Shown piece by piece: positions 1 to 64,000 of a DNA stretch of 64,000 nt. Origin of the DNA: Variovorax sp. RA8 (GTDB taxonomy: Bacteria > Pseudomonadota > Gammaproteobacteria > Burkholderiales > Burkholderiaceae_C); contig NZ_LR594662.1 in assembly GCF_901827175.1 (NCBI RefSeq), positions 2,170,001 to 2,234,000 on the forward strand. The letters run 5' to 3'. Numbering within the stretch: the stretch's first letter is position 1; every line of letters begins with the position of its first letter. Position numbers and translations under genes: made by a program. The notes beneath the pieces are model-generated. The model was not told where the DNA came from and made no database searches. It was given only the letters and a program-made list of their open reading frames with translations.

Positions 1-1308
1 TTGCCCCTGGGCGTGAAGGATCTCGAGCCCACGGAGGGCCTTCTCACCACCTGGGGCTCGCCCCTGTTCCGCAACCATGTGCCGGCCGAGGACATCGAGC
101 TGGTGGCGCGTCTGCGCCGGGCCGGGGCGATCGTGGCCGGGAAGACGAACGTCCCCGAGATGGGCGCGGGCGCCAACTCACGCAACGCGGTCTGGGGCGC
201 GACCGGCAATCCCTTCAATCCGGATCTCAATGCGGGAGGATCCTCCGGCGGGTCCGCCGCCGCCCTGGCCTGCGACATGCTGCCGGTCTGCACCGGCTCC
301 GACACCGGCGGGTCCCTCCGCATCCCCGCCGCCAAGTGCGGCGTGGTGGGTTTCAGGCCCTCCCCCGGTATCGTGCCCAGCGTGCGCAAGCTGCTGGGCT
401 GGACGCCGATCTCGGTCGTGGGCCCGATGGGGCGAACCGTCGAGGACGCCTGCCTGCAACTGGCCGCATCGGCCGGCATGCACCCGGGCGACCCGCTGAG
501 CTATCCGCTCGACGCGCTTTCCTTCCAGAAGCCCGCCGACGTCGACCTGAGCCGGCTGCGCGTGGCATGGACAGAGGACTTCGGCACCTGTGCGGTGGAC
601 GAGAACATCCGCATCACCTTCCGCCGCAAGATCGAGAGCATGCGGCATCACTTCCAGCGCTGCGACGAGATCCGGCTCGACCTCGGCGAGGTTCACAAGT
701 GCTTCGACGTGCTGCGCGCCGAGGCCTTCGTCGCTGGCATGCAGGCTGCGTACGAGAAGGACCCGAACAACCTCGGCCCCAACTCCCGCGCGAACTACGA
801 GATGGGCCTGCGGATGAGCCTGCTGGACAGCGCCTGGGCGCAGGCCGAGCAGACCCGCCTGATCCGGAAGTTCCAGGACGTCTTCGCGGATGTCGACCTG
901 ATCCTGTCGCCCACCACGCCCGTCTCGCCCTTTCCGTGGACGCAGCTCTACGCGGACACGATCAACGGCGAACGGCAGGAGAACTATTACCGCTGGCTGG
1001 CGCTGACCTACGTGGTGACGCTGGTCACCCATCCCGCGCTCTCGCTGCCGTGCGGTGTCGATCATGCGGGCATGCCCTTCGGGCTGCAGATCGTCGGGGG
1101 CTTCAGATCAGACCATCAGGTCCTGGGCGCCGCGCACGCGATGGAGCGGGCGTTCTCGTCGAGCGCCGAGCTTCGCCGCCCGCGCCCGGACCTGCACGCA
1201 CTGGTGAAGTCGCGGCCGCAGCCGCCACTCCGATCCATCGTCACCGCCGCGCCCGATGCGCAGCCTGCTGCGAGTGCCTCGGACCGGGCGTCGGTTTCGG
1301 TGGTCTAA
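1..1308 (+). CDS. Amidase signature family hydrolase, 5'-truncated
   Basis: This is an amidase (Ser-cisSer-Lys hydrolase) that cleaves a carboxamide; the substrate cannot be read from the sequence. The visible 435 residues begin inside the conserved core: GVKDL supplies the catalytic Lys (residue 6 here), GGSSGGSAAALA (79-90) holds the cis-Ser, and GSDTGGSLR supplies the nucleophilic Ser (residue 105). Family members carry roughly 60-90 residues before the GVKDL motif, so the TTG at position 1 is almost certainly not the start and the gene begins outside the window. The C-terminal tail is Ala/Pro-rich. It ends 6 bp from the convergent flgN stop and is unrelated to the flagellar genes. Confidence 0.9.
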   Translation: MPLGVKDLEPTEGLLTTWGSPLFRNHVPAEDIELVARLRRAGAIVAGKTNVPEMGAGANSRNAVWGATGNPFNPDLNAGGSSGGSAAALACDMLPVCTGSDTGGSLRIPAAKCGVVGFRPSPGIVPSVRKLLGWTPISVVGPMGRTVEDACLQLAASAGMHPGDPLSYPLDALSFQKPADVDLSRLRVAWTEDFGTCAVDENIRITFRRKIESMRHHFQRCDEIRLDLGEVHKCFDVLRAEAFVAGMQAAYEKDPNNLGPNSRANYEMGLRMSLLDSAWAQAEQTRLIRKFQDVFADVDLILSPTTPVSPFPWTQLYADTINGERQENYYRWLALTYVVTLVTHPALSLPCGVDHAGMPFGLQIVGGFRSDHQVLGAAHAMERAFSSSAELRRPRPDLHALVKSRPQPPLRSIVTAAPDAQPAASASDRASVSVV

Positions 1309-1314
1309 CGTGAA

Positions 1315-1773
1315 CTAGCCCAGCGCCAGCCGCGTCCCCATCCCGCCCACCGCCTTGCGGATCCCGTCCGGCCCGTAGAAGGGCAGGGCCGCCGCTTGCA
1401 GGTAGTGCAGCGCGTTTCGCGTGAAGTCGAGGTGGCCATGGACCATGGCGCCGTTGCGGCGGTTGCCGGCCTTGGCGCGCTCGGCGAGCTGCAGCAGGGC
1501 GGCCCAGGCCTCCTGCGCGGTGGTCCCGGCCGCCGTCGCGGCGGCGTCGGCTCCGGCGCGGCCGGGTTCGAAGCCCATCGCCACCTGGGCCGATTCGCGG
1601 GCCCGGTCCAGCGCCGTCATGCGGTCGAGCAGGGCGGCCTTGCGTTCGGTGAGCGGCGCCAGGTCGTTGAAGAGGCCGTCCTGCATGGCCCGCTCCTCCT
1701 GCGCCAGCACGCCGAGGAACTCTTCCACGCAGGCCTTCTCGGCCAGCAGATGGGGCAGCAGCATGGCACTCAT
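1315..1773 (-). CDS. flgN: Flagellar export chaperone FlgN
   Basis: FlgN is a cytosolic chaperone that binds the hook-filament junction proteins FlgK and FlgL and delivers them to the export gate. This 152-residue protein has the expected length and helical, Leu/Ala-rich character, with heptad-like stretches at both ends. Identification rests mainly on its position directly after flgM, because FlgN sequences diverge strongly. The ATG at 1773 starts 5 bp after the flgM stop, so the two genes are co-transcribed, and the sigma-28-type promoter ahead of flgM would drive both. Longer reading frames upstream run through flgM out of frame and are not credible. Confidence 0.85.
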   Translation of the reverse strand: MSAMLLPHLLAEKACVEEFLGVLAQEERAMQDGLFNDLAPLTERKAALLDRMTALDRARESAQVAMGFEPGRAGADAAATAAGTTAQEAWAALLQLAERAKAGNRRNGAMVHGHLDFTRNALHYLQAAALPFYGPDGIRKAVGGMGTRLALG

Positions 1774-1778
1774 CTTTC

Positions 1779-2075
1779 TCAGCCCTCGTTCTTGCCGCTG
1801 AGCAGGTCGCGCACGTTCTTCAGGAGGCCGTCGGCGATGCGCTCGGGATGCACCGTGTACTCGCCGGCGAGGATGGCCTTGCGGATGTCGGCGACGCGCG
1901 CCGCATCGAAGTCGGTGTTCGGGCCGCTGGGCAGCGAATGAACCTGGGCCGAGGACAGCTGCACTGCGTCCTTGGCCTGTTCGGCGGCCTCGGCGCCGGC
2001 GGCCGGCTGGGCCTTGGCGCCCTTGGCGGTGCGGGAGATGGAGGTGGCCGAGGAGGCGGGTTGGTCGATTTTCAA
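1779..2075 (-). CDS. flgM: Anti-sigma-28 factor FlgM
   Basis: FlgM binds sigma-28 (FliA) and keeps late flagellar genes off until the hook is finished, when FlgM is exported. The 98-residue product has the typical layout: a disordered, Ala/Lys-rich N-terminal half with MKIDQ at its start, then a helical sigma-binding C-terminal half (VADIRKAILAGEYTVHPERI, then GLLKNVRDLL). Size fits the family of about 95-105 residues. A perfectly spaced sigma-28 promoter lies 27-53 bp upstream, the usual autoregulatory arrangement. flgA follows upstream on the same strand but is separated by this promoter. Confidence 0.95.
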   Translation of the reverse strand: MKIDQPASSATSISRTAKGAKAQPAAGAEAAEQAKDAVQLSSAQVHSLPSGPNTDFDAARVADIRKAILAGEYTVHPERIADGLLKNVRDLLSGKNEG

Positions 2076-2101
2076 GATGGTTCCTCAAAGGGCTGATCGC
2101 T

Positions 2102-2128
2102 TTATCGGCAGGCCAGGCACGAACTTTA
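2102..2128 (-). promoter_or_regulatory. Sigma-28 (FliA) promoter of flgMN
   Basis: On the minus strand the sequence reads TAAAGTTC, 11 bases, GCCGATAA. This matches the enterobacterial FliA consensus (TAAAGTTT-N11-GCCGATAA) at 15 of 16 positions with exact spacing. It lies 27 bp upstream of the flgM ATG. Confidence 0.9.
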
Positions 2129-2160
2129 GGGTCGAAGTACGGGAGGGTTGTAACGGCCCC

Positions 2161-2859
2161 TCATTGGGCCAGCCGGATCTGGCCCTCCTCGTCGGCCACC
2201 CCGCTGACCAGGCGGCCGTCCCGGGTCTTGGCCCGGACGGCGGCGCCGATCTCCGCGCGGCTCAGGGCGCGCGCCTCGGTGCTGACGGTGAAGCCGACCC
2301 CTTCCGCGACCACCTGCACCGTCTGGCCCTGCTGGATCACGACCGTGCCGCGCAACTGCTCGCGCCGCAGCGGCGCGCCGGGCGCGATGCGGTTGGCGGC
2401 CACCAAACCCTTGAGCTCGGCGGGGTCGCCCAGGATCGACTTCGGCAGCGCCGTCAGGTCCCCGGTGCGCGCCGCCACGTCGCCGGCACGCAGCGGCTGG
2501 CCGGCCTCGATGGCGCGTGCGGCCACCAGGTAGCGGCCTTCGAGCGCGACGTGCGCCTGCACGTAGCGCGTCCAGGGCCGCTCGCCCGGGCAGCGCAGGC
2601 CGACCGAGACGCGGCCCCAGGCGGAGGCTCCGTTCGGCAGGAATGCTTCGAGCGCCTCGCAGGCCGGCAGGGGCGAGCGCAGCGTCACGCGGATGCGGGC
2701 CTGGCCCGGCAGGCCGGCGGTCTGTGTCTTCAGGAACTGCTCGACCACGCCGCGCGCATCGCCGCCGTCCGGCGGCGCGGCCGAGCTGGCGCCGGCGCTC
2801 AGGCCGCCAGCCAGGACGACCGAGAGAAAGCGAAGGAATAGGCGGGTCTTGTCCATCAT
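2161..2859 (-). CDS. flgA: Flagellar P-ring assembly chaperone FlgA
   Basis: FlgA is a periplasmic chaperone needed to build the FlgI P-ring. The 232-residue product starts with MMDKTRLFLRF and a hydrophobic signal segment (about 5-27, ending ASSAAPP), then a divergent middle domain and a C-terminal SAF-type domain with RAGDVAAR and GQTVQVVAEGVGF, typical of FlgA. I chose the ATG at 2859 (a second ATG follows at 2856) because it puts the signal sequence at the N-terminus; the longer frame adds about 38 residues that look non-coding. It is divergent from flgB, with about 160 bp between them that must hold both promoters. Confidence 0.92.
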   Translation of the reverse strand: MMDKTRLFLRFLSVVLAGGLSAGASSAAPPDGGDARGVVEQFLKTQTAGLPGQARIRVTLRSPLPACEALEAFLPNGASAWGRVSVGLRCPGERPWTRYVQAHVALEGRYLVAARAIEAGQPLRAGDVAARTGDLTALPKSILGDPAELKGLVAANRIAPGAPLRREQLRGTVVIQQGQTVQVVAEGVGFTVSTEARALSRAEIGAAVRAKTRDGRLVSGVADEEGQIRLAQ

Positions 2860-3020
2860 CGGTGGGTCAGATTCTAGGAACCGAAGGGCTCGCGGCAAGG
2901 TGCGAAGTGCACGCCAAATGCCCCTTTGTTCGACCCATTGCAAAAGCGGGTCGTGCATAGACTCGCTTTCCATCTGTCGCCACGCCTTCCCCTGGCCGCG
3001 ACGCCAACGATGGAGCTCCC

Positions 3021-3428
3021 ATGATCGACAAGCTGGATGCAGCGCTTCGGTTCAGCCGCGAAGCCCTGAACCTCCGGGTCCAGCGCCAGGAAGTGCTGGC
3101 CGCCAATATCGCCCATGCCGACACGCCCAACTACAAGGCACGGGACTTCGACTTCGCGAGCCGGCTCAGCCAGGCCGTGGAGCAGGGCCGCGGCGGCGCC
3201 TCGATGAGCATGGCCACCACCTCGGCGCGCCACCTGCACGGTGAGGCCTCGGCGATGCCCGATGCCGACCTGCTCTACCGCGTGCCGGCGCAGTCCAGCA
3301 TCGACGGCAACACCGTCGAGATGGATGCCGAACGCATCGCCTTCGCCGACAACGCGATGCGCTACGAGGCCAACCTCACGGTCATGAGCGCCAAGATCAA
3401 GTCGCTGCTGGCGGCGGCGCAGCAATAA
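3021..3428 (+). CDS. flgB: Flagellar basal-body proximal rod protein FlgB
   Basis: FlgB forms part of the rod crossing the periplasm. The 135-residue product has the family N-terminal motif (RQEVLAANIAHADTPNYKARDFDF, about residues 24-47), here with an Ala-Ala-Asn-Ile core, and the C-terminal helix (NAMRYEANLTVMSAKIKSLL) that pairs with it. Length is typical. It is the first gene of the plus-strand flgBCDEFGHIJ operon; flgC starts 9 bp after its stop. Confidence 0.96.
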   Translation: MIDKLDAALRFSREALNLRVQRQEVLAANIAHADTPNYKARDFDFASRLSQAVEQGRGGASMSMATTSARHLHGEASAMPDADLLYRVPAQSSIDGNTVEMDAERIAFADNAMRYEANLTVMSAKIKSLLAAAQQ

Positions 3429-3437
3429 GGAGCCGCG

Positions 3438-3854
3438 ATGCCATTGCCCAGCGCCTCCATGAACATCTTCGACGTCGCCGGCTCCGCGATGGCCGCGCAG
3501 TCGCAGCGCATGAACGTGACCGCGAGCAACCTGGCCAACGCCGAGAGCGTGGCCGGCCCCGACGGCCAGCCCTACCGCGCCAAGCAGGTCATGTTCGAGG
3601 TCGCGGCCTCGGGCCAGCAGGACATCGGCGGCGTGAAGGTCTCCGGCGTGGTCGAGGACAGCTCGCCCCCCAGGATGGTCTACGACCCCAAGAGCCCGCA
3701 TGCCAACGCGCAGGGCTACGTGAGCATGCCCAACGTGAACGTCGTCGAGGAGATGACCAACATGATCTCCGCCTCGCGCAGCTACCAGGCCAACGTCGAG
3801 GTGCTCAACACCGCCAAGACGCTGATGCTCAAGACCCTGACGGTCGGCCAGTAA
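3438..3854 (+). CDS. flgC: Flagellar basal-body rod protein FlgC
   Basis: FlgC is a rod subunit next to FlgB. The 138-residue product carries the rod/hook N-terminal signature ([13 protein letters not shown]) and the C-terminal signature [20 protein letters not shown]. An AAGGAG ribosome site lies 7 bases before the ATG at 3438 and supports this start over the internal ATG at 3459. It sits between flgB (9-bp gap) and flgD (28-bp gap). Confidence 0.96.
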
Positions 3855-3882
3855 TCCTTCGACAACAAGCAAGCCCCCCGCC

Positions 3883-4566
3883 ATGGCCATCAACGACGCC
3901 CTCTCTTCCCTCAACGGAACCAGCTCGACCACCCAGAACAGCAACACCGTGAGCGGCTCCGACAGCGAACAGCGCTTCCTCAAGCTGCTGGTGACGCAGC
4001 TCAACAACCAGGACCCGCTCAACCCCATGGAAAACGCCGAGCTCACCTCGCAGCTTGCGCAGATGAGCACGGTCAGCGGCATCGAGAAGCTCAACAGCAC
4101 GCTGTCCGGCCTGGTCAACCAGACCGGCTCCAACCAGGTGCTGCAGGCCGCGTCCCTGATCGGCTACAACGTGCTCTCGCCCGGCAACCAGATCGGCACC
4201 TCCGCGCCCAAGGACGGCGAGGAGCCCGCGCCCGTGCCCTTCGCGGTGCAGTTGCCCGGCACGGCCGGCGACGTGCAGGTCAAGATCGTCGATGCCGCAG
4301 GCCATACCGTGCGCACCCTCGAACTCGGCTCCATGACCGAGGGCGTCAACGCCGTCACCTGGGACGGCAAGGCCGACGACGGCTCCGCGGTGCCGGCCGG
4401 CAACTACAGCTTCTCCGTGGTCGCCACCAACGACGGCACGAACGTCGAGGCCACCGCGCTCACCTTCGCGCAGGTCGCGGCCGTCAAGCAGGGCGCGAAC
4501 GGGGTCACGCTGGAGTTGGCCAACGGCCGCAGCATCAGTCTCGACGACGTCCGCATGTACCTCTGA
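3883..4566 (+). CDS. flgD: Flagellar hook-cap protein FlgD
   Basis: FlgD forms the scaffold at the tip of the growing hook and is discarded when the hook is finished. The 227-residue product has the conserved N-terminal motif FLKLLVTQLNNQDPLNPMEN (about residues 31-50), the EL-TSQLAQMSTVSGIEKLN segment, and then a FlgD Ig-like/Tudor domain with GDVQVKIVDAAGHTVRTLELG and TWDGKADDGSAVPAGNYSF. Length and domain order are standard. It lies between flgC and flgE. Confidence 0.96.
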   Translation: MAINDALSSLNGTSSTTQNSNTVSGSDSEQRFLKLLVTQLNNQDPLNPMENAELTSQLAQMSTVSGIEKLNSTLSGLVNQTGSNQVLQAASLIGYNVLSPGNQIGTSAPKDGEEPAPVPFAVQLPGTAGDVQVKIVDAAGHTVRTLELGSMTEGVNAVTWDGKADDGSAVPAGNYSFSVVATNDGTNVEATALTFAQVAAVKQGANGVTLELANGRSISLDDVRMYL

Positions 4567-4637
4567 ACTCTTCTCTCCCGGGCCTCTCGCGTGGACGCAG
4601 GGGCCGCTTCATCCACGCACAGCAACAAGGATCGATC

Positions 4638-5849
4638 ATGAGTTTCTCCCAGGGCATCAGCGGCCTGAACGTGGCCGCCGCCAACCTCGACGTCATCGGC
4701 AACAACATCGCCAACTCGGGCACCGTGGGCTACAAGTCGGCGGCCGCCACCTTCCAGGACATCTACGCCGGTTCGCGCATCGGGCTCGGCGCCTCGGTCT
4801 CGGGCGTGGTGCAGAACTTCACCCAGGGCGTCACGCAGACCAGCAGCCGCCCGCTCGACGTGGCCATCCTCAACGGCGACGGCTTCTTCCGCCTCTCCAG
4901 CCCCAGCGGCGAAGTCATGTACTCGCGCAACGGCCAGTTCACCCGCGACAAGGAAGGCTTCATCGTCAACAGCCAGGGCCTGCGCCTCACCGGCTACGGC
5001 GTGACGGCGGCCGGCGGCCTCTCCGGCGGCACGCCCACCGCACTGCAGGTGCAGACCACCTCGATGAACCCGAACGCGACCACCGGCGTGCAAGCCGAGT
5101 TCAACCTCGATTCGCGCCTGGCCGTGCCGAGCAAGACGCCCTTCGATGCCGCCGACTCCGGCACCTTCAACTACTCCAACTCCATCGGCCCGGTGTACGA
5201 CTCGCTGGGCAACCCGCACGAGCTCACCGCCTACTTCGTGAAGACCGGGCCCAACGCCTGGAGCGTGTACGCCCAGGGCGACGGCGCGGCCATCGGCGCC
5301 GGCGCCATCACCAATCTCACCTTCGACACCAACGGCAATCTCACGGCTCCTGCCGGCGGGACCTTCAACATCGCGGGCCTGGACTTCGGCAACGGCTCGG
5401 CCGTCATGAACATGGCCGTGGACCTGTCGGGCACCACCCAGTTCGGCAATGCCAACGGCATGACCAAGCTCAGCCAGGACGGCTACACCTCCGGCACGCT
5501 GACCGCCTTCTCGATCAATCCCGACGGCACCATCACCGGCAAGTTCTCGAACGAGCAGACCAAGCTGATGGGCCAGGTGGTGCTGTCCAGCTTCGCCAAC
5601 CCCAACGGCCTGGAGCCCAAGGGCGGCAACGCCTGGGCCGAGACGCAGGCCTCGGGCTCGGCGCTCACCGGCACGCCGGGCGAGGGCACCAAGCAGGGCT
5701 CGCTCGAATCGGGCGCGCTCGAGGCATCCAACGTGGACCTCACCTCCGAACTGGTGAACCTGATCGTTGCCCAGCGCAGCTACCAAGCCAACGCGCAGAC
5801 GGTGAAGACGCAGGACCAGGTGGTCCAGACGCTCATCAACATCCGCTGA
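4638..5849 (+). CDS. flgE: Flagellar hook protein FlgE
   Basis: FlgE polymerises into the flexible hook. The 403-residue product starts MSFSQGISGLNVAAANLDVI followed by the rod/hook signature (IGNNIANSGTVGYKS). It has a central FlgE D2 domain and ends with the family C-terminal motif (LTSELVNLIVAQRSYQANAQ). Length matches FlgE of other Burkholderiales. It is preceded by a 71-bp gap after flgD and followed 22 bp later by flgF. Confidence 0.97.
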   Translation: MSFSQGISGLNVAAANLDVIGNNIANSGTVGYKSAAATFQDIYAGSRIGLGASVSGVVQNFTQGVTQTSSRPLDVAILNGDGFFRLSSPSGEVMYSRNGQFTRDKEGFIVNSQGLRLTGYGVTAAGGLSGGTPTALQVQTTSMNPNATTGVQAEFNLDSRLAVPSKTPFDAADSGTFNYSNSIGPVYDSLGNPHELTAYFVKTGPNAWSVYAQGDGAAIGAGAITNLTFDTNGNLTAPAGGTFNIAGLDFGNGSAVMNMAVDLSGTTQFGNANGMTKLSQDGYTSGTLTAFSINPDGTITGKFSNEQTKLMGQVVLSSFANPNGLEPKGGNAWAETQASGSALTGTPGEGTKQGSLESGALEASNVDLTSELVNLIVAQRSYQANAQTVKTQDQVVQTLINIR

Positions 5850-5871
5850 GCGGCCGCAGGAGTAGCACCCA

Positions 5872-6615
5872 GTGGACCGCATGCTCTATGTCGCCATGAG
5901 CGGCGCCAAGCAGGCCATGGAACAGCAGGCCTCGGTCGCCAACAACATGGCGAACGTCTCGACGCCGGGCTTTCGCGCGCAGGTCAACAGCTTCCGCGCG
6001 GTGCCGGTGGTGGGCGAGGAGCCGACCACGCGCGCCTTCGTGGTCGCCACCACGCCGGGCGCCGACTTCAGCCACGGCCCGCTGACGCAGACCGGCCGCG
6101 AGCTCGATGTCGCGGTCCAGGGCGACGGCTGGCTGGTGGTGCAGACGCCGGACGGTGGCGAGGCCTACACCCGCGTGGGCAACCTGCAGGTCGGCGCCGA
6201 CGGCCAACTGCTGACCATGGGCGCGCGTCCTGTGGTGGGCGAGGGCGGCGCGCTGGTGGTGCCGCCCGGCTCCCAGGTGCAGATCGCCGCCAACGGCGCC
6301 ATCACCGCGCGTGGCGCGGGCGATCCGCTGGTGGGCGTGGCCGAGGTCGGCCGCCTCAAGCTGGTCAACCCGCCGACCGCGGACCTGGTGCGCGGCGAGG
6401 ACGGCCTGTTCCGCATGCGCGAGGGCCTGCCGCCGGCCGAGGCCGACGCGGCCGTGGCCGTGGTCAGCGGCGCGGTCGAGGGCAGCAATGTCAATCCGGT
6501 CGAGGCCATGGTTTCCATGATCGCCCAGGCGCGCAGCTTCGAGATGCAGATGAAGTCGATGCAGACCGCGAACGAGAACGCCCAGTCGGCCAACAAGCTC
6601 CTCGCGTACGGCTGA
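5872..6615 (+). CDS. flgF: Flagellar basal-body rod protein FlgF
   Basis: FlgF is a rod protein of the inner distal rod. The 247-residue product uses a GTG start at 5872, giving [14 protein letters not shown], the usual FlgF beginning; no ATG fits better. The rod signature [16 protein letters not shown] and the C-terminal [20 protein letters not shown] are both present. It lies between flgE and flgG, with 22- and 30-bp gaps. Confidence 0.96.
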
Positions 6616-6645
6616 TCCCCATTCAGAAACAAGGACCCACACACC

Positions 6646-7428
6646 ATGACACGTTCGCTCGAAATCGCGAGGACCGGCCTCGATGCCCAGCAAGCCCAGC
6701 TGGACGTGATATCCAACAACCTGGCCAACGTCGGCACCACCGGCTTCAAGCGCAGCCGCGTGGTGTTCGAGGACCTGATGTACCAGAACCTGCGCCAGGT
6801 CGGCGGCCAGACCTCCGACCAGACGCGCCTGCCTTCCGGACTGCAGGTGGGCACCGGCGTGCGGGTGGTCGCTACCGAGCGCCTCCATGCGCAGGGCAAC
6901 ATGACCAAGACCGACAACCCCAAGGACGTGGCCATCAACGGCGACGGCTTCTTCCAGGTGCTGATGCCCGATGGCACGACCGCCTACACACGCGACGGCT
7001 CCTTCCAGACCGACCGCGACGGCCAGCTGGTCACCGCGAGCGGCTTCCCGATTCAGCCGGCCATCACCATTCCGCAGAACGCGACCGGCCTGACCATCGG
7101 ACGCGACGGCATGGTGTCCGTCACGCAGGCGGGCAGCACCGCGACCGTGCAGATCGGCCAGCTGCAGCTCGCGACTTTCCTCAACCCTACGGGCCTTCAG
7201 AGCCTGGGCGAGAACCTGTATGCCGAAACCGATTCCTCCGGCGCGCCCAATCAGCTCAATCCGGGATTGGAGGGCGCGGGCATCCTCAGCCAGGGCTACG
7301 TGGAATCGTCCAACGTGAACGTGGTCGAGGAGCTCGTCAACATGATCAAGACGCAGCGCGCGTACGAGATCAACAGCAAGGCGGTGCAGACCTCCGACCA
7401 GATGCTGCAAAGGCTGGCCCAGCTATGA
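6646..7428 (+). CDS. flgG: Flagellar distal rod protein FlgG
   Basis: FlgG makes up the distal rod. The 260-residue product has the N-terminal motif ([20 protein letters not shown]) and the FlgG hallmark [13 protein letters not shown] just after it. The C-terminal rod motif ([20 protein letters not shown]) is intact and length is typical. Its stop overlaps the flgH start by 4 bases (ATGA at 7425-7428), implying translational coupling. Confidence 0.97.
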
Positions 7429-8135
7429 CCTCCCGCAGGTTGGCCCGGTTCCGCGGTGTCGCTGGAAGGGGTGTGGTGGCGTTGTTGGGTGTCTTGCTGG
7501 CCGCCGGCTGCGCGCAGATCCCGCGCGAGCCGCTGGTGCACCAGCCGATGACGGCGCGCGCCAACCCCTACGCGCCCCTGCCGGCGCCGCGCGCCACCGG
7601 CGCCATCTTCCGCGACGGGCCGGGCGCCAATGCGCTGTTCGAGGACCGCCGGCCGCGCAACATCGGCGACATCCTGACCATCGTCATCAGCGAGAAGGTC
7701 AATGCCAGCAAGAACTCGGGTGCCAACGCCAGCCGCAACGGCAGCCTCACCGCCGCGTTCCCGACCATTCCCAAGTTGCTCGGTGGGCTGCTGGACGACC
7801 AGGACGCCAAGCTCTCGGGCAACAACATCCTCACCGCCAAGGGCGGCGCCAACGCCAATAACACCTTCAACGGCGTGATCACCGTCACCGTGGTGGACGT
7901 GATGCCCAACGGCAACCTGCTGGTGTCCGGCGAGAAGCAGATGGGCATCAACCAGGGCACCGAGTTCATCCGCTTCTCGGGCGTGGTGAACCCGCGCACC
8001 GTCTCGGGCAGCAACACCGTGCCCTCCACGCTGGTGGCCGATGCGCGCATCGAGTACACGGCCAAGGGCTACATCGACGAGGCGCAGCACATGGGCTGGA
8101 TGCAGCGCTTCTTCCTGAACGTCATGCCGTTCTGA
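7425..8135 (+). CDS. flgH: Flagellar L-ring lipoprotein FlgH
   Basis: FlgH builds the L-ring, the outer-membrane bushing of the basal body. The 236-residue product has a lipoprotein signal with lipobox LAAG-Cys29, and the family core [19 protein letters not shown]. The C-terminal part ([20 protein letters not shown]) is also characteristic. It starts by a 4-base overlap with flgG. A repeat of about 97 bp separates it from flgI. Confidence 0.96.
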
Positions 8136-8232
8136 TGGCTCTCCCCCAGGTTGGCTCACTTCGTGTAGCCGCCCACCCCCTCACCGGGGGCGACACCAGC
8201 GGCCCGGCAAAGCCGGTTCCGCGGTGTCCCCC
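8136..8232 (+). repeat. 97-bp intergenic repeat, copy 1
   Basis: The spacer between flgH and flgI begins TGGCTCTCCCCCAGGTTGGC and is almost identical to the spacer at 13136-13233. It contains two potential hairpins: CCCCC with GGGGG near 8175-8190, and CCGGC with GCCGG further on. It begins one base after the flgH stop. From memory, repeats of this type are common between genes in Variovorax genomes. Confidence 0.8.
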
Positions 8233-8277
8233 GAACGCGGCCCGTTCCGGTGCCGCTCTGAAAGAGAGAGTTTGTTT

Positions 8278-9381
8278 ATGAGCTTGTCGCGATATTTGAT
8301 GACCGGGATTGCAGCGCTTTGTGTGTTGACGTCTCCCGCGCATGCCGAGCGCATCAAGGAGCTGGCCAGCATCCAGGGCGTGCGCGACAACCCGCTGATC
8401 GGCTACGGCCTGATGGTGGGCCTCGACGGCACGGGCGACCAGACCATGCAGACGCCCTTCACCACGCAGAGCCTGAACAACATGCTGCAGCAGCTGGGCA
8501 TCAGCATCCCGGCGGGCGTGAACATGCAGCTCAAGAACGTGGCGGCGGTGATGGTCACGGCCACGCTGCCGTCCTTCGCGCGGCCGGGCCAGACCATCGA
8601 CGTCACGGTCTCCTCCATGGGCAACGCCAAGAGCCTGCGCGGCGGCACGTTGCTGATGACGCCGCTCAAGGGCGTGGACGGCGCGACCTATGCGATCGCG
8701 CAGGGCAACATGGTGGTGGGCGGCGCCGGTGCCTCGGCCAGCGGCAGCAAGGTGCAGATCAACCAGTTGAGCTCGGGCCGCATTCCCGGCGGCGCGCTGG
8801 TGGAGCGCACGGTGGAAGCGCCGGTGGGCGGCGAGGGCACCTTCTCGCTCGAGCTCAACCGCTCCGACTTCGGCACCGCGCAGCGCGTGGTGGAAGCCAT
8901 CAACCGCCAACTCGGCCCCGGCATCGCCGAAGCGGCCGATGCCCGCATGATCCGCGTGCGTGCCCCGCAGACGCAGGAGCGCGTCGGCTTCCTTGCCCGC
9001 CTGGAGAACATCGAGGTGACGCCGATGCAGGCGGTGGCCCGCGTGGTGATCAACGCGCGCACCGGCTCGGTGGTGATGAACCAGGCGGTGCGCGTCAACG
9101 ACTGCGCGGTGGCGCACGGCAATCTCTCGGTCGTCATCAACACCGAACCCGTGATCAGCCAGCCCGGGCCCTTCTCGGGCGGCTCCACGGTCGTGGCGCA
9201 AACATCGCAGATCTCGGTCTCGCAGGGCGGGGGCGCGCTGCAGATGGTGCGTGGCGGAGCCTCGCTCTCGGACGTCATCAAGGGCCTGAACAGCCTGGGC
9301 GCCAATCCGCAGGACCTGGTTTCCATCCTGCAGGCGATGAAGAGCGCGGGCGCACTGCGCGCAGAACTCGAGATCATCTGA
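8278..9381 (+). CDS. flgI: Flagellar P-ring protein FlgI
   Basis: FlgI forms the periplasmic P-ring. The 367-residue product has a signal peptide ([23 protein letters not shown], cleaved before ERIK) and the family start of the mature protein, [21 protein letters not shown] chose the ATG at 8278, preceded by AAAGAGAGAG, because it places the signal peptide at the N-terminus; an in-frame start at 8224 would lie inside or next to the repeat. The C-terminus ([20 protein letters not shown]) is typical. flgJ follows after 9 bp. Confidence 0.97.
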
Positions 9382-9390
9382 GGCCGCGGC

Positions 9391-10362
9391 ATGGGGATGA
9401 CCACCGACAACCGCAGCGCCGCGCTCGACCAGCGCTTCGCGCTCGACGTGCAGGGCGTCGACGCCCTGCGGCGCACCGTGCGCAGCTCGCCCGAGGAGGG
9501 GCTGAAGCAGGTGTCGCGGCAGTTCGAGGCGCTGTTCATGAACATGGTGCTCAAGAGCATGCGCCAGGCGGTGCCGCAGAGCGGCCTGCTCGACAGCCAG
9601 AACGAGAAGCTCTACCTTTCGATGTTCGACCAGCAGCTCACGCAGAACCTGTCGGGGCGCGGCGTGGGGCTGGCCGAGGCGATGCTCGCGCAACTGAGCC
9701 GCAGCCTTCCATCGTCCGTGCCGCAGGGCGATGGCGATGCCGCGGGCATGTCGCTCGCGCCGCCGGGCGCCTTCGCGCTCAAGCCGCAGGCGGGCATTCC
9801 GCTGGGCTCGTCGCCCACCCCGGCAGCGGTGCCGGCGGCGCGGCGCTCCGCGGACCTGAGCCTGTACCAGAGCAACGTCGAGCGCCCGCCCGCCACGGTG
9901 GATTCGCTGCAGGGCAAGGTCGACGCCTTCGTAGAGCGAATGGGCGCCTCGGCCCAGGCCGCGAGCGAAGCCAGCGGCGTGCCCGCGCCGCTGATCCTGG
10001 CGCAGGCCGCGCTCGAATCGGGCTGGGGCAAGCGCGAGATCCGCGCCGACGACGGCACGCAGAGCTACAACCTGTTCGGCATCAAGGCCGATCGCGGCTG
10101 GAAGGGCCCGACGGTCGAGACCACCACGACCGAGTACGTGGACGGGGAGCCGCAGAAGGTGCGCGCGAAGTTCCGGGCCTACGGCTCCTACGAGGAGGCC
10201 TTCACCGACTACGCGAAGTTCATCACGCGCAACCCGCGCTACGCCAACGTGCTGGCCACCGACGACCCGGCCGCGGCCGCGCACGGCCTGCAGAAGGCGG
10301 GCTACGCCACCGATCCGCAGTACGGGCACAAGCTCGTTCGCATCATGCAGAAGTTCACCTGA
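9391..10362 (+). CDS. flgJ: Flagellar rod-assembly muramidase FlgJ
   Basis: FlgJ caps the growing rod and opens the peptidoglycan for it. The 323-residue product has both domains: an N-terminal rod-binding domain (QVSRQFEALFMNMVLKSMRQ, about 46-65) and a C-terminal glucosaminidase domain with the catalytic-site segment LAQAALESGWGKREI and NLFGIKADRGW. It closes the flgBCDEFGHIJ run; a cheW gene follows 18 bp later, where most relatives have flgK. Confidence 0.96.
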   Translation: MGMTTDNRSAALDQRFALDVQGVDALRRTVRSSPEEGLKQVSRQFEALFMNMVLKSMRQAVPQSGLLDSQNEKLYLSMFDQQLTQNLSGRGVGLAEAMLAQLSRSLPSSVPQGDGDAAGMSLAPPGAFALKPQAGIPLGSSPTPAAVPAARRSADLSLYQSNVERPPATVDSLQGKVDAFVERMGASAQAASEASGVPAPLILAQAALESGWGKREIRADDGTQSYNLFGIKADRGWKGPTVETTTTEYVDGEPQKVRAKFRAYGSYEEAFTDYAKFITRNPRYANVLATDDPAAAAHGLQKAGYATDPQYGHKLVRIMQKFT

Positions 10363-10380
10363 ACCTAAAGGAATACCTCC

Positions 10381-10887
10381 ATGGCTGAAATCGCAAGCCT
10401 GCGCCCGCAGGCCGACATCCCGGCACCCGTCGGCAACCGGCTGGAGGTGGTCACCTTCACGCTGGGCGAAGAGGAATACGGCATCGACATCCAGAAGGTG
10501 CAGGAGCTGCGCGGCTACGACGCGGTGACGCGCATCGCGAACGCGCCGGAATTCATCAAGGGGGTGGTGAACCTGCGCGGAATCATCGTTCCGATCATCG
10601 ACATGCGCATCAAGTTCGCGCTGGGCGCGCCGACGTACGACCAATTCACGGTGGTGATCGTGCTGAACATCGGCGGGCGCGTGGTGGGGATGGTGGTGGA
10701 CAGCGTGTCGGACGTGATCACGCTGGGCGCGGAGCAGATCAAGCCTGCGCCGGAGATGGGCGCAGCGCTGGACACCGACTACCTGATCGGGCTGGGCACG
10801 CTGGAGGAGCGGATGCTGATCCTGGTGGACATCGACAAGTTGATGTCGAGCGAGGAGATGGGCCTGATCGAAATGATCGCAGGCTGA
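10381..10887 (+). CDS. cheW: Chemotaxis coupling protein CheW, copy 1
   Basis: CheW links chemoreceptors to the kinase CheA. The 168-residue product has one CheW domain beginning at about residue 22 ([20 protein letters not shown]), followed by [15 protein letters not shown], which is diagnostic of the family. An AAAGGAATAC site precedes the ATG. The stretch 10461-10834 is almost identical in bases to the second cheW at 12707-13080, with about six mismatches by eye. It lies 18 bp after flgJ and is followed by an mcp. Confidence 0.95.
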
Positions 10888-10942
10888 CTGGGCACATTGG
10901 TTCAACGAGAGAGCCGGCCGGGCGCCGGTGAAAGGGAGTGAG

Positions 10943-12544
10943 ATGAAGAACTGGAAGATCGGCACCCGCCTGGGCATCGGCTTTGCGCTGGTGCTGGCAT
11001 TGCTGGCCATCGTCGCGGGCATCGGCGTGCTGCGCCTGCAGAACGTGGGCGAGGCGACCGAGGAGATGGTGCAGCGCTCGCTGGTGAAGGAGCGCCTGGC
11101 CGCGACCTGGCTGCAGAACACCAGCAACAACAGCGTGCGCACCTTCGCGCTGCTCAAGAGCAACGACGCCGAAGTGCAGGACTACCTGCAGAAGAACATC
11201 ACCAAGACCAGCGCGCTCATCTCGCAGACGCAGAAGAAGCTCGAGGAGCTGCTGGACACGCCCGAGGAGCAGGCGATCAGCGCCGAGATCAAGAAGCGGC
11301 GCAGCGAATACCTGGGCCTGCGCAACGGCATCCTCAAGCTCAAGACGGAGGGCCGGCAGGACGAGGCGGCACGGCTCACCAACGAGAAGCTGATCCCGAT
11401 GCTCGACGCCTATGACGCCAGCATCCGCAGCATGCTGACGCACCAGGCCGCGCGCATCGACCTCGCCGCCGGTTCCATCGACGCGCTCTACCGTTCGGGG
11501 CGCGTGAACGTGATTGCGCTGGCCCTGGTCGCGCTGGCACTTGGCGCGGTGCTGGCCTGGCTGCTGACGCGCAGCATCACGCGCCCGCTCAACGAGGCGG
11601 TGCAGGTGGCCCAGACCGTGGCCGTCGGCGACCTGCGCAGCGAGGTGGTGGTGAAGACGAGCGACGAGACCGGCCTGCTCATGCAGGCGCTCCAGGGCAT
11701 GAACGCCAACCTGGCGCGCGTGGTGGGCCAGGTGCGCAACGGCACGGACACCATCGCGGCGGCCTCCACGCAGATCGCTTCAGGCAACCAGGACCTCTCG
11801 ACGCGCACCGAGCAGCAGGCGAGCTCCCTGCAGCAGACGGCCGCCTCGATGGAAGAGCTGACCTCCACCGTCAAGCAGAACGCCGACAACGCGCGGCAGG
11901 CCAATCAACTGGCGCTTTCGGCCTCGGAAGTGGCGGTGAGGGGAGGCCATATGGTCAACCAGGTGGTGGACACCATGGCTTCCATCCATGCCTCCTCGAG
12001 GAAGGTCGTCGACATCATCGGCGTGATCGATGGGATTGCCTTCCAGACCAACATTCTGGCTTTGAACGCCGCGGTCGAGGCCGCCCGCGCCGGCGAACAG
12101 GGCCGCGGCTTCGCGGTGGTGGCATCGGAAGTGCGCAACCTCGCGCAGCGCTCTGCGGCCGCAGCCAAGGAAATCAAGGGCCTGATCGACGACTCGGTGG
12201 GCAAGGTCGATGCCGGCACGGCGCTGGTGGGCGAAGCCGGCAAGACGATGGAAGAGATCGTGGGCAGCATCCGCCGCGTGACCGATATCGTGGGCGAGAT
12301 CAGCGCGGCGAGCCACGAGCAGACGCAGGGCATCGAGCAGATCAACCAGGCGATCACGCAGATGGACCAGGTGACGCAGCAGAACGCGGCGCTGGTGGAA
12401 GAGGCCGCCGCCGCCGCGCAGTCGATGCAGGAACAGGCCGGCAGCCTGGTCGAGGCGGTGAGCGTGTTCAAGCTGGATGTCCGCACGCGTGCACTTGTTT
12501 TCGAGCGCGAGCCTCAAGACTGGCGCGCAACTGCCGATAACTGA
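10943..12544 (+). CDS. Methyl-accepting chemotaxis protein, copy 1
   Basis: This is an inner-membrane chemoreceptor of 533 residues. It has TM1 (about 8-30), a four-helix-type periplasmic ligand domain, and TM2 (about 190-210, [20 protein letters not shown]). A HAMP domain and a long cytoplasmic coiled coil follow, with the hairpin tip [20 protein letters not shown]. Methylation helices read [14 protein letters not shown]. The ATG at 10943, after AAAGGGAGTGAG, is preferred over the GTG at 10928. The C-terminal tail (about 22 residues) differs from its paralogues and lacks a CheR-binding pentapeptide. The ligand is unknown. Confidence 0.95.
12514..12540 (+). promoter_or_regulatory. Sigma-28 promoter of second cheW
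   Basis: TCAAGACT, 11 bases, GCCGATAA. The -10 half is a perfect FliA match with exact spacing. It overlaps the last codons of the preceding mcp and lies 68 bp upstream of the cheW ATG at 12609. Confidence 0.8.
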
Positions 12545-12608
12545 TCGAGCACCGCGCCAACAGCCGGTTGGCCACCGAACCCGCGAATTTCTTCAGAGAG
12601 ATCAAGAC

Positions 12609-13133
12609 ATGCTGAACAAGACCCACGAATCCGCCCACCAGGCCGTGCCCGGCACGGTCGCCTCCCTCGCCTCCGGCGGCCGCCCGCTGGAATTCCTGGC
12701 CTTCACGCTGGGCGAGGAGGAATACGGCATCGACATCCAGAAGGTGCAGGAGCTGCGCGGCTACGACGCGGTGACGCGCATCGCGAACGCGCCGGAATTC
12801 ATCAAGGGGGTGGTGAACCTGCGCGGGATCATCGTTCCGATCATCGACATGCGCATCAAGTTCGCGCTGGGCGCGCCGACGTACGACCAGTTCACGGTGG
12901 TGATCGTGCTGAACATCGGCGGGCGCGTGGTGGGGATGGTGGTGGACAGCGTGTCGGACGTGATCACGCTGGGCGCGGAGCAGATCAAGCCTGCGCCGGA
13001 GATGGGTTCGGCGCTGGACACCGACTACCTGATCGGGCTGGGCACGCTGGAGGAGCGGATGCTGATCCTGGTGGACATCGATCGGCTGATGTCGAGCGAG
13101 GAGATGGGCCTGGTGGAAAGGATCGCTGCCTGA
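12609..13133 (+). CDS. cheW: Chemotaxis coupling protein CheW, copy 2
   Basis: This is a second CheW adaptor of 174 residues, nearly the same protein as copy 1 over the whole CheW domain ([20 protein letters not shown] onwards) but with a different N-terminal 30 residues and a few changes at the end ([17 protein letters not shown]). The ATG at 12609 is the best start; the longer frame from 12477 reads back into the preceding mcp. A sigma-28 promoter lies just upstream. A repeat of about 97 bp separates it from the next mcp. Confidence 0.94.
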
Positions 13134-13135
13134 TC

Positions 13136-13233
13136 TGGCTCTCCCCCAGGTTGGCTCACTTGGTGTAGCCGCCCACCCCCTGCCGGGGGCAACACCAGCG
13201 GCCCGGCGAAGCCGGTTCCGACGGTGTTTCACC
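13136..13233 (+). repeat. 97-bp intergenic repeat, copy 2
   Basis: This is a second copy of the repeat at 8136-8232, in the same orientation, again starting a few bases after a stop codon. Differences include CCCCCTGCCGGGGG in place of CCCCCTCACCGGGGG, and a changed 3' end. It occupies most of the gap between cheW copy 2 and the next mcp. Confidence 0.8.
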
Positions 13234-13287
13234 AACGGGCCTGGCTCCGCCGGCCGCGATTTCCGCACGACGAGAAGGAATACTGAA

Positions 13288-14847
13288 ATGAAGAACTGGA
13301 AGATCGGCACGCGCCTGGGCCTCGGCTTCGCCGTGGTGCTCCTGCTGCTGGCTGCCACCTCGGGCGTCGGGGTGCTGCGCCTGCAGAGCGTGGGCAATGC
13401 CACCGACGACATGGTGCGCGGCGCCTTGGTCAAGGAGCGGCTGGCCAGCGAATGGGCCAAACTGCTGGGCGCGGCGATCGTGCAGACCTTCGCGATGGCC
13501 AAGGCCACCGAACCCGGCACCGAAGCCCATTTCGCCAAGGCCCGGCTCGAGACCTCGCAGCGCATCAATCCGGTGCAGAAGAAGCTGGAGGAGCTGCTGA
13601 GCGCGCCGGAGGAGAAGAAGCTCTACGGCCAGGTGGCCGAGGCGCGCAAGGTCGTCCTGGAGACCCTGGCCGAGATCGTCAAGCTCAAGGCCGGCGGTGA
13701 TGCGGCAGGCGCCAACCAGCTGGCCGACACCCGCTTCTCCGCCGCGCTCAGCGTCTATGAAGAGGCGGTGTCCAGGATTGCGGCCTACGAGCGCGAGCAG
13801 ATCGATGCGACCACTGCCGGCATTGCGAGGGACCACCATGGCGGGCGCATGCTGATGATGGTGCTGTCGGCCGTGGCGCTGGTGCTGGGCGTCCTGTGCG
13901 CCTGGCTGACCGCGCGCAGCATTACCCGGCCGCTGGGCGAGGCCGTCAGGGTCGCCGAGACCGTGGCGAGCGGCGACCTCAGCGCCCGCATCGAAGCGGA
14001 CTCGCGCGACGAGACCGGCCAGCTCATGAGCGCGCTGCGCAACATGAACGCGAGCCTGGCGCGGGTGGTGGGCGAGGTGCGCGAGGGCACCGACACCATC
14101 GCGACGGCATCGGGCCAGATCGCCTCGGGCAACCAGGATCTCTCGTCGCGCACCGAAGAGCAGGCCAGCTCCCTGCAGCAGACCGCGGCTTCGATGGAAG
14201 AGCTGACCTCCACCGTCAAGCAGAACGCGGACAACGCGCGGCAGGCGAACCAATTGGCGCTCTCGGCCTCCGAAGTGGCGGTGAAGGGCGGGAGCGTGGT
14301 CGGCCAGGTGGTGGACACCATGGCCTCGATCCATGCCTCGTCCAAGAAGATCGTCGACATCATCGGCGTGATCGACGGCATCGCCTTCCAGACCAACATC
14401 CTCGCGCTCAACGCTGCGGTGGAAGCGGCGCGGGCCGGCGAGCAGGGCCGGGGCTTCGCGGTGGTGGCGTCCGAGGTGCGCAACCTCGCGCAGCGCTCGG
14501 CTGCAGCCGCCAAGGAAATCAAGGGCCTGATCGACGACTCGGTGGGCAAGGTCGACGCCGGCACGGCGCTGGTGGGCGAAGCCGGCAAGACGATGGAAGA
14601 AATCGTCGGCAGCATCCGCCGCGTGACCGACATCGTGGGCGAGATCAGCGCGGCGAGCCACGAGCAGACGCAAGGCATCGAGCAGATCAACCAGGCGATC
14701 ACGCAGATGGACCAGGTGACGCAGCAGAACGCGGCGCTGGTGGAAGAGGCTGCCGCCGCGGCGCAATCGATGCAGGAGCAGGCCGGCAGCCTCGTGCAAG
14801 CCGTCAGCGTGTTCAGGCTGAAGACAACGGAGCCGAGCCTCGGCTGA
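13288..14847 (+). CDS. Methyl-accepting chemotaxis protein, copy 2
   Basis: This chemoreceptor of 519 residues starts [20 protein letters not shown], nearly the same as copy 1. It has a periplasmic helical sensor domain that diverges from its paralogues, a TM2 near 188-208 ([19 protein letters not shown]), HAMP, and a signalling domain almost identical to those of copies 1 and 4 ([37 protein letters not shown]). The C-terminus ends [10 protein letters not shown] with no pentapeptide. It is preceded by AGAAGGAATACTGAA. Copy 3 starts 27 bp downstream. Confidence 0.95.
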
Positions 14848-14874
14848 ATCTTTCCCCCCAACCGGAATCGCATC

Positions 14875-16659
14875 ATGAAGTTTCTTTCCAACCTCCGCAT
14901 AGGGACGCGCCTGGCCCTGGGCTTCGGCCTCGTGCTCGCCCTGACCCTGGCTTCCGCCGCCATCGCGCTGATCAGCGCCAACAAGAACGCCGAGGCCACG
15001 CGCCAGATGATGCAAGGCCCGCTGGCCAAGGAGCGGCTGATCTCCGACTGGTACGTGCTGACCTACTCGGCCATCGCACGGACCTCGATGATCGCGAAGA
15101 CCACGGATGCGACCCTGCCCGTCACCTTCGCCGAAGTCATCTCCGACAGCGTGAAGAAGGGTGCCGAAACCATGGCCAAGGTCGAGGCCCTGCTGGTGAC
15201 CGACCAGGAGAAGGCCACCTTCAAATCCATCGTCGAGCTGCGGGCCAAGTACCAGCTCGCCAAGGACGCGGTGCAGAAGGCCAAGGCCAGCGGCGATGCG
15301 GCAGAGACCGAGCGCGTGTTCAAGGACGTGTTCCAACCCGCCGCCAAGGCCTACGAGAGCCAGGTGCTGGGACTGCTGTCGATGGAACGCAAGGCCATCG
15401 ACGACACGAGCGACGCCATCGACGCGGCGAACGCGCGCGGCTTCAACCTACGCGTCCTGATGACGGCGCTGACGCTGCTGGTCGGCGGGCTCTGCGCCTT
15501 CCTGATCGCGCGCAGCATCACCCGGCCGCTGGGCCAGGCGGTGAAGGTCGCCGAGACGGTGGCGAGCGGCGATCTCGGCACCCGCATCGAGGTGCAGTCG
15601 CGCGACGAGACCGGGCAACTCATGCACGCGCTCAAGAACATGAACGAGAGCCTGGCTCGCGTGGTGGGCCAGGTGCGCGCCGGCACCGACACCATCGCCA
15701 CCGCCTCGGGCCAGATCGCGGCGGGCAACCATGACCTCTCCTCGCGCACCGAGGAGCAGGCCAGTTCGCTGGAAGAGACGGCGGCCTCGATGGAAGAGCT
15801 GACCTCCACCGTCAAGCAGAACGCGGACAACGCGCGGCAGGCGAATCAGCTGGCGCTCTCGGCCTCGGAAGTGGCGGTCAAGGGCGGTAGCGTGGTCTCG
15901 CAGGTCGTGGGCACCATGGGGTCGATCAATGCCTCGTCCAGGAAGATCGTCGACATCATCGGCGTCATCGACGGCATCGCCTTCCAGACCAACATCCTGG
16001 CGCTCAATGCCGCGGTGGAAGCAGCGCGGGCCGGCGAGCAAGGCCGCGGCTTCGCGGTGGTGGCCTCGGAAGTGCGCAACCTGGCGCAGCGTTCGGCGGC
16101 CGCGGCCAAGGAGATCAAGGCCCTGATCGACGATTCGGTGGACAAGGTCGAGGAGGGCAGCAGGCAGGTGGCCGAGGCCGGCCGCACCATGGAAGAGATC
16201 GTCGACAGCGTCAAGCGCGTCACCGACATCATGGGCGAGATCACCTCGGCCAGCCAGGAGCAGACCCAGGGCATCGAGCAGGTCAACCAGGCCATCAGCC
16301 AGATGGACCAGGTGACGCAGCAGAACGCGGCGCTGGTGGAAGAGGCCTCGGCCGCTGCGCACTCCATGCAGGAGCAGGCCGCCAGCCTGGTCGAGTCGGT
16401 GCGCGTCTTCAAGCTCGGCCACGACGAGCCTGCGGCGATGGTGCTGGCACACGCGCAGGACAAGAGCCGCACGGCCGCTGCGAAGGCGAAGAGCACCGCA
16501 GCCGAAGGCGGAGGTACGCCAGTGAGCCGGGCGCCCGTGCTGCCAAAGCGCGTCACGCCGGCCATCAAGGGCCCGGCGCCCGCCCCAGCCAAGGCCGCGC
16601 CCAAGGCGCTCCCGCAGGCTGCGAGCGCGGCACCGGCCGGCGACTGGACGGAGTTCTAG
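14875..16659 (+). CDS. Methyl-accepting chemotaxis protein with C-terminal tether, copy 3
   Basis: This chemoreceptor of 594 residues has TM1 (about 10-31), a periplasmic domain, TM2 (about 187-208), HAMP and a signalling domain whose first methylation helix reads [17 protein letters not shown] rather than QQ. After the signalling domain it carries a Lys/Ala/Pro-rich flexible tail of about 75 residues ending DWTEF-stop. This fits the x-aromatic-x-x-aromatic pattern of the pentapeptide that docks the methyltransferase CheR (and often CheB) in Tar/Tsr. None of the other three receptors here has it, so this may be the high-adaptation receptor of the set. Confidence 0.95.
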
Positions 16660-16678
16660 GGTGATCAATCGGCAGCAC

Positions 16679-16705
16679 TCAATTTCGGGCCCGGCCCGCC
16701 GATAA
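16679..16705 (+). promoter_or_regulatory. Sigma-28 promoter of fourth mcp
   Basis: TCAATTTC, 11 bases, GCCGATAA: a perfect -10 half and exact spacing. It lies 48 bp upstream of the ATG at 16754, in the gap after mcp copy 3. Confidence 0.82.
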
Positions 16706-16753
16706 ACCGTGGGTCCGGCCCGAGTTCATGGGCCCACATGAAGGAAGAAGAAA

Positions 16754-18331
16754 ATGCAGTGGTTCCAAGAGCTTCGTGTCAGCGTCAAGCTGATCCTCGC
16801 CTTCCTGGTGGTCGCGGCGCTGGGCGCCGTGGTCAGCGCGCTCGGCATCTTTCACATGAGCCGGATCAGCGCATCGACCGGAAGGCTCTACAACCATGAG
16901 ATGCGCACGCTCGAAGCGGCGCAGGCGGCCAACATCCACCTGCTGTATGCCAGCCGCGCGCAGATGAGCCTGCTGTCGGCCTCGACCAAGGGCGAGCGCA
17001 ATGCCGGCATCGCAGAGCTCAGGAAGGCCGGCGCCGAGCTGGGCGAGCGCATGGCCCAGATCAAGCCGGTACTGCTCGAAAGCGAGGCGGGCGCCAAGCT
17101 TCACGAGCGCTACGAGGCACTGGTGCAGCCGCTGCGCAAGCGCATGGGCGAGTTCGTCGAGCTGATCTCCAAACAGTCGCTGGACAGCTCGCAGTTCGAC
17201 GGCCGCGTGGCTGAGGAGAGCACACAGCTGCTGAAGGATTCGCGCGCGGTCGAGGAAGTGCTCACCCAGATGGTGAAGCATGCCGACGGCATGGCCAAGG
17301 CCAGCATGGAGAGTGCCGAGGGCACCTTCAAGACCTCGCGCCTGCTGATCATGGCGATGACCTTGGTGGGCCTGGTTGCCAGCGTGGGCCTGGGCGTGGT
17401 GGTGGCCCGCCTGCTGTCGCGCCAGCTCGGCGGCGAGCCGGCCTATGCAGCCGACGTGGTGGGCCGCATCGCGGATGGCGATCTCACGGTGGGCGTGGCG
17501 GCGGAGACGGCCGCCCAAGGCAGCGTGCTGCACTCGATCAAGCAGATGCAGGACCAGCTGACCGACGTCGTGGTCAGGATCAAGCATTCGAGCGATGCGA
17601 TCGCGACGGCATCCGGCGAGATCGCCTCGGGCAACCAGGATCTCTCGTCGCGCACCGAAGAGCAGGCCAGCTCCCTGCAGCAGACGGCCGCTTCGATGGA
17701 AGAGCTGACCTCCACCGTCAAGCAGAACGCGGACAACGCACGGCAGGCCAATCAGCTGGCGCTCTCGGCCTCCGAAGTGGCGGTGAAGGGCGGGAGCGTG
17801 GTCGACCAGGTGGTGGACACCATGGCCTCGATCCACGCCTCATCCAAGAAGATCGTGGACATCATCGGCGTGATCGACGGCATCGCCTTCCAGACCAACA
17901 TCCTCGCGCTCAACGCTGCGGTGGAAGCGGCGCGGGCCGGCGAGCAGGGCCGGGGCTTCGCGGTGGTGGCATCGGAAGTGCGCAACCTCGCGCAGCGCTC
18001 GGCCGCAGCCGCCAAGGAAATCAAGGGCCTGATCGACGACTCGGTGGGCAAGGTCGATGCCGGCACCGCGCTGGTGGGCGAAGCCGGCAAGACGATGGAA
18101 GAAATCGTGGGCAGCATCCGCCGCGTGACCGATATCGTGGGCGAGATCAGCGCGGCGAGCCACGAGCAGACGCAAGGCATCGAGCAGATCAACCAGGCGA
18201 TCACGCAGATGGACCAGGTGACGCAGCAGAACGCGGCGCTGGTGGAAGAGGCCGCTGCCGCTGCGCAATCGATGCAGGAACAGGCCGGCAGCCTGGTGCA
18301 GACCGTGAGCGCGTTCAGGCTCGCTGCATGA
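16754..18331 (+). CDS. Methyl-accepting chemotaxis protein, copy 4
   Basis: This chemoreceptor of 525 residues starts [20 protein letters not shown]. Its ligand region (about 35-190) differs from the other three and resembles the Tar-type four-helix-bundle family ([20 protein letters not shown]). TM2 lies near 197-217 ([20 protein letters not shown]), followed by a HAMP-like segment with [20 protein letters not shown] and the shared signalling domain ([17 protein letters not shown]). It ends VSAFRLAA with no pentapeptide. It has its own sigma-28 promoter upstream and another (for flgK) downstream. Confidence 0.95.
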
Positions 18332-18345
18332 GCTCAGGGCCCGCC

Positions 18346-18372
18346 TTCAGCTTCGGCCGCCGCTGCCGATAA
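18346..18372 (+). promoter_or_regulatory. Sigma-28 promoter of flgKL
   Basis: TTCAGCTT, 11 bases, GCCGATAA. The -10 half is perfect; the -35 half is weaker than in the other three sites. It lies 66 bp upstream of the flgK ATG. Confidence 0.7.
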
Positions 18373-18438
18373 ACAGGAAACGGGCCGGCCGCCGCGCCGC
18401 GCCCCCTTTCCGGAACAGATATCCCTACAGGTAAAGCA

Positions 18439-20397
18439 ATGTCGATGTTCTATACCGGCCTGACGGGCCTGAGCGTGGCCCGCAGCGCGCTCATGACCAC
18501 GGCGCACAACACGGCCAACGTCTACACGGCGGGCTACAGCCGCCAGACCTCGATGATCGCCAGCAACGGCGCCATCGGCCTGGCCTCGGGCTTCGTCGGC
18601 ACGGGCGCCCGCGTCACCACGGTGGCGCGCAGCTACGACGCCTACCTCACCTCGCAGCTCAACGGCGCCGAGGCCTCGGGGGCCGCGCTCGCCAGCTACA
18701 ACGCGCAGATCAGCCGCATCGACTCGCTGCTGGCCGACAAGACCTCCGGCCTCTCGCCGCTGATGCAAGGCTTCTTCTCCAGCGTGCAGGGCGTGGCCAA
18801 CACGCCGGCCGACCCGGCGGCGCGCCAGCAGCTCATCAGCTCCGCGCAGGCGTTGGCCAACAAGTTCCGCGCCACCGACCAGTACCTCAGCGACCTCAAC
18901 ACCTCGGCCAACGAGCAGATCCAGGGGAGCGTGGGCGAGATCAACACCTACGCCAAGCAGATCGCCACCCTCAACCACCAGATCGGCCAGCTGAGCGCCG
19001 TGGCCGGCGGCCAGCCCCCCAACGACCTGCTGGACCAGCGCGACCAGCTGGTCAACCAACTGGGCAAGCTGGTGGACGTGAAGGTGCTGGAACAGGACGG
19101 CGGCAAGTACAACGTCTTCATCGGCAACGGCCAGTCGCTGGTGCTGGGCGACCAGGCGATGTCGCTCAAGGCCGGTCCCTCCGCAGCCGACCCGACTCGC
19201 ACGGCGCTGTCGCTGGTGGGCATCAACGGCACGGCTACGGAGCTAGCCGACAGCGTGTTCAGCGGCGGCTCCATCGGCGGGCTGATGGCCTTCCGCAACG
19301 AGACGCTCAGCACCTCGCAGAACGCCATCGGCCGCCTGGCCATGGCGCTCACCGACAGCTTCAACGACCAGCACAAGCTGGGCATCGACCTCAACGGCGT
19401 GCTGGGCACCGACTTCTTCTCGCAGGCCGCGCCGGGCGTGTTCACCAACGCCCACAACAATGGCGACATGGTGCTCGGCGCGAGCATCACCGACACCTCG
19501 CAGCTCAGCATCAGCGACTACGCGGTGGAAGTGAAGGACGTGGCGGGCGTGCTCAACTACTCGGTCACGCGCCTCACCGACAAACAGGTGATCGGCACCT
19601 TCGCGGCCTTCCCGATCAGCTTCGACGGCGTCAGCCTCAGCGTGGCCAGCGGCACGGCGCAGGCCGGCGACCGCTTCCTGGTGCAGCCCACGCGCACCGG
19701 CGCGCGCGACGTCGACGTGCTGGTGATCGATCCGGCCAAGGTGGCCGCGGCCTCGCCGCTGATTGCGGGCAACACCGCCGGCAACCAGGGCAACGGCGCG
19801 CTGGGCGCGCCCACGGTCGACGCGGGCTACCTGGCCGCGCCGCTCGCGGCGCCGGTGACCCTGAGCTTCGACGCCGCCACCGGCGAGTTGTCGGGCTTCC
19901 CGGCGACTTCCGCGGTCACCGTGACCCTGGCCGACGGGACCTCGACCGTCTATGCCGCCGGCGACCCCGTGCCCTACACGGCCGGCGCATTGATGAGCTT
20001 CGACGGGATCACCGTCAAGATGACGGGCGCGCCCGCCGATGGCGACACCTTCACCATCAAGAACAACAGCGGCGGCGTCTCCGACGGCAGCAATGCGCTG
20101 CTGCTCGGCGCGCTGCAGAAGAAGACCGCCATGGATGGCGGCACCTCCACCTTCGGCAGCGCCTTCGCGCAGCTGGTGAGCGCAGTGGGCAACCGGACGA
20201 TGGAGATCCGCACGGCCGAGCAGACGCAGACGAGCGTGACGGAGCAGATCCGCGCCAGCCGCGACTCGATCTCGGGTGTGAACCAGGACGAGGAAACCGC
20301 CAACCTGCTGATGTACCAGCAGATGTACCAGGCGAACGCCAAGGTGATCCAGACCGCCTCGACCATGTTCGACGCCATCCTCGGCATCCGCGGCTGA
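18439..20397 (+). CDS. flgK: Flagellar hook-filament junction protein FlgK
   Basis: FlgK (HAP1) is the first junction protein between hook and filament. The 652-residue product starts MSMFYTGLTGLSVARSALMT with the rod/hook motif AHNTANVYTAGYSRQ, and ends with the matching helix LMYQQMYQANAKVIQTAST. It is longer than the roughly 550 residues of enteric FlgK because of two insert modules of the type SFDGV-x-L...G-x-PA-x-GD-x-F (near residues 390-420 and 517-540), also found once in FlgL. It lies behind a sigma-28-type promoter, as expected for a late gene. Confidence 0.97.
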   Translation: MSMFYTGLTGLSVARSALMTTAHNTANVYTAGYSRQTSMIASNGAIGLASGFVGTGARVTTVARSYDAYLTSQLNGAEASGAALASYNAQISRIDSLLADKTSGLSPLMQGFFSSVQGVANTPADPAARQQLISSAQALANKFRATDQYLSDLNTSANEQIQGSVGEINTYAKQIATLNHQIGQLSAVAGGQPPNDLLDQRDQLVNQLGKLVDVKVLEQDGGKYNVFIGNGQSLVLGDQAMSLKAGPSAADPTRTALSLVGINGTATELADSVFSGGSIGGLMAFRNETLSTSQNAIGRLAMALTDSFNDQHKLGIDLNGVLGTDFFSQAAPGVFTNAHNNGDMVLGASITDTSQLSISDYAVEVKDVAGVLNYSVTRLTDKQVIGTFAAFPISFDGVSLSVASGTAQAGDRFLVQPTRTGARDVDVLVIDPAKVAAASPLIAGNTAGNQGNGALGAPTVDAGYLAAPLAAPVTLSFDAATGELSGFPATSAVTVTLADGTSTVYAAGDPVPYTAGALMSFDGITVKMTGAPADGDTFTIKNNSGGVSDGSNALLLGALQKKTAMDGGTSTFGSAFAQLVSAVGNRTMEIRTAEQTQTSVTEQIRASRDSISGVNQDEETANLLMYQQMYQANAKVIQTASTMFDAILGIRG

Positions 20398-20435
20398 CAG
20401 CGCCGCGGGCCACACACCATCTTCCAGGAGTCGCG

Positions 20436-21647
20436 ATGCGCATCAGCACCCAATCCTTCTATGCACGGAGCATGAACGACATCGGTTCGCAGCAGCAGCA
20501 GCTGTTCCGGATCCAGCAGCAGCTCGCCGCCGAGAGCAAGTTCCTGACGCCGGCCGACGACCCGGTCGCGTCGGCGCGCGCGCTGGGCGTCTCCGATACG
20601 CTCGCGCAGTCCTCGCAGTACGCGACCAGCCGCGGCCGCGCGACCCTGTCGCTGTCGCGGGAGGAGGACGCCCTCAAGTCCGCCACCGAGATCCTGCAGA
20701 ACGTCAAGACCATGATCGTGCAGGCCGGCAACGGCACCCTGTCCGACGCCGACCGCGCCTCGCTGGCCACCGCGATGCAGAGCAACCTCGACCAGCTGGT
20801 GAACGTGGCCAATGCCGACGACGGCAACGGGCAGTTCCTGTTCGCCGGCTACAAGAGCGCCAACCCGCCCTTCGTGGCGCAGGCCGGTGGCGGCGTGCAG
20901 TACATGGGCGACCAGGGGCAGCGCCTGATCCAGGTCGACGTGGCGCGGCAGATGTCAGCCGCCGACGATGGCCGCAGCGTTTTCCAGTCGGTGCAGGGCA
21001 GTGCGGGCTATGTCGCCAGCGCGAGCGCGGCCAACACCGGCTCGGGCGTGTTCGGCGGGGTCGGCGTGACCGATGCCTCGGCGCCCCTCTACGGCAAGGA
21101 CTTCGACATCAGCTTCGCCGGCGGCAACTACACGGTGACGACGAACGACACCCCGCCCGTCGTTGCGGCCACCGGCCCCTACACGCCCGGCACGCCCATC
21201 GCCTTCGGCGGCGTTCAGCTCAGCATGAGCGGCACGCCGGCGGACGGCGACAGCTTCCGGGTCGCCACCGCGAAGAACGCGGGCACGGACGTCTTCGCGG
21301 CCATCGGCGATGTGATCAGCGCGCTGCGCCAGCCGCTCGCCGCCGGCGGCGCCGCGGCGCAGGCCCATCTGCAGAACGCGCTCTCCACCGGCAACGTGAA
21401 GATCACCAACGCGCACGACAACGTGCTGACCATCCGCTCCTCGGTCGGCTCGCGCATGAACGAGATCGATGCCCTGGACGACGCGGGCGCCTCGCGCGAC
21501 CTGATCGACAAGAGCTATCTGTCCGACCTGCAGGACCTGGACCCGGCCGCAGCCATCTCGGAATTCCTGCAGCGCCAGACCTCGCTGCAGGCGACGCAGC
21601 AGACCTTTGCGCGGCTGCATGGGATTTCGTTGTTCAATTACCTTTGA
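20436..21647 (+). CDS. flgL: Flagellar hook-filament junction protein FlgL
   Basis: FlgL (HAP3) joins FlgK to the flagellin filament. The 403-residue product starts MRISTQSFYARSMNDIGSQQ, has the flagellin-like N-terminal helix with LTPADDPVASARALGV, and ends EFLQRQTSLQATQQTFARLH. The middle contains one insert module (GVQLSMSGTPADGDSFRVAT) like those in FlgK. It has a CAGGAG ribosome site and starts 38 bp after flgK. It is the last gene of this flagellar block. Confidence 0.97.
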   Translation: MRISTQSFYARSMNDIGSQQQQLFRIQQQLAAESKFLTPADDPVASARALGVSDTLAQSSQYATSRGRATLSLSREEDALKSATEILQNVKTMIVQAGNGTLSDADRASLATAMQSNLDQLVNVANADDGNGQFLFAGYKSANPPFVAQAGGGVQYMGDQGQRLIQVDVARQMSAADDGRSVFQSVQGSAGYVASASAANTGSGVFGGVGVTDASAPLYGKDFDISFAGGNYTVTTNDTPPVVAATGPYTPGTPIAFGGVQLSMSGTPADGDSFRVATAKNAGTDVFAAIGDVISALRQPLAAGGAAAQAHLQNALSTGNVKITNAHDNVLTIRSSVGSRMNEIDALDDAGASRDLIDKSYLSDLQDLDPAAAISEFLQRQTSLQATQQTFARLHGISLFNYL

Positions 21648-21767
21648 ACGCGCCGGCAAACCAGGCTTGAAAGGCAGCGCGCAGGTTGACGCAAGCAGCA
21701 GCTTTCCTCCGAGAATGTTGGTGGCTGGGTCATTCTTGTCTTAGGCTTCAGGAAGTCCTTCGTCGAA

Positions 21768-22409
21768 ATGCAAACGCCGATCTTCCTTCCGGCGCTCGAG
21801 TCTGGCGCACGCGACGTGATCGCTGATCGTGCTCGGCAGACAGCTGCAGCCGCTGCGCTGATGGGCTGCCTGTTGGTCGCGCACGGCACGGCGGCCGCCG
21901 ATGCTGCAGCTGGCGCGCGGCTCTCCGCCGCGCGCTGCGCATCTTGCCACTCGTCCACCGAAGCGATCCACTCGACGGTGCCGCTGCTCGAAGGCCAGCC
22001 CAGGGCTTACTTCATTGCCCAGTGGCGTGCCTTTCGCGAGCGCAAACGTACTGCCCCGGTGATGGTGACCCTCGCCGCGGAGTTGAGCGAGCAGGATGTC
22101 GATGACCTTGCCGAACACTTCGCCGCACTGGTGCCCCCTCCCACGGTGCAAGCGGCCGGCAGCGAGGCCGGCCGCGCATTGGCCGACCGCTTGCGATGTG
22201 CCGGCTGCCACGGTCCGGGGTTGAAGGGGACGAACGCCGGCGCGGCACGACTCGCCGGGCAAAAGGTGCGTTACACCACCTGGTCGTTGCAGCTGATGCG
22301 CAGCGGCACGCGGCCGCACGGAAGCTCCGCGAAGCCGGATCCGCTGCTTGCCGGCCTCAGCAATGCCGAGATCGAGTCGCTGGCCGCGTATCTGGCCTCG
22401 CTGCCCTGA
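21768..22409 (+). CDS. Dihaem c-type cytochrome (cytochrome c4-like)
   Basis: This is a probable periplasmic electron carrier with two haem c sites, CASCH (about residues 57-61) and CAGCH (about 145-149), in two homologous halves, each followed by Met-containing axial-ligand regions. This is the cytochrome c4 / c-553 layout. The hydrophobic stretch AAAALMGCLLVAHGTAAAD is the signal peptide, so the true start may be the in-frame GTG near 21816 rather than the ATG at 21768, which adds about 16 residues. It stands alone; the next gene converges on it. Confidence 0.85.
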   Translation: MQTPIFLPALESGARDVIADRARQTAAAAALMGCLLVAHGTAAADAAAGARLSAARCASCHSSTEAIHSTVPLLEGQPRAYFIAQWRAFRERKRTAPVMVTLAAELSEQDVDDLAEHFAALVPPPTVQAAGSEAGRALADRLRCAGCHGPGLKGTNAGAARLAGQKVRYTTWSLQLMRSGTRPHGSSAKPDPLLAGLSNAEIESLAAYLASLP

Positions 22410-22466
22410 ACTTGGGGCCGCTGGGGCGCGCCTCCACGACCTGGATGTGCTCGTCGATCACCTCGA

Positions 22467-23228
22467 TCAAGGCTGGCTGGGATGCTTCCGGCCGCGGGCG
22501 CCGCCCAGCCTGGGCAGCAACATGCCGACCTGCTGGCGGTACGCCTGGTAGCGTTGACCAAACTGTTCGATGAGATCGCGCTCCTCGAACCAGATGCCGA
22601 TCAGGATGTAGCCGGTAGAGGCCGCGGCGAACAGCAGATGGCCCGCCGTCATTGTCGGCGCGGCCCAGAAGGCCAGGATGAAGCCGAGATAGATCGGGTG
22701 CCGCACATGGCGGTAGAACAGCGGCGTGCGAAAGTCTGCGGCCGGCAGCGCGTCCCCGCGCATGTTCGCCCACACCTGCCGCAGGCCGAAGAGCTCGAAG
22801 TGGTTGATCAGGAAGGTGCTGATGAGGAGCACGCCCCAGCCCAGCCAGAACACGCCTTGCAAGGCGATGCGCGCAACGGGATCGTCGACCCTCCACAGTA
22901 CCGGCTCGGCGATGGGCCGCCACTGCCACAGCAGCAGGGCGAGCGCCGCGCTGGCCGCCAGCACGAAGGTGCTGCGCTCCACCGATTCCGGGATCAGCCG
23001 GGTCCACCAGCGCTTGAAGCCGCGTCGGGCCATGACGCTGTGCTGCACCGCGAAGAGCCCCAGCAGCATGACGTTCACGAGCAGCGCCTCGACGAGCGGC
23101 GCACTGGTCCCGCTGTCGATGGTCTTTGGCAGTAGCGGCAGGTTGCCGACGAAGCCGATCGCGTAGGCGAAGGTGGCGAGGAAGAAGAGGTACACCACCA
23201 GCCCATAGAGTGCGGCGAGGATTGCCAT
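22467..23228 (-). CDS. mddA: Methanethiol S-methyltransferase-like membrane protein (MddA/NnrU family)
   Basis: MddA methylates methanethiol to dimethyl sulfide using S-adenosylmethionine. The 253-residue product begins MAILAALYGLVVYLFFLATF then AYAIGFVGNL, which I recognise from MddA/NnrU-type proteins, and has about five membrane segments. The isoprenylcysteine-methyltransferase-like C-terminal motif RHVRHPIYLGFILAFWAAP is followed by the EERDLIEQFGQRYQAYRQQV segment that binds SAM in this superfamily. I chose the ATG at 23228 since it begins at the first membrane helix. Substrate assignment is by family resemblance only. It converges on the cytochrome gene. Confidence 0.78.
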   Translation of the reverse strand: MAILAALYGLVVYLFFLATFAYAIGFVGNLPLLPKTIDSGTSAPLVEALLVNVMLLGLFAVQHSVMARRGFKRWWTRLIPESVERSTFVLAASAALALLLWQWRPIAEPVLWRVDDPVARIALQGVFWLGWGVLLISTFLINHFELFGLRQVWANMRGDALPAADFRTPLFYRHVRHPIYLGFILAFWAAPTMTAGHLLFAAASTGYILIGIWFEERDLIEQFGQRYQAYRQQVGMLLPRLGGARGRKHPSQP

Positions 23229-23379
23229 GACGAATCTCCTGTAGCGATGATTTGAGGACGAGTCGAGCCCGCGTACCTGCGCGCTGCAGGCACGAAAGGC
23301 CTTGGGAAGAAAGACTGGCCCGCTGCGGGCCGGTGCCGCCGGCGCTACGGCACTTCGCAGCCGTGCGGCTTGCGCGGCT

Positions 23380-25551
23380 TCATCGTGCCCACCCGCGGTT
23401 GTCGAGCACCTGGGCAATGCGCAAGGCGGCGCGGGCCGCCCCATCGGTTTCTACCGGACGGTAGCGCACAGGTTCATGCATCGCGGCGAGCGCCCGCCGG
23501 GCCAGGGCATCCGGGTCCAGCGTCGCCGCGTAGTCCATCGAGCGGTCGGCGGCATAGTTGGCGAGGCGCTGGCGCACGTGCACACACTGTTCGAAATGGC
23601 GCTGGAGCGGAAAGCTCAGGAAGGGGCGGCGCGTGGCCACGAGTTCCATCGTGGTCGACAGCCCGCCCTGCACCAGCGCCAGGTCGCAGCAAGCCAGATG
23701 CTCGAAGAGGTTGTGCACGTAAGACCGCAGCTCCAGCCCGGGCTGGGGCTCGAACTCGTCGGTGGACAGCCGAGGGCCGGTGACGAGGATCAGGCGCAGT
23801 TCGGGCAGTTCGCGTTTCATGCGCGGGAAGGCCTGCGCGATCCGTTGCAGCAGGTGCCGGCCGGTAGAGGTGCCGCCCACCGCTGCAATGGCGATCTTCT
23901 CGTCGCTGCGGTAGCCATGCCGCATGCGCAAGCGCTCGGTATCCGCCAGGGCGCGCGGATCGAAAGGCAGGCAGTAGCCGCAATAGCAGAAATTGCGATC
24001 GGTCCAGTCGCGGATGGCCGGCATGCCGGGGCCGAAGGGCTGCTCGGTCACGTCTTCGCGGTTGCCGACGAAGATGGCCGCGTCGCGCAGGTACGGATAG
24101 CGCGCCACGTGCTCGATGTCGTCCGCGTTGCGGTCGGCGCACAGCAAGGCTTCGCGCTCGTTGCCTTCCTCCATGGGCAGGCAGCCGACGAAGTCGGTGA
24201 GAAAGACATACGGTTGGCGCTTGAGCTCCGGGTTCTCGTGATAGTGGTAGTCCACTTCCCACGCCTCGTCGCCGATCACGATGTCGTAGTGCTCGGCCTC
24301 GATCAGGTCCACGAAGCTCATGAAGTTGTGGCTCATGACCTCGTCCATGGTGCGCAGCGCGAAAAAGGCCGAGAGGTCGTGTTCGCCGGCCACCCGTTCG
24401 AAGTGGCGGCTCTCGTTGGCCAGGCGCCGGGTGATCGGGTGCAGGTGTTCGCCTTCGCGCTCGAGGTAGCTCGCGGCGGGGTCGGTGGTAAACCAGTCGA
24501 TCGACAGGTCCGGCTGCAGCTTGCGCAGCTCACGCGCGATGGCCAGGTCGCGCTGCACGTGGCCCAGGCCGATGGGGCTGGAGACGAACAGCGCGCGGCG
24601 AGGGCGCTTCATGGCACGCGTCCAGGTGCGCTCGCGCGGCCTGCCGCCGATGAACTCTCGCAACGTGCGGTTGAAGACCACCGGGTCGCGTGCCGCCGTC
24701 ACATGGCCGCCGCCCCCGATGGTGAGCATTTCCGAGCCCGCCACCAGCGCATGGATCTCGCGGCCCTTGGCGTACGGAATGCGCCCGTCCTGGTCGCCGT
24801 GGATCACCAGCGTGGGACAGGCCACGCGGCGCGCCAGCTCTCGCACGTCCTTGTCCAGCCAGGCGTTGCGGCACCAGTCCAGCCAGTCGGCCCGCGTGGC
24901 CCAGGCGTAGTGCGCGCCGTCTTCGTACGGCTTGGTCGAGTGCGCTTCGCTGAAGATGGTGGTCATGAACCAGTCGACATAGGCCGGCCAGTCGCCGCGC
25001 AGCAACTCGCCTTCCTTCGCAACACGTTGCGCCAGCCTTGGGTCTTCGAGCAGCGACTCTGCAAAGCCGCCGGCCGCGACCATGTGCGTGACGCGCTGCG
25101 GCTGTTCGGCCGCCAGCCGCAGCACGGTCATGGCCGCGGCCGAAATGCCGACCAGGGCCACGCGTTCGGCGCCCACCGCATCGAGCACGGCAACGAAGTC
25201 GCCGTAGAAGTGATCGAAGCTGTAAGCCTCCTGCCCCGCCGGCCGGTCGGAGCGGCCGTTGCCGCGACCGTCCATCGTGATGACACGGAAGTGCCGTGAC
25301 AGGTAGGGCACCGTACCCTTGAGCATCTGGCTGTGCACGATCTGGAAGGGCGGTGCGAAGGCAATCCACGGGCCGCTCTCGCCCCAGGTTGCGTACCAGA
25401 CCCTGACGCCCTCGCGCTCGATGAAACCCTCTTGTACCGGCTGCACGGTTTCGTACGGGGAGGAGACGGCATCCGGCACGGTACCGGCCTCGGGCAGGGG
25501 ACCTGCGATCCGGGCCAGACGCTGCGGCAGCTTGCGATCGGCCGTGCTCAT
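23380..25551 (-). CDS. Fusion of alpha/beta hydrolase and GT-B glycosyltransferase
   Basis: This 723-residue product joins two enzymes. Residues about 30-300 are an alpha/beta hydrolase: the nucleophile elbow GISAA carries Ala where the last Gly is usual, the acid is in HGDQDG, and the His is in GGGGHVTAA. Residues about 305-715 are a MurG/UGT-like glycosyltransferase: the N-terminal loop SSPIGLGHVQRDLAIA, and a donor-binding region VQGGLSTTMELVATRRPFLS. A short linker joins them in one frame with no internal stop. It overlaps the upstream tetR gene by 4 bases (ATGA), so it is probably translationally coupled to it. It may modify a glycosylated lipid or secondary metabolite; the substrate is unknown. 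Confidence 0.85.
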   Translation of the reverse strand: MSTADRKLPQRLARIAGPLPEAGTVPDAVSSPYETVQPVQEGFIEREGVRVWYATWGESGPWIAFAPPFQIVHSQMLKGTVPYLSRHFRVITMDGRGNGRSDRPAGQEAYSFDHFYGDFVAVLDAVGAERVALVGISAAAMTVLRLAAEQPQRVTHMVAAGGFAESLLEDPRLAQRVAKEGELLRGDWPAYVDWFMTTIFSEAHSTKPYEDGAHYAWATRADWLDWCRNAWLDKDVRELARRVACPTLVIHGDQDGRIPYAKGREIHALVAGSEMLTIGGGGHVTAARDPVVFNRTLREFIGGRPRERTWTRAMKRPRRALFVSSPIGLGHVQRDLAIARELRKLQPDLSIDWFTTDPAASYLEREGEHLHPITRRLANESRHFERVAGEHDLSAFFALRTMDEVMSHNFMSFVDLIEAEHYDIVIGDEAWEVDYHYHENPELKRQPYVFLTDFVGCLPMEEGNEREALLCADRNADDIEHVARYPYLRDAAIFVGNREDVTEQPFGPGMPAIRDWTDRNFCYCGYCLPFDPRALADTERLRMRHGYRSDEKIAIAAVGGTSTGRHLLQRIAQAFPRMKRELPELRLILVTGPRLSTDEFEPQPGLELRSYVHNLFEHLACCDLALVQGGLSTTMELVATRRPFLSFPLQRHFEQCVHVRQRLANYAADRSMDYAATLDPDALARRALAAMHEPVRYRPVETDGAARAALRIAQVLDNRGWAR

Positions 25552-26252
25552 GGGGATCTCCTGCCGCGCACGACGGGTGCTTGTGCAGTGCGGGCGGCCG
25601 CCTTGGCGTCCAGCGATTCGAGCAACCATTGCACGGCGTCCAGCGCAGCGCGGTGCTGGGCCTGCTCTTCCTTCACGCCCAGCAGGTCGGCGAATTCCAT
25701 GCCGAGCCAGAACTCCGAGATCCAGCAGGCGATGACCTCGGGCGTGAACGGGGGCGGCAGCTTCGTGCCGTCGGCCTCCAATGCAGCAACGGCCTCGCGC
25801 ACTGCCTCCAGCACGAGTTCCTTCCAGGCCAGCAGGCGCGGCAGGAACTTCTCGCGCAGACCGGCGTTCGACAAGCTGGCCGCCCACAGCTCCGCTTGCA
25901 GGCGCACGAATCCCGATCCGAGGTCTTCCTCGTAGAACCGCCGCGCGCTGGCCCACTTCTGCGCGAAGCCGTCGTCGCTGGCGTACATCGAGGCCTGTCG
26001 TGCCAACAGCCGCTGGTTCGCGGCGTCGAGCACATCGATGACCAACTGGTCCTTGCTGCGGAAGTGGTAGTTGATCAGCGCATGGTTGACGCCGGCGTCC
26101 TTGGCAATCTCGCGCACGCTCAACGCGGCGTAGCCTTCGGACACCAGGCGTCTGAACGCCGCATCCAGGATGCGCTCCCGCGTGTGCGTCGCGTCACCGT
26201 CGTGAAGCTTCGAGACCACGGATCCAGACCGGCGGGCAGTAGCGTCTGACAT
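25548..26252 (-). CDS. TetR/AcrR family transcriptional regulator
   Basis: This 234-residue repressor has an N-terminal helix-turn-helix (TRERILDAAFRRLVSEGYAA, then VREIAKDAGVNHALINYHFR, about residues 24-65) and a ligand-binding helical C-terminal domain. I chose the ATG at 26252, which leaves a 12-bp gap to a perfect inverted repeat that is a likely operator. It overlaps the hydrolase-glycosyltransferase start by 4 bases, so it probably controls its own operon. The ligand is unknown. Confidence 0.9.
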   Translation of the reverse strand: MSDATARRSGSVVSKLHDGDATHTRERILDAAFRRLVSEGYAALSVREIAKDAGVNHALINYHFRSKDQLVIDVLDAANQRLLARQASMYASDDGFAQKWASARRFYEEDLGSGFVRLQAELWAASLSNAGLREKFLPRLLAWKELVLEAVREAVAALEADGTKLPPPFTPEVIACWISEFWLGMEFADLLGVKEEQAQHRAALDAVQWLLESLDAKAAARTAQAPVVRGRRSP

Positions 26253-26263
26253 CGTTGATTCAC

Positions 26264-26282
26264 CGACTGGTTTAAACAGTCG
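26264..26282. promoter_or_regulatory. Candidate operator of the TetR regulator
   Basis: The sequence CGACTG-GTTTAAA-CAGTCG is a perfect inverted repeat with 6-bp arms, 12 bp upstream of the tetR start, in the short gap shared with the YjbQ gene. Position and size fit a TetR-family operator. Confidence 0.65.
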
Positions 26283-26311
26283 TTCAATACTAAGAGCTCG
26301 ATGGGCGGATG

Positions 26312-26749
26312 TCAATCGGGCGCCAGCGCCCCCAGAAGATGCAGCACCACCTGGCGACGGTGCGGGCGCAGGCGGTGCTCCCACACGTAGATGCCCTGCC
26401 ATGTGCCCAGGGCGAGGCGGCCGTTCAAGACCGGGACCGACAGCTGCACCGCCGTGAGCGCGGCGCGGACATGGGCCGGCATGTCGTCCGGCCCTTCGTC
26501 GCGATGGCGGAACAGCGGATCACCATCGGGCACCAGGCGGGCAAGGAAGCGATTCAGATCGGCCTGCACATCGGGATCGGCGTTCTCCTGGATCAGGAGG
26601 CTGGCGGAGGTGTGGCGGATGAAGAGGGTGAGGAGGCCGGTCCGGACACGTTGCGCGTCGACCCATTCCGTCACGGGGCGCGTGATCTCGACGAGCGCGC
26701 GCCCGGGCGTATCGATGTCCAGGGAGGTGGTGGACTGCTGCTGGTGCAT
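26312..26749 (-). CDS. yjbQ: YjbQ family protein (UPF0047)
   Basis: This is a member of the conserved YjbQ family, some of which show weak thiamine-phosphate synthase activity; the real role is uncertain. The 145-residue product has the family motifs HTSASLLIQENADPDVQADL (about 50-69) and LGTWQGIYVWEHR near the C-terminus, with conserved His residues at both. The ATG at 26749 gives the typical length; the longer frame adds about 29 unlikely residues. It lies about 60 bp upstream of the tetR gene on the same strand. Confidence 0.88.
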   Translation of the reverse strand: MHQQQSTTSLDIDTPGRALVEITRPVTEWVDAQRVRTGLLTLFIRHTSASLLIQENADPDVQADLNRFLARLVPDGDPLFRHRDEGPDDMPAHVRAALTAVQLSVPVLNGRLALGTWQGIYVWEHRLRPHRRQVVLHLLGALAPD

Positions 26750-26896
26750 GGGATGAAGGATAGGGCGATACACCTGCCGGCTTCGACGGACGGCAATGGA
26801 GGCTCCCACCTGCGATGCTAGGTTGATCGAGATCAATAGAGGGCGGGGAAGTCGCTCCTAGAGTTGCTTCTTCTTTCAACCCGTGGAGTTTCCAGC

Positions 26897-27295
26897 ATGC
26901 GCTCTTTTTCCGAACTCAACTTGTCTCCCGCACGCGAAGCGCGCCGGGTACTCCTGGTGTCCCTGATGGCCTTTGTTCCAGCCTTCGGCGGAGTCGCTTT
27001 CGCGCAGGGCTCGGGTGAAGCCGATCCGGCTCAAGCCAAGGCACGTCCCACGGCCAGGTCGACCCCGGCGGAGCGCTCGGCAGCGCGGGCCGGCCGCGCG
27101 ACCGAAGGCGGCGAGGCCGCACGGGGCCCCCAGATGGGCGAGGTGGAGGTGCGACCGACCACCGCGCCGCGCCTGTCGAAAGCAGAACGCAAGGCGGCAA
27201 CTGCGCAGCGCCGGGCTGCTGCCCGCGCGGCGAACCGCCGAGGGGAATTCGCGCGTGGCGGGAATGCGGACGCACCGGAGACCAAGAAGCGCTGA
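26897..27295 (+). CDS. Basic, Ala/Arg-rich exported protein, unknown
   Basis: I do not recognise this protein. The 132-residue product has a signal peptide (about 1-35, RRVLLVSLMAFVPAFGGVAFAQ) and then a mature part dominated by Ala, Arg, Lys, Glu and Thr with no predicted fold, including KAERKAATAQRRAAARAANR. The composition suggests an unstructured, strongly basic periplasmic protein. I chose the ATG at 26897 over an in-frame ATG at 26864 because it places the signal peptide properly. It is divergent from the yjbQ gene. Confidence 0.6.
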   Translation: MRSFSELNLSPAREARRVLLVSLMAFVPAFGGVAFAQGSGEADPAQAKARPTARSTPAERSAARAGRATEGGEAARGPQMGEVEVRPTTAPRLSKAERKAATAQRRAAARAANRRGEFARGGNADAPETKKR

Positions 27296-27881
27296 GTGCC
27301 GGTCGGTTCCACGGGGGGCCGTTCGGCAAGGTCAGGCTTCATTCGCAAACAAGGCCCTGCCGAGGATGGCTGCTGTTGCAGGAAGGGGTTTGCGAAGCCA
27401 GATCTCGATGCACCTAGACGCCTTGCGCTCCTTCACCGTCTCGCCGGCGAACCCCTGCCCCTGATCTTCAATGACGACACGGACATCGAAAGCGTCAGCA
27501 CGCTGGTGCGCGCCGGCCAGCTCGAAGCAACGTTGCAGGTCGTGCTGCCCGCATGGCTAGGCAGTCCGCAGCCGGGCTTGGTGGTGCGCGGAATCACACG
27601 TCTGGGTTGGATGACGCTCGGTGCTCATGTGCTGGATTCGCCAGGTGTCATTGACGAACTGTCTATGCCTGACAGGCCCGGTGCCCTCACCCCCACCCTT
27701 CCGGGCTCGACCCGTATCGTCCGAACAACGCCCAGCACGAGACTTTCCTCACGCCGGCACAAAGTTTTCACGACCAGCAATGCTTCTTTACGTGGGCTTC
27801 AGCGACGCTTAAGCATCGACCCAGAGACTGATTCCACAGCAGAGGAAGAAGTCCCGAGCTCCACCGAAAGGATCCCCCGTC
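27296..27881. other. 586-bp stretch with no intact gene
   Basis: Apart from the gene remnant at 27408-27641 I see no intact gene. The open frame across 27296-28237 loses protein-like composition after about 27641 and then runs into the next gene in another frame. A ribosome-site-like GAAAGGA lies just before the ATG at 27882. No convincing promoter, terminator or repeat was found. Confidence 0.5.
27408..27641 (+). pseudogene. Probable frameshifted small gene
   Basis: An ATG at 27408 reads MHLDALR and then hits a stop at 27462-27464 (its last codons are AACCCCTGCCCC). The neighbouring frame from about 27428 reads a protein-like sequence (LLHRLAGEPLPLIFNDDTD, then SVSTLVRAGQLEATLQVVLP and GSPQPGLVVRGITRLG). 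A one-base deletion near 27428 would join the two into a small winged-helix-like protein of about 80 residues. The joined frame has no obvious stop, so a second change is possible. The call rests on composition alone. Confidence 0.35.
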
Positions 27882-28169
27882 ATGAAGCGTTCTGCCGCCC
27901 CCCAGCCCCTGACCCCCTCGCAGATCGAGCTGGTGCTCGAGTTGCTCGAGCTGCGCCAGCTGGCCCCGAAGGAGACCGCCACGAAGTTCAACGAGCTGGT
28001 CCAGGCCGGGACGTTCTCGGAAGCCCAGCAGGATGCCATCGAGATCCTCTTCGGGCTCGAGGAAGACGAGATACCCGACGCGCTGTTCGATTTCGTGGAC
28101 GAGGATGCCCGGCCCATCGTTCGCGATGCGCTGGCGCACGAGGCGCGGCTCAGCTTCGTGGCCGCCTGA
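27882..28169 (+). CDS. Small acidic protein, unknown
   Basis: I do not recognise this 95-residue protein. It is mostly helical by composition, with many Leu, Glu and Asp (TPSQIELVLELLELRQLAPK; ILFGLEEDEIPDALFDFVDE), no signal peptide and no membrane segment. It starts with ATG after GAAAGGA. It is on the opposite strand from the serine hydrolase, whose 3' end is 43 bp away. Confidence 0.65.
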   Translation: MKRSAAPQPLTPSQIELVLELLELRQLAPKETATKFNELVQAGTFSEAQQDAIEILFGLEEDEIPDALFDFVDEDARPIVRDALAHEARLSFVAA

Positions 28170-28186
28170 GAGGCTCAGGCAGACAG

Positions 28187-28203
28187 GCCGGCGCGATGCC
28201 GGC
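28187..28203. terminator. Weak hairpin between convergent genes
   Basis: GCCGGC-GCGAT-GCCGGC forms a 6-bp stem in the 43-bp gap between the convergent 95-residue protein and the serine hydrolase. There is no T-run on either side, so termination is uncertain. Confidence 0.25.
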
Positions 28204-28212
28204 ACCCCCTGG

Positions 28213-29616
28213 TCAAGAGGCCGCCGCCTTGCGATAGCGCTGCCGGGCCTCGGCCAGCATGGCCTCCTTGGGCAGCAGCTGGGTGCCGCCCACCCACAGC
28301 CGGGCCGGATTGCCCTTGCGATCGCGCACCAGACGGATCGATTGGCCGGGGCTGTTGTACCCGGAGGTCCTGGCAATGACCCCGCTGTCCTTGCCCGAGA
28401 TCTCGAACTCCGTCGTCGCGCCGTCGAAGGGCACGCTCATCGCTGGCGCGACGTGGCAGACCACCTCGCCCATCGCGACCAGATCGCTGGCACCCCACAT
28501 GCTCCACCAGCGGCCATTCCAGGCCGCCTGCTTGCGGCCCGGCGCGCCATGGCGCTTGAATGCGGAAAGAATGCTCTGGATGCCGTCCACCCATGCGTAG
28601 GACCACCCGTCCAGCGCGTTGCAGAGCACCGTGATCGTGAAGCCCGACTCCGGGAAGCGCGCCGTGCGCGAAACGAAGCCCTGCAGGCCGCCGGTGTGGC
28701 CATACCACTCCCTTGGCCCGGGTCCGCTCATCATGGTGCCGTAGCCATAGTGCGACTCCTGCATGCTGCAGGGGTCGCGCCAGCGGCGATGGATCATCTC
28801 GCGCCGGCTGGCGGCCGACAGGATGCTCTTCCTGCTCTCGGGCGCGAGCTGCGCGAAGAAGCGGGCCACGTCCGCCGCGGTCGAGACGAAGCCGCCTGCC
28901 GGCGCGATGGCATGGCAGACGTTGTCGCCCGGCACGATCAGCCGCTGCCCGAAGGGAAACTGGGTGCTGTGCCCCTTGGCCAACGGGGCCGACCGAGGCA
29001 GTTGCGGCATGTCGGGCACGGTCTCGCGCAGGCCCGCGGCCTTGACGACGTGGCGGGCGATCCATGCCGTGTACTCGGTGCCGCTGATCTCCTCGATCAT
29101 CAGCCCCAGCAGTCCGTAGCCATGGTTGGAGTACTTGAGCTGAAGGCCGGGCGCGAGCGGCTGCTTCTTCGCCAGTTCCGCCCGCAGCTCGTCGCGCGAC
29201 AGGAAAGGCCGCCGGTCGAGGAACTGCCCGCTGTCCGCACCGTCGCGCACGACGCCTGCGCCGTGGGACAGCAGCTCGCCGACCCGCGCCTTCGCCAGCT
29301 CCTTGTGCAGGCCGCCCACATGGCGGCCGATCGGATCATCGAGGCCAAGCTTGCCCTGCTCCCGCAGCAGCATGACGCCGCTGGCGGTAAAGGTCTTGGA
29401 GTGCGAGGCGATGCGAAAGCGATGCCGCGGCGTGAGCGCCTCGCCGGTGCTCAGGTCGGCCGCGCCGAGCGCGAACTCCGCGACGAGTTCCTGGTCCTGC
29501 GCAATCGCCACGCTGCAGCCGACCTGCTGGTGTCGTTCGAGCTGGAAGGCGAGCCAGGCGGGGATGTAGGCGAGGGCGGGCTGGAGCCAGGCGGACGTGG
29601 CGTTCTTCTTCTTCAT
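28213..29616 (-). CDS. Serine hydrolase, class C beta-lactamase family
   Basis: This is a penicillin-binding-protein/class-C-beta-lactamase fold hydrolase of 467 residues, probably an esterase or D-amino peptidase rather than a true beta-lactamase. Active-site motifs are S71-H-S-K74 (SxxK), Y162-S-N164 (YxN) and H307-T-G-G310 in the position of KTG. There is no clear signal peptide (it starts MKKKNATSAW), so it may be cytoplasmic or exported by another route. A 108-bp gap separates it from the dipZ-like gene upstream on the same strand. Confidence 0.88.
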   Translation of the reverse strand: MKKKNATSAWLQPALAYIPAWLAFQLERHQQVGCSVAIAQDQELVAEFALGAADLSTGEALTPRHRFRIASHSKTFTASGVMLLREQGKLGLDDPIGRHVGGLHKELAKARVGELLSHGAGVVRDGADSGQFLDRRPFLSRDELRAELAKKQPLAPGLQLKYSNHGYGLLGLMIEEISGTEYTAWIARHVVKAAGLRETVPDMPQLPRSAPLAKGHSTQFPFGQRLIVPGDNVCHAIAPAGGFVSTAADVARFFAQLAPESRKSILSAASRREMIHRRWRDPCSMQESHYGYGTMMSGPGPREWYGHTGGLQGFVSRTARFPESGFTITVLCNALDGWSYAWVDGIQSILSAFKRHGAPGRKQAAWNGRWWSMWGASDLVAMGEVVCHVAPAMSVPFDGATTEFEISGKDSGVIARTSGYNSPGQSIRLVRDRKGNPARLWVGGTQLLPKEAMLAEARQRYRKAAAS

Positions 29617-29724
29617 GGTGTGGTCGCTGCGGCAAAAAAAGGGGAGGGGAGTGTAGTGCGGCAGGCGCAGGGCACGCCAATCCGCCGATGCGGCCCTCGC
29701 GGGCGCATCGACCGCAGCAGGCGC

Positions 29725-31530
29725 TCAGCCAAAAGTGAACGCGTAGACCTGCACCCCGGGATCCATGAACTCGATCTCGAACAGGCGGTCCTTCCCGGCC
29801 GTTGTCTGGCGAACCAATTGGTAAAGCCGCTGCCCATCGATGGTGCCGTTGCCCTGGGCGTCGGTGTCGAAGCCGTGGTCCGAGAGCGGGGGCTGGCCAT
29901 CCAGGCGCACCCTGAATCGCACGGGCCTGCCGTCGGCCGAGGGGCCGAGCACCAGGTGCAGGTCGCGTGCATGAAAGCGATAGGCGATGCGTCCATCGAC
30001 GCGGTTCAGCACCGCGCGCTCGCGCTCGACCGTCCAGTCGCCGGCCAGCGCCCAATGGTCGGTTCGCAACGAGGCGGGGACCTGGTAGCCGTTTGCGCGG
30101 TCGCGCGCCAGGCCGCCCGGCGAGGCAAAGTTGTGCGCGCGGTGGTAGCCCAGGTAGGTCTCCTCCGATCCTGCAGCGGTGGGCGCGGCCGCGGCCTGGA
30201 CGCCCTGGCCCTGCGGCGCGACGCGTCCGGATGGCACCTGCGGCCGTCCCGCCTCCTGCAGCAACTGCTGGATGACCTGCTCCGCCTCCTCGTACTGGTT
30301 CTCCCCGAACTGGTGGTGACGTATGCGCCCCTGCGCATCGATGAAGTAGAAGGCTGGCCAGGCCCGGTTGCCGAACCCGCGCCAGATGGCGAAGTCGTTG
30401 TCGACGGCGACGGGGAACCCGATGCCCAGATCCTTCGTGGCCTTGCGCACGTTGGACAAGCGCTTCTCGAAGGCGAACTCGGGCGCATGCACGCCGAGGA
30501 CCACCAGGCCCGCGTCTTTGTACTTGTCGGCCCATGCGCGAAGGTACGGGAGGGTGCGCAGGCAGTTGATGCACGAGTAGGTCCAGAAGTCCACCAGCAC
30601 GACCTTTCCGCGCAGGCCTTCGGGCGTCAGCGGATCGGAGTTGATCCATTCGGTCGCACCTGCCAGCGAAGGGAAGAAGCCTTCCGTTCCAAGTACGCGT
30701 GCTGGTGCCGGTGCCGGTTCGCGGGCGGCGGTCGGCAGCATGACCGGCTCGTCGACGCCGGCGCCGGGGCGCGGCAGGGACGACAGCGGTCCCGGATGCT
30801 CGATCTTCTCCAGCAGCGTCTTCTCCAGTTCCGAGGTGGTCGCGAACGAGAGCCGGCTGAGCAGGCCGGTGTCCAGGCCGAGCGCGATCGCGCCGACACC
30901 GACCAGGACTGCCGCACCGGCGGCACGCCGGATCCATTCGCCGGTCCGCAGCGATCCCTTCAAGGCCGAGAACACGCGTGCGCCGAACAGCAGCGCGGCC
31001 GCCAGGGAGGTGCACGCGCCCGCGGCATATGCGAGCAGCAGCAACGAGGTGCCGGCGCTGGCGCCGTTGAGTGCCGCGCCGGTCAGGATCAGCCCGAGGA
31101 TCGGTCCTGCGCAGGGCGCCCACAGCAGGCCCGTGCCGATGCCCAGCAGGAGCGGCGACAGGACCGACGGGCGCGGCGATGAAGGCGCCGCTCCCGGTTG
31201 GGACGGCTCGGACAGCCGCATGCCCAGCGCGACGAGCGGCCTGCTCATGCGATCTGCCCAGGCCGGCAGCAGCAGCGTGAGGCCGAACAGGGCGAGCAGG
31301 GCCATGGCCGCGTACCGGCCGTACTCGTTGAGCGCGACGACCCAGCCGCCGCCTACGGCAGCCAGTGTGGCGATGCCGGTGAAGGCAAGCGCCATTCCCA
31401 GCAGCATCGGCAGGCCATGCGAACGGAACGGGCGGTCGGCGCGCGCGAACACGAAGGGGAGCACCGGCAGGATGCAGGGGCTCAGGATGGTGAGCACGCC
31501 GCCGAGGTAGGCAATCGCGAGAATGATCAT
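29725..31530 (-). CDS. DipZ-like thiol:disulfide transporter, CcdA-TlpA fusion
   Basis: This protein carries electrons from cytoplasmic thioredoxin across the membrane to periplasmic targets. The 601 residues comprise a CcdA/DsbD-type membrane domain of six segments (about 1-225, catalytic Cys19 in LSPC and Cys140 in WAPC), a TlpA-like thioredoxin domain (about 285-420, redox motif Cys320-I-N-Cys323), and a C-terminal beta-sandwich domain (about 470-600), as in DipZ proteins. The start ATG at 31530 overlaps the sensor kinase stop (ATGA). The neighbouring TlpA-like protein carries the same CINC motif and may be its partner. Confidence 0.9.
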   Translation of the reverse strand: MIILAIAYLGGVLTILSPCILPVLPFVFARADRPFRSHGLPMLLGMALAFTGIATLAAVGGGWVVALNEYGRYAAMALLALFGLTLLLPAWADRMSRPLVALGMRLSEPSQPGAAPSSPRPSVLSPLLLGIGTGLLWAPCAGPILGLILTGAALNGASAGTSLLLLAYAAGACTSLAAALLFGARVFSALKGSLRTGEWIRRAAGAAVLVGVGAIALGLDTGLLSRLSFATTSELEKTLLEKIEHPGPLSSLPRPGAGVDEPVMLPTAAREPAPAPARVLGTEGFFPSLAGATEWINSDPLTPEGLRGKVVLVDFWTYSCINCLRTLPYLRAWADKYKDAGLVVLGVHAPEFAFEKRLSNVRKATKDLGIGFPVAVDNDFAIWRGFGNRAWPAFYFIDAQGRIRHHQFGENQYEEAEQVIQQLLQEAGRPQVPSGRVAPQGQGVQAAAAPTAAGSEETYLGYHRAHNFASPGGLARDRANGYQVPASLRTDHWALAGDWTVERERAVLNRVDGRIAYRFHARDLHLVLGPSADGRPVRFRVRLDGQPPLSDHGFDTDAQGNGTIDGQRLYQLVRQTTAGKDRLFEIEFMDPGVQVYAFTFG

Positions 31531-32825
31531 GATGCGGGGTCCCGTTGGAGGGGCATGACGACCCGGGCCTCCAGGCCGCCTTCGTCGCGGTTGTGCAAGC
31601 TCAGCTGCGCGCCCATCGCGATGCCAAGCTGGTGGGCGATGGCCAGCCCGAGGCCCGTGCCTCCCGTGCTCCGGTTGCGAGAGCCTTCGACCCGGTAGAA
31701 GGGCTTGAGAACGGCTTCGAGCTGATCGGGGGGGATGCCCGGCCCGTTGTCGACGATGGCGATGACGAGCCGGTCCGCGTCGGCGCGCACCTGCATGCGC
31801 ACCTCGCTTCCGAACTTCAGCGCGTTGTCGACCAGGTTGGCGACGATCCGGCGCAGCGCGTTCGGACGCGTCACGATGGGCCCGCCGATCCGCCCCTCCA
31901 GGCGCACTTGCTGGCCCGAGTCCTGGTAGTCGGCGACCATGCTTTCGAGCAGCGCGTCGGCATCGACGCGGCACGGCGGCTCCGTGGCACCGTGCAGCGT
32001 CCTTGCATAGGTGACGCCTTCCCTGACGAGCGCATTCATGGCGTCGAGGTCCTGCCGGAACTTCAACTGGTCCTTCTCGTTGTCCATCATCTCGGTGCGC
32101 AGCCGCATCCGGGTGATGGGCGTCTGCAGATCGTGGGAGATGGCAGCCAGGATCTCCACCCGCTCGGCCATGTAGCCCGCGATCCGTCGCTGCATGGCGT
32201 TGAACGCACGCGCCGCGTGCGCCACTTCGGTAGGGCCTTCCTCCCCGAGCATCCGGCCCTTCAGGTCGGGCCCGAGCTCGTCCGCGGCAGCCGCGAGGCG
32301 GGCCAGGGGCCGCGTGACGAGGCGCACCGCGAACCAGGCGCAGATGCCGAGCACCGCGAGCTGCAGCAGCAGCACCCACATGACCCAGTTCGATACCGGC
32401 ATGCCGACCCGGCGCGCATCGACGACCACCGGGCTGCCGTCGCTGAGCCTGACCTGGATGCGGACGTCGTCGCCGGTGGCCTGTGCCACCTTCACGACTT
32501 CGAAGGGGTGCAGCGCGTTCACGATGGCCGCGGCAAACGCCTGCGACTGCTCCGAAGCGGGCTGCGGGCCCGCGACGCCGTCGCCCAGCATGAAGCGGTA
32601 GTTGCGCCGCTCCAGCCGGCCCAGCCAGCCCTCGCGCTCGGCGGCGGGCAGGTGGTCCAGGATGGCGATCGAGCTCGCGATGTCGCGCTCGATGCCGGTC
32701 ATCATCAGCTCGCGAAGCGCCATGCCGCGCTCGTAGCGGATCGCCGCGAAGGTCAGCAGCTGCGCGATCGCGAGGCCCACCACGATGATGAGCGTGACGC
32801 GGGCGAACAGGGAGCGAGGGGTCAT
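31527..32825 (-). CDS. Sensor histidine kinase, EnvZ-like
   Basis: This membrane sensor kinase of 432 residues has TM1 (about 10-30), a periplasmic loop (about 31-145), TM2 (about 146-168) and a HAMP segment (VTRPLARLAAAADELG). The phospho-acceptor His231 lies in ISHDLQTPITRMR. The ATP-binding domain has the N-box (IVANLVDNALKFG) and G-boxes (VDNGPGIPP; GGTGLGLAI). It overlaps the small ORF upstream and the dipZ-like gene downstream by 4 bases each. No adjacent response regulator; the OmpR-type regulator at 36785-37525 is the nearest candidate partner. Confidence 0.93.
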   Translation of the reverse strand: MTPRSLFARVTLIIVVGLAIAQLLTFAAIRYERGMALRELMMTGIERDIASSIAILDHLPAAEREGWLGRLERRNYRFMLGDGVAGPQPASEQSQAFAAAIVNALHPFEVVKVAQATGDDVRIQVRLSDGSPVVVDARRVGMPVSNWVMWVLLLQLAVLGICAWFAVRLVTRPLARLAAAADELGPDLKGRMLGEEGPTEVAHAARAFNAMQRRIAGYMAERVEILAAISHDLQTPITRMRLRTEMMDNEKDQLKFRQDLDAMNALVREGVTYARTLHGATEPPCRVDADALLESMVADYQDSGQQVRLEGRIGGPIVTRPNALRRIVANLVDNALKFGSEVRMQVRADADRLVIAIVDNGPGIPPDQLEAVLKPFYRVEGSRNRSTGGTGLGLAIAHQLGIAMGAQLSLHNRDEGGLEARVVMPLQRDPAS

Positions 32826-32944
32826 GGCCTGCCTTCCGGTTTGGTGACCCGACGCGACGCGATGAGGTGGCAGTTCACCGGATTGCGGACCTCGTGCGCG
32901 ATGCCCCCCGCGAAGAACAGCAGGGCGAGCCAGAACTTCTTCAT
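32822..32944 (-). CDS. 40-residue small ORF coupled to sensor kinase
   Basis: I do not recognise this. The frame reads MKKFWLALLFFAGGIAHEVR then NPVNCHLIASRRVTKPEGRP and ends in a TGA that overlaps the sensor kinase ATG (ATGA). Its ATG is 7 bases after the TlpA-like gene stop, with GTGAGG upstream. It has a Lys-Lys start and a hydrophobic segment, like a small exported or membrane peptide, with one Cys. Exact overlap with two flanking operon genes and a sensible sequence argue that it is real; its length alone would not. Confidence 0.5.
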   Translation of the reverse strand: MKKFWLALLFFAGGIAHEVRNPVNCHLIASRRVTKPEGRP

Positions 32945-32951
32945 GCCGGCC

Positions 32952-33506
32952 TCACGAACCCGTCGGAGACGGCTCTGCCAGGAGTGCCTGGATCTTCTTC
33001 TCGGTCACCCCGTAGCTGCCCTCGCCGAAGTGCGAGTAGACGATGCGCCCCTGCTTGTCGATCAGGTAGACGGCAGGCCAGTACTGGTTCCTGAAAGCCT
33101 TCCATGTCGCATAGTTGTTGTCCTGGGCGACAGCATGCTTGATCTCCAGGCGCTCGATGGCCTTCTGGACATTCCTGGTGGACTTCTCGTACGCGAACTC
33201 GGGCGTATGCACGCCGACCACGACCAGGCCGCTGTCCTTGTACCTGGCATGCCAGTCCTTGACGTACGGCAGATGGTTCAGGCAATTGATGCAGGTGTAG
33301 GTCCAGAAGTCGACCAGGACCACCTTGCCGCGCAACTCTTCCATCTTCAAGGGCTCGGAGTTGAGCCACTTCTCGAGGTCCTGGAACTCGGGCGCCGGCT
33401 GCTGCGCGGCGACCGGCGTGTTGCCGGCCAGCGGAGCGCCGGCGAAGGTCAGGGCGGCAAACGAGGCCGCGAGCAAGGCGGCAAAGGCGAGATGGTTGAA
33501 CTTCAT
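32952..33506 (-). CDS. TlpA-like periplasmic thioredoxin
   Basis: This is a thiol-disulfide exchange protein of 184 residues. It has a signal peptide (about 1-34, LAFAALLAASFAALTFAGAP) and a thioredoxin fold with redox motif Cys72-I-N-Cys75 in VLVDFWTYTCINCLNHLPYV. The domain closely matches the thioredoxin domain of the dipZ-like gene downstream (same FWTY-CINCL context). The ATG at 33506 gives the signal peptide; the longer frame adds about 37 unlikely residues. It is the first gene of the operon tlpA-like, small ORF, kinase, dipZ-like. Confidence 0.9.
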   Translation of the reverse strand: MKFNHLAFAALLAASFAALTFAGAPLAGNTPVAAQQPAPEFQDLEKWLNSEPLKMEELRGKVVLVDFWTYTCINCLNHLPYVKDWHARYKDSGLVVVGVHTPEFAYEKSTRNVQKAIERLEIKHAVAQDNNYATWKAFRNQYWPAVYLIDKQGRIVYSHFGEGSYGVTEKKIQALLAEPSPTGS

Positions 33507-33684
33507 GGCGATCCTTTGCGGACGGGTTGGTGAAGGAACGCCCGGATCTTCAACCCTATCGCCCTCGAACGGCGCGGAAGCGGTACATCTCTGTATCGAC
33601 GCACGAAGTCGACACACTACGTTTCACAAGGCAGGGTGGTCGCCCTCGGTCTTCGAGGCGGTATCGCCTCCGGTGCAGGTCGCC

Positions 33685-33882
33685 CTACAGGTCCGTCAAC
33701 CTGGTCGTGTGGTCGGTGGTCAGTCGACTGTCAGGAGCGCCGGCCTCCTGCAAACGTCCCACCGACAACAGAAGCGCGGCGGCGGCGAGTGCGCCGGCCG
33801 CGACGAGCATTCCGAAACCGAACGTGTGTACGAGCCATGCTGTGCCAACGGCACAAAGCAGAAGTGCAAATGCTTTGGGCAT
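33685..33882 (-). CDS. Small membrane protein, unknown
   Basis: I do not recognise this 65-residue product. It has one or two hydrophobic segments (FALLLCAVGTAWLVHTFGFG, then MLVAAGALAAAALLLSVG) and a polar tail. I chose the ATG at 33882; the longer frame is not protein-like. Coding status rests only on hydrophobic composition and its placement between two stress-type genes. The stretches 33507-33684 and 33883-34059 around it hold no further gene. Confidence 0.4.
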   Translation of the reverse strand: MPKAFALLLCAVGTAWLVHTFGFGMLVAAGALAAAALLLSVGRLQEAGAPDSRLTTDHTTRLTDL

Positions 33883-34059
33883 GCAAGTAGTTTGACCCGG
33901 GTGATCCGATCCCCGGTGTGACCAAACTGGCGAAATGGGCAGATAGCAACGGCTCAGTCCAAATGGACTGGTCGCAGCGCGAGCGGGGAAGCACACGCAA
34001 AAGAAGGACTTGCGGCGACCTCGTTCGCGCGGCGCCGGCGATCGTCCGCTGTCCCCGCC

Positions 34060-34854
34060 TCAGGGTTTCGCGGCCGCGTCCTGGTTCCGGAACGCCGCCT
34101 CGCCGGCGTCCGACACCTCGACCCACTTCTTGTCCGGCACCGCGTCCGCGGCGTAGTTGTCGTGCCAGTTCCACCACTTGTAGGTCGGCGTCTGGGGATA
34201 GCCTTCGGGCGAGTCTTCCCAGACCTCCTGCCGGCCCAGCGGCGTGATGTCGAGGTAGTTCCAGGTGTTGCCCATCTGCTCGTCGCCGCGGTTGTTGAGG
34301 AAGTAGGTGCGGAACACACGGTCGCCGTCGCGCAAGAACACGTTCGTGCCATGCCACTCGTCCACGCCGAAGTCGGCGTCGAAGCGGTCGGTGAGGGTGA
34401 ACCACGGCAGCTCCCAGCCCATCCGCGCCTTCAGCCGCACGATGTCCGGCTGGGGCGCACGCGAGACGAAGACCAGCGTGGTGTCACGGGCGTTCAGGTG
34501 GGCGACGTGGGCGACCTGGTCGGCCACCATGGAGCAGCCACGGCAGGCATGGTCGGGCCAGCCGAACACGCCCGGCTCGAAGAAGGCACGGTAGACGATC
34601 AACTGGCGCCGGCCGTCGAACAGGTCGAGCAGGCTGGCCTTGCCCGCCGGCCCCTCGAAGGCATAGGCCTTCTCCACGGCCATCCACGGCATTCGCCGGC
34701 GCTCGGCGGCCAGGGCGTCGCGGGCGCGGGTCTGGGCCTTTTCCTTCACGAGCAGCTGCTCGCGGGCCGCCTCCCACGCCTGTGGCGACACGATCGGTGG
34801 TGTGTGCATGGCGGGCTGGCCGCCTTGCCGAGCGTTCTCGGTTGACTGGGTCAT
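34060..34854 (-). CDS. DUF899 family thioredoxin-like protein
   Basis: This is a DUF899 protein (thioredoxin-fold family of unknown function) of 264 residues. Features are the family segment RRQLIVYRAFFEPGVFGWPD and a C-R-G-C pair (HACRGCSMVAD), followed by DTTLVFVSRAPQPDIVRLKA, which fits the thioredoxin-like core. The C-terminal part (YLDITPLGRQEVWEDSPEGY) is also typical of this family. I chose the ATG at 34854, which gives a normal length. The catalytic role of the C-R-G-C pair is inferred. It follows a LysR gene on the same strand but is separated by 135 bp. Confidence 0.85.
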   Translation of the reverse strand: MTQSTENARQGGQPAMHTPPIVSPQAWEAAREQLLVKEKAQTRARDALAAERRRMPWMAVEKAYAFEGPAGKASLLDLFDGRRQLIVYRAFFEPGVFGWPDHACRGCSMVADQVAHVAHLNARDTTLVFVSRAPQPDIVRLKARMGWELPWFTLTDRFDADFGVDEWHGTNVFLRDGDRVFRTYFLNNRGDEQMGNTWNYLDITPLGRQEVWEDSPEGYPQTPTYKWWNWHDNYAADAVPDKKWVEVSDAGEAAFRNQDAAAKP

Positions 34855-34989
34855 GGTCGAATCTCCTGTTGGGCGAATGCCCGTGCCTCGGGCTGAGGCG
34901 CGATGCCATTCGCTGCGGGTCGTGCGGCAGTCTGGCACCGGGAATCGAACGGGGGGAGTAACAAGTTTGGCGGCATTTCCCGCGGGCCG

Positions 34990-35901
34990 TCACCCTGCCT
35001 GGCGGCTCACCAGGAAGTCCACGAAGGTGCGCACGCGCAAGGGCACGAAGCGCAGCTGCGGATAGAGGAGGTTGTAGGGCCGGCTTCGCCCGCCGAAGGG
35101 CTTGAGCACCTCGATCAGCCGCCCCTGGCGCAGGTCTTCCTCGACCACGAATCGATAAGCCTGGAAGATGCCCGCGCCGTGACGGGCCAGCGTGACCCCC
35201 GCGAGAACATCGTCCGAGCAGGCGTAGCCGCCGGAGGTGGACACCTCGATGTCTTGACCATCCCTTCGAAACAGCCAGGGGATGGTGCGGCCGCTGCTGG
35301 GCAGTTCGAACTGGATGCATTCGTGGGCGGGCAGGTCGTCCACGGTTCGTGGTTCTCCGCGCCGGTTCAGGTAGTCGGGGGCAGCGACCAGCACGAGCTC
35401 GGCGTCCTCGAGACGGCGTGCGATCAGCGTCGAATCGCCGGGCGCTCGCACCCGCACCGCCAGGTCGTAGCCATCGGCGGCGAAGTCGATGTTGCGGTTG
35501 CTGACGTGAACCTCGACCCGGATGTCAGGGTAGCGCGCCCTGAATGCCGGCAGCAGTGGCAGCAATCGGTAGTGCCCATAGGTGGTCGGCGCGCTGATGC
35601 GCAGCAGGCCGCTCGGCGTGACCTGCTGGCCGCTGACCTCGCGCTCGGCCTCCACCAGCTGGTGGAGCGCCTGGCGGCACTGCTCGTAATAGGCCTGGCC
35701 CGCATCGCTCAGCCGGATCTGCCGCGTCGTGCGCAGGAAGAGGCGAACGCCGAGGCGTTCCTCGAGCCGGGCCACGGTCCTGCTCACCGCGGCCGGCGTC
35801 AGGCCCGCGATGTTGGCGGCGGCGGTGAACCCGCCATGCTCCGCGGCCAGGCAGAACAGTTCCAGGCTTCCCAGCATCAAGTCATCGAATTGCCGGTTCA
35901 T
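34990..35901 (-). CDS. LysR family regulator, divergent from SDR gene
   Basis: This transcriptional regulator of 303 residues has an N-terminal winged helix (LELFCLAAEHGGFTAAANIA, then LTPAAVSRTVARLEERLGVR) and a two-lobe effector-binding domain. It faces the SDR gene at 36030 across 128 bp that include a TTACA-CGA-TGTAA inverted repeat. LysR proteins usually control the divergent neighbour, so it likely regulates the SDR. Confidence 0.93.
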   Translation of the reverse strand: MNRQFDDLMLGSLELFCLAAEHGGFTAAANIAGLTPAAVSRTVARLEERLGVRLFLRTTRQIRLSDAGQAYYEQCRQALHQLVEAEREVSGQQVTPSGLLRISAPTTYGHYRLLPLLPAFRARYPDIRVEVHVSNRNIDFAADGYDLAVRVRAPGDSTLIARRLEDAELVLVAAPDYLNRRGEPRTVDDLPAHECIQFELPSSGRTIPWLFRRDGQDIEVSTSGGYACSDDVLAGVTLARHGAGIFQAYRFVVEEDLRQGRLIEVLKPFGGRSRPYNLLYPQLRFVPLRVRTFVDFLVSRQAG

Positions 35902-35904
35902 GAT

Positions 35905-35917
35905 TTACACGATGTAA
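35905..35917. promoter_or_regulatory. Candidate LysR-type binding site
   Basis: TTACA-CGA-TGTAA, an inverted repeat of 5-bp arms lying 3 bp upstream of the LysR start and facing the divergent SDR gene. It fits the T-N11-A pattern of LysR sites and would overlap the LysR leader. Confidence 0.4.
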
Positions 35918-36029
35918 GGACTGAAGTGGCATGGTCTGTCTTTATTAACACCATGGGGACAAATAGAGTACGGCCCAGGGGGAAGTGACACAAGCCCCCT
36001 CTCACCTCCACCACCGAAAGGAAGTCACC

Positions 36030-36767
36030 ATGAAGACCCACCCCAAGACCGTCGTCATCACCGGCGCCTCGAGCGGCATCGGCCTGGCGCTGGCCGCCGC
36101 TTTCCTCCATCGCGGCGACAACGTCGTCGGCAACGCCCGGACCGCCGAACGCCTGCAGGAAGCCGCCGCGTCGCTCGGTTCGCCCGACAACTTCCTGGGC
36201 GTGCCCGGCGACGTCGCCGATCCGGCCGTCGGCAGCGCGCTGGTCCAACGGGCCATCGAGCGCTTCGGCCAGGTGGACGTGCTCGTCAACAACGCCGGCA
36301 TCTTCAACGCCAAGCCTTTCGTCGAGTACACGCAGGATGACCTGGAAGCGTTGGTCAACACCAACCTGAAGGGCTTCTTCTATCCGTCGCAGGCCGCTGC
36401 GCGCCACATGGTCGAACGCAAGGCGGGGCACATCATCAGCATCACCGCGAGCATCGCGTTGGCACCGAACCAGAGCGTGCCGGCCCTGCTGCCCGTGCTG
36501 ATCAAGGGCGGCATCAACCAGGCGACGAAGGCCCTGGCGCTGGAACTGGCGCCCCACAACGTCCAGGTGACGGCCGTGGCGCCGGGCATCGTCGACACGC
36601 CGATGTACACGAAGGACATGCACGGCTTCCTCAACACGCTGCAGCCGGCGGGCCGCATCGGGACGGCGCAGGAAATCGTCGACGCCGTGCTGTACTTGAG
36701 CGGCGCCGGCTTCACGACCGGCATCGTGCTGCCGGTGGATGGCGGCATGGCCGCCGGCAAGTGGTGA
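36030..36767 (+). CDS. SDR-family oxidoreductase lacking the usual active-site Tyr
   Basis: This short-chain dehydrogenase/reductase has 245 residues. The cofactor site is intact (TVVITGASSGIGLALA and VLVNNAGIF). Ser is present in ISITASIAL, but the YxxxK motif reads P-V-L-I-K, so the catalytic Tyr is replaced by Pro. It is either inactive as a normal dehydrogenase or belongs to a divergent subgroup. I chose the ATG at 36030, preceded by GAAAGGAAGTCACC. It is divergent from the LysR gene at 34990-35901, its likely regulator. Confidence 0.88.
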   Translation: MKTHPKTVVITGASSGIGLALAAAFLHRGDNVVGNARTAERLQEAAASLGSPDNFLGVPGDVADPAVGSALVQRAIERFGQVDVLVNNAGIFNAKPFVEYTQDDLEALVNTNLKGFFYPSQAAARHMVERKAGHIISITASIALAPNQSVPALLPVLIKGGINQATKALALELAPHNVQVTAVAPGIVDTPMYTKDMHGFLNTLQPAGRIGTAQEIVDAVLYLSGAGFTTGIVLPVDGGMAAGKW

Positions 36768-36784
36768 GACGGGGCGCCGCCCGC

Positions 36785-37525
36785 TCACTCCTGCGCTTCG
36801 ACCGTCGATGAAAAGACGTAGCCCTCGCTGCGCACCGTCTTGATGTAGCGGGGCTCGCGCGCATCGTCACGCAGGCGCTGCCGCAGCCTGCTGACGAGCA
36901 GGTCGATCGAACGCTCGAAGAGCTCCGCTTCCCGGCCCTGGGTCAGGCTCAGCAACTGGTCGCGGCTCAGCACCTTCTGGGGATGGTCGAGAAAGACGCG
37001 CAGCAGCCGGTACTCGGCGCCGCTCAGGGCCACCATCACGCCGCTATCGTCGATCAGGTGGCGCGCGGTGGTGTCGACCTGCCAGTCGCCGAAGGCCAGC
37101 CGGGTGGCGCCTTCGGTCGATCGCATGTTCGGCGGCAGCATCCGCGTGCGGCGCAGCACGGCACGCACGCGGGCGAGCAGTTCGCGGGCGGCGAAGGGCT
37201 TGGCCAGGTAGTCGTCGGCGCCCATTTCCAGCCCGAGGATCCGGTCGGCTTCCTCGTTGCGGGCCGTCAGCATCAGGATGGGCGTGGCCTTGTACTTGCC
37301 CGCGCGCAGGTCGCGGCAGAGCGACAGGCCGTCTTCGCCCGGCAACATCAGGTCCAGGATGATCAGGTCGAAGGGGCCCGATTCTTCCAGCGCCGCCCGC
37401 ATGTGGCGGCCCGTTGGCACCGCGGCGACGCGCAGGCCGTTCTTGACCAGGTAGGCGGTCAGCAGTTCGCGGATCTCCCGGTCGTCGTCGACGATGAGGA
37501 TGTGGTCGGAGCTCTTCGGAGTCAT
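36785..37525 (-). CDS. OmpR family response regulator
   Basis: This is a two-component response regulator of 246 residues with a receiver domain (acidic pocket in LIVDDDREI, phospho-acceptor Asp58 in IILDLMLPGEDG, Lys in DDYLAKPFAA) and an OmpR-type winged helix (SGAEYRLLRVFLDHPQKVLS, then LVSRLRQRLRDD). I chose the ATG at 37525. It has no adjacent kinase; the EnvZ-like kinase at 31527-32825, about 4 kb away on the same strand, is the best candidate partner. The SDR gene converges on it. Confidence 0.92.
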   Translation of the reverse strand: MTPKSSDHILIVDDDREIRELLTAYLVKNGLRVAAVPTGRHMRAALEESGPFDLIILDLMLPGEDGLSLCRDLRAGKYKATPILMLTARNEEADRILGLEMGADDYLAKPFAARELLARVRAVLRRTRMLPPNMRSTEGATRLAFGDWQVDTTARHLIDDSGVMVALSGAEYRLLRVFLDHPQKVLSRDQLLSLTQGREAELFERSIDLLVSRLRQRLRDDAREPRYIKTVRSEGYVFSSTVEAQE

Positions 37526-37595
37526 GGCGGCGCGGCTTTGCAGGGGGCGGGTGTGCAGGCGCAAATGTAGCCCTCCATGCATGTCTCTGGTTGCG

Positions 37596-37624
37596 CGGCC
37601 TGCCCGATGTTCGCGGGCAGGCCG
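37596..37624. terminator. Strong hairpin downstream of ohr
   Basis: CGGCCTGCCCG, a 7-base loop, CGGGCAGGCCG: an 11-bp perfect stem starting 20 bases after the ohr stop on the minus strand. There is no T-run, but in GC-rich genomes such stems can end transcription. It may also insulate ohr from the response regulator downstream. Confidence 0.4.
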
Positions 37625-37643
37625 GCTTGATGCCGGATCGGCT

Positions 37644-38063
37644 TCAGACCAGGCGGATCACGACGTCGATGTTGCCGCGCGTGGCCTTCGAATACGGGCA
37701 GGTCTGGTGCGCGGTGTCCACCAGTGCCTGGGCGACCTCGCGGTCCAGGCCCGGCAGGCTGACGTCGAGCCGGGCCTGGAGGAAGTAGTCGGGCCCCGCG
37801 GTGCCCAGGTCCACCTCGGCATCGACGGCGAGGTCCGGCGGCAGCCTGACTTTCAGCTTGCCGGCGGCCAGCCCGATGGCACCGATGAAGCAGGCCGACC
37901 AGCCGACCGCGAACAGCTGCTCGGGGTTGGTGCCGGGCTTGCCGGAGCCCGGCGAGCTGAGCTTGACGTCCAGCGCGCCGTCGCTGGACTTGCCGGCGCC
38001 GTCGCGGCCTCCGGTGGTGTGGGTACTGGCGGTGTAGAGGACCTTGTCGATCTTCGTGGTCAT
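37644..38063 (-). CDS. Organic hydroperoxide resistance protein, Ohr/OsmC family
   Basis: Ohr proteins reduce organic peroxides using two redox Cys. The 139-residue product has both: Cys in GWSACFIGAIGLAAG (about residue 60) and Cys in HQTCPYSKATRGNIDV near the C-terminus, in the family positions. Length is typical of Ohr (about 140). An ATG at 38063 is the best start; a longer frame from 38102 is possible. It is transcribed with no close operon partner, 118 bp from the response regulator downstream. Confidence 0.92.
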   Translation of the reverse strand: MTTKIDKVLYTASTHTTGGRDGAGKSSDGALDVKLSSPGSGKPGTNPEQLFAVGWSACFIGAIGLAAGKLKVRLPPDLAVDAEVDLGTAGPDYFLQARLDVSLPGLDREVAQALVDTAHQTCPYSKATRGNIDVVIRLV

Positions 38064-38300
38064 GTGGATGTTTTCAGGTTGGGTTGAGGGATGCTTCGTC
38101 ATCGCCAAGGGCCGGATCTGCTTCGTCGGCAGGACCGGATGGCGATGACGCAATTCAATCGGGCGGCTGTATCGACGGTGTGTCGAGCCACCCTGACATT
38201 TGCATTCCCATGTGTCGGCCTCGGCGTGCGACACAGCGGCATACAAAGCGCCCACCCCGGGGGGCCTGCCTCGGGCTTCTTCGCGGCCGCTGGGGCGCCC

Positions 38301-38693
38301 TCAGGCAAGAGGCGGGGGCTGGTCGTCGGCTGGCCGGGCGAGCGCATTGGCCGCCGACTGCAATTCGGGCACGAAGGTGAGCAGCCTGCGAGTGAGCCAG
38401 TAGAGGTGGGACGCATCGATGGGGTCGGGCAACCTCAGCGTCTTGATCAGGCGCTGCGCCCGCTCCCCGAGGCCGACAGTGCCCAGCGACTCGAGGACCA
38501 TCGCCAGCTCGCGCCGCACCTGCTCGTCCACGAGGTCATGCTCATCCAGGCTGTGCCAGATCGCCTCGACTGCGCGTTCGCACAGCTCGGCCTCCGATGG
38601 CGGCGTCATGGCTTCTGCATAGTCCAGCAATCCGGGAGGCATCGGACGCACGCCGGGCGCTTGGTTGGACGCGAGGCTTCTACGTGAAGGCAT
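38301..38693 (-). CDS. Unknown 130-residue protein
   Basis: I do not recognise this. The 130-residue product is helical by composition (EQVRRELAMVLESLGTVGLG; SHLYWLTRRLLTFVPELQSA), with no signal or membrane segment. The ATG at 38693 is the first good start; the longer frame reads toward the divergent LysR gene. The 143 bp between them hold a perfect palindrome, so the two genes may share control. The 237 bp between its stop and ohr hold nothing I recognise. Confidence 0.55.
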   Translation of the reverse strand: MPSRRSLASNQAPGVRPMPPGLLDYAEAMTPPSEAELCERAVEAIWHSLDEHDLVDEQVRRELAMVLESLGTVGLGERAQRLIKTLRLPDPIDASHLYWLTRRLLTFVPELQSAANALARPADDQPPPLA

Positions 38694-38798
38694 CGGCTGC
38701 TCCTTCCTGCAGACACGATACGCCGCGGCGGGCTCAACGGCAATGCGGGAGACCAGGGGGTCCCGGAGGCCGGCCGGTGCAGGATGCTGGCATTCCAT

Positions 38799-38817
38799 GA
38801 TTGAGCCTGGCTCAATC
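38799..38817. promoter_or_regulatory. Perfect 19-bp palindrome, candidate LysR operator
   Basis: GATTGAGCC-T-GGCTCAATC: 9-bp arms around one base, ending 18 bp before the LysR ATG at 38836. A palindrome this long and exact next to a LysR gene suggests a strong autoregulatory site. Confidence 0.65.
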
Positions 38818-38835
38818 GAAGCTAAGGTCGGCGGC

Positions 38836-39729
38836 ATGGACCGCCTGCCGCCCCTCAACGCCATTCGTGCCTTCGAGGCTGCCGCACGGCACATGAGCAT
38901 CACGCTGGCGGCCGACGAGCTCAACGTCACGCCCGGCGCCGTCAGCCGGCAGATCAAGAGCCTCGAGGAGACGCTGGGCCTGCAACTGCTCGAGCGCGGG
39001 CACCGGCAGATCTCGCTGACGCGCCAGGGCGGCGACTATTACCGGGCGGTGACGCGCGCGATCGACGCGCTGCGCGACGCGACCCGACGGCTCAAGCGGC
39101 GCAGCCAGCGCAGGCAGCTCAAGATCCGCGCCTACACCACCTTCGCGATGCGCTGGCTGATCCCGCGGCTGTCGGGCTTCCATGCCGCGCACCCGGATGT
39201 CGAGGTGCTGCTGAAGGCCTCGCTCGCGCCGGTCGATTTCCGCAAGGAGGACATCGACGGTGCGATCCGCCTGGGCGACGGCAACTGGCCCGGCACCCAC
39301 AGCTACCGGCTGGTGGACAACGTCCTGGCGCCGGTCGCCAGCCCCGGGCTGCTGAAGACGGGGCCGAAGCTCAAGCGGCCGGCCGACCTGGCGCACCACA
39401 CGCTGCTGCACACCGTTGCCCGGCCGGACGACTGGGCCTACTGGCTGGAGGCGGCCGGTGGCGCCAGGCAACTCGACCCGCGCGCCGGCATGACCTACGA
39501 GAGCTCGGCCATGAGCTACGCCGCCGCCATCGAGGGCCAGGGCGTCGCCATGGCGCAGCTCTTCCTGGTGGAGAAGGATCTGGAGGAGGGCCGGCTGGTA
39601 CTGCCCTTCCGCAAGACGCTCGACATGGGTGACTTCACCTACTACCTGCTCACGCCCAGCCATCGCGACGAGCCGGCGCCCATGAAGACCTTCCGCCTCT
39701 GGATGATGGAGCAGTTCAGGAAGCCCTGA
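38836..39729 (+). CDS. LysR family regulator, GcvA-like
   Basis: This regulator of 297 residues resembles the GcvA/AmpR branch: RLPPLNAIRAFEAAARHMSI at the N-terminus, then ADELNVTPGAVSRQIKSLEE. The ATG at 38836 is used; the 354-residue frame would include the operator palindrome. It converges on the CoA-transferase operon (46-bp gap) and might control it or the divergent unknown gene at 38301. Confidence 0.92.
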   Translation: MDRLPPLNAIRAFEAAARHMSITLAADELNVTPGAVSRQIKSLEETLGLQLLERGHRQISLTRQGGDYYRAVTRAIDALRDATRRLKRRSQRRQLKIRAYTTFAMRWLIPRLSGFHAAHPDVEVLLKASLAPVDFRKEDIDGAIRLGDGNWPGTHSYRLVDNVLAPVASPGLLKTGPKLKRPADLAHHTLLHTVARPDDWAYWLEAAGGARQLDPRAGMTYESSAMSYAAAIEGQGVAMAQLFLVEKDLEEGRLVLPFRKTLDMGDFTYYLLTPSHRDEPAPMKTFRLWMMEQFRKP

Positions 39730-39774
39730 GCGGGCCGGCTTTTGGCTTGCGTCCTGCTCGGGCCCGGCCATCCG

Positions 39775-41013
39775 TCAGGAGGCAGCGAGTGCCGGCGCCG
39801 AGGCTTGATCGCCCGCATCCGGGCATCGAATCGCCCCGGCGCGCAGCAAGGTCGCGATCTCCGCGTCATCGAATCCCGATTCGCGCAGCACCTGCCGCGT
39901 GTGTTCGCCGCAAGAGGGTGCCGGCCGGTGCGGCTGCGCGTTGGCCTGCGCGCTGTCGACGGGGAAGCCGGGCATGCGGATCGTTCCGTGCACCGGGTGT
40001 TCGACCTGTGCCAGCATGCCGTTGGCCTCGAGCTGCGGATGCTGTGCGAGGTCCTCGTAGCTCGCCACCCGTGCGCACAGGATGTCGGCCGCGCGCAGCA
40101 GCGGCAGCCATTCGCCGGTCGTCCGGGTCTTCAGCGCCTCGGTCAGGATCTCGACCATGGCCAGGCGGTTGGCGACGCGCAGGGGCGAGGTGGCAAAGCG
40201 CCGATCGGTCGCGAGCGCGGGCAGGCCCAGCAGCGCGCACAGCCTCGTCCAGCGCTCGGGCATGTAGGCGGCGATCATCAGCCAGCCGTCGCGCGTCTCG
40301 AAGGCCTGGTTGGGGGCCGAGTAGGGCGCCGCGCTGCCGACGCGCACGGGCAGCTGCGCGTCGGCCAGGAAGCTGGTGATGGACGATTGCTGCAGTGCCA
40401 GCGCGGCATTGAGCAGGCTCACGTCGAGCTGGCCGCCTTGGCCGTCGCGTGCGCGCTGGGCGAGCTTGGCGAGCACGGCCATGACCGCGACGTAGCCGGT
40501 CATCACGTCGACGATGGGCGCCTGGACCTTGCAGGGCTCCGCGCCCTCGAGCCCGATCAGGCTCATGAGGCCGGAATCGGCCTGCACGATGCCATCGACG
40601 CCCGCGCGCTGGGCATAGGGGCCGGTCTGGCCATAGGCCGAGATGGAGCAGTAGATAAGCCCGGGATGTTCGCCGGCGAGCGTTTCGAAGCCCAGGCCCA
40701 GCCGGCTCATCACCCCCGGCCGCATGCTCTCGACCACGATATCCGCGCCTGCGACGAGGCGCCTGGCGACCGCCACGCCGCCTTGCGTCTTCAGGTCGAG
40801 CGACGCCCCCAGCTTGTTGCGATTGAACCCGTGGTAGAGCGCGGCATCCTCGCCGATCCAGCCCGGCCCGAGGCTGCGGCCGAGCTCGCCCCCGGGCGAC
40901 TCGACCTTGACGACGCGCGCGCCCATGTCGGCCAGCAGCATGGTGCAGGTCGGCCCGGCGCCGATCTGCGTGAAGTCGACGACCGTCAGGCCGTCCAGCG
41001 CATGGCGAAGCAT
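39775..41013 (-). CDS. CaiB/BaiF family CoA transferase
   Basis: This class III CoA transferase of 412 residues moves CoA between acids. Family motifs are LRHALDGLTVVDFTQIGAGP and DMGARVVKVESPGGELGRSL at the N-terminus, and the presumed catalytic Asp lies in VQADSGLMSLIGLEG. It is the last gene of a seven-gene operon and starts 2 bp after the thioesterase stop. It probably activates the acid that the Bug receptor brings in. Confidence 0.93.
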   Translation of the reverse strand: MLRHALDGLTVVDFTQIGAGPTCTMLLADMGARVVKVESPGGELGRSLGPGWIGEDAALYHGFNRNKLGASLDLKTQGGVAVARRLVAGADIVVESMRPGVMSRLGLGFETLAGEHPGLIYCSISAYGQTGPYAQRAGVDGIVQADSGLMSLIGLEGAEPCKVQAPIVDVMTGYVAVMAVLAKLAQRARDGQGGQLDVSLLNAALALQQSSITSFLADAQLPVRVGSAAPYSAPNQAFETRDGWLMIAAYMPERWTRLCALLGLPALATDRRFATSPLRVANRLAMVEILTEALKTRTTGEWLPLLRAADILCARVASYEDLAQHPQLEANGMLAQVEHPVHGTIRMPGFPVDSAQANAQPHRPAPSCGEHTRQVLRESGFDDAEIATLLRAGAIRCPDAGDQASAPALAAS

Positions 41014-41015
41014 GG

Positions 41016-41414
41016 TCAGGCTCCCGGAGAAGCAGCGCCGAGGCTGCGCTTGAATGCGCCTTGCGCAGTGGCGACCAGCTCGCCCGATTCGGTGAGCAGC
41101 TCGCCCGTTGCGAAGTAGAGGCTGCGGCCCGACCTCGTGACCTTGCCGGTGGCGCGCAGGCGGCCGGTGCTTGCCTTGCGGAGGTAACTGATGGCCAGCG
41201 ACACCGTCACGGCCTGGCCCATCGCCTCGCCCTCGTGCGCAGCGAGACCGGCATAGCCGCAGGCCGCGTCCAGCAGGGTCGCGGCGACGCCGCCCTGCAG
41301 GCTGCCCTGGCGGTTCAGGTGGCGCGCGCCCACCTCGATCTCGAAGGTGGCGTGGCCCGCGCCCACATCCACCAGCGCGATGCCCAGGTACTCGAGCAGC
41401 GGGTTGTCGCTCAC
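41016..41414 (-). CDS. Hotdog-fold acyl-CoA thioesterase (PaaI-like)
   Basis: This thioesterase of 132 residues hydrolyses an acyl-CoA, probably clearing a stalled pathway intermediate. The hotdog core is visible (ARHLNRQGSLQGGVAATLLD, then LAISYLRKASTGRLRATGKV). It starts with GTG at 41414, which overlaps the Bug gene stop by 4 bases (GTGA), and lies 2 bp from the CoA transferase. Its family has no fixed substrate. Confidence 0.85.
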   Translation of the reverse strand: MSDNPLLEYLGIALVDVGAGHATFEIEVGARHLNRQGSLQGGVAATLLDAACGYAGLAAHEGEAMGQAVTVSLAISYLRKASTGRLRATGKVTRSGRSLYFATGELLTESGELVATAQGAFKRSLGAASPGA

Positions 41415-42400
41415 AGCGACACCTTGATGCCGTTGTCGTGGATGACCCGGTCCCAGCGCTTGAGCTCCTTGCCGATGTAGTCCTTCAGCTCGGCCGGCGT
41501 CGAGCTCTGCACCTCGAAGCCCTGGTTGGCGATCTGCCTGGCGACCGCCGGGTCCTTCAACGCACCGGCCATGGCCTCGTTGAGCTTGTTCACGACCGCC
41601 GCGGGCGTCTTCGCGGGCGCCAGCAGGCTGTACCAGAGGCTGGCGTCGTAGTTCTTCATGCCGGCGTCGCCGAAGGTGGGCAGCTCGGGCATGAGCGCGG
41701 TGCGCTTCTGGCCTGCCACGCCCAGTGCGCGCAGCTTGCCGGCCTGGATGTGCTGCGCCACCGAGGCGTAGGTCGCGAACGACACCTGTACCTGGCCTGC
41801 GATCAGGTCGGTGATCGACGGGCCCGTGCCGCGGTAGGGCACGTGCAGCATCTCGGTCTTGTTGAGCTTCGCGAAGACCTCGCCGGCCAGGTGCTGCGGC
41901 GTGCCGTTGCCGGGGCTGCTGTAGCCCAGCTTCCCCGGGTTGGACTTCGCGTAGGCGATGAACTCCGGCAGTGTCTTGTACGGCTCCTGCGTGTTCGCGA
42001 CCAGCACGATCGGTACCGAGCCCAGCAGGCCGACCGGCTCGAAGTCGCGCTCGATGCGAAACGGCACCTTCATGTCGAGGAAGGGGTTCATCGTCACCTG
42101 GCTGGATGCGATGACCAGCGTGTAGCCGTCGGGTGCAGCCCGCGCGACCAGCTCGGTGCCCAGGTTGCCGCCGGCGCCGGGCCGGTTGTCGATGACGATG
42201 GTCTGGCCCAGCAGCTGGCCCATGCGCGGCGCGATGGCGCGCGCCAGGATGTCGTTGCCGCCGCCCGGCGAGAACGGCACGACCAGCGTGACCGGCTTCT
42301 GCTTCGGGAACTCGGCCTGCGCTGCGGCCGGCAGGGCCAGCGCGGCCATGGAGGCGGCGAGGGCCAGGACGGCCTGGCGCCGTTGGGAAAGGGTGTTCAT
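41411..42400 (-). CDS. Bug-family tripartite tricarboxylate transporter receptor
   Basis: This periplasmic solute-binding protein of 329 residues has a signal peptide (about 1-29, RRQAVLALAASMAALALPAA) and the family motifs LVVPFSPGGGNDILARAIAP and VIDNRPGAGGNLGTELVARA near the N-terminus. Bug receptors are very numerous in Burkholderiales and often act without an adjacent TctAB transporter; none is present here. Placement inside an acyl-CoA operon suggests that it binds the pathway's carboxylic acid. Confidence 0.93.
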   Translation of the reverse strand: MNTLSQRRQAVLALAASMAALALPAAAQAEFPKQKPVTLVVPFSPGGGNDILARAIAPRMGQLLGQTIVIDNRPGAGGNLGTELVARAAPDGYTLVIASSQVTMNPFLDMKVPFRIERDFEPVGLLGSVPIVLVANTQEPYKTLPEFIAYAKSNPGKLGYSSPGNGTPQHLAGEVFAKLNKTEMLHVPYRGTGPSITDLIAGQVQVSFATYASVAQHIQAGKLRALGVAGQKRTALMPELPTFGDAGMKNYDASLWYSLLAPAKTPAAVVNKLNEAMAGALKDPAVARQIANQGFEVQSSTPAELKDYIGKELKRWDRVIHDNGIKVSL

Positions 42401-42430
42401 GATCGGTTTCCGTTCGATGTTGTCGTGATT

Positions 42431-43234
42431 TCAACGCCCGGCGTAGGCGGGCGGCCGCTTCTCGGCGAAGGCCTTGCGGCCTTCGAGGCGGTCCTCGGTA
42501 TCGCGCAGCACGCCCCAGTAGAGCTCGGTGAGCTGCTGCGCATCCGCCTCGCTCAGGTGCTGGGTCTGGCGGGACAGCTTCTTGATGGCCTGCACCGCCA
42601 GCGGCGCATTGGCTGCCACGGTCTGGGCCAGCGCCAGCGCGCGGTCCATCAGCGCCTGGGGTTCGACCACCTGCGTGACCAGGCCGATGCGCAGTGCCTC
42701 CGCGGCGGCGATGCGCTCGCCGGTCAAGGCCATCTGCATCGCATGCGCCGAAGGGACCGCCTTGAGCAGGCGGTGCAGGCCGGAAACCGCGGGGATCGAT
42801 CCCACCCTGGCTTCCGGCAGGCCGAAGCCGGCATTGCTCGACGCGATGCGCAGGTCGCATTGCAGCGCGATCTCGAGGCCGGCTCCGAGGCAATGGCCGT
42901 TCACCGCCGCGATGACCGGCTTCCAGACGCACAGGTCCGCCAGGTCCATCAGGCGGATGTACAGGCCCAGGTCCACGGAGCGCTCGGTGTCCTGGAACAC
43001 CGCCTCCGCGTAGCTCGCCGGCGAGGTCTGCGTGCCCTTCAGGTCGGCGCCGGCGCAGAAGGCGCGCTCGCCCGCGCCGGTGATGATGGCGGCGCGCAGC
43101 TCGCTGCGGTCGCGCAGTTCCGCCAGGTGCGCGCGCAGCTCGCGCAGCGCCTCCACGCTCAGGGCGTTGAGCGCCTGCTGCCGGTCCATGGTCAGCACCG
43201 CGACCGCACCGTGGATCTCGAATCGGACGTTCAC
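42431..43234 (-). CDS. Enoyl-CoA hydratase/isomerase family protein
   Basis: This crotonase-fold protein of 267 residues hydrates an enoyl-CoA. The oxyanion-hole segment (GERAFCAGADLKG) and both catalytic Glu regions (HCLGAGLEIALQCD and FGLPEARVGSIP) are present. It lies in the acyl-CoA operon between the SDR (9 bp) and Bug genes. It is likely the second step, hydration, of the pathway. Confidence 0.93.
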   Translation of the reverse strand: MNVRFEIHGAVAVLTMDRQQALNALSVEALRELRAHLAELRDRSELRAAIITGAGERAFCAGADLKGTQTSPASYAEAVFQDTERSVDLGLYIRLMDLADLCVWKPVIAAVNGHCLGAGLEIALQCDLRIASSNAGFGLPEARVGSIPAVSGLHRLLKAVPSAHAMQMALTGERIAAAEALRIGLVTQVVEPQALMDRALALAQTVAANAPLAVQAIKKLSRQTQHLSEADAQQLTELYWGVLRDTEDRLEGRKAFAEKRPPAYAGR

Positions 43235-43243
43235 GGCGTCACC

Positions 43244-44008
43244 TCACACGCTGGGAGAGGAAAGGCTGCGCCCGCCGCACACGTACAGCGTCTGCCCGGT
43301 CACATAGGACGACAGGGGGTCGAGGAAGAACACGACCGCGTTCGCGATGTCCTCCGCGGTGCCGATGCGCTTGACCGGTACCGAGCCCTTCAGCCGCGCC
43401 TGCACCTCGGGCGCGAAGTTGCGGAACAGCGGCGTGTCGACGATGCCCGGCGCGACGGCGTTCACCGTCACGCCCTGGGAGGCGAACTCGATGGCCAGCG
43501 AGCGCGTCAGGCTCACCACGCCGCCCTTGGCCGCCGAGTAGTTGGCCTGGCCGAAGCCGCCCAGCCAGGCGCGCGAGGAGATGTTGACGATGCGTCCCTG
43601 GCCGCGCTCGATCATGCCCGGCAGCACGGCGCGGCAGCACAGGAACTGCGAGCGCAGGTTGGTGTCGATGACCAGGTCCCAGTCCTCGTCGCTCATCTTC
43701 AGGAAGCGCATGTCGCGCACCGCGCCGGCGTTGTTGACGAGGTGGTCGATGCGGCCGGCCTTCTCGGCGACCTCGGCCATTGCCCGGTTGACCGCAGCGG
43801 AATCGGTCAGGTCGACGGTCACGCCGATGGCCCGGCGGCCGTCGGCCTCGAGCGCGCCGACGGCATCGGCCAGGGCCGCGCCGTCGCGGTCCAGCAGCGC
43901 CACCGTCGAACCTTCGCGCGCCAGGCGCTTCGCGATGCCCAAGCCGATGCCGCGTGCGGCGCCCGTCACCACGGCCACCTGGCCGGTCTCGAATCGTGCA
44001 GCAGTCAT
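43244..44008 (-). CDS. SDR-family 3-hydroxyacyl-CoA dehydrogenase-like protein
   Basis: This short-chain dehydrogenase of 254 residues, with VVTGAARGIGLGIA, LVNNAGAV, Ser in VNISSRAW and an intact YxxxK (Y-S-A-A-K in QANYSAAKGG), should be active. It resembles FabG-type 3-oxoacyl reductases that act in the reverse direction as hydroxyacyl-CoA dehydrogenases. Start ATG at 44008, 2 bp after the thiolase stop. It likely oxidises the hydrated intermediate. Confidence 0.92.
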   Translation of the reverse strand: MTAARFETGQVAVVTGAARGIGLGIAKRLAREGSTVALLDRDGAALADAVGALEADGRRAIGVTVDLTDSAAVNRAMAEVAEKAGRIDHLVNNAGAVRDMRFLKMSDEDWDLVIDTNLRSQFLCCRAVLPGMIERGQGRIVNISSRAWLGGFGQANYSAAKGGVVSLTRSLAIEFASQGVTVNAVAPGIVDTPLFRNFAPEVQARLKGSVPVKRIGTAEDIANAVVFFLDPLSSYVTGQTLYVCGGRSLSSPSV

Positions 44009-44010
44009 GG

Positions 44011-45156
44011 TCAGGCTCCCAGGAGATGGACGGAGGAGGCCGCGTGGTCTACGCCGGCAATGCCGCCCCCGGTGCACTGCGCCAGCCCGATGCGCGCACC
44101 CGCGACCTGGCGCGTGCCGGCACGGCCCTGCAGGTGCCACATGAGCTCCACCATCTGCGCCACGCCGGTGGCGCCCAGCGGATGGCCCTTGGCCAGCAGC
44201 CCGCCGCTCGGGTTGACCGGTAGCCGGCCGCCCAGCTGCGTCGCCCCGGAACGCAGCAGCGGCACCGCCTCGCCGCGCGGCGCCAGGCCCAGCGCCTCGT
44301 AGTACAGCAGCTCGGCGATGGTGAAGGCGTCGTGCAGTTCCACCACGTTCACGTCCTGCGGGCCCAGGCCGGCCTGCTCGTAGGCCTGGCGCGCGGCGCG
44401 CGCCGTGATCTCGGCATCGAGGATGTCGTCGTCGGCCGCCTCGCGGATGCCAGAGACCACCACCGAGGACAGCACCTTCACCGGCTTCTGCCTGCGGCCG
44501 GGCCGGCTGCTCAGCACCACCGCCGCCGCGCCGTCCACCTGCGAGGGGCAGCACTGCAGCAGCGTCAGGGGGTCGGCGATCATGCGCGAGGCCAGCACCT
44601 CCTCGACCGTGGTCTCGGTGCGCTGCTGCGCGTACTCGTTGAGCGAGCCGTTGCGGCGGTTCTTCACCGCGACGGCGGCCAGATCCGACGCCGTCGCCTC
44701 GCGCTCGTGCAGGAAGCGCGTGCCGCGCATCGCGTACACCGCCGGCAGCACCATGCCGGCCTTGGCATACAGCTCGGTCTTGTGGTCGTTGCGCTGTAGC
44801 GGGATGGTGCCGCCGCCCAGCGCGGTGAGCTGCTCGATGCCGAAGACCAGCACGGTGTCGTACTGCTGCGCGAGCAGGGCGTGGCGCGCGAGATGCACGC
44901 CGGTCGCGCCGCTGGCGCAGGCGTTCTCGACGTTGTAGACCGGCACGCCCTCGAAGCCCAGGTCGCGCACGATCAGCTGGCCGAGGATCATGCCGCCGAG
45001 CACGTTGGCGCAATAGATCGCCTGGATCTCTTCCTTCGACACGCCTGCGTCGTCCATGGCCTTCAGGATGGCCTGCTGCGCCAGCTCGGGCGCAATGACG
45101 CCGGGGTGGCGGCCGAAGGGCGTCATCGCGCCGCCGGTGATGTGGATGTGTTGCAT
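44011..45156 (-). CDS. Thiolase, SCP2-like
   Basis: This thiolase of 381 residues should cleave a 3-oxoacyl-CoA. Catalytic Cys in VENACASGATGVHLA, His in LAKGHPLGATG and Cys in AQCTGGGIAG are all present, so it should be a thiolase rather than an SCP2-related aldolase such as Ltp2. The lipid-transfer-type branch is suggested by VELHDAFTIAELLYYEALGL. Its OB-fold partner gene is 19 bp upstream, as in thiolase/DUF35 pairs. Confidence 0.92.
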   Translation of the reverse strand: MQHIHITGGAMTPFGRHPGVIAPELAQQAILKAMDDAGVSKEEIQAIYCANVLGGMILGQLIVRDLGFEGVPVYNVENACASGATGVHLARHALLAQQYDTVLVFGIEQLTALGGGTIPLQRNDHKTELYAKAGMVLPAVYAMRGTRFLHEREATASDLAAVAVKNRRNGSLNEYAQQRTETTVEEVLASRMIADPLTLLQCCPSQVDGAAAVVLSSRPGRRQKPVKVLSSVVVSGIREAADDDILDAEITARAARQAYEQAGLGPQDVNVVELHDAFTIAELLYYEALGLAPRGEAVPLLRSGATQLGGRLPVNPSGGLLAKGHPLGATGVAQMVELMWHLQGRAGTRQVAGARIGLAQCTGGGIAGVDHAASSVHLLGA

Positions 45157-45175
45157 GTTGCGCTCCTCGGGACGG

Positions 45176-45529
45176 TCAGTGGCCGACGGCCACGAAGACG
45201 TAGCCGAATGCGTCGTCGGGGCGGGCCGCGTAGCGTTCGCCGATCGTCGGCCGCGGCTTGCCGCACAGGCGCCCGAAGATGCGCACCGGCCCGGGGAAGT
45301 CGACATAGCCGAGTGCATAAGGGGCCTGGCCGCTCTTCGCGCCCGGGTGGATGACGGTGTAGCTGTAGACCTCGCCGACGGCATCGACGCCGACCGTCTC
45401 GTGCCGATCCGCCAGCGGCGAGGAGGACGGCAGCGCGGGAAAGACCAGCTCGCCGGTGGCGCGGTCACGCGAGGCGAGCAGGGCGGGTTCGGAAGCGGCG
45501 CTCCACAACGGGTATGAAAGCTCGGGCAC
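45176..45529 (-). CDS. OB-fold (DUF35-type) thiolase partner protein
   Basis: This 117-residue protein resembles the OB-fold half of DUF35 proteins that pair with SCP2-type thiolases (SYTVIHPGAKSGQAPYALGY; VDFPGPVRIFGRLCGKPRPT). The N-terminal zinc ribbon, usually two Cys pairs, has no Cys here (SRDRATGELVFPALPSSSP), so zinc binding is lost. The start is the GTG at 45529 with AGGAGACC just upstream; no ATG fits. It is the first gene of the acyl-CoA operon. The DUF35 assignment is from resemblance and neighbour. Confidence 0.75.
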   Translation of the reverse strand: MPELSYPLWSAASEPALLASRDRATGELVFPALPSSSPLADRHETVGVDAVGEVYSYTVIHPGAKSGQAPYALGYVDFPGPVRIFGRLCGKPRPTIGERYAARPDDAFGYVFVAVGH

Positions 45530-45844
45530 GAAGGTCTCCTGGTGGGTGGAATGGGCCCTAGTTTTGGCTTTCGAGCCTTCGCGCTCAAACGATATTTGCA
45601 GGGCGCACGGTTGAGAAAAACGCAAGCAGGACACGGGTCGCGCGGATTGCGCATGACGCGCCGGGGCGTCGCATGGCGGAGCTCGCGTCGCGGCATCTCG
45701 ATCGCGGCATGGCGGGGTGCGGCTCCCTGGGGCGGAGACCTTCGGCTGATTGGTGGACCACTACTCTTGATAACCCTCTCACGCTGGCATATAAGAGCTT
45801 CGTGGTTTCCTTGTTTCGTCTGCAAGACGGCAAAGGAGGGCGCC
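45530..45844. other. 315-bp divergent intergenic region
   Basis: This separates the acyl-CoA operon (minus) from the oxidase operon (plus). It holds the sigma-70-like promoter at 45767-45795 for the plus strand. I see no gene. The minus-strand operon promoter should also be here but was not clear. Confidence 0.6.
45767..45795 (+). promoter_or_regulatory. Sigma-70-like promoter of oxidase operon
   Basis: TTGATA, 17 bases, TATAAG: near-consensus -35 and -10 boxes with ideal spacing, 49 bp upstream of the ATG at 45845. Confidence 0.65.
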
Positions 45845-46360
45845 ATGAAGAGACGCATCTACTGGCTGATGCCCGACCTGGCGAGCGCCCGGCGGGTGAT
45901 GCATGACCTGGTGCAGGCGCGGGTCGATACCGCGCACATTCACTTCGCAGGTCCCGAAGGCGCGGACATGCGCGGGCTCCATGCGGCCAACGTCTGGCAG
46001 ACCTCGGACCTGGTGCACGCCGCCGAAAGCGGCCTCGTGATCGGCAGCGCGGTGGGCGCGGTCGCGGGCCTGGTGGCAGCGCTGCTGTTTCCCATCGTCG
46101 GCGATGCGCCGCAATGGGAGGTGGCGGTGGTGCTCGCGGTGCTGGGCGGCCTGTTCGGCGCCTGGTCCTCCAGCATGATCGGCATCTCCATTCCCAGTCC
46201 GCGGCTGGCGCGCTTCCAGGGCGCGATCGCCTCGGGCCAGGTGCTGCTGATGGTCGACCTGCCGCGCCCGCGCGTGGCGGAGGTCGAGGCGCTGCTCGAG
46301 CGCGCCCATCCCGAAGCCCGCTTCGCAGGCGAAGAGCGGCTGGTCCCGGTCTTGCCCTGA
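45845..46360 (+). CDS. Membrane protein with two hydrophobic segments, DUF1269-like
   Basis: This 171-residue protein begins MKRRIYWLMPDLASARRVMH and has two Gly-rich hydrophobic segments (VIGSAVGAVAGLVAALLFPI and VAVVLAVLGGLFGAWSSSMI) between soluble ends. It resembles DUF1269-like / GS17M-type proteins of unknown role; I would not assign a function. I chose the ATG at 45845, right behind the promoter; the longer frame reads through it. It is 38 bp from coxB and probably the operon's first gene. Confidence 0.75.
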   Translation: MKRRIYWLMPDLASARRVMHDLVQARVDTAHIHFAGPEGADMRGLHAANVWQTSDLVHAAESGLVIGSAVGAVAGLVAALLFPIVGDAPQWEVAVVLAVLGGLFGAWSSSMIGISIPSPRLARFQGAIASGQVLLMVDLPRPRVAEVEALLERAHPEARFAGEERLVPVLP

Positions 46361-46398
46361 AACGCGCATGCGCGGCGCACGGATGAAGGGCCTCGCAC

Positions 46399-47538
46399 AT
46401 GATCATTGCCATCGTGCTGGCACTCATCGTCCTCGGGTCGGTGCTGTTTCACTTCGTCAATCCCTGGTGGATCACGCCACTGGCGTCGAACTGGAAGGCG
46501 ATGGACGACACCCTGACGATCACGCTGGCGATCACCGGCGTCTTCTTTGTCGGCATCAACCTGTTCATGGTCTACGCGCTGCTGCGCTACCGGCACCGGC
46601 CCGGCAGCCCACGCGCGGCGCACGAGCCTGAGAGCAAGGCGCTGGAGCGCTGGCTGATCGGCATCACCACCGTGGGCATCATGGCGCTGCTGGCGCCGGG
46701 CCTGGTGGTCTATGCCAGCTACGTGAAGCCGCCGCACGACGCCACGGTGCTGGAGGTGCTGGGCCAGCAGTGGCAATGGCGCTTCCGGCTCCCCGGCGCC
46801 GACGGCAAGCTGGGCCTGAGCGAGACGCGCCACGTCACGTCGACCAATCCCTTCGGGCTCGACCCGGCAGATCCCGCGGGCCAGGACGACATCCTCATCG
46901 CCGACCAGGAGGTCCACCTTCCGCTGGGCAGGCCGGTGCACGTGATCCTGCGCTCGCACGACGTGCTGCACGACTTCTACGTACCGCCGTTCCGCGCCCG
47001 CATGAACATGGTGCCGGGGCAGATCAGCACCTTCTGGTTCACGCCCACCCAGGCCGGGCGCTACGAGGCGATGTGCGCGCAGCTGTGCGGCGTCGGCCAT
47101 CCGAACATGCGTGCCGTGGTGGTGGTGGAGGACGCGGCCGGCTACCAGGCCTGGCTCCAGGACAAGCAGACCTTCGCGGTGACGCAGCGGCCGCCGCCGT
47201 CCACCGAGGGCGGGCCGGTCGCGCAGGGCCGCGCACTGGCCGCCGCGAAGGGCTGCGTGGCCTGCCACTCCACCGATGGGAGTCCGCGCGTGGGCCCGTC
47301 CTGGAAGGACCTCTTCGGGAAGACCGAGAACATGCGCGACGGCTCCACGGCGTTCGTCGACGATGCCTACCTGCGCGCCTTCATCCGCGACCCGCAGGCG
47401 CGCGGGGTGAAGGGCTTCGCGCCCGTCATGCCCAAGATTCCCTTGAGCGACGAGGAGCTCGCGGCGCTGGTGGCCTACATCAAGAGCCTGAGCCCCGCGC
47501 CGCCGCTGGCCCCGCCACAACAGAAGGCGCAGCGATGA
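46399..47538 (+). CDS. coxB: Cytochrome c oxidase subunit II with haem c domain
   Basis: Subunit II takes electrons from cytochrome c into the Cu-A centre. The 379-residue product has two N-terminal membrane helices, a Cu-A cupredoxin domain (about 115-255) with the ligand set in AMCAQLCGVGHPNM, and a fused cytochrome c domain with CVACHS and a Met in FAPVMPKIP. The fused haem makes this a caa3-type oxidase. It is followed 36 bp later by coxA. Confidence 0.95.
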   Translation: MIIAIVLALIVLGSVLFHFVNPWWITPLASNWKAMDDTLTITLAITGVFFVGINLFMVYALLRYRHRPGSPRAAHEPESKALERWLIGITTVGIMALLAPGLVVYASYVKPPHDATVLEVLGQQWQWRFRLPGADGKLGLSETRHVTSTNPFGLDPADPAGQDDILIADQEVHLPLGRPVHVILRSHDVLHDFYVPPFRARMNMVPGQISTFWFTPTQAGRYEAMCAQLCGVGHPNMRAVVVVEDAAGYQAWLQDKQTFAVTQRPPPSTEGGPVAQGRALAAAKGCVACHSTDGSPRVGPSWKDLFGKTENMRDGSTAFVDDAYLRAFIRDPQARGVKGFAPVMPKIPLSDEELAALVAYIKSLSPAPPLAPPQQKAQR

Positions 47539-47574
47539 GCCGGGCGCGCGCCTGCGAGGAGTGAAGGAACCCCA

Positions 47575-49350
47575 ATGTCCAGCGTCGTCGTCCCCGCCCC
47601 GCACCATGAAGCGAAGAGCTTCTGGACCCGCTATGTCTGGAGCCAGGACCACAAGGTGATCGCGGTCCAGTACGCCTGCACCGCCATCGCCGTCGGCGTG
47701 ATCGGCGTGGTGCTGTCGAACCTGATGCGGCTGCAGCTGGGCTTTCCCGGCGCCTTCGAGTTCATCACCGCCGAGCGCTACTACCAGTTCGTCACCATGC
47801 ACGGGATGATCATGGTGATCTACCTGCTCACCGCGCTCTTCCTCGGCGGTTTCGGCAACTACCTGATCCCGCTGATGGTCGGGGCGCGCGACATGGTGTT
47901 CCCGTACCTCAACATGCTGAGCTTCTGGGTGTACCTGCTGTCGGTGCTGGTGCTGATGGCGAGCTTCTTCGTCACCGGCGGGCCCACCGGCGCGGGCTGG
48001 ACGCTCTACCCGCCACAGTCCATCCTGCCCGGCACGCCGGGACGCGACGTCGGCATCATCCTCATGCTGGTGTCGCTGCTGATCTTCATCGTCGCCACCA
48101 CCATGGGCGGCCTCAACTACGTGACCACCGTGCTGCAGGCACGCTGCGAGGGCATGACCCTGCTGCGCATGCCGCTGTCGGTGTGGGGCATCTTCGTGGC
48201 CACGATCCTGGCGCTGCTGGGCTTCCCGGCACTCTTCGTTAGCGGCGTGATGCTGCTGCTGGACCGCGCGGTCGGCACCAGCTTCTTCATGCCGGCGCTG
48301 CTGTCGATGGGGCAGGCGACCCCCTACAAGGGCGGCAGTCCGCTGCTGTTCCAGCACCTGTTCTGGTTCTTCGGCCATCCCGAGGTCTACATCGTCGCGC
48401 TGCCGGCCTTCGGGCTGGTCTCCGACCTGATCAGCGTCCATGCGCGCAAGCGCATCTTCGGCTACCGCATGATGGTCTGGGCCATCGTGGCCATCGGCGG
48501 GCTGAGCCTGGTGGTGTGGGCCCACCACATGTTCGTGGCCGGCATGAACCCGTACTTCGCCTTCTTCTTCGCGACCACCACGCTGATCATCGCGGTGCCC
48601 ACGGCGATCAAGGTCTACAACTGGCTGCTGACGCTGTGGCGCGGCGACATCCACCTGTCGGTGCCGATGCTGTTCTCGCTGGCCTTCATCTGCACGTTCG
48701 CCATCGGCGGGCTCACCGGCCTCTTCCTCGGCAACGTGAGCGTGGACATCCCGCTGTCGGGCACCTACTTCGTGGTGGCGCACTTCCACATGGTGATGGG
48801 CGTGGCGCCGTTGCTGGTGGTGTTCGGCGGCATCTACCACTGGTACCCCAAGGTGACGGGCCGCATGCTCGACGACCGGCTGGGCCAACTGCATTTCTGG
48901 ATCACCTTCATCGGCACCTACCTGATCTATTTCCCGATGCACTACCTCGGCTTGCTGGGCATGCCGCGGCGCTACTACAACTTCGATCTCTACCAGTTCA
49001 TCCCGCCCTCGGCCTACAGCCTCAACGCCTTCATCACGGTGGTGGCGCTGGCGGTCGGCGTGGCGCAGGTGCTGTTCATCTTCAACCTGGCGTGGAGCGT
49101 GCGGCATGGCCGGGTGGCGGATGGGAATCCATGGCGGGCTGCTTCGCTGGAATGGCAGACGCCGCAGACGCCGCCGGTGCACGGCAATTGGGGGCCGGCG
49201 CTGCCGGTGGTTTATCGCGGGGCTTATGCCTATGGAGTGCCGGGGGCGCGGGAGGACTTTATTGCGCAGAATGCGCCGCCGGATGCGGGTGGGGTGGAGG
49301 AATCCGAGGAGCGGGGCGGCAAGAGTGGGGATGGGGGAAGGGCGGCATGA
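47575..49350 (+). CDS. coxA: Cytochrome c oxidase subunit I
   Basis: This catalytic haem-copper subunit of 591 residues has 12 or more membrane helices. Ligands are visible: the low-spin haem His in TMHGMIMVIY, the Cu-B His and cross-linked Tyr in FFGHPEVYIV, two more Cu-B His in WAHHMFVAGM, and haem a3/a His in VVAHFHMVMG. The Glu of GHPE marks an A1-family oxidase with a D-channel. The last 80 residues are Gly/Arg-rich and poor in membrane helix. The repeat element at 49365-50060 starts just after the stop. Confidence 0.96.
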   Translation: MSSVVVPAPHHEAKSFWTRYVWSQDHKVIAVQYACTAIAVGVIGVVLSNLMRLQLGFPGAFEFITAERYYQFVTMHGMIMVIYLLTALFLGGFGNYLIPLMVGARDMVFPYLNMLSFWVYLLSVLVLMASFFVTGGPTGAGWTLYPPQSILPGTPGRDVGIILMLVSLLIFIVATTMGGLNYVTTVLQARCEGMTLLRMPLSVWGIFVATILALLGFPALFVSGVMLLLDRAVGTSFFMPALLSMGQATPYKGGSPLLFQHLFWFFGHPEVYIVALPAFGLVSDLISVHARKRIFGYRMMVWAIVAIGGLSLVVWAHHMFVAGMNPYFAFFFATTTLIIAVPTAIKVYNWLLTLWRGDIHLSVPMLFSLAFICTFAIGGLTGLFLGNVSVDIPLSGTYFVVAHFHMVMGVAPLLVVFGGIYHWYPKVTGRMLDDRLGQLHFWITFIGTYLIYFPMHYLGLLGMPRRYYNFDLYQFIPPSAYSLNAFITVVALAVGVAQVLFIFNLAWSVRHGRVADGNPWRAASLEWQTPQTPPVHGNWGPALPVVYRGAYAYGVPGAREDFIAQNAPPDAGGVEESEERGGKSGDGGRAA

Positions 49351-49364
49351 GCACTGCACTGCGC

Positions 49365-50060
49365 CTTCTGCTTGTACGTTGCGCTTCGGTTGAGGCCGGA
49401 GCCGGGATTTCGCCCCGGCGGGCGAGTTACTTTCTTTGTCTCGCCAAAGAAAGTAACCAAAGAAAGGCGACCCCACTGCGCGCGTCCCTCCGCTTCGCTA
49501 CGGGCAACCTGCGGTGCTCGCTTCAGGCGGGGTGCGCGCAAACTCGCTTCGCTCAAACACGCGCGGCCCTTTTTTCGCCTGAAGCTGCGCTCCTCGGCAC
49601 GCGCAGAGGGGCGTGGGGACCGGTCGGGCCATTGCTTCGCTCGGCCATCAACGGCCTTGCTGCGCAAGGCCTGGAACAGGTGCAGGTGCATGCGCCAGTG
49701 CGTGCGCATGAGCACGAGCGTGTGCGTGAGTGTCAGCGTGAGAGAAGACCCGAAGCTCACGCCAACCTGCACACCACACAAGGACGCGCCATGGCGCGTT
49801 GGATTCCAAGTCCCCTCTGGCCGCGCCGAGGAGCGGAGCTTTTCGCGGATCAGGGCCGCGCGTGTTTGAGCGAAGCGAGTTTGCGCGGACCCCGCGAAAA
49901 GCGAGCACCGCAGGTTGCCCGCAGCTTCGCTGCGGGTCGCGGCCAGTGGGGTCGCCTTTCTTTGGTTGCTTTCTTTGGCGAGACAAAGAAAGTGACTCGC
50001 CCGCCGGGGCGAAATCCCGGCTCCGGACTCACACCAAGCGCAAAGTACAAACAGAAAGCC
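49365..50060 (+). repeat. About 696-bp palindromic element A, in oxidase operon
   Basis: This fills the gap between coxA and the next gene. Its left arm (about 49365-49611) and right arm (about 49812-50060) are inverted copies of each other. Each arm can fold as a cloverleaf: outer stem P1 (49471-49482 with 49600-49611; right arm 49812-49825 with 49938-49951), hairpin P2, stem P3 (49520-49529 with 49576-49585; right arm 49838-49848 with 49892-49902) and inner stem P4. The centre carries the 16-bp palindrome ACGCGCCATGGCGCGT at 49784-49799. A second copy lies at 55690-56397. No intact gene is present; open frames through it are spurious. Confidence 0.85.
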
Positions 50061-50140
50061 CGGTCCTCCCACCCCAACCCTCCCCAAGAGGGGGATCGAG
50101 CAAGACCGGACAAAGACGAAGGCCCGAGGGAGACCACCCG

Positions 50141-50773
50141 ATGAACACCAGCGCCGTCCTTCGCCCCGGCTACGGCCGCCACCGCCCCGACCCGAACGCC
50201 GCCGCGCTCTCCGCAAGCATCGGCCTGTGGGTCTTCATCGGCGTCGCGACCGTGCTGTTCTCGCTGTTCGTCGCCGCCTACGTGATGCGCATGAGCGGCG
50301 AGGACGCCGTGGCGATCACGCTGCCGTGGCAACTGGGCCTCAGCACCGCGCTGCTCGCCGGCGGCAGCATGGCGCTGCAGGCCTCCGCCTCGGCGGCACG
50401 CCGCGTCGCAATGCGCCGAACCCGCCGGCTGCTGCTGGCCGGCGGCCTTTGCGCAGGCGCCTTCCTGCTGGTGCAGCTGTGGGCCTGGTCGGCGCTGCTG
50501 TCGGCGCAGGTCATGCCCGCCGGCAATCCGGGTGGCAGCTTCTTCTACCTGCTGACGGCGGTGCACGGGCTGCATGTCGCGGGCGGCCTGGCAGCCTGGG
50601 CCTGGACGGCGCGCGCCGCCTGGCATCCCGCCGCGGACCTGGTCGGACTGGGCTGGCGCATCGGGCTGTGCGCGCGCTACTGGCACTTCCTGCTGGGGGT
50701 GTGGGTGGTGCTGTTCGCCATGCTGGGCTGGCTGACGCCCGAAGTGGCGCGCTTCATCTGCGGCACGGCTTAG
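50141..50773 (+). CDS. Cytochrome c oxidase subunit III-like protein, first copy
   Basis: This is a membrane protein of 210 residues in the COX3 family with about five helices, starting MNTSAVLRPGYGRHRPDPNA. The diagnostic HGLHVAGGLAAWAWTA and CARYWHFLLGVWVV segments are present. The ATG at 50141 follows GAGGGAGA; the longer frame reads through the repeat element. It is followed 12 bp later by a second subunit III. It is probably the shorter of two subunit III proteins in this oxidase. Confidence 0.85.
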   Translation: MNTSAVLRPGYGRHRPDPNAAALSASIGLWVFIGVATVLFSLFVAAYVMRMSGEDAVAITLPWQLGLSTALLAGGSMALQASASAARRVAMRRTRRLLLAGGLCAGAFLLVQLWAWSALLSAQVMPAGNPGGSFFYLLTAVHGLHVAGGLAAWAWTARAAWHPAADLVGLGWRIGLCARYWHFLLGVWVVLFAMLGWLTPEVARFICGTA

Positions 50774-50785
50774 GAGTCACACGCC

Positions 50786-51493
50786 ATGAACACCGCCGCC
50801 GTCCCCCCGATCGCGCCACTCATCCTCGCGCCAGCCACCGCCCCGGCCGGCTGGCGCGGGCTGATTGCCGACTGGTCCTCCGACCGCGAAGCCTTCCACG
50901 TCTCGTGGGGCAAGGCGATGATGTGGATCTTCCTGCTGAGCGACACCTTCATCTTCAGCTGCTTCCTCGTCGGCTACATGACGGTGCGGGTCTCCACCAC
51001 CGTGCCCTGGCCGAACCCCAGCGAGGTGTTCGCGCTGCACGTGGCCGGCGCCGACGTGCCGCTGCTGCTGATCGCGATCATGACCTTCGTCCTCATCAGC
51101 AGCAGCGGGACGATGGCGATGGCGGTGAACTTCGCCTACCGCCGCGACCGCGCCAACGCCGCCGCGCTGATCCTGGTGACGGCGCTGTGCGGCGAGGTCT
51201 TCGTCGGCATACAGGCCTTCGAGTGGTCCAAGCTGATCATGGAAGAGGGCGTTCGGCCCTGGGGCAACCCGATGGGCGCGGCGCAGTTCGGCTCGGCCTT
51301 CTTCATGATCACCGGCTTCCACGGACTTCATGTGTCCTGTGGAGTGGTGTACCTGCTGGTCGTCGCCTTCAAGCTGATCCGCGGCGACTACGAGCGAACG
51401 GGCAACTACCAGATCGTGGAGATCGCCGGGCTCTACTGGCATTTCGTGGACCTGGTGTGGGTGTTCATCTTCGCGCTGTTCTATCTCTGGTGA
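50786..51493 (+). CDS. coxC: Cytochrome c oxidase subunit III, second copy
   Basis: This is subunit III of the haem-copper oxidase, 235 residues, with the family motifs FHGLHVSCGVVYLLVVAFKL and EIAGLYWHFVDLVWVFIFAL near the C-terminus. It supports proton uptake and stability of subunit I and binds lipid. It follows the shorter COX3 protein by 12 bp and precedes subunit IV by 12 bp. Confidence 0.93.
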   Translation: MNTAAVPPIAPLILAPATAPAGWRGLIADWSSDREAFHVSWGKAMMWIFLLSDTFIFSCFLVGYMTVRVSTTVPWPNPSEVFALHVAGADVPLLLIAIMTFVLISSSGTMAMAVNFAYRRDRANAAALILVTALCGEVFVGIQAFEWSKLIMEEGVRPWGNPMGAAQFGSAFFMITGFHGLHVSCGVVYLLVVAFKLIRGDYERTGNYQIVEIAGLYWHFVDLVWVFIFALFYLW

Positions 51494-51505
51494 GGAGGCA
51501 AGACC

Positions 51506-51820
51506 ATGGACCCCGGCACCGGCCAGCAGCATCCGATCAGCCTCTACCTCAAGATCTGGGGGCTGCTGTTCGTGCTCAGCACGCTCTCTTACCTGGTGGA
51601 CTACCTGCACCTGCAGGGCTATCTGCGCTGGGGGCTGATTCTGACCTTCATGATCCTGAAGGCAGGCCTGATCGTCGCGGTCTTCATGCACATGGCCTGG
51701 GAGCGGCTGGCACTGGTCTACGCCATCCTGCTGCCGCCGCTGGCGCTGCTGGTGCTGGTCTGGCTGATGGCGGCGGAGGCGGGGCACACCTTGCTCACGC
51801 GGCTGCTTTTCTTCAACTGA
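51506..51820 (+). CDS. Cytochrome c oxidase subunit IV, prokaryotic type
   Basis: This small membrane subunit of 104 residues has three helices and the family segment ILTFMILKAGLIVAVFMHMA. It completes the oxidase. It lies 12 bp after coxC; 98 bp follow before the next gene. Confidence 0.88.
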   Translation: MDPGTGQQHPISLYLKIWGLLFVLSTLSYLVDYLHLQGYLRWGLILTFMILKAGLIVAVFMHMAWERLALVYAILLPPLALLVLVWLMAAEAGHTLLTRLLFFN

Positions 51821-51918
51821 AGCCCCAACGGATCCACCGTGCGGGGGATTCCTTCGCGCCCGGGGCGCCCTAGAGTCGAGATGCACGCGGCGAATGCGTG
51901 CACCCGAAGGGAGCAACC

Positions 51919-52269
51919 ATGACAACATCGCAACTGATGCTCGGCGCCGTTGCGGCGGCGCTGGCCCTGATGGCGGCCTTGCCATCGCCCGCACCCGCGC
52001 AGGCGCACGCGCCGGACCGGAGCCACCTGGCCTCGGTCAGCGTCGAGGCGCTGCAGCGCACCTACCTCGAATGTGACCGCGTCGCGACCCACACCCTGCT
52101 GGACCTCGGCAGCGCCGCGCATTGCTCGATCGTCGGCGAGGAGCTCAAGCATCGCGTCTTCGGCGGCGACTTCGAGCGGCTGATTGCGTGGTGGCGTGCG
52201 AACAGGTGGAGCAGCGCGGAGGCGCTCTCCGACTCGCAGTCGCCCGACCGCAGGGCGGACGCTCGCTAG
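51919..52269 (+). CDS. Exported protein of unknown function
   Basis: I do not recognise this 116-residue product. It has a signal peptide (about 1-32, LMLGAVAAALALMAALPSPA), then two Cys (LECDRVATHT and AAHCSIVGEEL) that could form a disulfide, and a C-terminal amphipathic segment (FGGDFERLIAWWRANR). The ATG at 51919 follows GAAGGGAGCAACC. It may be the last gene of the oxidase operon or stand alone. Confidence 0.6.
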   Translation: MTTSQLMLGAVAAALALMAALPSPAPAQAHAPDRSHLASVSVEALQRTYLECDRVATHTLLDLGSAAHCSIVGEELKHRVFGGDFERLIAWWRANRWSSAEALSDSQSPDRRADAR

Positions 52270-52351
52270 CCCTGCGCTGCGTTCGGATGTCCATCCGGAC
52301 ATCCGCTTTGAACAGCCCGGGTTCTGACGACAATGGCCCGCAGCACAACCC

Positions 52352-53155
52352 ATGAACCCGGTCGCCTCGTCGATGCTCAAGCTTGCCCTGGCCTGCACGA
52401 TCGCACTGGCCGGCGTCACCATGCTCCAGGACCGCATGCTCTACTTTCCCGCGCCGGCCACGGTGGCCGAGATGGCCACGGGCGGGCTGCAGGCCTGGCC
52501 GTCGGAGCAGGACTTCCGCGGCCTGGCTGTGGAGCCGGGCGGCATCGCCCGCGGCACCGTCATCGTCTTCCATGGCAACGCCGGACATGCCGGCCACCGC
52601 GCCTACTACGCCGGCGCGCTCGCGGGGCTGGGCTTTCGGGTGCTGCTGGCCGAGTACCCGGGCTACGGCCCGCGCGGCGGGGACGTGGGCGAGCGCAGCC
52701 TCGTCGAAGACGCGCGACAGACCGTGGCGCTGGCACATCGTGCGTATGGCCCGCCGCTGGTCGTCATCGGCGAATCGCTGGGCGCCGGCGTCGCGGCGGC
52801 GGCGGTCGCGCAGGAGCGCGATCAGGTCTCCGGACTGATGCTGATCACGCCCTGGGACCGGCTCGCGCACGTCGCCGCCTACCACTACCCCTGGCTGCCC
52901 GTGAGCTGGCTGCTGCGCGACCGCTACGACAGCGTCGCCCACCTCGCCGCCTTCGGCCGCCCGGTGCTGGTGGTGGTCGCGGGCCGCGACCGCGTCGTGC
53001 CCTCGCGCCTGGGCATCGCGCTCCACGAGGCGCTGCGCCCGCCCAAGCGGCTGGTGACGATCGAGGAGGCCGGCCACAACGACTGGCCCGGGCAGGTCGA
53101 CGCACGATGGTGGCAGGCCGCGATGGACTTCCTGCTGGGCAAGGCCCCGCCCTGA
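52352..53155 (+). CDS. Alpha/beta hydrolase, BEM46-like
   Basis: This serine hydrolase of 267 residues has a membrane anchor at the N-terminus (about 8-27, LKLALACTIALAGVTMLQDR), the nucleophile in VVIGESLGAGVAAA (GxSxG), Asp in VAGRDRVVP and His in EEAGHNDW. It resembles BEM46/YghX-type hydrolases of unknown substrate. Its 3' end overlaps the frame of the convergent membrane protein at 52924-53784 by about 232 bp. Confidence 0.88.
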   Translation: MNPVASSMLKLALACTIALAGVTMLQDRMLYFPAPATVAEMATGGLQAWPSEQDFRGLAVEPGGIARGTVIVFHGNAGHAGHRAYYAGALAGLGFRVLLAEYPGYGPRGGDVGERSLVEDARQTVALAHRAYGPPLVVIGESLGAGVAAAAVAQERDQVSGLMLITPWDRLAHVAAYHYPWLPVSWLLRDRYDSVAHLAAFGRPVLVVVAGRDRVVPSRLGIALHEALRPPKRLVTIEEAGHNDWPGQVDARWWQAAMDFLLGKAPP

Positions 53156-53784
53156 GCCTCCCCCTGCGCCAGCAGCGTCCACTGCGTCAATGCGGCGATC
53201 AGGCACCACAGCAGCGGGATCGGCCACAGCAGGGCCGCGAACACCCGCGCCAGGCGTGCCTGCGGCGGCGCGCGCAGGAGCAGCAGCAGGCCGAGCGTCC
53301 CGATCGCCGTCGGGTCGGGCGCCATCCCGAAGAGCCCGGCCTCGCGCCAGGGGCGGCCCAGCAGCACCAGGCCGACCCACGGCTGCACCAGCACGGCGAA
53401 GAGCAGCAGCCCGAGGCCCAGCACCTCGCGCCCGCGGCGCTGTCTCCGCAGTTCGAGCCCGATGCCCGCGGCGCACAGGAGCAGCAGCCCTTCAATGCCG
53501 AAAGCCACCCCGAACCAGCTCGCCGCCCAGTTGATGGCGGCGTAGCGTTGCAGGTGGAATGCCCAGGCCACCCAGAGCCAGCACGCCGCGAGCATGGCGC
53601 AGCAGGCGCGCGCCCCCGGGCCGGGGCGCCCCTTCAGCGCGACGAGTACCAGCGCCAGCCCGAGCGCCACGGCGAAGAACTGCGCCGGCCACAGCTCGGC
53701 GTTGTAGAGCTCGAAAAGCCGGTGCCAGGTGCGTGCAGAGAACAGCAGGAAGTCCGAAGGCCGGTAGCTCCACCACTCGGACAT
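52924..53784 (-). CDS. DUF6064-like membrane protein
   Basis: This 286-residue protein has about seven hydrophobic segments and resembles the DUF6064 family (starts MSEWWSYRPSDFLLFSARTW). Its last 75 residues (from about 53155 down) overlap the alpha/beta hydrolase in antisense and read as an unlikely Ser/Arg-rich tail, so the functional stop may have been lost. It stands 3 bp from the aldo/keto reductase stop on the same strand and may be co-transcribed with it. Confidence 0.7.
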   Translation of the reverse strand: MSEWWSYRPSDFLLFSARTWHRLFELYNAELWPAQFFAVALGLALVLVALKGRPGPGARACCAMLAACWLWVAWAFHLQRYAAINWAASWFGVAFGIEGLLLLCAAGIGLELRRQRRGREVLGLGLLLFAVLVQPWVGLVLLGRPWREAGLFGMAPDPTAIGTLGLLLLLRAPPQARLARVFAALLWPIPLLWCLIAALTQWTLLAQGEAQGGALPSRKSIAACHHRASTCPGQSLWPASSIVTSRLGGRSASWSAMPRREGTTRSRPATTTSTGRPKAARWATLS

Positions 53785-53787
53785 CGC

Positions 53788-54729
53788 TCACAGCGCCTGC
53801 ACGTGGGCCGCCATGCGCTGGCGCATGGGCGCGTCCGGCATCGGGCCGAGCAGGGCGCCCATGTTCTGCTGCACATGCGCCACGCTGCGGGTGGCCGGGA
53901 TCGCGCAGGTCAGCGCCGGGTGCGAAATGATGAACTTGAGCGCGAACTGCGCCCAGCTGTCGCAGCCGATCTCGTCGGCCCAGGGCGGCAGCGGATGGCG
54001 TTGCAACGCGCGCAGCAGCGCGCCCTCGCGGAAGGGCCGATTGGCGATCACGGCGATGCGGCGCTCGCGCGCCAGCGGCAGGATGCGCGATTCCACCTCG
54101 CGGTCGAGCAGGTTGTAGCTGACCTGGACGAAGTCGATCGGCTGGTTGGCCATGATCGATTCGATCTCGCGGTGCCGGCGCCCCTCGGAGGTGGTGATGC
54201 CCACGTAGCGCAGCTGCCCGGCCGACTTCATTGCGAACAGCGTGGGCAGGTGCGCCTCCCAGGCGAGCAGGTTGTGCACCTGCATCAGGTCGAAGCGCGG
54301 CACCCGCCAGAGCCGCCGCGACTCCTCGATCTGCCCGGGCCCGCGCGCCCCGGCGCCGATCCAGACCTTGTCCGCCGCGAACACGCCCGCCGTGCGGTTG
54401 ATGCGGGCCAGCCCCTCGCCGATGACCGACTGCGAGGAGCCGTACATCGGCGACGAATCGATCATGCGGCCGCCGGCGTCGAAGAAGGCGCGCATCACCT
54501 CGGCGCATTCTTCGCGCGCGGCGCGGTCGTTGCCGACATTGAAGGTGATCCAGCTGCCCAGGCCGATCGCCGGCACCCGCTCCCCGGTGGAAGGAATCGC
54601 CCGCGTGGCCGGGCCGCGCGGCCGCGCCTGGGCATGCCCGGCGCAGGGGCCCAGGAGGGGCGGGAGGCCCGCCGCGAGCGAGCACAGGAACTCGCGGCGG
54701 GTCGGCGCGATTCGCAGACCTGCAGCCAT
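53788..54729 (-). CDS. Tat-exported aldo/keto reductase
   Basis: This NADPH-type aldo/keto reductase of 313 residues starts with a twin-arginine signal (PTRREFLCSLAAGLPPLLGP) and has the family tetrad: Asp and Tyr in RMIDSSPMYGSSQS, Lys in FAADKVWIG, His in DLMQVHNLLAWE. The start is the ATG at 54729, with AAGGGA 9 bases upstream; an ATG at 54756 is possible. It is exported, which is unusual but known in this family. It lies downstream of fliR but separated by 74 bp. Confidence 0.88.
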   Translation of the reverse strand: MAAGLRIAPTRREFLCSLAAGLPPLLGPCAGHAQARPRGPATRAIPSTGERVPAIGLGSWITFNVGNDRAAREECAEVMRAFFDAGGRMIDSSPMYGSSQSVIGEGLARINRTAGVFAADKVWIGAGARGPGQIEESRRLWRVPRFDLMQVHNLLAWEAHLPTLFAMKSAGQLRYVGITTSEGRRHREIESIMANQPIDFVQVSYNLLDREVESRILPLARERRIAVIANRPFREGALLRALQRHPLPPWADEIGCDSWAQFALKFIISHPALTCAIPATRSVAHVQQNMGALLGPMPDAPMRQRMAAHVQAL

Positions 54730-54803
54730 GCTTGTGTGTCCCTTGGAAGCTTGCATGTTCTCAAGGACGCGCCGCCGCCGCAAGCCCGTGCGGCACCAGC
54801 CGC

Positions 54804-55604
54804 TCAGGGCGCGCGCAGCGCCTGCGTCAACTCCATCACCGACGCCAGCCCGCTCGCGAAGCGCGGCGCCAGAAACGCACCCAGCTGCGGCATCAGCAAC
54901 TGCAACATCCCGATCCCCGCCAGCAGCGTCAGCGGAAAGCCCACTGCAAAGATGCTGAACTGCGGCGAGGCGCGGTTCAGGATGCCCATCGCGAGGTTCA
55001 GCGTGAGCAGCGCCGTGATCAGCGGCAGCGCCAGCATGAAGCCTGTCGCGAAGATCTGCGCGCCGCCGTGCACCAGCAGCAGCCAGCCTTGCGCGGCCAG
55101 CGGCGCGTCGGCGACCGGCAGGACCTGGAAGCTGTCGGCGAGCGCCGCCACCAGCAGCAGGTGGCCGTCCAGCGCGAGGAAGATCAGCATCGCCAGCATG
55201 TGCAGCAGCCGCGCCACCACCATGGTCGCGCCGCCGCTCATCGGGTCGAAGAAGGAGGCGAAGGACAGGCCCATCTGCAGGCCCACGTACTCGCCCGCGG
55301 CCAGCACGGCGGCGAACATCAGGCGCATCGTGAAGCCGATGGCCGCGCCGATGAGCACCTGCTGCATCACGATCCACACCCCGCCGATCGAGACCACCGG
55401 CACCTGCGGCATCGCCGGCAACGCGGGCGCCAGCGCAATGGCCAGCAGCGCCGCGATCGCGACCTTGAGCTGCCGCGGCACATTGGGCTCGCCGAAGATC
55501 GGTGCCGTGCCGACCAGCGCCAGCATGCGCACGAACGGCCAGAGGAAGGCCACCATCCAGGCGTTCAGCTCCGCCGAGGTGATGGAGAGGACGCTTGGGC
55601 TCAC
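54804..55604 (-). CDS. fliR: Flagellar export gate protein FliR
   Basis: FliR is part of the FliPQR core of the export gate. The 266-residue product has about six membrane helices, with the conserved beginning SITSAELNAWMVAFLWPFVR and internal GLQMGLSFASFFDPMSGGAT. I start at the GTG at 55604 (VSPSVLSITSAELN) because it gives a normal length; a longer ORF runs into the repeat element. It is normally next to fliQ, but here an element of about 700 bp separates them. Confidence 0.93.
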   Translation of the reverse strand: MSPSVLSITSAELNAWMVAFLWPFVRMLALVGTAPIFGEPNVPRQLKVAIAALLAIALAPALPAMPQVPVVSIGGVWIVMQQVLIGAAIGFTMRLMFAAVLAAGEYVGLQMGLSFASFFDPMSGGATMVVARLLHMLAMLIFLALDGHLLLVAALADSFQVLPVADAPLAAQGWLLLVHGGAQIFATGFMLALPLITALLTLNLAMGILNRASPQFSIFAVGFPLTLLAGIGMLQLLMPQLGAFLAPRFASGLASVMELTQALRAP

Positions 55605-55689
55605 CAGGTAACCGCCTGCGAGTTCGCTTGGCGTCCTGTTCTCTTCCCTTCGGGGGAGGGGTAGAGGTGTTCGTTCGCCTGTTTTGGCG

Positions 55690-56397
55690 GTGTGCTTGTT
55701 TTGAGGCAGGAGCCGGGGCGTCGTCCCGGCAGCCGAGTCACTTTCTTTTGTCTCGCCAAAAGAAAGTAACCAAAGAAAAGGCGACCCCACTGGCCGCGAC
55801 CCGCAGCGAAGCTGCGGGCAACCTGCGGTGCTCGCTTTTCGCGGGGTCCGCGCAAACTCGCCTCCGGCTCAAACACGCGCGGCCCTTTATCCGCGAAAAG
55901 CTGCGCTCCTCGGCGCGGCCAGAGGGGACTTGGAATCCAACGCGCCATGGCGCGTCCTTGTGTGGGGTGGGGGTTGGCGTGAGCTTCTGGTCTTTGCTGA
56001 CGCTGACACTCGCGCCCATGCGCATGCGCATGCCCATGCCCATGCTCGTGCTCGTGCTCGTGCTCGTGCTCCAGTTCGTGCGTGTTCGCATGTGCCAGTT
56101 CCAGGCCTCGCGCAGCGAGGCCGTTGGTGGCCGAGCGAAGCGATGGCCCGTCCCATATCCCCTCTGCGCGTGCCGAGGAGCGGAGCTTTTCGCGGATCAG
56201 GGCCGCGCGTGTTTGAGCGCAGCGAGTTTGCGCGGACCCCGCGAAAAGCGAGCACCGCAGGTTGCCCGTAGCGAAGCGGAGGGACGCGCGCAGTGGGGTC
56301 GCCTTTCTTTGGTTACTTTCTTTGGCGAGACAAAGAAAGTGACTCGCCCGCCGGGGCGAACTCCCGGCCCCAGCCTCAAACCAACAACAGCGCAACA
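55690..56397 (-). repeat. About 708-bp palindromic element B, between fliQ and fliR
   Basis: This is the reverse complement of element A (49365-50060), so that both read in the same direction as their host operon. Arm pairs are P1 (55785-55798 with 55914-55927; 56159-56170 with 56287-56298), P2 in the left arm (55800-55807 with 55811-55818), and P3 (55834-55844 with 55891-55901; 56185-56195 with 56239-56249). The 16-bp palindrome ACGCGCCATGGCGCGT lies at 55940-55955. The spacer holds hexamer repeats (56017-56070). No intact gene is present. Confidence 0.85.
56017..56070. repeat. Hexamer tandem repeats inside element B
   Basis: Nine consecutive six-base units: CATGCG twice, CATGCC twice, CATGCT, then CGTGCT four times. 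The matching region of element A (about 49679-49740) is similar but degenerate, so this is the variable part of the element. Confidence 0.85.
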
Positions 56398-56455
56398 AGA
56401 GAGGCCCGATGCCCAGCGAGTCCCAGCCGAAAGCCAACACCCGATGCCTCATCCA

Positions 56456-56725
56456 CTAGGCGACGAGCTGCGGGATGCTCGAGAACAGCGTGCGGATGTA
56501 GTCCAGCATCTGCCCCAGCATCCACGGCCCGGCGATCACCAGCACTGCGAACACGGCCAGCAGCTTCGGGATGAAGGACAGCGTGGCCTCGTTGATCTGC
56601 GTCGCAGCCTGGAAGATGCTGATGACCAGGCCCACCACCAGCGCCACCAGCAGCAGCGGCGCGCCGAGCAGCAGGGAGACGTGGATGGCCTGGCTGCCGA
56701 TGGACATGACCGATTCGGGTGTCAT
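56456..56725 (-). CDS. fliQ: Flagellar export gate protein FliQ
   Basis: FliQ, 89 residues with two membrane helices, belongs to the FliPQR gate. Family segments are SIGSQAIHVSLLLGAPLLLV and FQAATQINEATLSFIPKLLA. Start ATG at 56725. fliP ends 10 bp upstream. Confidence 0.95.
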   Translation of the reverse strand: MTPESVMSIGSQAIHVSLLLGAPLLLVALVVGLVISIFQAATQINEATLSFIPKLLAVFAVLVIAGPWMLGQMLDYIRTLFSSIPQLVA

Positions 56726-56735
56726 TCCAGGATTC

Positions 56736-57491
56736 CTATACGAAGAAGCTCTGGGCGAGCGCGCCGATGAGCAGTTGCCAGCCGTCGGCCATGACGAAGA
56801 GCATCAGCTTGAAGGGCAGGGCGATGGAGGCGGGCGGCACCATCATCATCCCCATCGACATGAGCACGCTGGCCACCACCAGGTCGATGATCAGGAAGGG
56901 GATGAAGATGGTGAAGCCGATCTGGAAGGCGGTCTTCAGCTCGCTGATGACGAAGGAGGGCAGCAGGATGCGCAGCGGCACGTCCTCCGGCCCTTCCATC
57001 GCCGGCACCTTGGCCAGCTTGGCGAACAGCGCGAGGTCGTTCTCGCGCGTCTGCTTGAGCATGAAGGTCTTGAAGGGGGCGATGCCGCGCTCGAGTGCAC
57101 GCTCGGTGCTGATCTTGTTTTCCGACAGCGGCTTGTAGGCCTCGTCGTAGACCTTGTCGAAGACCGGCGCCATCACGAAGAAGGTGAGGAAGAGCGACAG
57201 GCCCACGAGGATCTGGTTGGGCGGAGAGGCCTGGGTGCCCAGCGCCGTGCGCAGCAGGCCCAGCACGATGAGGATGCGGGTGAAGCTGGTCATCGACAGC
57301 AGCAGCGCCGGCAGGAAGCTCAGCGAGGTCAGCAGCACCAGCGTCTGCACGCTGAGCGACCAGGTCTGGCTGCCGCCGGGCCCGGGCGTGCTGGTGAGCC
57401 CCGGCAGGCCTTGCGCGAAGGCGAGCGCGGGCAAGGCCAGCGCGAGCAGCAGGCCCGCGCGGCGCAGGTGGCGAAGAGGAAGGCGTCGCAT
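56736..57491 (-). CDS. fliP: Flagellar export gate protein FliP
   Basis: FliP is the pentameric core of the export gate. The 251-residue product has a cleavable signal (about 1-26), four membrane helices, and the family motifs [24 protein letters not shown] [20 protein letters not shown] and [20 protein letters not shown]. Its start overlaps the fliO stop by one base. Confidence 0.96.
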
Positions 57492-57976
57492 CAGGCGCCC
57501 GGCTTCGGATGGATGCCCAGCGATTCACGCAGCTTCTGCGCGAACAGCTCCACCGCCTTCGCGCTGCCGCCGTGTGCCGCAGGCGGCGCCGATGCCGCGG
57601 GCAGGGCCTGCGCCGGCAGCGAGTGCAGCGCGTTGACCTGGCTCGCGGTGACGCCCAGCACCAGCCAGGTCTCGCCCACCTCGACCACCACCACGCGCTC
57701 GCGCTGGCCGACCATCGCGCTGCCCACCACCTTGACGAGGGCGCTGCCGCCGAAGCGCGGCAGGCCGAAGCGGCGCGCCAGCCAGGCGCACAGGAAGATC
57801 AGACCCAGCACCAGCACCATGCCGAGCCCGGCTTGCAGCAGGCCGGATGCGCCGACGGCCGGCGCAGCCTCGGCGGCGGGCGCGGGCACCGTGGGCAGGG
57901 CCGCGTGCGCGCAGAGCGTGGCCGCGCAGGCTGCCAGCACGGCCGCGCCGCGCGTGAAAGGCCCAGGGAGCTTCAT
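57491..57976 (-). CDS. fliO: Flagellar export protein FliO
   Basis: FliO helps assemble the FliP ring. The 161-residue product has a signal peptide or first hydrophobic segment (about 7-27), a membrane helix (about 47-68, [20 protein letters not shown]) and a cytoplasmic domain ([20 protein letters not shown]). Identity comes from size, topology and place in the operon. It overlaps fliN by 4 bases and fliP by one. Confidence 0.9.
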
Positions 57977-58413
57977 GAACGGCTGAGCTTCTGCATGCGC
58001 TCGGAGGGGGTGACGATGTCGGTCAGTCGGATGCCGTACTTGTCGTTCACCACCACCACCTCGCCCTGCGCGATCAGGTAGCCGTTGATCAGCACGTCCA
58101 GCGGCTGGCCGGCCAGTCCGTCGAGCTCCACCACCGAGCCCTGCGACAGCTGAAGCAGGTTCTTGATGGTGATGCGCGTGCGGCCGATCTCGGCCATCAG
58201 CTGCACCGGCACGTCGAGGATGCGTTCGATGTCCACCGCGCCGGCGGCGGCGGCGGTGTTCTGCAGCGGCTGGAAGACCTGGGCGCCGGCCGGTGCCGCC
58301 GCCGGGGCGGGGGCGCTCGCCGGCTGGGGCGCCGGGGCTGAAGCCGCGGTCTGCTCGGCCAGGGCGCTCGCCCAGTCGTCCATGTCGCCGCCGGAGGAAG
58401 TGTTGTCAGTCAT
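57973..58413 (-). CDS. fliN: Flagellar switch protein FliN
   Basis: FliN is the C-ring protein that binds CheY-P output and helps export. The 146-residue product has a variable Ala/Pro-rich N-terminal part (about 1-60) and a SpoA-type C-terminal domain (DVPVQLMAEIGRTRITIKNL, then LNGYLIAQGEVVV-like INGYLIAQGEVVVVND). Its start overlaps fliM by 8 bases. Confidence 0.95.
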   Translation of the reverse strand: MTDNTSSGGDMDDWASALAEQTAASAPAPQPASAPAPAAAPAGAQVFQPLQNTAAAAGAVDIERILDVPVQLMAEIGRTRITIKNLLQLSQGSVVELDGLAGQPLDVLINGYLIAQGEVVVVNDKYGIRLTDIVTPSERMQKLSRS

Positions 58414-59407
58414 GGTCGCTCTTCGGATCGCTGTCTTTGTGGGAGATCATCTGTTGCACGCGCAGCGCGTAGCGTTCGTTGGAGACGCCGTAGCCGCACT
58501 CCATCACGGGAACGCCGTCGACGCGCGCGAGCACGGTTTCGGGCAGCTCGATCGGCAGCACGTCGCCGACCTGCAGGCGCATCAGCTCGCCGATGGTGGT
58601 GCCGATGGTCACGAAGTCGGCGGTGAGCGCCACGTCGGCGCTCTGCATCTGCTGGCTCATCTGCTTGACCCAGCGCTTGTCGATCTCGATCTCGTCCTGC
58701 ACCGGGTTGGACAGCAGGTCGCGGATCGGCTCGATCATCGAGTAGGGGATGCACACGTGCAGGAAGCCGCCCACCGGGCCGAATTCGATCTGCAGCGTGG
58801 TGGTGACCACCACCTCGTTCGGCGCCACGATGTTGGCCAGCTTGCCGTGCATCTCGGCGCGGATGTAGTCGAAGGCCAGCGGGAACACAGGCTGCCAGGC
58901 ATCGCCATAGCACTGCAGGCTGAGGTTGAGCAGGCGCTTGATGATGCGCTGCTCGGTGCGCGTGAAGTCGCGGCCCTCCACGCGCACGTGGTAACGCCCG
59001 TCGCTGCCGAAGAGGTTGTCCACCACCAGGAACACCAGCTTCGGATCGAACACGAACAGCGCCGTGCCGCGCAGCGGCTTCAGGTGCAGCATGTTGATGT
59101 TGGTGGGCACCGGCAGGTGCCGCACGAACTCGCCGTACTGCTGGATCTGCACCGGGCCGACCGAGACGTCGGGGCTGCGGCGCATGAAGTTCAGCAACGC
59201 GCTGCGCAGGTTGCGCGCGAAGCGCTCGTTGATGACCTCCAGCGTGTGCATGCGGCCGCGCACCACGCGGTCGGGCGCGCCGAGGTCGTAGAGCGGCAGG
59301 CCGTCGGCCTGGGGCTCGGGCGCGCGGCGCTGGTCGACGGCGCCGCCGGTGACGCCCGACAGCAGCGCATCGACCTCGTCCTGCGAGAGCACCTGTTCAT
59401 AGGCCAT
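58406..59407 (-). CDS. fliM: Flagellar motor switch protein FliM
   Basis: FliM is the C-ring switch component that binds phospho-CheY. The 333-residue product starts with the CheY-binding region MAYEQVLSQDEVDALLSGVT, followed by the middle domain (HTLEVINERFARNLRSALLN) and a C-terminal SpoA domain. Length is typical. It starts 27 bp after fliL. Confidence 0.97.
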   Translation of the reverse strand: MAYEQVLSQDEVDALLSGVTGGAVDQRRAPEPQADGLPLYDLGAPDRVVRGRMHTLEVINERFARNLRSALLNFMRRSPDVSVGPVQIQQYGEFVRHLPVPTNINMLHLKPLRGTALFVFDPKLVFLVVDNLFGSDGRYHVRVEGRDFTRTEQRIIKRLLNLSLQCYGDAWQPVFPLAFDYIRAEMHGKLANIVAPNEVVVTTTLQIEFGPVGGFLHVCIPYSMIEPIRDLLSNPVQDEIEIDKRWVKQMSQQMQSADVALTADFVTIGTTIGELMRLQVGDVLPIELPETVLARVDGVPVMECGYGVSNERYALRVQQMISHKDSDPKSDHD

Positions 59408-59434
59408 GGGTCGTGTGTCCGAAGCGAGGGCTGA

Positions 59435-59923
59435 TCACTGCACCACGAAGGTGTTGAAGGAGACGCCGGCGATCGCCTGCGGCTGGGCCTCGGGAGAGAG
59501 CGGCCGGTTGAGCTCGGTGCGGATCTCCTCGGCGAGCTTGGCCTTGTCCTGGGTAGACAGCAGCGTCTCGGGCTGGCGGTTCGACAGCAGCAGCAGCAGG
59601 CGGCTGCGCAGCTCGGGCATGAACTCGACCAGCTGCGCCTTGGCCTGCTCATCGTTCACCTTGAGCGCCATGCCGATGTGCAGGAAGCGGCTGCGGCCCT
59701 CGGACTGCACGTTGACGGTCAGCGGCTCGAGGGTCACGAAGATGGGCTTGGGCATCGGCTTGGGCGCCGCGGCGGCCGGCGCTTCCTGCGCGAACAGGCT
59801 GCTGCGGCTCAATGCGAAGCCGCCGCCGGCCAGCGCGGCCAGGCTGGTGAGGACCAACAGTCCGATCAAAAGCTTCGAGGAGCGCGGCGCCGCGGCGGTG
59901 GGGAGAGAGGGACTGGTGGCCAT
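59435..59923 (-). CDS. fliL: Flagellar basal-body protein FliL
   Basis: FliL sits at the stator and helps torque under load. The 162-residue product has a membrane helix (about 18-38, LLIGLLVLTSLAALAGGGFA) and the periplasmic domain with LEPLTVNVQSEGRSRFLHIG. The ATG at 59923 gives the normal length. It is the first gene of the fliLMNOPQR run. Confidence 0.93.
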   Translation of the reverse strand: MATSPSLPTAAAPRSSKLLIGLLVLTSLAALAGGGFALSRSSLFAQEAPAAAAPKPMPKPIFVTLEPLTVNVQSEGRSRFLHIGMALKVNDEQAKAQLVEFMPELRSRLLLLLSNRQPETLLSTQDKAKLAEEIRTELNRPLSPEAQPQAIAGVSFNTFVVQ

Positions 59924-59976
59924 GGGAAGCAACGTTTGGGTGGTCTTATTTTTGGTTGATGCGCGGCGAAACGAAG

Positions 59977-59992
59977 CCCCGATCAAGCGGGG
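59977..59992 (-). terminator. Candidate terminator after fliK
   Basis: On the minus strand CCCCG-CTTGAT-CGGGG is followed by CTTCGTTT. The 5-bp GC stem and T-rich end suggest a transcription end between fliK and fliL, making fliHIJK and fliLMNOPQR separate units or partly coupled ones. Confidence 0.4.
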
Positions 59993-60021
59993 GAAAGGGC
60001 CTCAGATCGCGCGTTTCGGAT

Positions 60022-61389
60022 TCAGGCGAAGGTGTCGATGGCGGTGGTGCGCGATGGTGTGCTGGCGCGTGCGGGCAGCGGCGTGGTTGCCGCTTCGCTG
60101 CGCCCCGCGCCCGGATAGCTCGCGCCGTTCGCGGATGCGTTCTGGCGCTGCTCCTGCTGCTGGCCGGAGCCGCCCGCGCCGGCCCAGGGCCGCGATTCGG
60201 CGCCGACCGAGGTCTGGCCCAGGCTGATGCCCTGCTCGGCCAGGGTGCTGCGCAGTTGCGGCAGCGCGGCCTCGACGGCCTTGCGCACGGACTCGTGCGC
60301 GGAGACGAACATGGCCTGGGCCTGGTTGTCGCCGACGCTGAGGGTGATCTTCAGCGGGCCGAGACCGGCCGGGTTGAGATTGAGCTCGGCCACCTGCTGG
60401 CCGCCGGCCGTCATGCGCAGCATCTGGTGGCCCAGCGCCGGGGCCCACTCGGCACTGCCGACGGGCGGGGCGAGGGTCTGCGCCGGTGCCGGGCTGGCCG
60501 CGGGCTGCGCGCGGTCCAGCGCGGGCTGCATCGGGGAGGCCGCTGCGAGCACGGCCGGGGGCGCCACGGGTGCGGAGGCGGTCTCTGTGTCTGCCGCCGC
60601 CGCTGCGAGGATGGCGGGTTGCGCCTCGACGGACGTGGCATCGCCGGCGGTGAGCGACGCTGCGGGCACGGCCTTCGTGTCGGCGGGGGCTGAAGCCGCC
60701 GCGGCGCCGGCGGCTGCCGGTGTCTTTGCGGACGGCAGCGCGCTGGCCAGCGGGAGCGCCGATGCGGGGGCGTTGGCGGTGGCGGGCTGCACGGTGGCCT
60801 CGGCGCTCGCGGCCGGCATGCCCGGCAGCACGAGGCCCTTGTCGGCCGGTGCGGCGGAGCTGCCAGCCGCCGTGGTCGTGTCCACGGCCGGGCCGGTCGG
60901 TGGCGCCTTGGCATCCTGGCGCGCGCCTTCGTCCGCGGCGGACGATGCATCGGCGCCGGGCGTCGATGCGACGGCGGCCGCTGCGGCGAGCGATGCGTCC
61001 TTCGGCAGCGCCGTGCCGGCCGCGGGCAGCACCGTGCCGCCCTTGCCCATGCCCGTGCCCGTGCCGGTGCCCGCGCCGTCAGCCGCGGTGGGCGCCGGCG
61101 CCGTGGCCACGACCTGCGGCGCGAACAGCGCGATGGTCAGCAGCTCCGAGCCCGGCTCGTCCTTCCGCCCCATGTGGCGGTTCGGTTTCTGCGGCGTGGC
61201 CGCGGCTTCGGCGCTGGCCGCTTCCGCGCCGTCCTGCGCGCGGCGCGTGCCGGCGCGTGAGCGCTCCAGAACGGCGCCGAAGCTGCTGCGTGTGCTCTCG
61301 TCCGCGGCGGGGCGGCCCCGCGCGCCGGACTGGGCGGCCGGCTGCGCCGAGCTCGCCGGGAGGGCGGCGGAGGGAATGAAGGTGGGCAT
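60022..61389 (-). CDS. fliK: Flagellar hook-length control protein FliK
   Basis: FliK measures hook length and switches export to late substrates. The 455-residue product is mostly an unstructured Ala/Pro/Thr-rich ruler region (about 1-320), followed by the conserved Flg_hook C-terminal domain (AELNLNPAGLGPLKITLSVG; AEQGISLGQTSVGAE). It begins with MPTFIPSAALPASSAQPAAQ. The Ala-rich stretch makes spurious open frames on the other strand. Confidence 0.93.
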   Translation of the reverse strand: MPTFIPSAALPASSAQPAAQSGARGRPAADESTRSSFGAVLERSRAGTRRAQDGAEAASAEAAATPQKPNRHMGRKDEPGSELLTIALFAPQVVATAPAPTAADGAGTGTGTGMGKGGTVLPAAGTALPKDASLAAAAAVASTPGADASSAADEGARQDAKAPPTGPAVDTTTAAGSSAAPADKGLVLPGMPAASAEATVQPATANAPASALPLASALPSAKTPAAAGAAAASAPADTKAVPAASLTAGDATSVEAQPAILAAAAADTETASAPVAPPAVLAAASPMQPALDRAQPAASPAPAQTLAPPVGSAEWAPALGHQMLRMTAGGQQVAELNLNPAGLGPLKITLSVGDNQAQAMFVSAHESVRKAVEAALPQLRSTLAEQGISLGQTSVGAESRPWAGAGGSGQQQEQRQNASANGASYPGAGRSEAATTPLPARASTPSRTTAIDTFA

Positions 61390-61400
61390 GGGCGGTTCCT

Positions 61401-61856
61401 CTAGAAATTCGGTTGGGCGGCGCGGTCGATGAACTTGCGCGCCGCGCGCTCGTCGCTGTCGCGCTGCTCGCGCTTGGCCTGCACGGCGAGCTCCTGGCGG
61501 CGCAGGCGATCGGCCAGCGTGTCGAAGGAGTTGAGGCGCCGCGCCTGGTGCTGCCAGTCGCCGCGCCCGAGGTCCAGCCGCAGCCCGGCCTGCTTGACGA
61601 TGGCGCGCTGCTGCTCGATCGCGCCGTCCAGCGTGCCCAGGAAGTTGTTGAAGTTGCGCCACTGCGAGGCGGGCAGGCCGTGCGCCATCAGCGACTGCAG
61701 CTGGTTGGCATAGTCCTGGCGGTACTGCAGCAGCAGGTCCAGCTTCTGGTGCGCGCTGACTTGTGCGCTCTGCAGCACGCCCAGGCGGCGCGCTGCTTCT
61801 TCCTTTTGCTTGCGCGCCAATTCCTGCAGGGTGTCGAGGGGGAGCTTCTTGGACAT
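61401..61856 (-). CDS. fliJ: Flagellar export chaperone FliJ
   Basis: FliJ is the coiled-coil stalk of the export ATPase. The 151-residue product is almost all helical (LARKQKEEAARRLGVLQSAQ; QELAVQAKREQRDSDERAAR). Length is typical. It lies between fliI and fliK, with 22- and 11-bp gaps. Confidence 0.94.
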   Translation of the reverse strand: MSKKLPLDTLQELARKQKEEAARRLGVLQSAQVSAHQKLDLLLQYRQDYANQLQSLMAHGLPASQWRNFNNFLGTLDGAIEQQRAIVKQAGLRLDLGRGDWQHQARRLNSFDTLADRLRRQELAVQAKREQRDSDERAARKFIDRAAQPNF

Positions 61857-61878
61857 GGCGTGACTCCGTCAATGCGGG

Positions 61879-63279
61879 CTACTCGAACAGGCCGGCCATG
61901 CGCGCCACCGAAGCCGCGTAATCGGTGCGCTCGTCCATGCCCTGCTGGAGGAAGGCCTCCAGCTTGGGATACAGGGCGATGGCCTGGTCCAGCTGCAAGT
62001 CGTGGCCGGCGGCGTAGGCGCCGACGCTGATCAGGTCGCGGTTGCGCTGGTAGCGCGACAGCATCTGCTTGAAGCGGCGCACCGTGTCGAACTGGGACGA
62101 CGGGATCAGCGCCGTCATCGCCCGGCTGATCGAGGCCTCGATGTCGATGGCCGGGTAGTGGCCGGCCTCGGCCAGCGTGCGCGAGAGCACCACGTGGCCG
62201 TCGAGAATGGCGCGCGCCGAGTCGGCAATCGGGTCCTGCTGGTCGTCGCCCTCGGAGAGCACGGTGTAGAAGGCGGTGATCGAGCCGCCGCGGCCCTGCG
62301 CGTCGCGCGCGCCGTTGCCCGCGCGCTCCACCAGTGCCGGCAGCTTGGCGAAGACCGAGGGCGGGTAGCCCTTGGTCGCGGGCGGCTCGCCCACCGCCAG
62401 CGCGATCTCGCGCTGCGCCATGGCGTAGCGGGTGAGCGAATCCATGATCAGCAGCACGTCCTTGCCCTGGTCGCGGAAGTATTCGGCCAGGCAGGTCGCA
62501 TAAGCCGCGCCCTGCAGTCGCAGCAGCGGCGAGTTGTCGGCCGGGGCGGCGACCACCACGGCGCGCGCCAGGCCTTCCTCGCCCAGGGTGTTCTCGATGA
62601 AGTCCTTGACCTCGCGGCCGCGCTCGCCGATCAGCCCGACCACGATCACCTCGGCGCTGGTGTAGCGCGCCATCATGCCGAGCAGCACGCTCTTGCCGAC
62701 GCCGGAGCCGGCGAACAGGCCCATGCGCTGGCCGCGGCCGACGGTCAGCATCGCGTTGATGGCGCGCACGCCGGTATCGAGCACCGAGTCGATGGGCGCG
62801 CGGGTGAGGGGGTTGATGGGCGGCGCCGACAGCGGCACCTTGCGCGCGATCTCCAGCGGGCCCAGGCCATCGAGCGGGCGGCCGACGGCATCGACCACAC
62901 GCCCGAGCATGCCCTCGCCGACCGGGAGGCGCTTGCCATGGGCCTCGTCGCCGGCCGTGGCCGAGCCCGGACGCGCGAACACGCGTGCGCCGGGGATGAG
63001 ACCGGCCACCTCGCTCTGGGGCATCAGGAACAGGCGATCGCCGGCGAAGCCGACCACTTCGGCCTCGGCATGGCGCTGGGGATAGCCGGGCGGCAATTCG
63101 ATCAGGCAGTCGCTGCCCACGGGCAGCTGCAGGCCGACGGCCTCCAGCACCAGGCCGACGGCCCGCGTGAGGCGGCCGGAGTGGGTGACGGTGGCAGCGG
63201 TGCGGTTGATCTCCACGCGCGCCTGCGCGAGCGTGCCGAGCCAGGACTGCAGATGCGGGTTGGCGGTGGCGGCCGGCAT
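61879..63279 (-). CDS. fliI: Flagellar export ATPase FliI
   Basis: FliI is the hexameric ATPase of the flagellar export system. The 466-residue product has the Walker A motif ([17 protein letters not shown]), Walker B ([20 protein letters not shown]) and the family segment [20 protein letters not shown]. Start ATG at 63279 overlaps the fliH stop by one base, so the two are coupled. Confidence 0.97.
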
Positions 63280-64000
63280 CAGAGCTCCGCGGCGTCGATG
63301 TCGCGGCTCAGGGCCGCGGTCACGCTCTTCCAGCGTGTCTCCAGGCTGGCATCCATCTCGCCGCTGGCGGACTGCACCCGGCAGCCGCCGCGTGCCAGCG
63401 TGTCGTCGGGGCGCACCTGCCAGCCGGCGATCTGCAGCTCGTTGCCCAGGCTGCTCTTCACCAGCGCCACGTCGTCGGGATGCAGCAGCAGGCGCGGTTC
63501 GCCCTGCAGTGCGGGTTCGGCATGCAGCAGGTCCTGCACCAGTGGCAGCACCCATTCGGGCTCCGCGCGCAGGGTGCGGTGCACCACCTGGCGCGCCACG
63601 TCGAGCGCCAGCGTGAGGATGGCGTCGGCCAGTTCGCTCTCGGCCCGGCGCAGCGCGGCCGGCAGCGTGGCGGCGAGGGCGCGCAACTGCTCGGCATGGG
63701 CGCTGGCGGCGGCGAGGCCCGTGGCCAGCCCTTCGGCGTGGCCTTCGGCGCGGCCCTTCGCCAGGCCCTCGCGGTGGCCTTCGATGCGGCCTTCGGCACG
63801 CGCCTGCAGGCGCAGGCGGGAGAGCTCGTTGTCGCGCGCCAGGGCCTCCGGGTCCACGCGCGGAACGACCAGGGGCTGCATGCTGTCGTGCGCGGCATCG
63901 TCGCTTTCCAGCGTGCCCATTTCCCAGCGCTGCCAGGCCGACAGCGAGGGCTTGGCGGCGGCCTTCGGCGCGGCGGCCGGCCGCGCGGGCGCATAGGCCG
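63279..64000 (-). CDS. fliH: Flagellar export regulator FliH, 5'-truncated
   Basis: FliH holds FliI at the export gate. The visible frame gives 240 residues up to the window edge; an internal ATG at 63920 is not the real start because the frame continues with [16 protein letters not shown], the family N-terminal region. The middle is a Gly/Ala/Glu helix with GxxxG-type repeats ([20 protein letters not shown]), and the C-terminal domain ([20 protein letters not shown]) binds FliI. The start lies outside the window. Confidence 0.92.

Follow-up and report, generated by a model that had tools for sequence, protein, structure and literature searches.

MITEs are non-autonomous and carry terminal inverted repeats, and in the attC sites of integrons the structure is kept while the sequence changes. 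Most known examples of conserved tertiary folds (pseudoknots, triple helices, junctions) come from RNA, and telomerase RNA and the SAM-II riboswitch harbor pseudoknots with a major-groove triple helix. REPINs, as described in PMC3116915, are dispersed inverted doublets with a spacer, which are non-autonomous and predicted to fold as single strands. For the IS200/IS605 family (IS608, ISDra2), PMC6006769 describes a transposase that recognises folded single-stranded ends and targets the lagging-strand template, and the attC sites of integrons are reported to be recognised as folded single-stranded DNA hairpins.

Here, we describe two copies of a large inverted repeat from a 64,000-nt stretch of Variovorax sp. 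RA8 (contig NZ_LR594662.1), the whole of which is referred to as the window. With a probability of roughly one half, we interpret them as a non-autonomous mobile DNA element, the folded single strands of which would be recognised at the replication fork by an enzyme encoded elsewhere in the genome.

Layout of the elements

The unit of repeat is ~245 nt long and consists of an outer module M2, a module M1 and then a three-way-junction arm, usually occurring as an inverted pair; on the outer side, the conserved unit reaches ~105 nt beyond each arm (Table 1). Independent inverted-repeat detection in the window recovered inverted arms of 213 nt with 89% complementarity for element 1, and inverted stretches of 85 nt at 89% and 70 nt at 79% complementarity for element 2.

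Table 1. Features of the two elements, in window coordinates
Feature	Positions	Strand	Description
Element 1, whole	49358-50064		span of the long inverted repeat; flanked by cytochrome-oxidase genes (47575-49350; gene from 50141)
Element 1 M2, left half	49401-49426	+	hairpin GCCGGG/CCCGGC; loop pairs with downstream GGGCGAG (putative pseudoknot)
Element 1 M1, left half	49426-49470	+	hairpin GTTACTTTCTTTG/CAAAGAAAGTAAC; putative third strand CAAAGAAAG; tail GGCGA pairs with loop TCGCC
Element 1 arm X	49471-49611	+	three-way junction
Element 1 arm X, helices	P1 49471-49482/49600-49611; P2 49486-49504; P3 helix 49509-49530/49575-49597		P3 helix continued by P4
Element 1 spacer	49612-49811		region separating the arms
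Element 1 arm Y	49812-49951	-	P1 CTGGCCGCG, P3 GCTTTTCGCGG
Element 1 M1 and M2, right half	49952-50021	-	M2 at 49996-50021
Element 2, whole	55679-56401		start and end approximate; between fliQ (56456-56725, -) and fliR (-)
Element 2 M2 and M1, left half	55712-55784	+	M2 at 55712-55737; tail GGCGA at 55780-55784
Element 2 arm Y	55785-55927	+	direct sequence reading, inverted-repeat detection
Element 2 spacer	55928-56158		degenerate GGGCAT/GAGCAC-like tandem repeats
Element 2 arm X	56159-56298	-	P1 CTGCGCG
Element 2 M1 and M2, right half	56299-56368	-	M2 at 56343-56368

The M2 region (window positions 49374-49419) also matches alone at several places of the Variovorax sp. RA8 genome, which suggests that such solitary matches are decayed or modular copies. 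Several elements of this genome often have an extra repeat, CCCTCTCCC..GGGAGAGGGTTGGGGTGAGGG, just outside, on one or both sides. According to the ORF list of the window, ORFs run through the element on both strands and in several frames. A coding function of the element was rejected, since P2, P4 and the apical loop often vary in length by numbers of nucleotides that three does not divide. ORFs starting with MGSPFF.YFLWRDKES-like peptides cross M1 and M2 (window positions 49940-50030 and 56290-56370), and gene finders may annotate these as genes.

Fold of the arm and of its outer modules

An initial annotation of the window had pointed to compensatory changes in the stems of its four arms, and these stems are present by direct reading: CTGCGCG at 49476-49482 with CGCGCAG at 49600-49606 for one type of P1, the P1 of arm Y at 49817-49825 with CGCGGCCAG at 49938-49946 for the second type, and GCTTCAGGCG at 49520-49529 with CGCCTGAAGC at 49576-49585 for a divergent P3. 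The four-way, cloverleaf-like shape that it assigned to the arm is wrong, as P4 stacks on P3. The arm is a three-way junction in which P1 forms the outer helix and P2 a small hairpin; the single long arm begins with an irregular helix and continues through the variable P3 stem and an internal loop to P4, the apical loop of which is conserved. The irregular helix is made of two near-identical strands, CTGCGxTyCTCG pairing with CTGCGy'Tx'CTCGG, and P4 is the least well aligned part, with its inner four pairs 74% paired. Arms of some genera are ~170-195 nt long and have a longer insert, compared with 140 nt (L122, L139, L145 and L215-L217 in genomes G148, G249 and G278). When the two arms of element 1 were folded, their stability exceeded chance, with z-scores against dinucleotide shuffles of -2.65, -4.90 and -5.29 (other strand) as RNA and -1.79 as DNA.

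For the analysis of covariation, the best 150 of 174 matches from 94 loci were aligned, 144 of these arms being distinct. The first arm alignment (55 arms) was made by MAFFT alone, and RNAalifold with RIBOSUM scoring gave the helices of 43 pairs on it; an RNAalifold run built into the model construction found only 17 pairs, and the model from the 43-pair structure was used instead. Over the 144 distinct arms, 93.3% of the cells at model pairs are paired, both-side changes occur in 40 of the 43 pairs, and the covariation score is 0.475 as against 0.110 for the shuffled and at most 0.085 for the slid control, though this alignment was fitted to the covariance model and so favours the structure. 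The check proposed in the initial annotation, a covariation test on homologous arms, was run with our own R-scape-like, phylogeny-aware procedure, with a null that preserves the tree and how many substitutions occurred (50 simulations). It yielded 17 column pairs significant at E <=0.05, of which 16 are base pairs of the model and one lies within two columns of such a pair. The claim that both sides of the stems change while pairing is kept thus extends well beyond the four arms of the window.

The case named as refuting this claim was that recombination between repeats had just shuffled two sequence types, with no structure behind them. Within the Variovorax sp. RA8 genome, P1 and P3 types do combine in several ways; however, the many stem sequences found across many genera stay paired, and the covariation test refutes this explanation, which we regard as practically dismissed. 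Selection acting on a folded nucleic acid is strongly supported by the covariation.

Whether the selected molecule is RNA or single-stranded DNA, both of which the initial annotation had allowed, was addressed by counting wobble changes. An RNA transcribed from one strand is expected to show a wobble excess. On the tree of arms (pair 63-241 left out), Watson-Crick pairs changed 51 times to G-T and 59 times to A-C, whereas the same count for RNase P RNA of the order (29 genomes, one of 30 having been dropped because the motif was not found) gave 114 G-T and 20 A-C changes (Fisher p 1.2e-10); both structures came from RNAalifold with G-U counted as pairing, so both counts lean towards G-T. As there is no wobble excess on either strand, selection appears to be strand-symmetric, which fits folded DNA or the use of both strands. 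Selection looks more like that on folded DNA than that on ordinary RNA, and between the two molecules the test leans to DNA or both strands. By region, P1, P2 and P3 (irregular helix included) lean to the complementary strand (30 G-T, 49 A-C; p 0.04), and pair 63-241 and P4 (21 G-T, 10 A-C) lean to the + strand; pair 63-241 is UG in 133 of 144 arms, UA in 10 and CG in one.

M1 was sought as a T-rich hairpin spanning 7 bp or more and was found in 143 of 163 arm flanks, with a purine tract and then a tail behind the hairpin; its hairpin loop pairs with the tail, and the purine strand is mirrored in the putative third strand. Mirror symmetry is required of the third strand of a triple helix. Among 114 distinct cases, 108 could be parsed, 71 with asymmetric and 37 with symmetric stems. 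In the asymmetric stems, the tract is an exact mirror of the purine strand of the stem in 61/71 and a direct copy in 0/71; in the symmetric ones, where mirror and direct copy are indistinguishable, 21/37 match exactly and 16/37 differ in length by at least one base. In arms of L219 and L239, inversion of an A-T pair of the stem is accompanied by C instead of G in the third strand (on the other strand, G instead of C), and the third-strand G opposite the inversion presumably forms a G.T-A triplet. Pairing between tail and loop over 5 bp (G-U allowed) is possible in 93 of 114 cases, as against a mean of 66 and a maximum of 74 upon shuffling, and the changed pairs include CAGCC/GGCTG and TGGCC/GGCCA. 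M1 is probably a pseudoknot with a triple helix, the latter being a structure that we infer from sequence. Like the pseudoknots of telomerase RNA and the SAM-II riboswitch, M1 would have a third strand along a pyrimidine/purine stem and a second stem between loop and tail, but it belongs to a bacterial repeat that is dispersed and has arm stems without the wobble signature of RNA.

For M2, 126 of 136 flanks could be parsed, and in 78 of these loop and tail could pair over 4 bp or more, whereas shuffling gave a mean of 26 and a maximum of 36; a second loop-tail pseudoknot is thus predicted, usually present beside the arms. A minority of arms show no M1, including a second subfamily in the genome of Variovorax sp. 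RA8 (L017, L018), in which the same arm has different outer flanks (CGGCATGCGGTGCGGGCC).

A structured non-coding RNA, for instance a cis-acting one protecting operon read-through or a protein-bound transcript, of which the inverted pair would provide one sense copy either way, is an unlikely alternative that would nevertheless account for the strong covariation, for the location of the elements inside operons and for the prevalence of UG at pair 63-241. On the complementary strand, moreover, M1 has a pseudoknot layout in which a U-rich third strand would run in parallel to the strand of purines, as in telomerase RNA. The absence of a wobble preference, seen against RNase P RNA of the same order, speaks against such an RNA, as does Rfam, which gave no match in the window at the curated threshold and, below it, a best score of 18.8 bits for element 1.

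Pairing, insertion and orientation

In the aligned set, 100 of 146 arms have a partner, giving 50 distinct neighbouring pairs that lie 12-424 nt apart; 46 of these converge and four, from two genomes of one genus, diverge. Same-strand neighbouring arms exist outside the 50 pairs (G080 C23; L228). Diverging arms are found in L218-L221 (G358, G404), where the outer modules lie between the arms, and in L227 (G991), and because of these we consider the half to be the unit, with a reversible geometry. In a distant family of the class, L228 and L229 (G980) have several arms within 1-3 kb at ~50% GC, with neighbours partly on the same strand.

The mean identity of P3 is 0.57 within a pair as against 0.91 for the best match in another element of the same genome (26 pairs, 10 genomes), so an element tends to carry one end of each type. 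P3 is at least 0.85 identical in five of the 50 pairs, including element 2 of the window, and in the listed elements of G007 both arms have the same or nearly the same P3, though P1 or the inner flanks mostly differ. Unlike ends may let each half fold alone instead of pairing with the other half.

A FliQ match is present in 54 of 61 genomes, and 30 fliQ loci were compared, one of which (G014) ends at a contig edge inside the element. The fliQ-fliR gap measures 1-69 nt in 26 of the 29 comparable loci, 856 nt in Variovorax sp. RA8, 946 nt with both arms in G1005, and 400 nt of other sequence in one locus. In G007, whose FliQ is 100% identical to that of Variovorax sp. RA8, the site is empty (17 nt). 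The cox site is filled in Variovorax sp. RA8; of 18 other loci compared, that of G014 is broken off within the element, and 17 have a short gap and no arm. The window copies are therefore insertions inside operons relative to most relatives examined. At both sites, the borders of filled and empty loci are too diverged for a target-site duplication to be read by eye, and copies at shared sites are old insertions and not current movement.

The content of the eight larger spacers inspected (L050, L043, L098, L230, L246, L323, L262 and L437) ranges from an IS110 transposase to unrelated ORFs and host-like genes, with no gene common to all of them and different ORFs in L230 and L437; among the loci inspected, neither an autonomous copy nor a mobilising gene was recognised. 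The IS110-family element (PF01548, PF02371) lies within the spacer of L050 at ~1651-2800 (G032), and relatives of IS110 target hairpin repeats. In L043, a divergent arm pair encloses an ORF (2072-2479) that resembles a GIY-YIG nuclease by eye, without a Pfam or NCBIfam match.

Labels X and Y were assigned by per-genome rules on P1, the inner flank or P3 and are not homologous between all species. Assuming that contigs start at the origin (the sign change of GC skew between the halves is clear only in G007), X is on the left in the first and on the right in the second chromosome half in 34 of 39 labelled elements from five chromosomes of one genus, with two more elements unlabelled. Chromosome half was used since GC skew over 20 kb is too weak to tell the direction of replication at each single element, and the loci of the four genomes besides G007 are at most the best 14 candidates per genome. 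G007 alone has 12 of 13 elements consistent (Fisher p 0.0047), and the other four chromosomes are not significant singly. When sites with shared flanks were merged, 23 of 26 were consistent (p 0.001); a polarity-free permutation within genomes gave p 0.0002, and the 16 distinct sites of G007 and G000 under a common labelling divide 14:2 (Fisher p 0.007). Two shared-flank sites, G032/G010 and G032/G004, have opposite labels. The set is without G013 (7 stretches, not labellable), G159 (12) and G594 (2, too few); by eye, G159 has no clear bias, with five A-left and five B-left elements in a stretch of mostly negative skew and two B-left elements beyond it. With the contig start taken as the origin, elements of this genus tend to be oriented with replication. 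Gene direction is a weaker predictor of orientation (20 of 31 cases co-directional, with a crude gene caller) than chromosome half (34:5), which again argues against a structured RNA. This bias, the insertion polymorphism, the two outer modules and the mirror-repeat third strand are all absent from the initial annotation.

One could alternatively regard the element as host-domesticated DNA architecture, i.e. an extruded cruciform or junction that is bound by a nucleoid, topoisomerase or fork-repair protein and is spread by recombination and not by a dedicated enzyme. Stems evolving without strand preference and the orientation with replication fit this explanation, as do the lower GC content of arms (0.45-0.56) where the host region is itself low in GC (0.42-0.46) and the scarcity of phage matches, a 211-base query having no match among phage records and six stretches matching among viral contigs. 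Yet the insertion between adjacent flagellar genes, at a site that is empty in a relative with identical FliQ, and the copy number, which differs between species of the genus (lower-bound counts), are better explained by mobility, and we hold a purely architectural role to be improbable.

Distribution and relation to known mobile DNA

The genome of Variovorax sp. RA8 (7.4 Mb, four contigs) has 19 matches to arm X, one of only 52 nt, mostly in inverted pairs. Among relatives, at least 33 of 61 genomes have a match, i.e. at least 33 of 37 in the genus and 0 of 24 in other families, where at most the best 14 candidates per genome were scored and zeros are thus lower bounds. An exact pattern of conserved letters occurs in 30 of 299 genomes and 18 of 141 genera of the family, and the reversed-pattern control gave 0 among the matches listed. 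The covariance model, built from 55 arms and applied with strict filters to the best 10 (order) or 8 (phylum) candidates per genome, matched at least 67 of 300 genomes (37 of 135 genera) in the order sample and at least 18 of 398 genomes in the phylum sample, six of the latter belonging to four families that are in the same class but not in the order. Among the matches listed, some single ones of which may be chance, the related pattern is found in at least Variovorax, Polaromonas, Acidovorax, Rhodoferax, Dechloromonas and Zoogloea, and also in Thiobacillus, Silvimonas, Stenotrophomonas, Luteimonas and Rudaea. Three plasmid records match, with Variovorax best, and a large Variovorax paradoxus plasmid has a copy. 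In the open-licence PMC literature, a search with sequence letters found no paper, and word searches gave papers on REPs, MITEs, integrons and RNAs and, among the matches listed, no description of the repeat; the family is apparently widespread among bacteria and undescribed.

In organisation, the element is like REPINs and REPs, with which it shares the inverted doublet with a spacer, dispersal, non-autonomy and a predicted single-strand fold. In contrast to the 20-40 bp hairpin of a REP, the unit of ~245 nt would contain two pseudoknots and a three-way junction, and it has neither a constant RAYT neighbour nor a tag (GTAG or CGTC) at the border of M2. Were the element an oversized REPIN relative, moved by the RAYT (Y1) transposase already present in the genome, it would be organised in just this manner, given the dispersed inverted doublets described in PMC3116915. 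Most arm-bearing genomes tested have some Y1 gene, a RAYT of G060 (NF047646, not detected by Pfam; L442 1240-1988) ends ~45 bp from an arm on its inner side, and in G453 an IS200-type remnant lies ~216 bp from an arm. However, the arm-bearing genomes G604, G442 and G622 show neither PF01797 nor NF047646, RAYTs occur in genomes without a detected arm (G187, G147, G043, G051), and no arm was found at 30 RAYT loci in each of three sets (roughly the best per genome, the sets partly overlapping). Absence of PF01797 alone is weak, as one RAYT outside PF01797 matched NF047646; G469 and G889, without PF01797, have NF047646 matches, that of G469 being a 19-residue fragment only. The tags are also rare: within 12 nt outside M2, in the 98 flanks (of 136) with an M2 start, GTAG and CGTC were found once each and their complements 0 and 1 times, where ~3.4 each are expected by chance. 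RAYT as a necessary partner was rejected on account of the three 30-locus sets and the three arm-bearing genomes without a match to either family, and we consider mobilisation of this kind very improbable.

With IS200/IS605 elements, the element shares folded ends and orientation with replication (34/39, contig start taken as the origin). It differs in having far larger ends, an inverted pair of halves that fall into X and Y types, and no TnpA gene inside: PF01797 was not found in the paired elements, the spacers of the 50 pairs being 12-424 nt long and the larger inspected ones holding other genes. As in integron attC sites, a folded structure is kept as the sequence changes, but the element forms dispersed inverted pairs and not cassette arrays. 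Like MITEs, it appears non-autonomous and has inverted ends, but selection is on base pairing within each end and not on the end sequence alone.

Since the element resembles REPINs in organisation and IS200/IS605 in folded ends and fork orientation, but fails the tested defining features of both, we rate it as new. We tentatively propose that it represents a new class of mobile DNA, the ends of which would be read as a fold conserved in both Beta- and Gammaproteobacteria (two pseudoknots, one of them triple-helical, and a three-way junction) and which would be inserted at the fork in a fixed orientation by a candidate folded-DNA recombinase. The element may thus be categorically new, with the caution that an HUH-type partner, if found, would place it among known kinds.

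As a non-autonomous mobile element, it would be bounded by two inverted ~245-nt units (M2, M1 and arm) with a replaceable spacer between them. The region would become single-stranded at the fork, where each half would fold on its own; an enzyme supplied from elsewhere in the genome would recognise the folded DNA, cut and join it, and new copies would favour one orientation with respect to the fork. What the data show directly is the conserved fold, the usual pairing of inverted halves, the insertion polymorphism within operons and stems that evolve without a wobble signature, together with the orientation bias in one genus if contigs start at the origin; from these we infer the action as single-stranded DNA, the recognition by an enzyme and the coupling to replication.

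The family merits an entry in repeat databases, as long ORFs cross it and may be annotated as genes. A recombinase that reads the fold, if found, could serve as a new tool for the recognition of folded DNA, and the element makes testable how gene-less copies move and why they align with replication. A compensatory fold without the wobble signature of RNA suggests DNA that matches RNA in how elaborately it folds and that is subject to selection of the same kind. If true, this would be a new class of mobile element in many environmental and host-associated bacteria.
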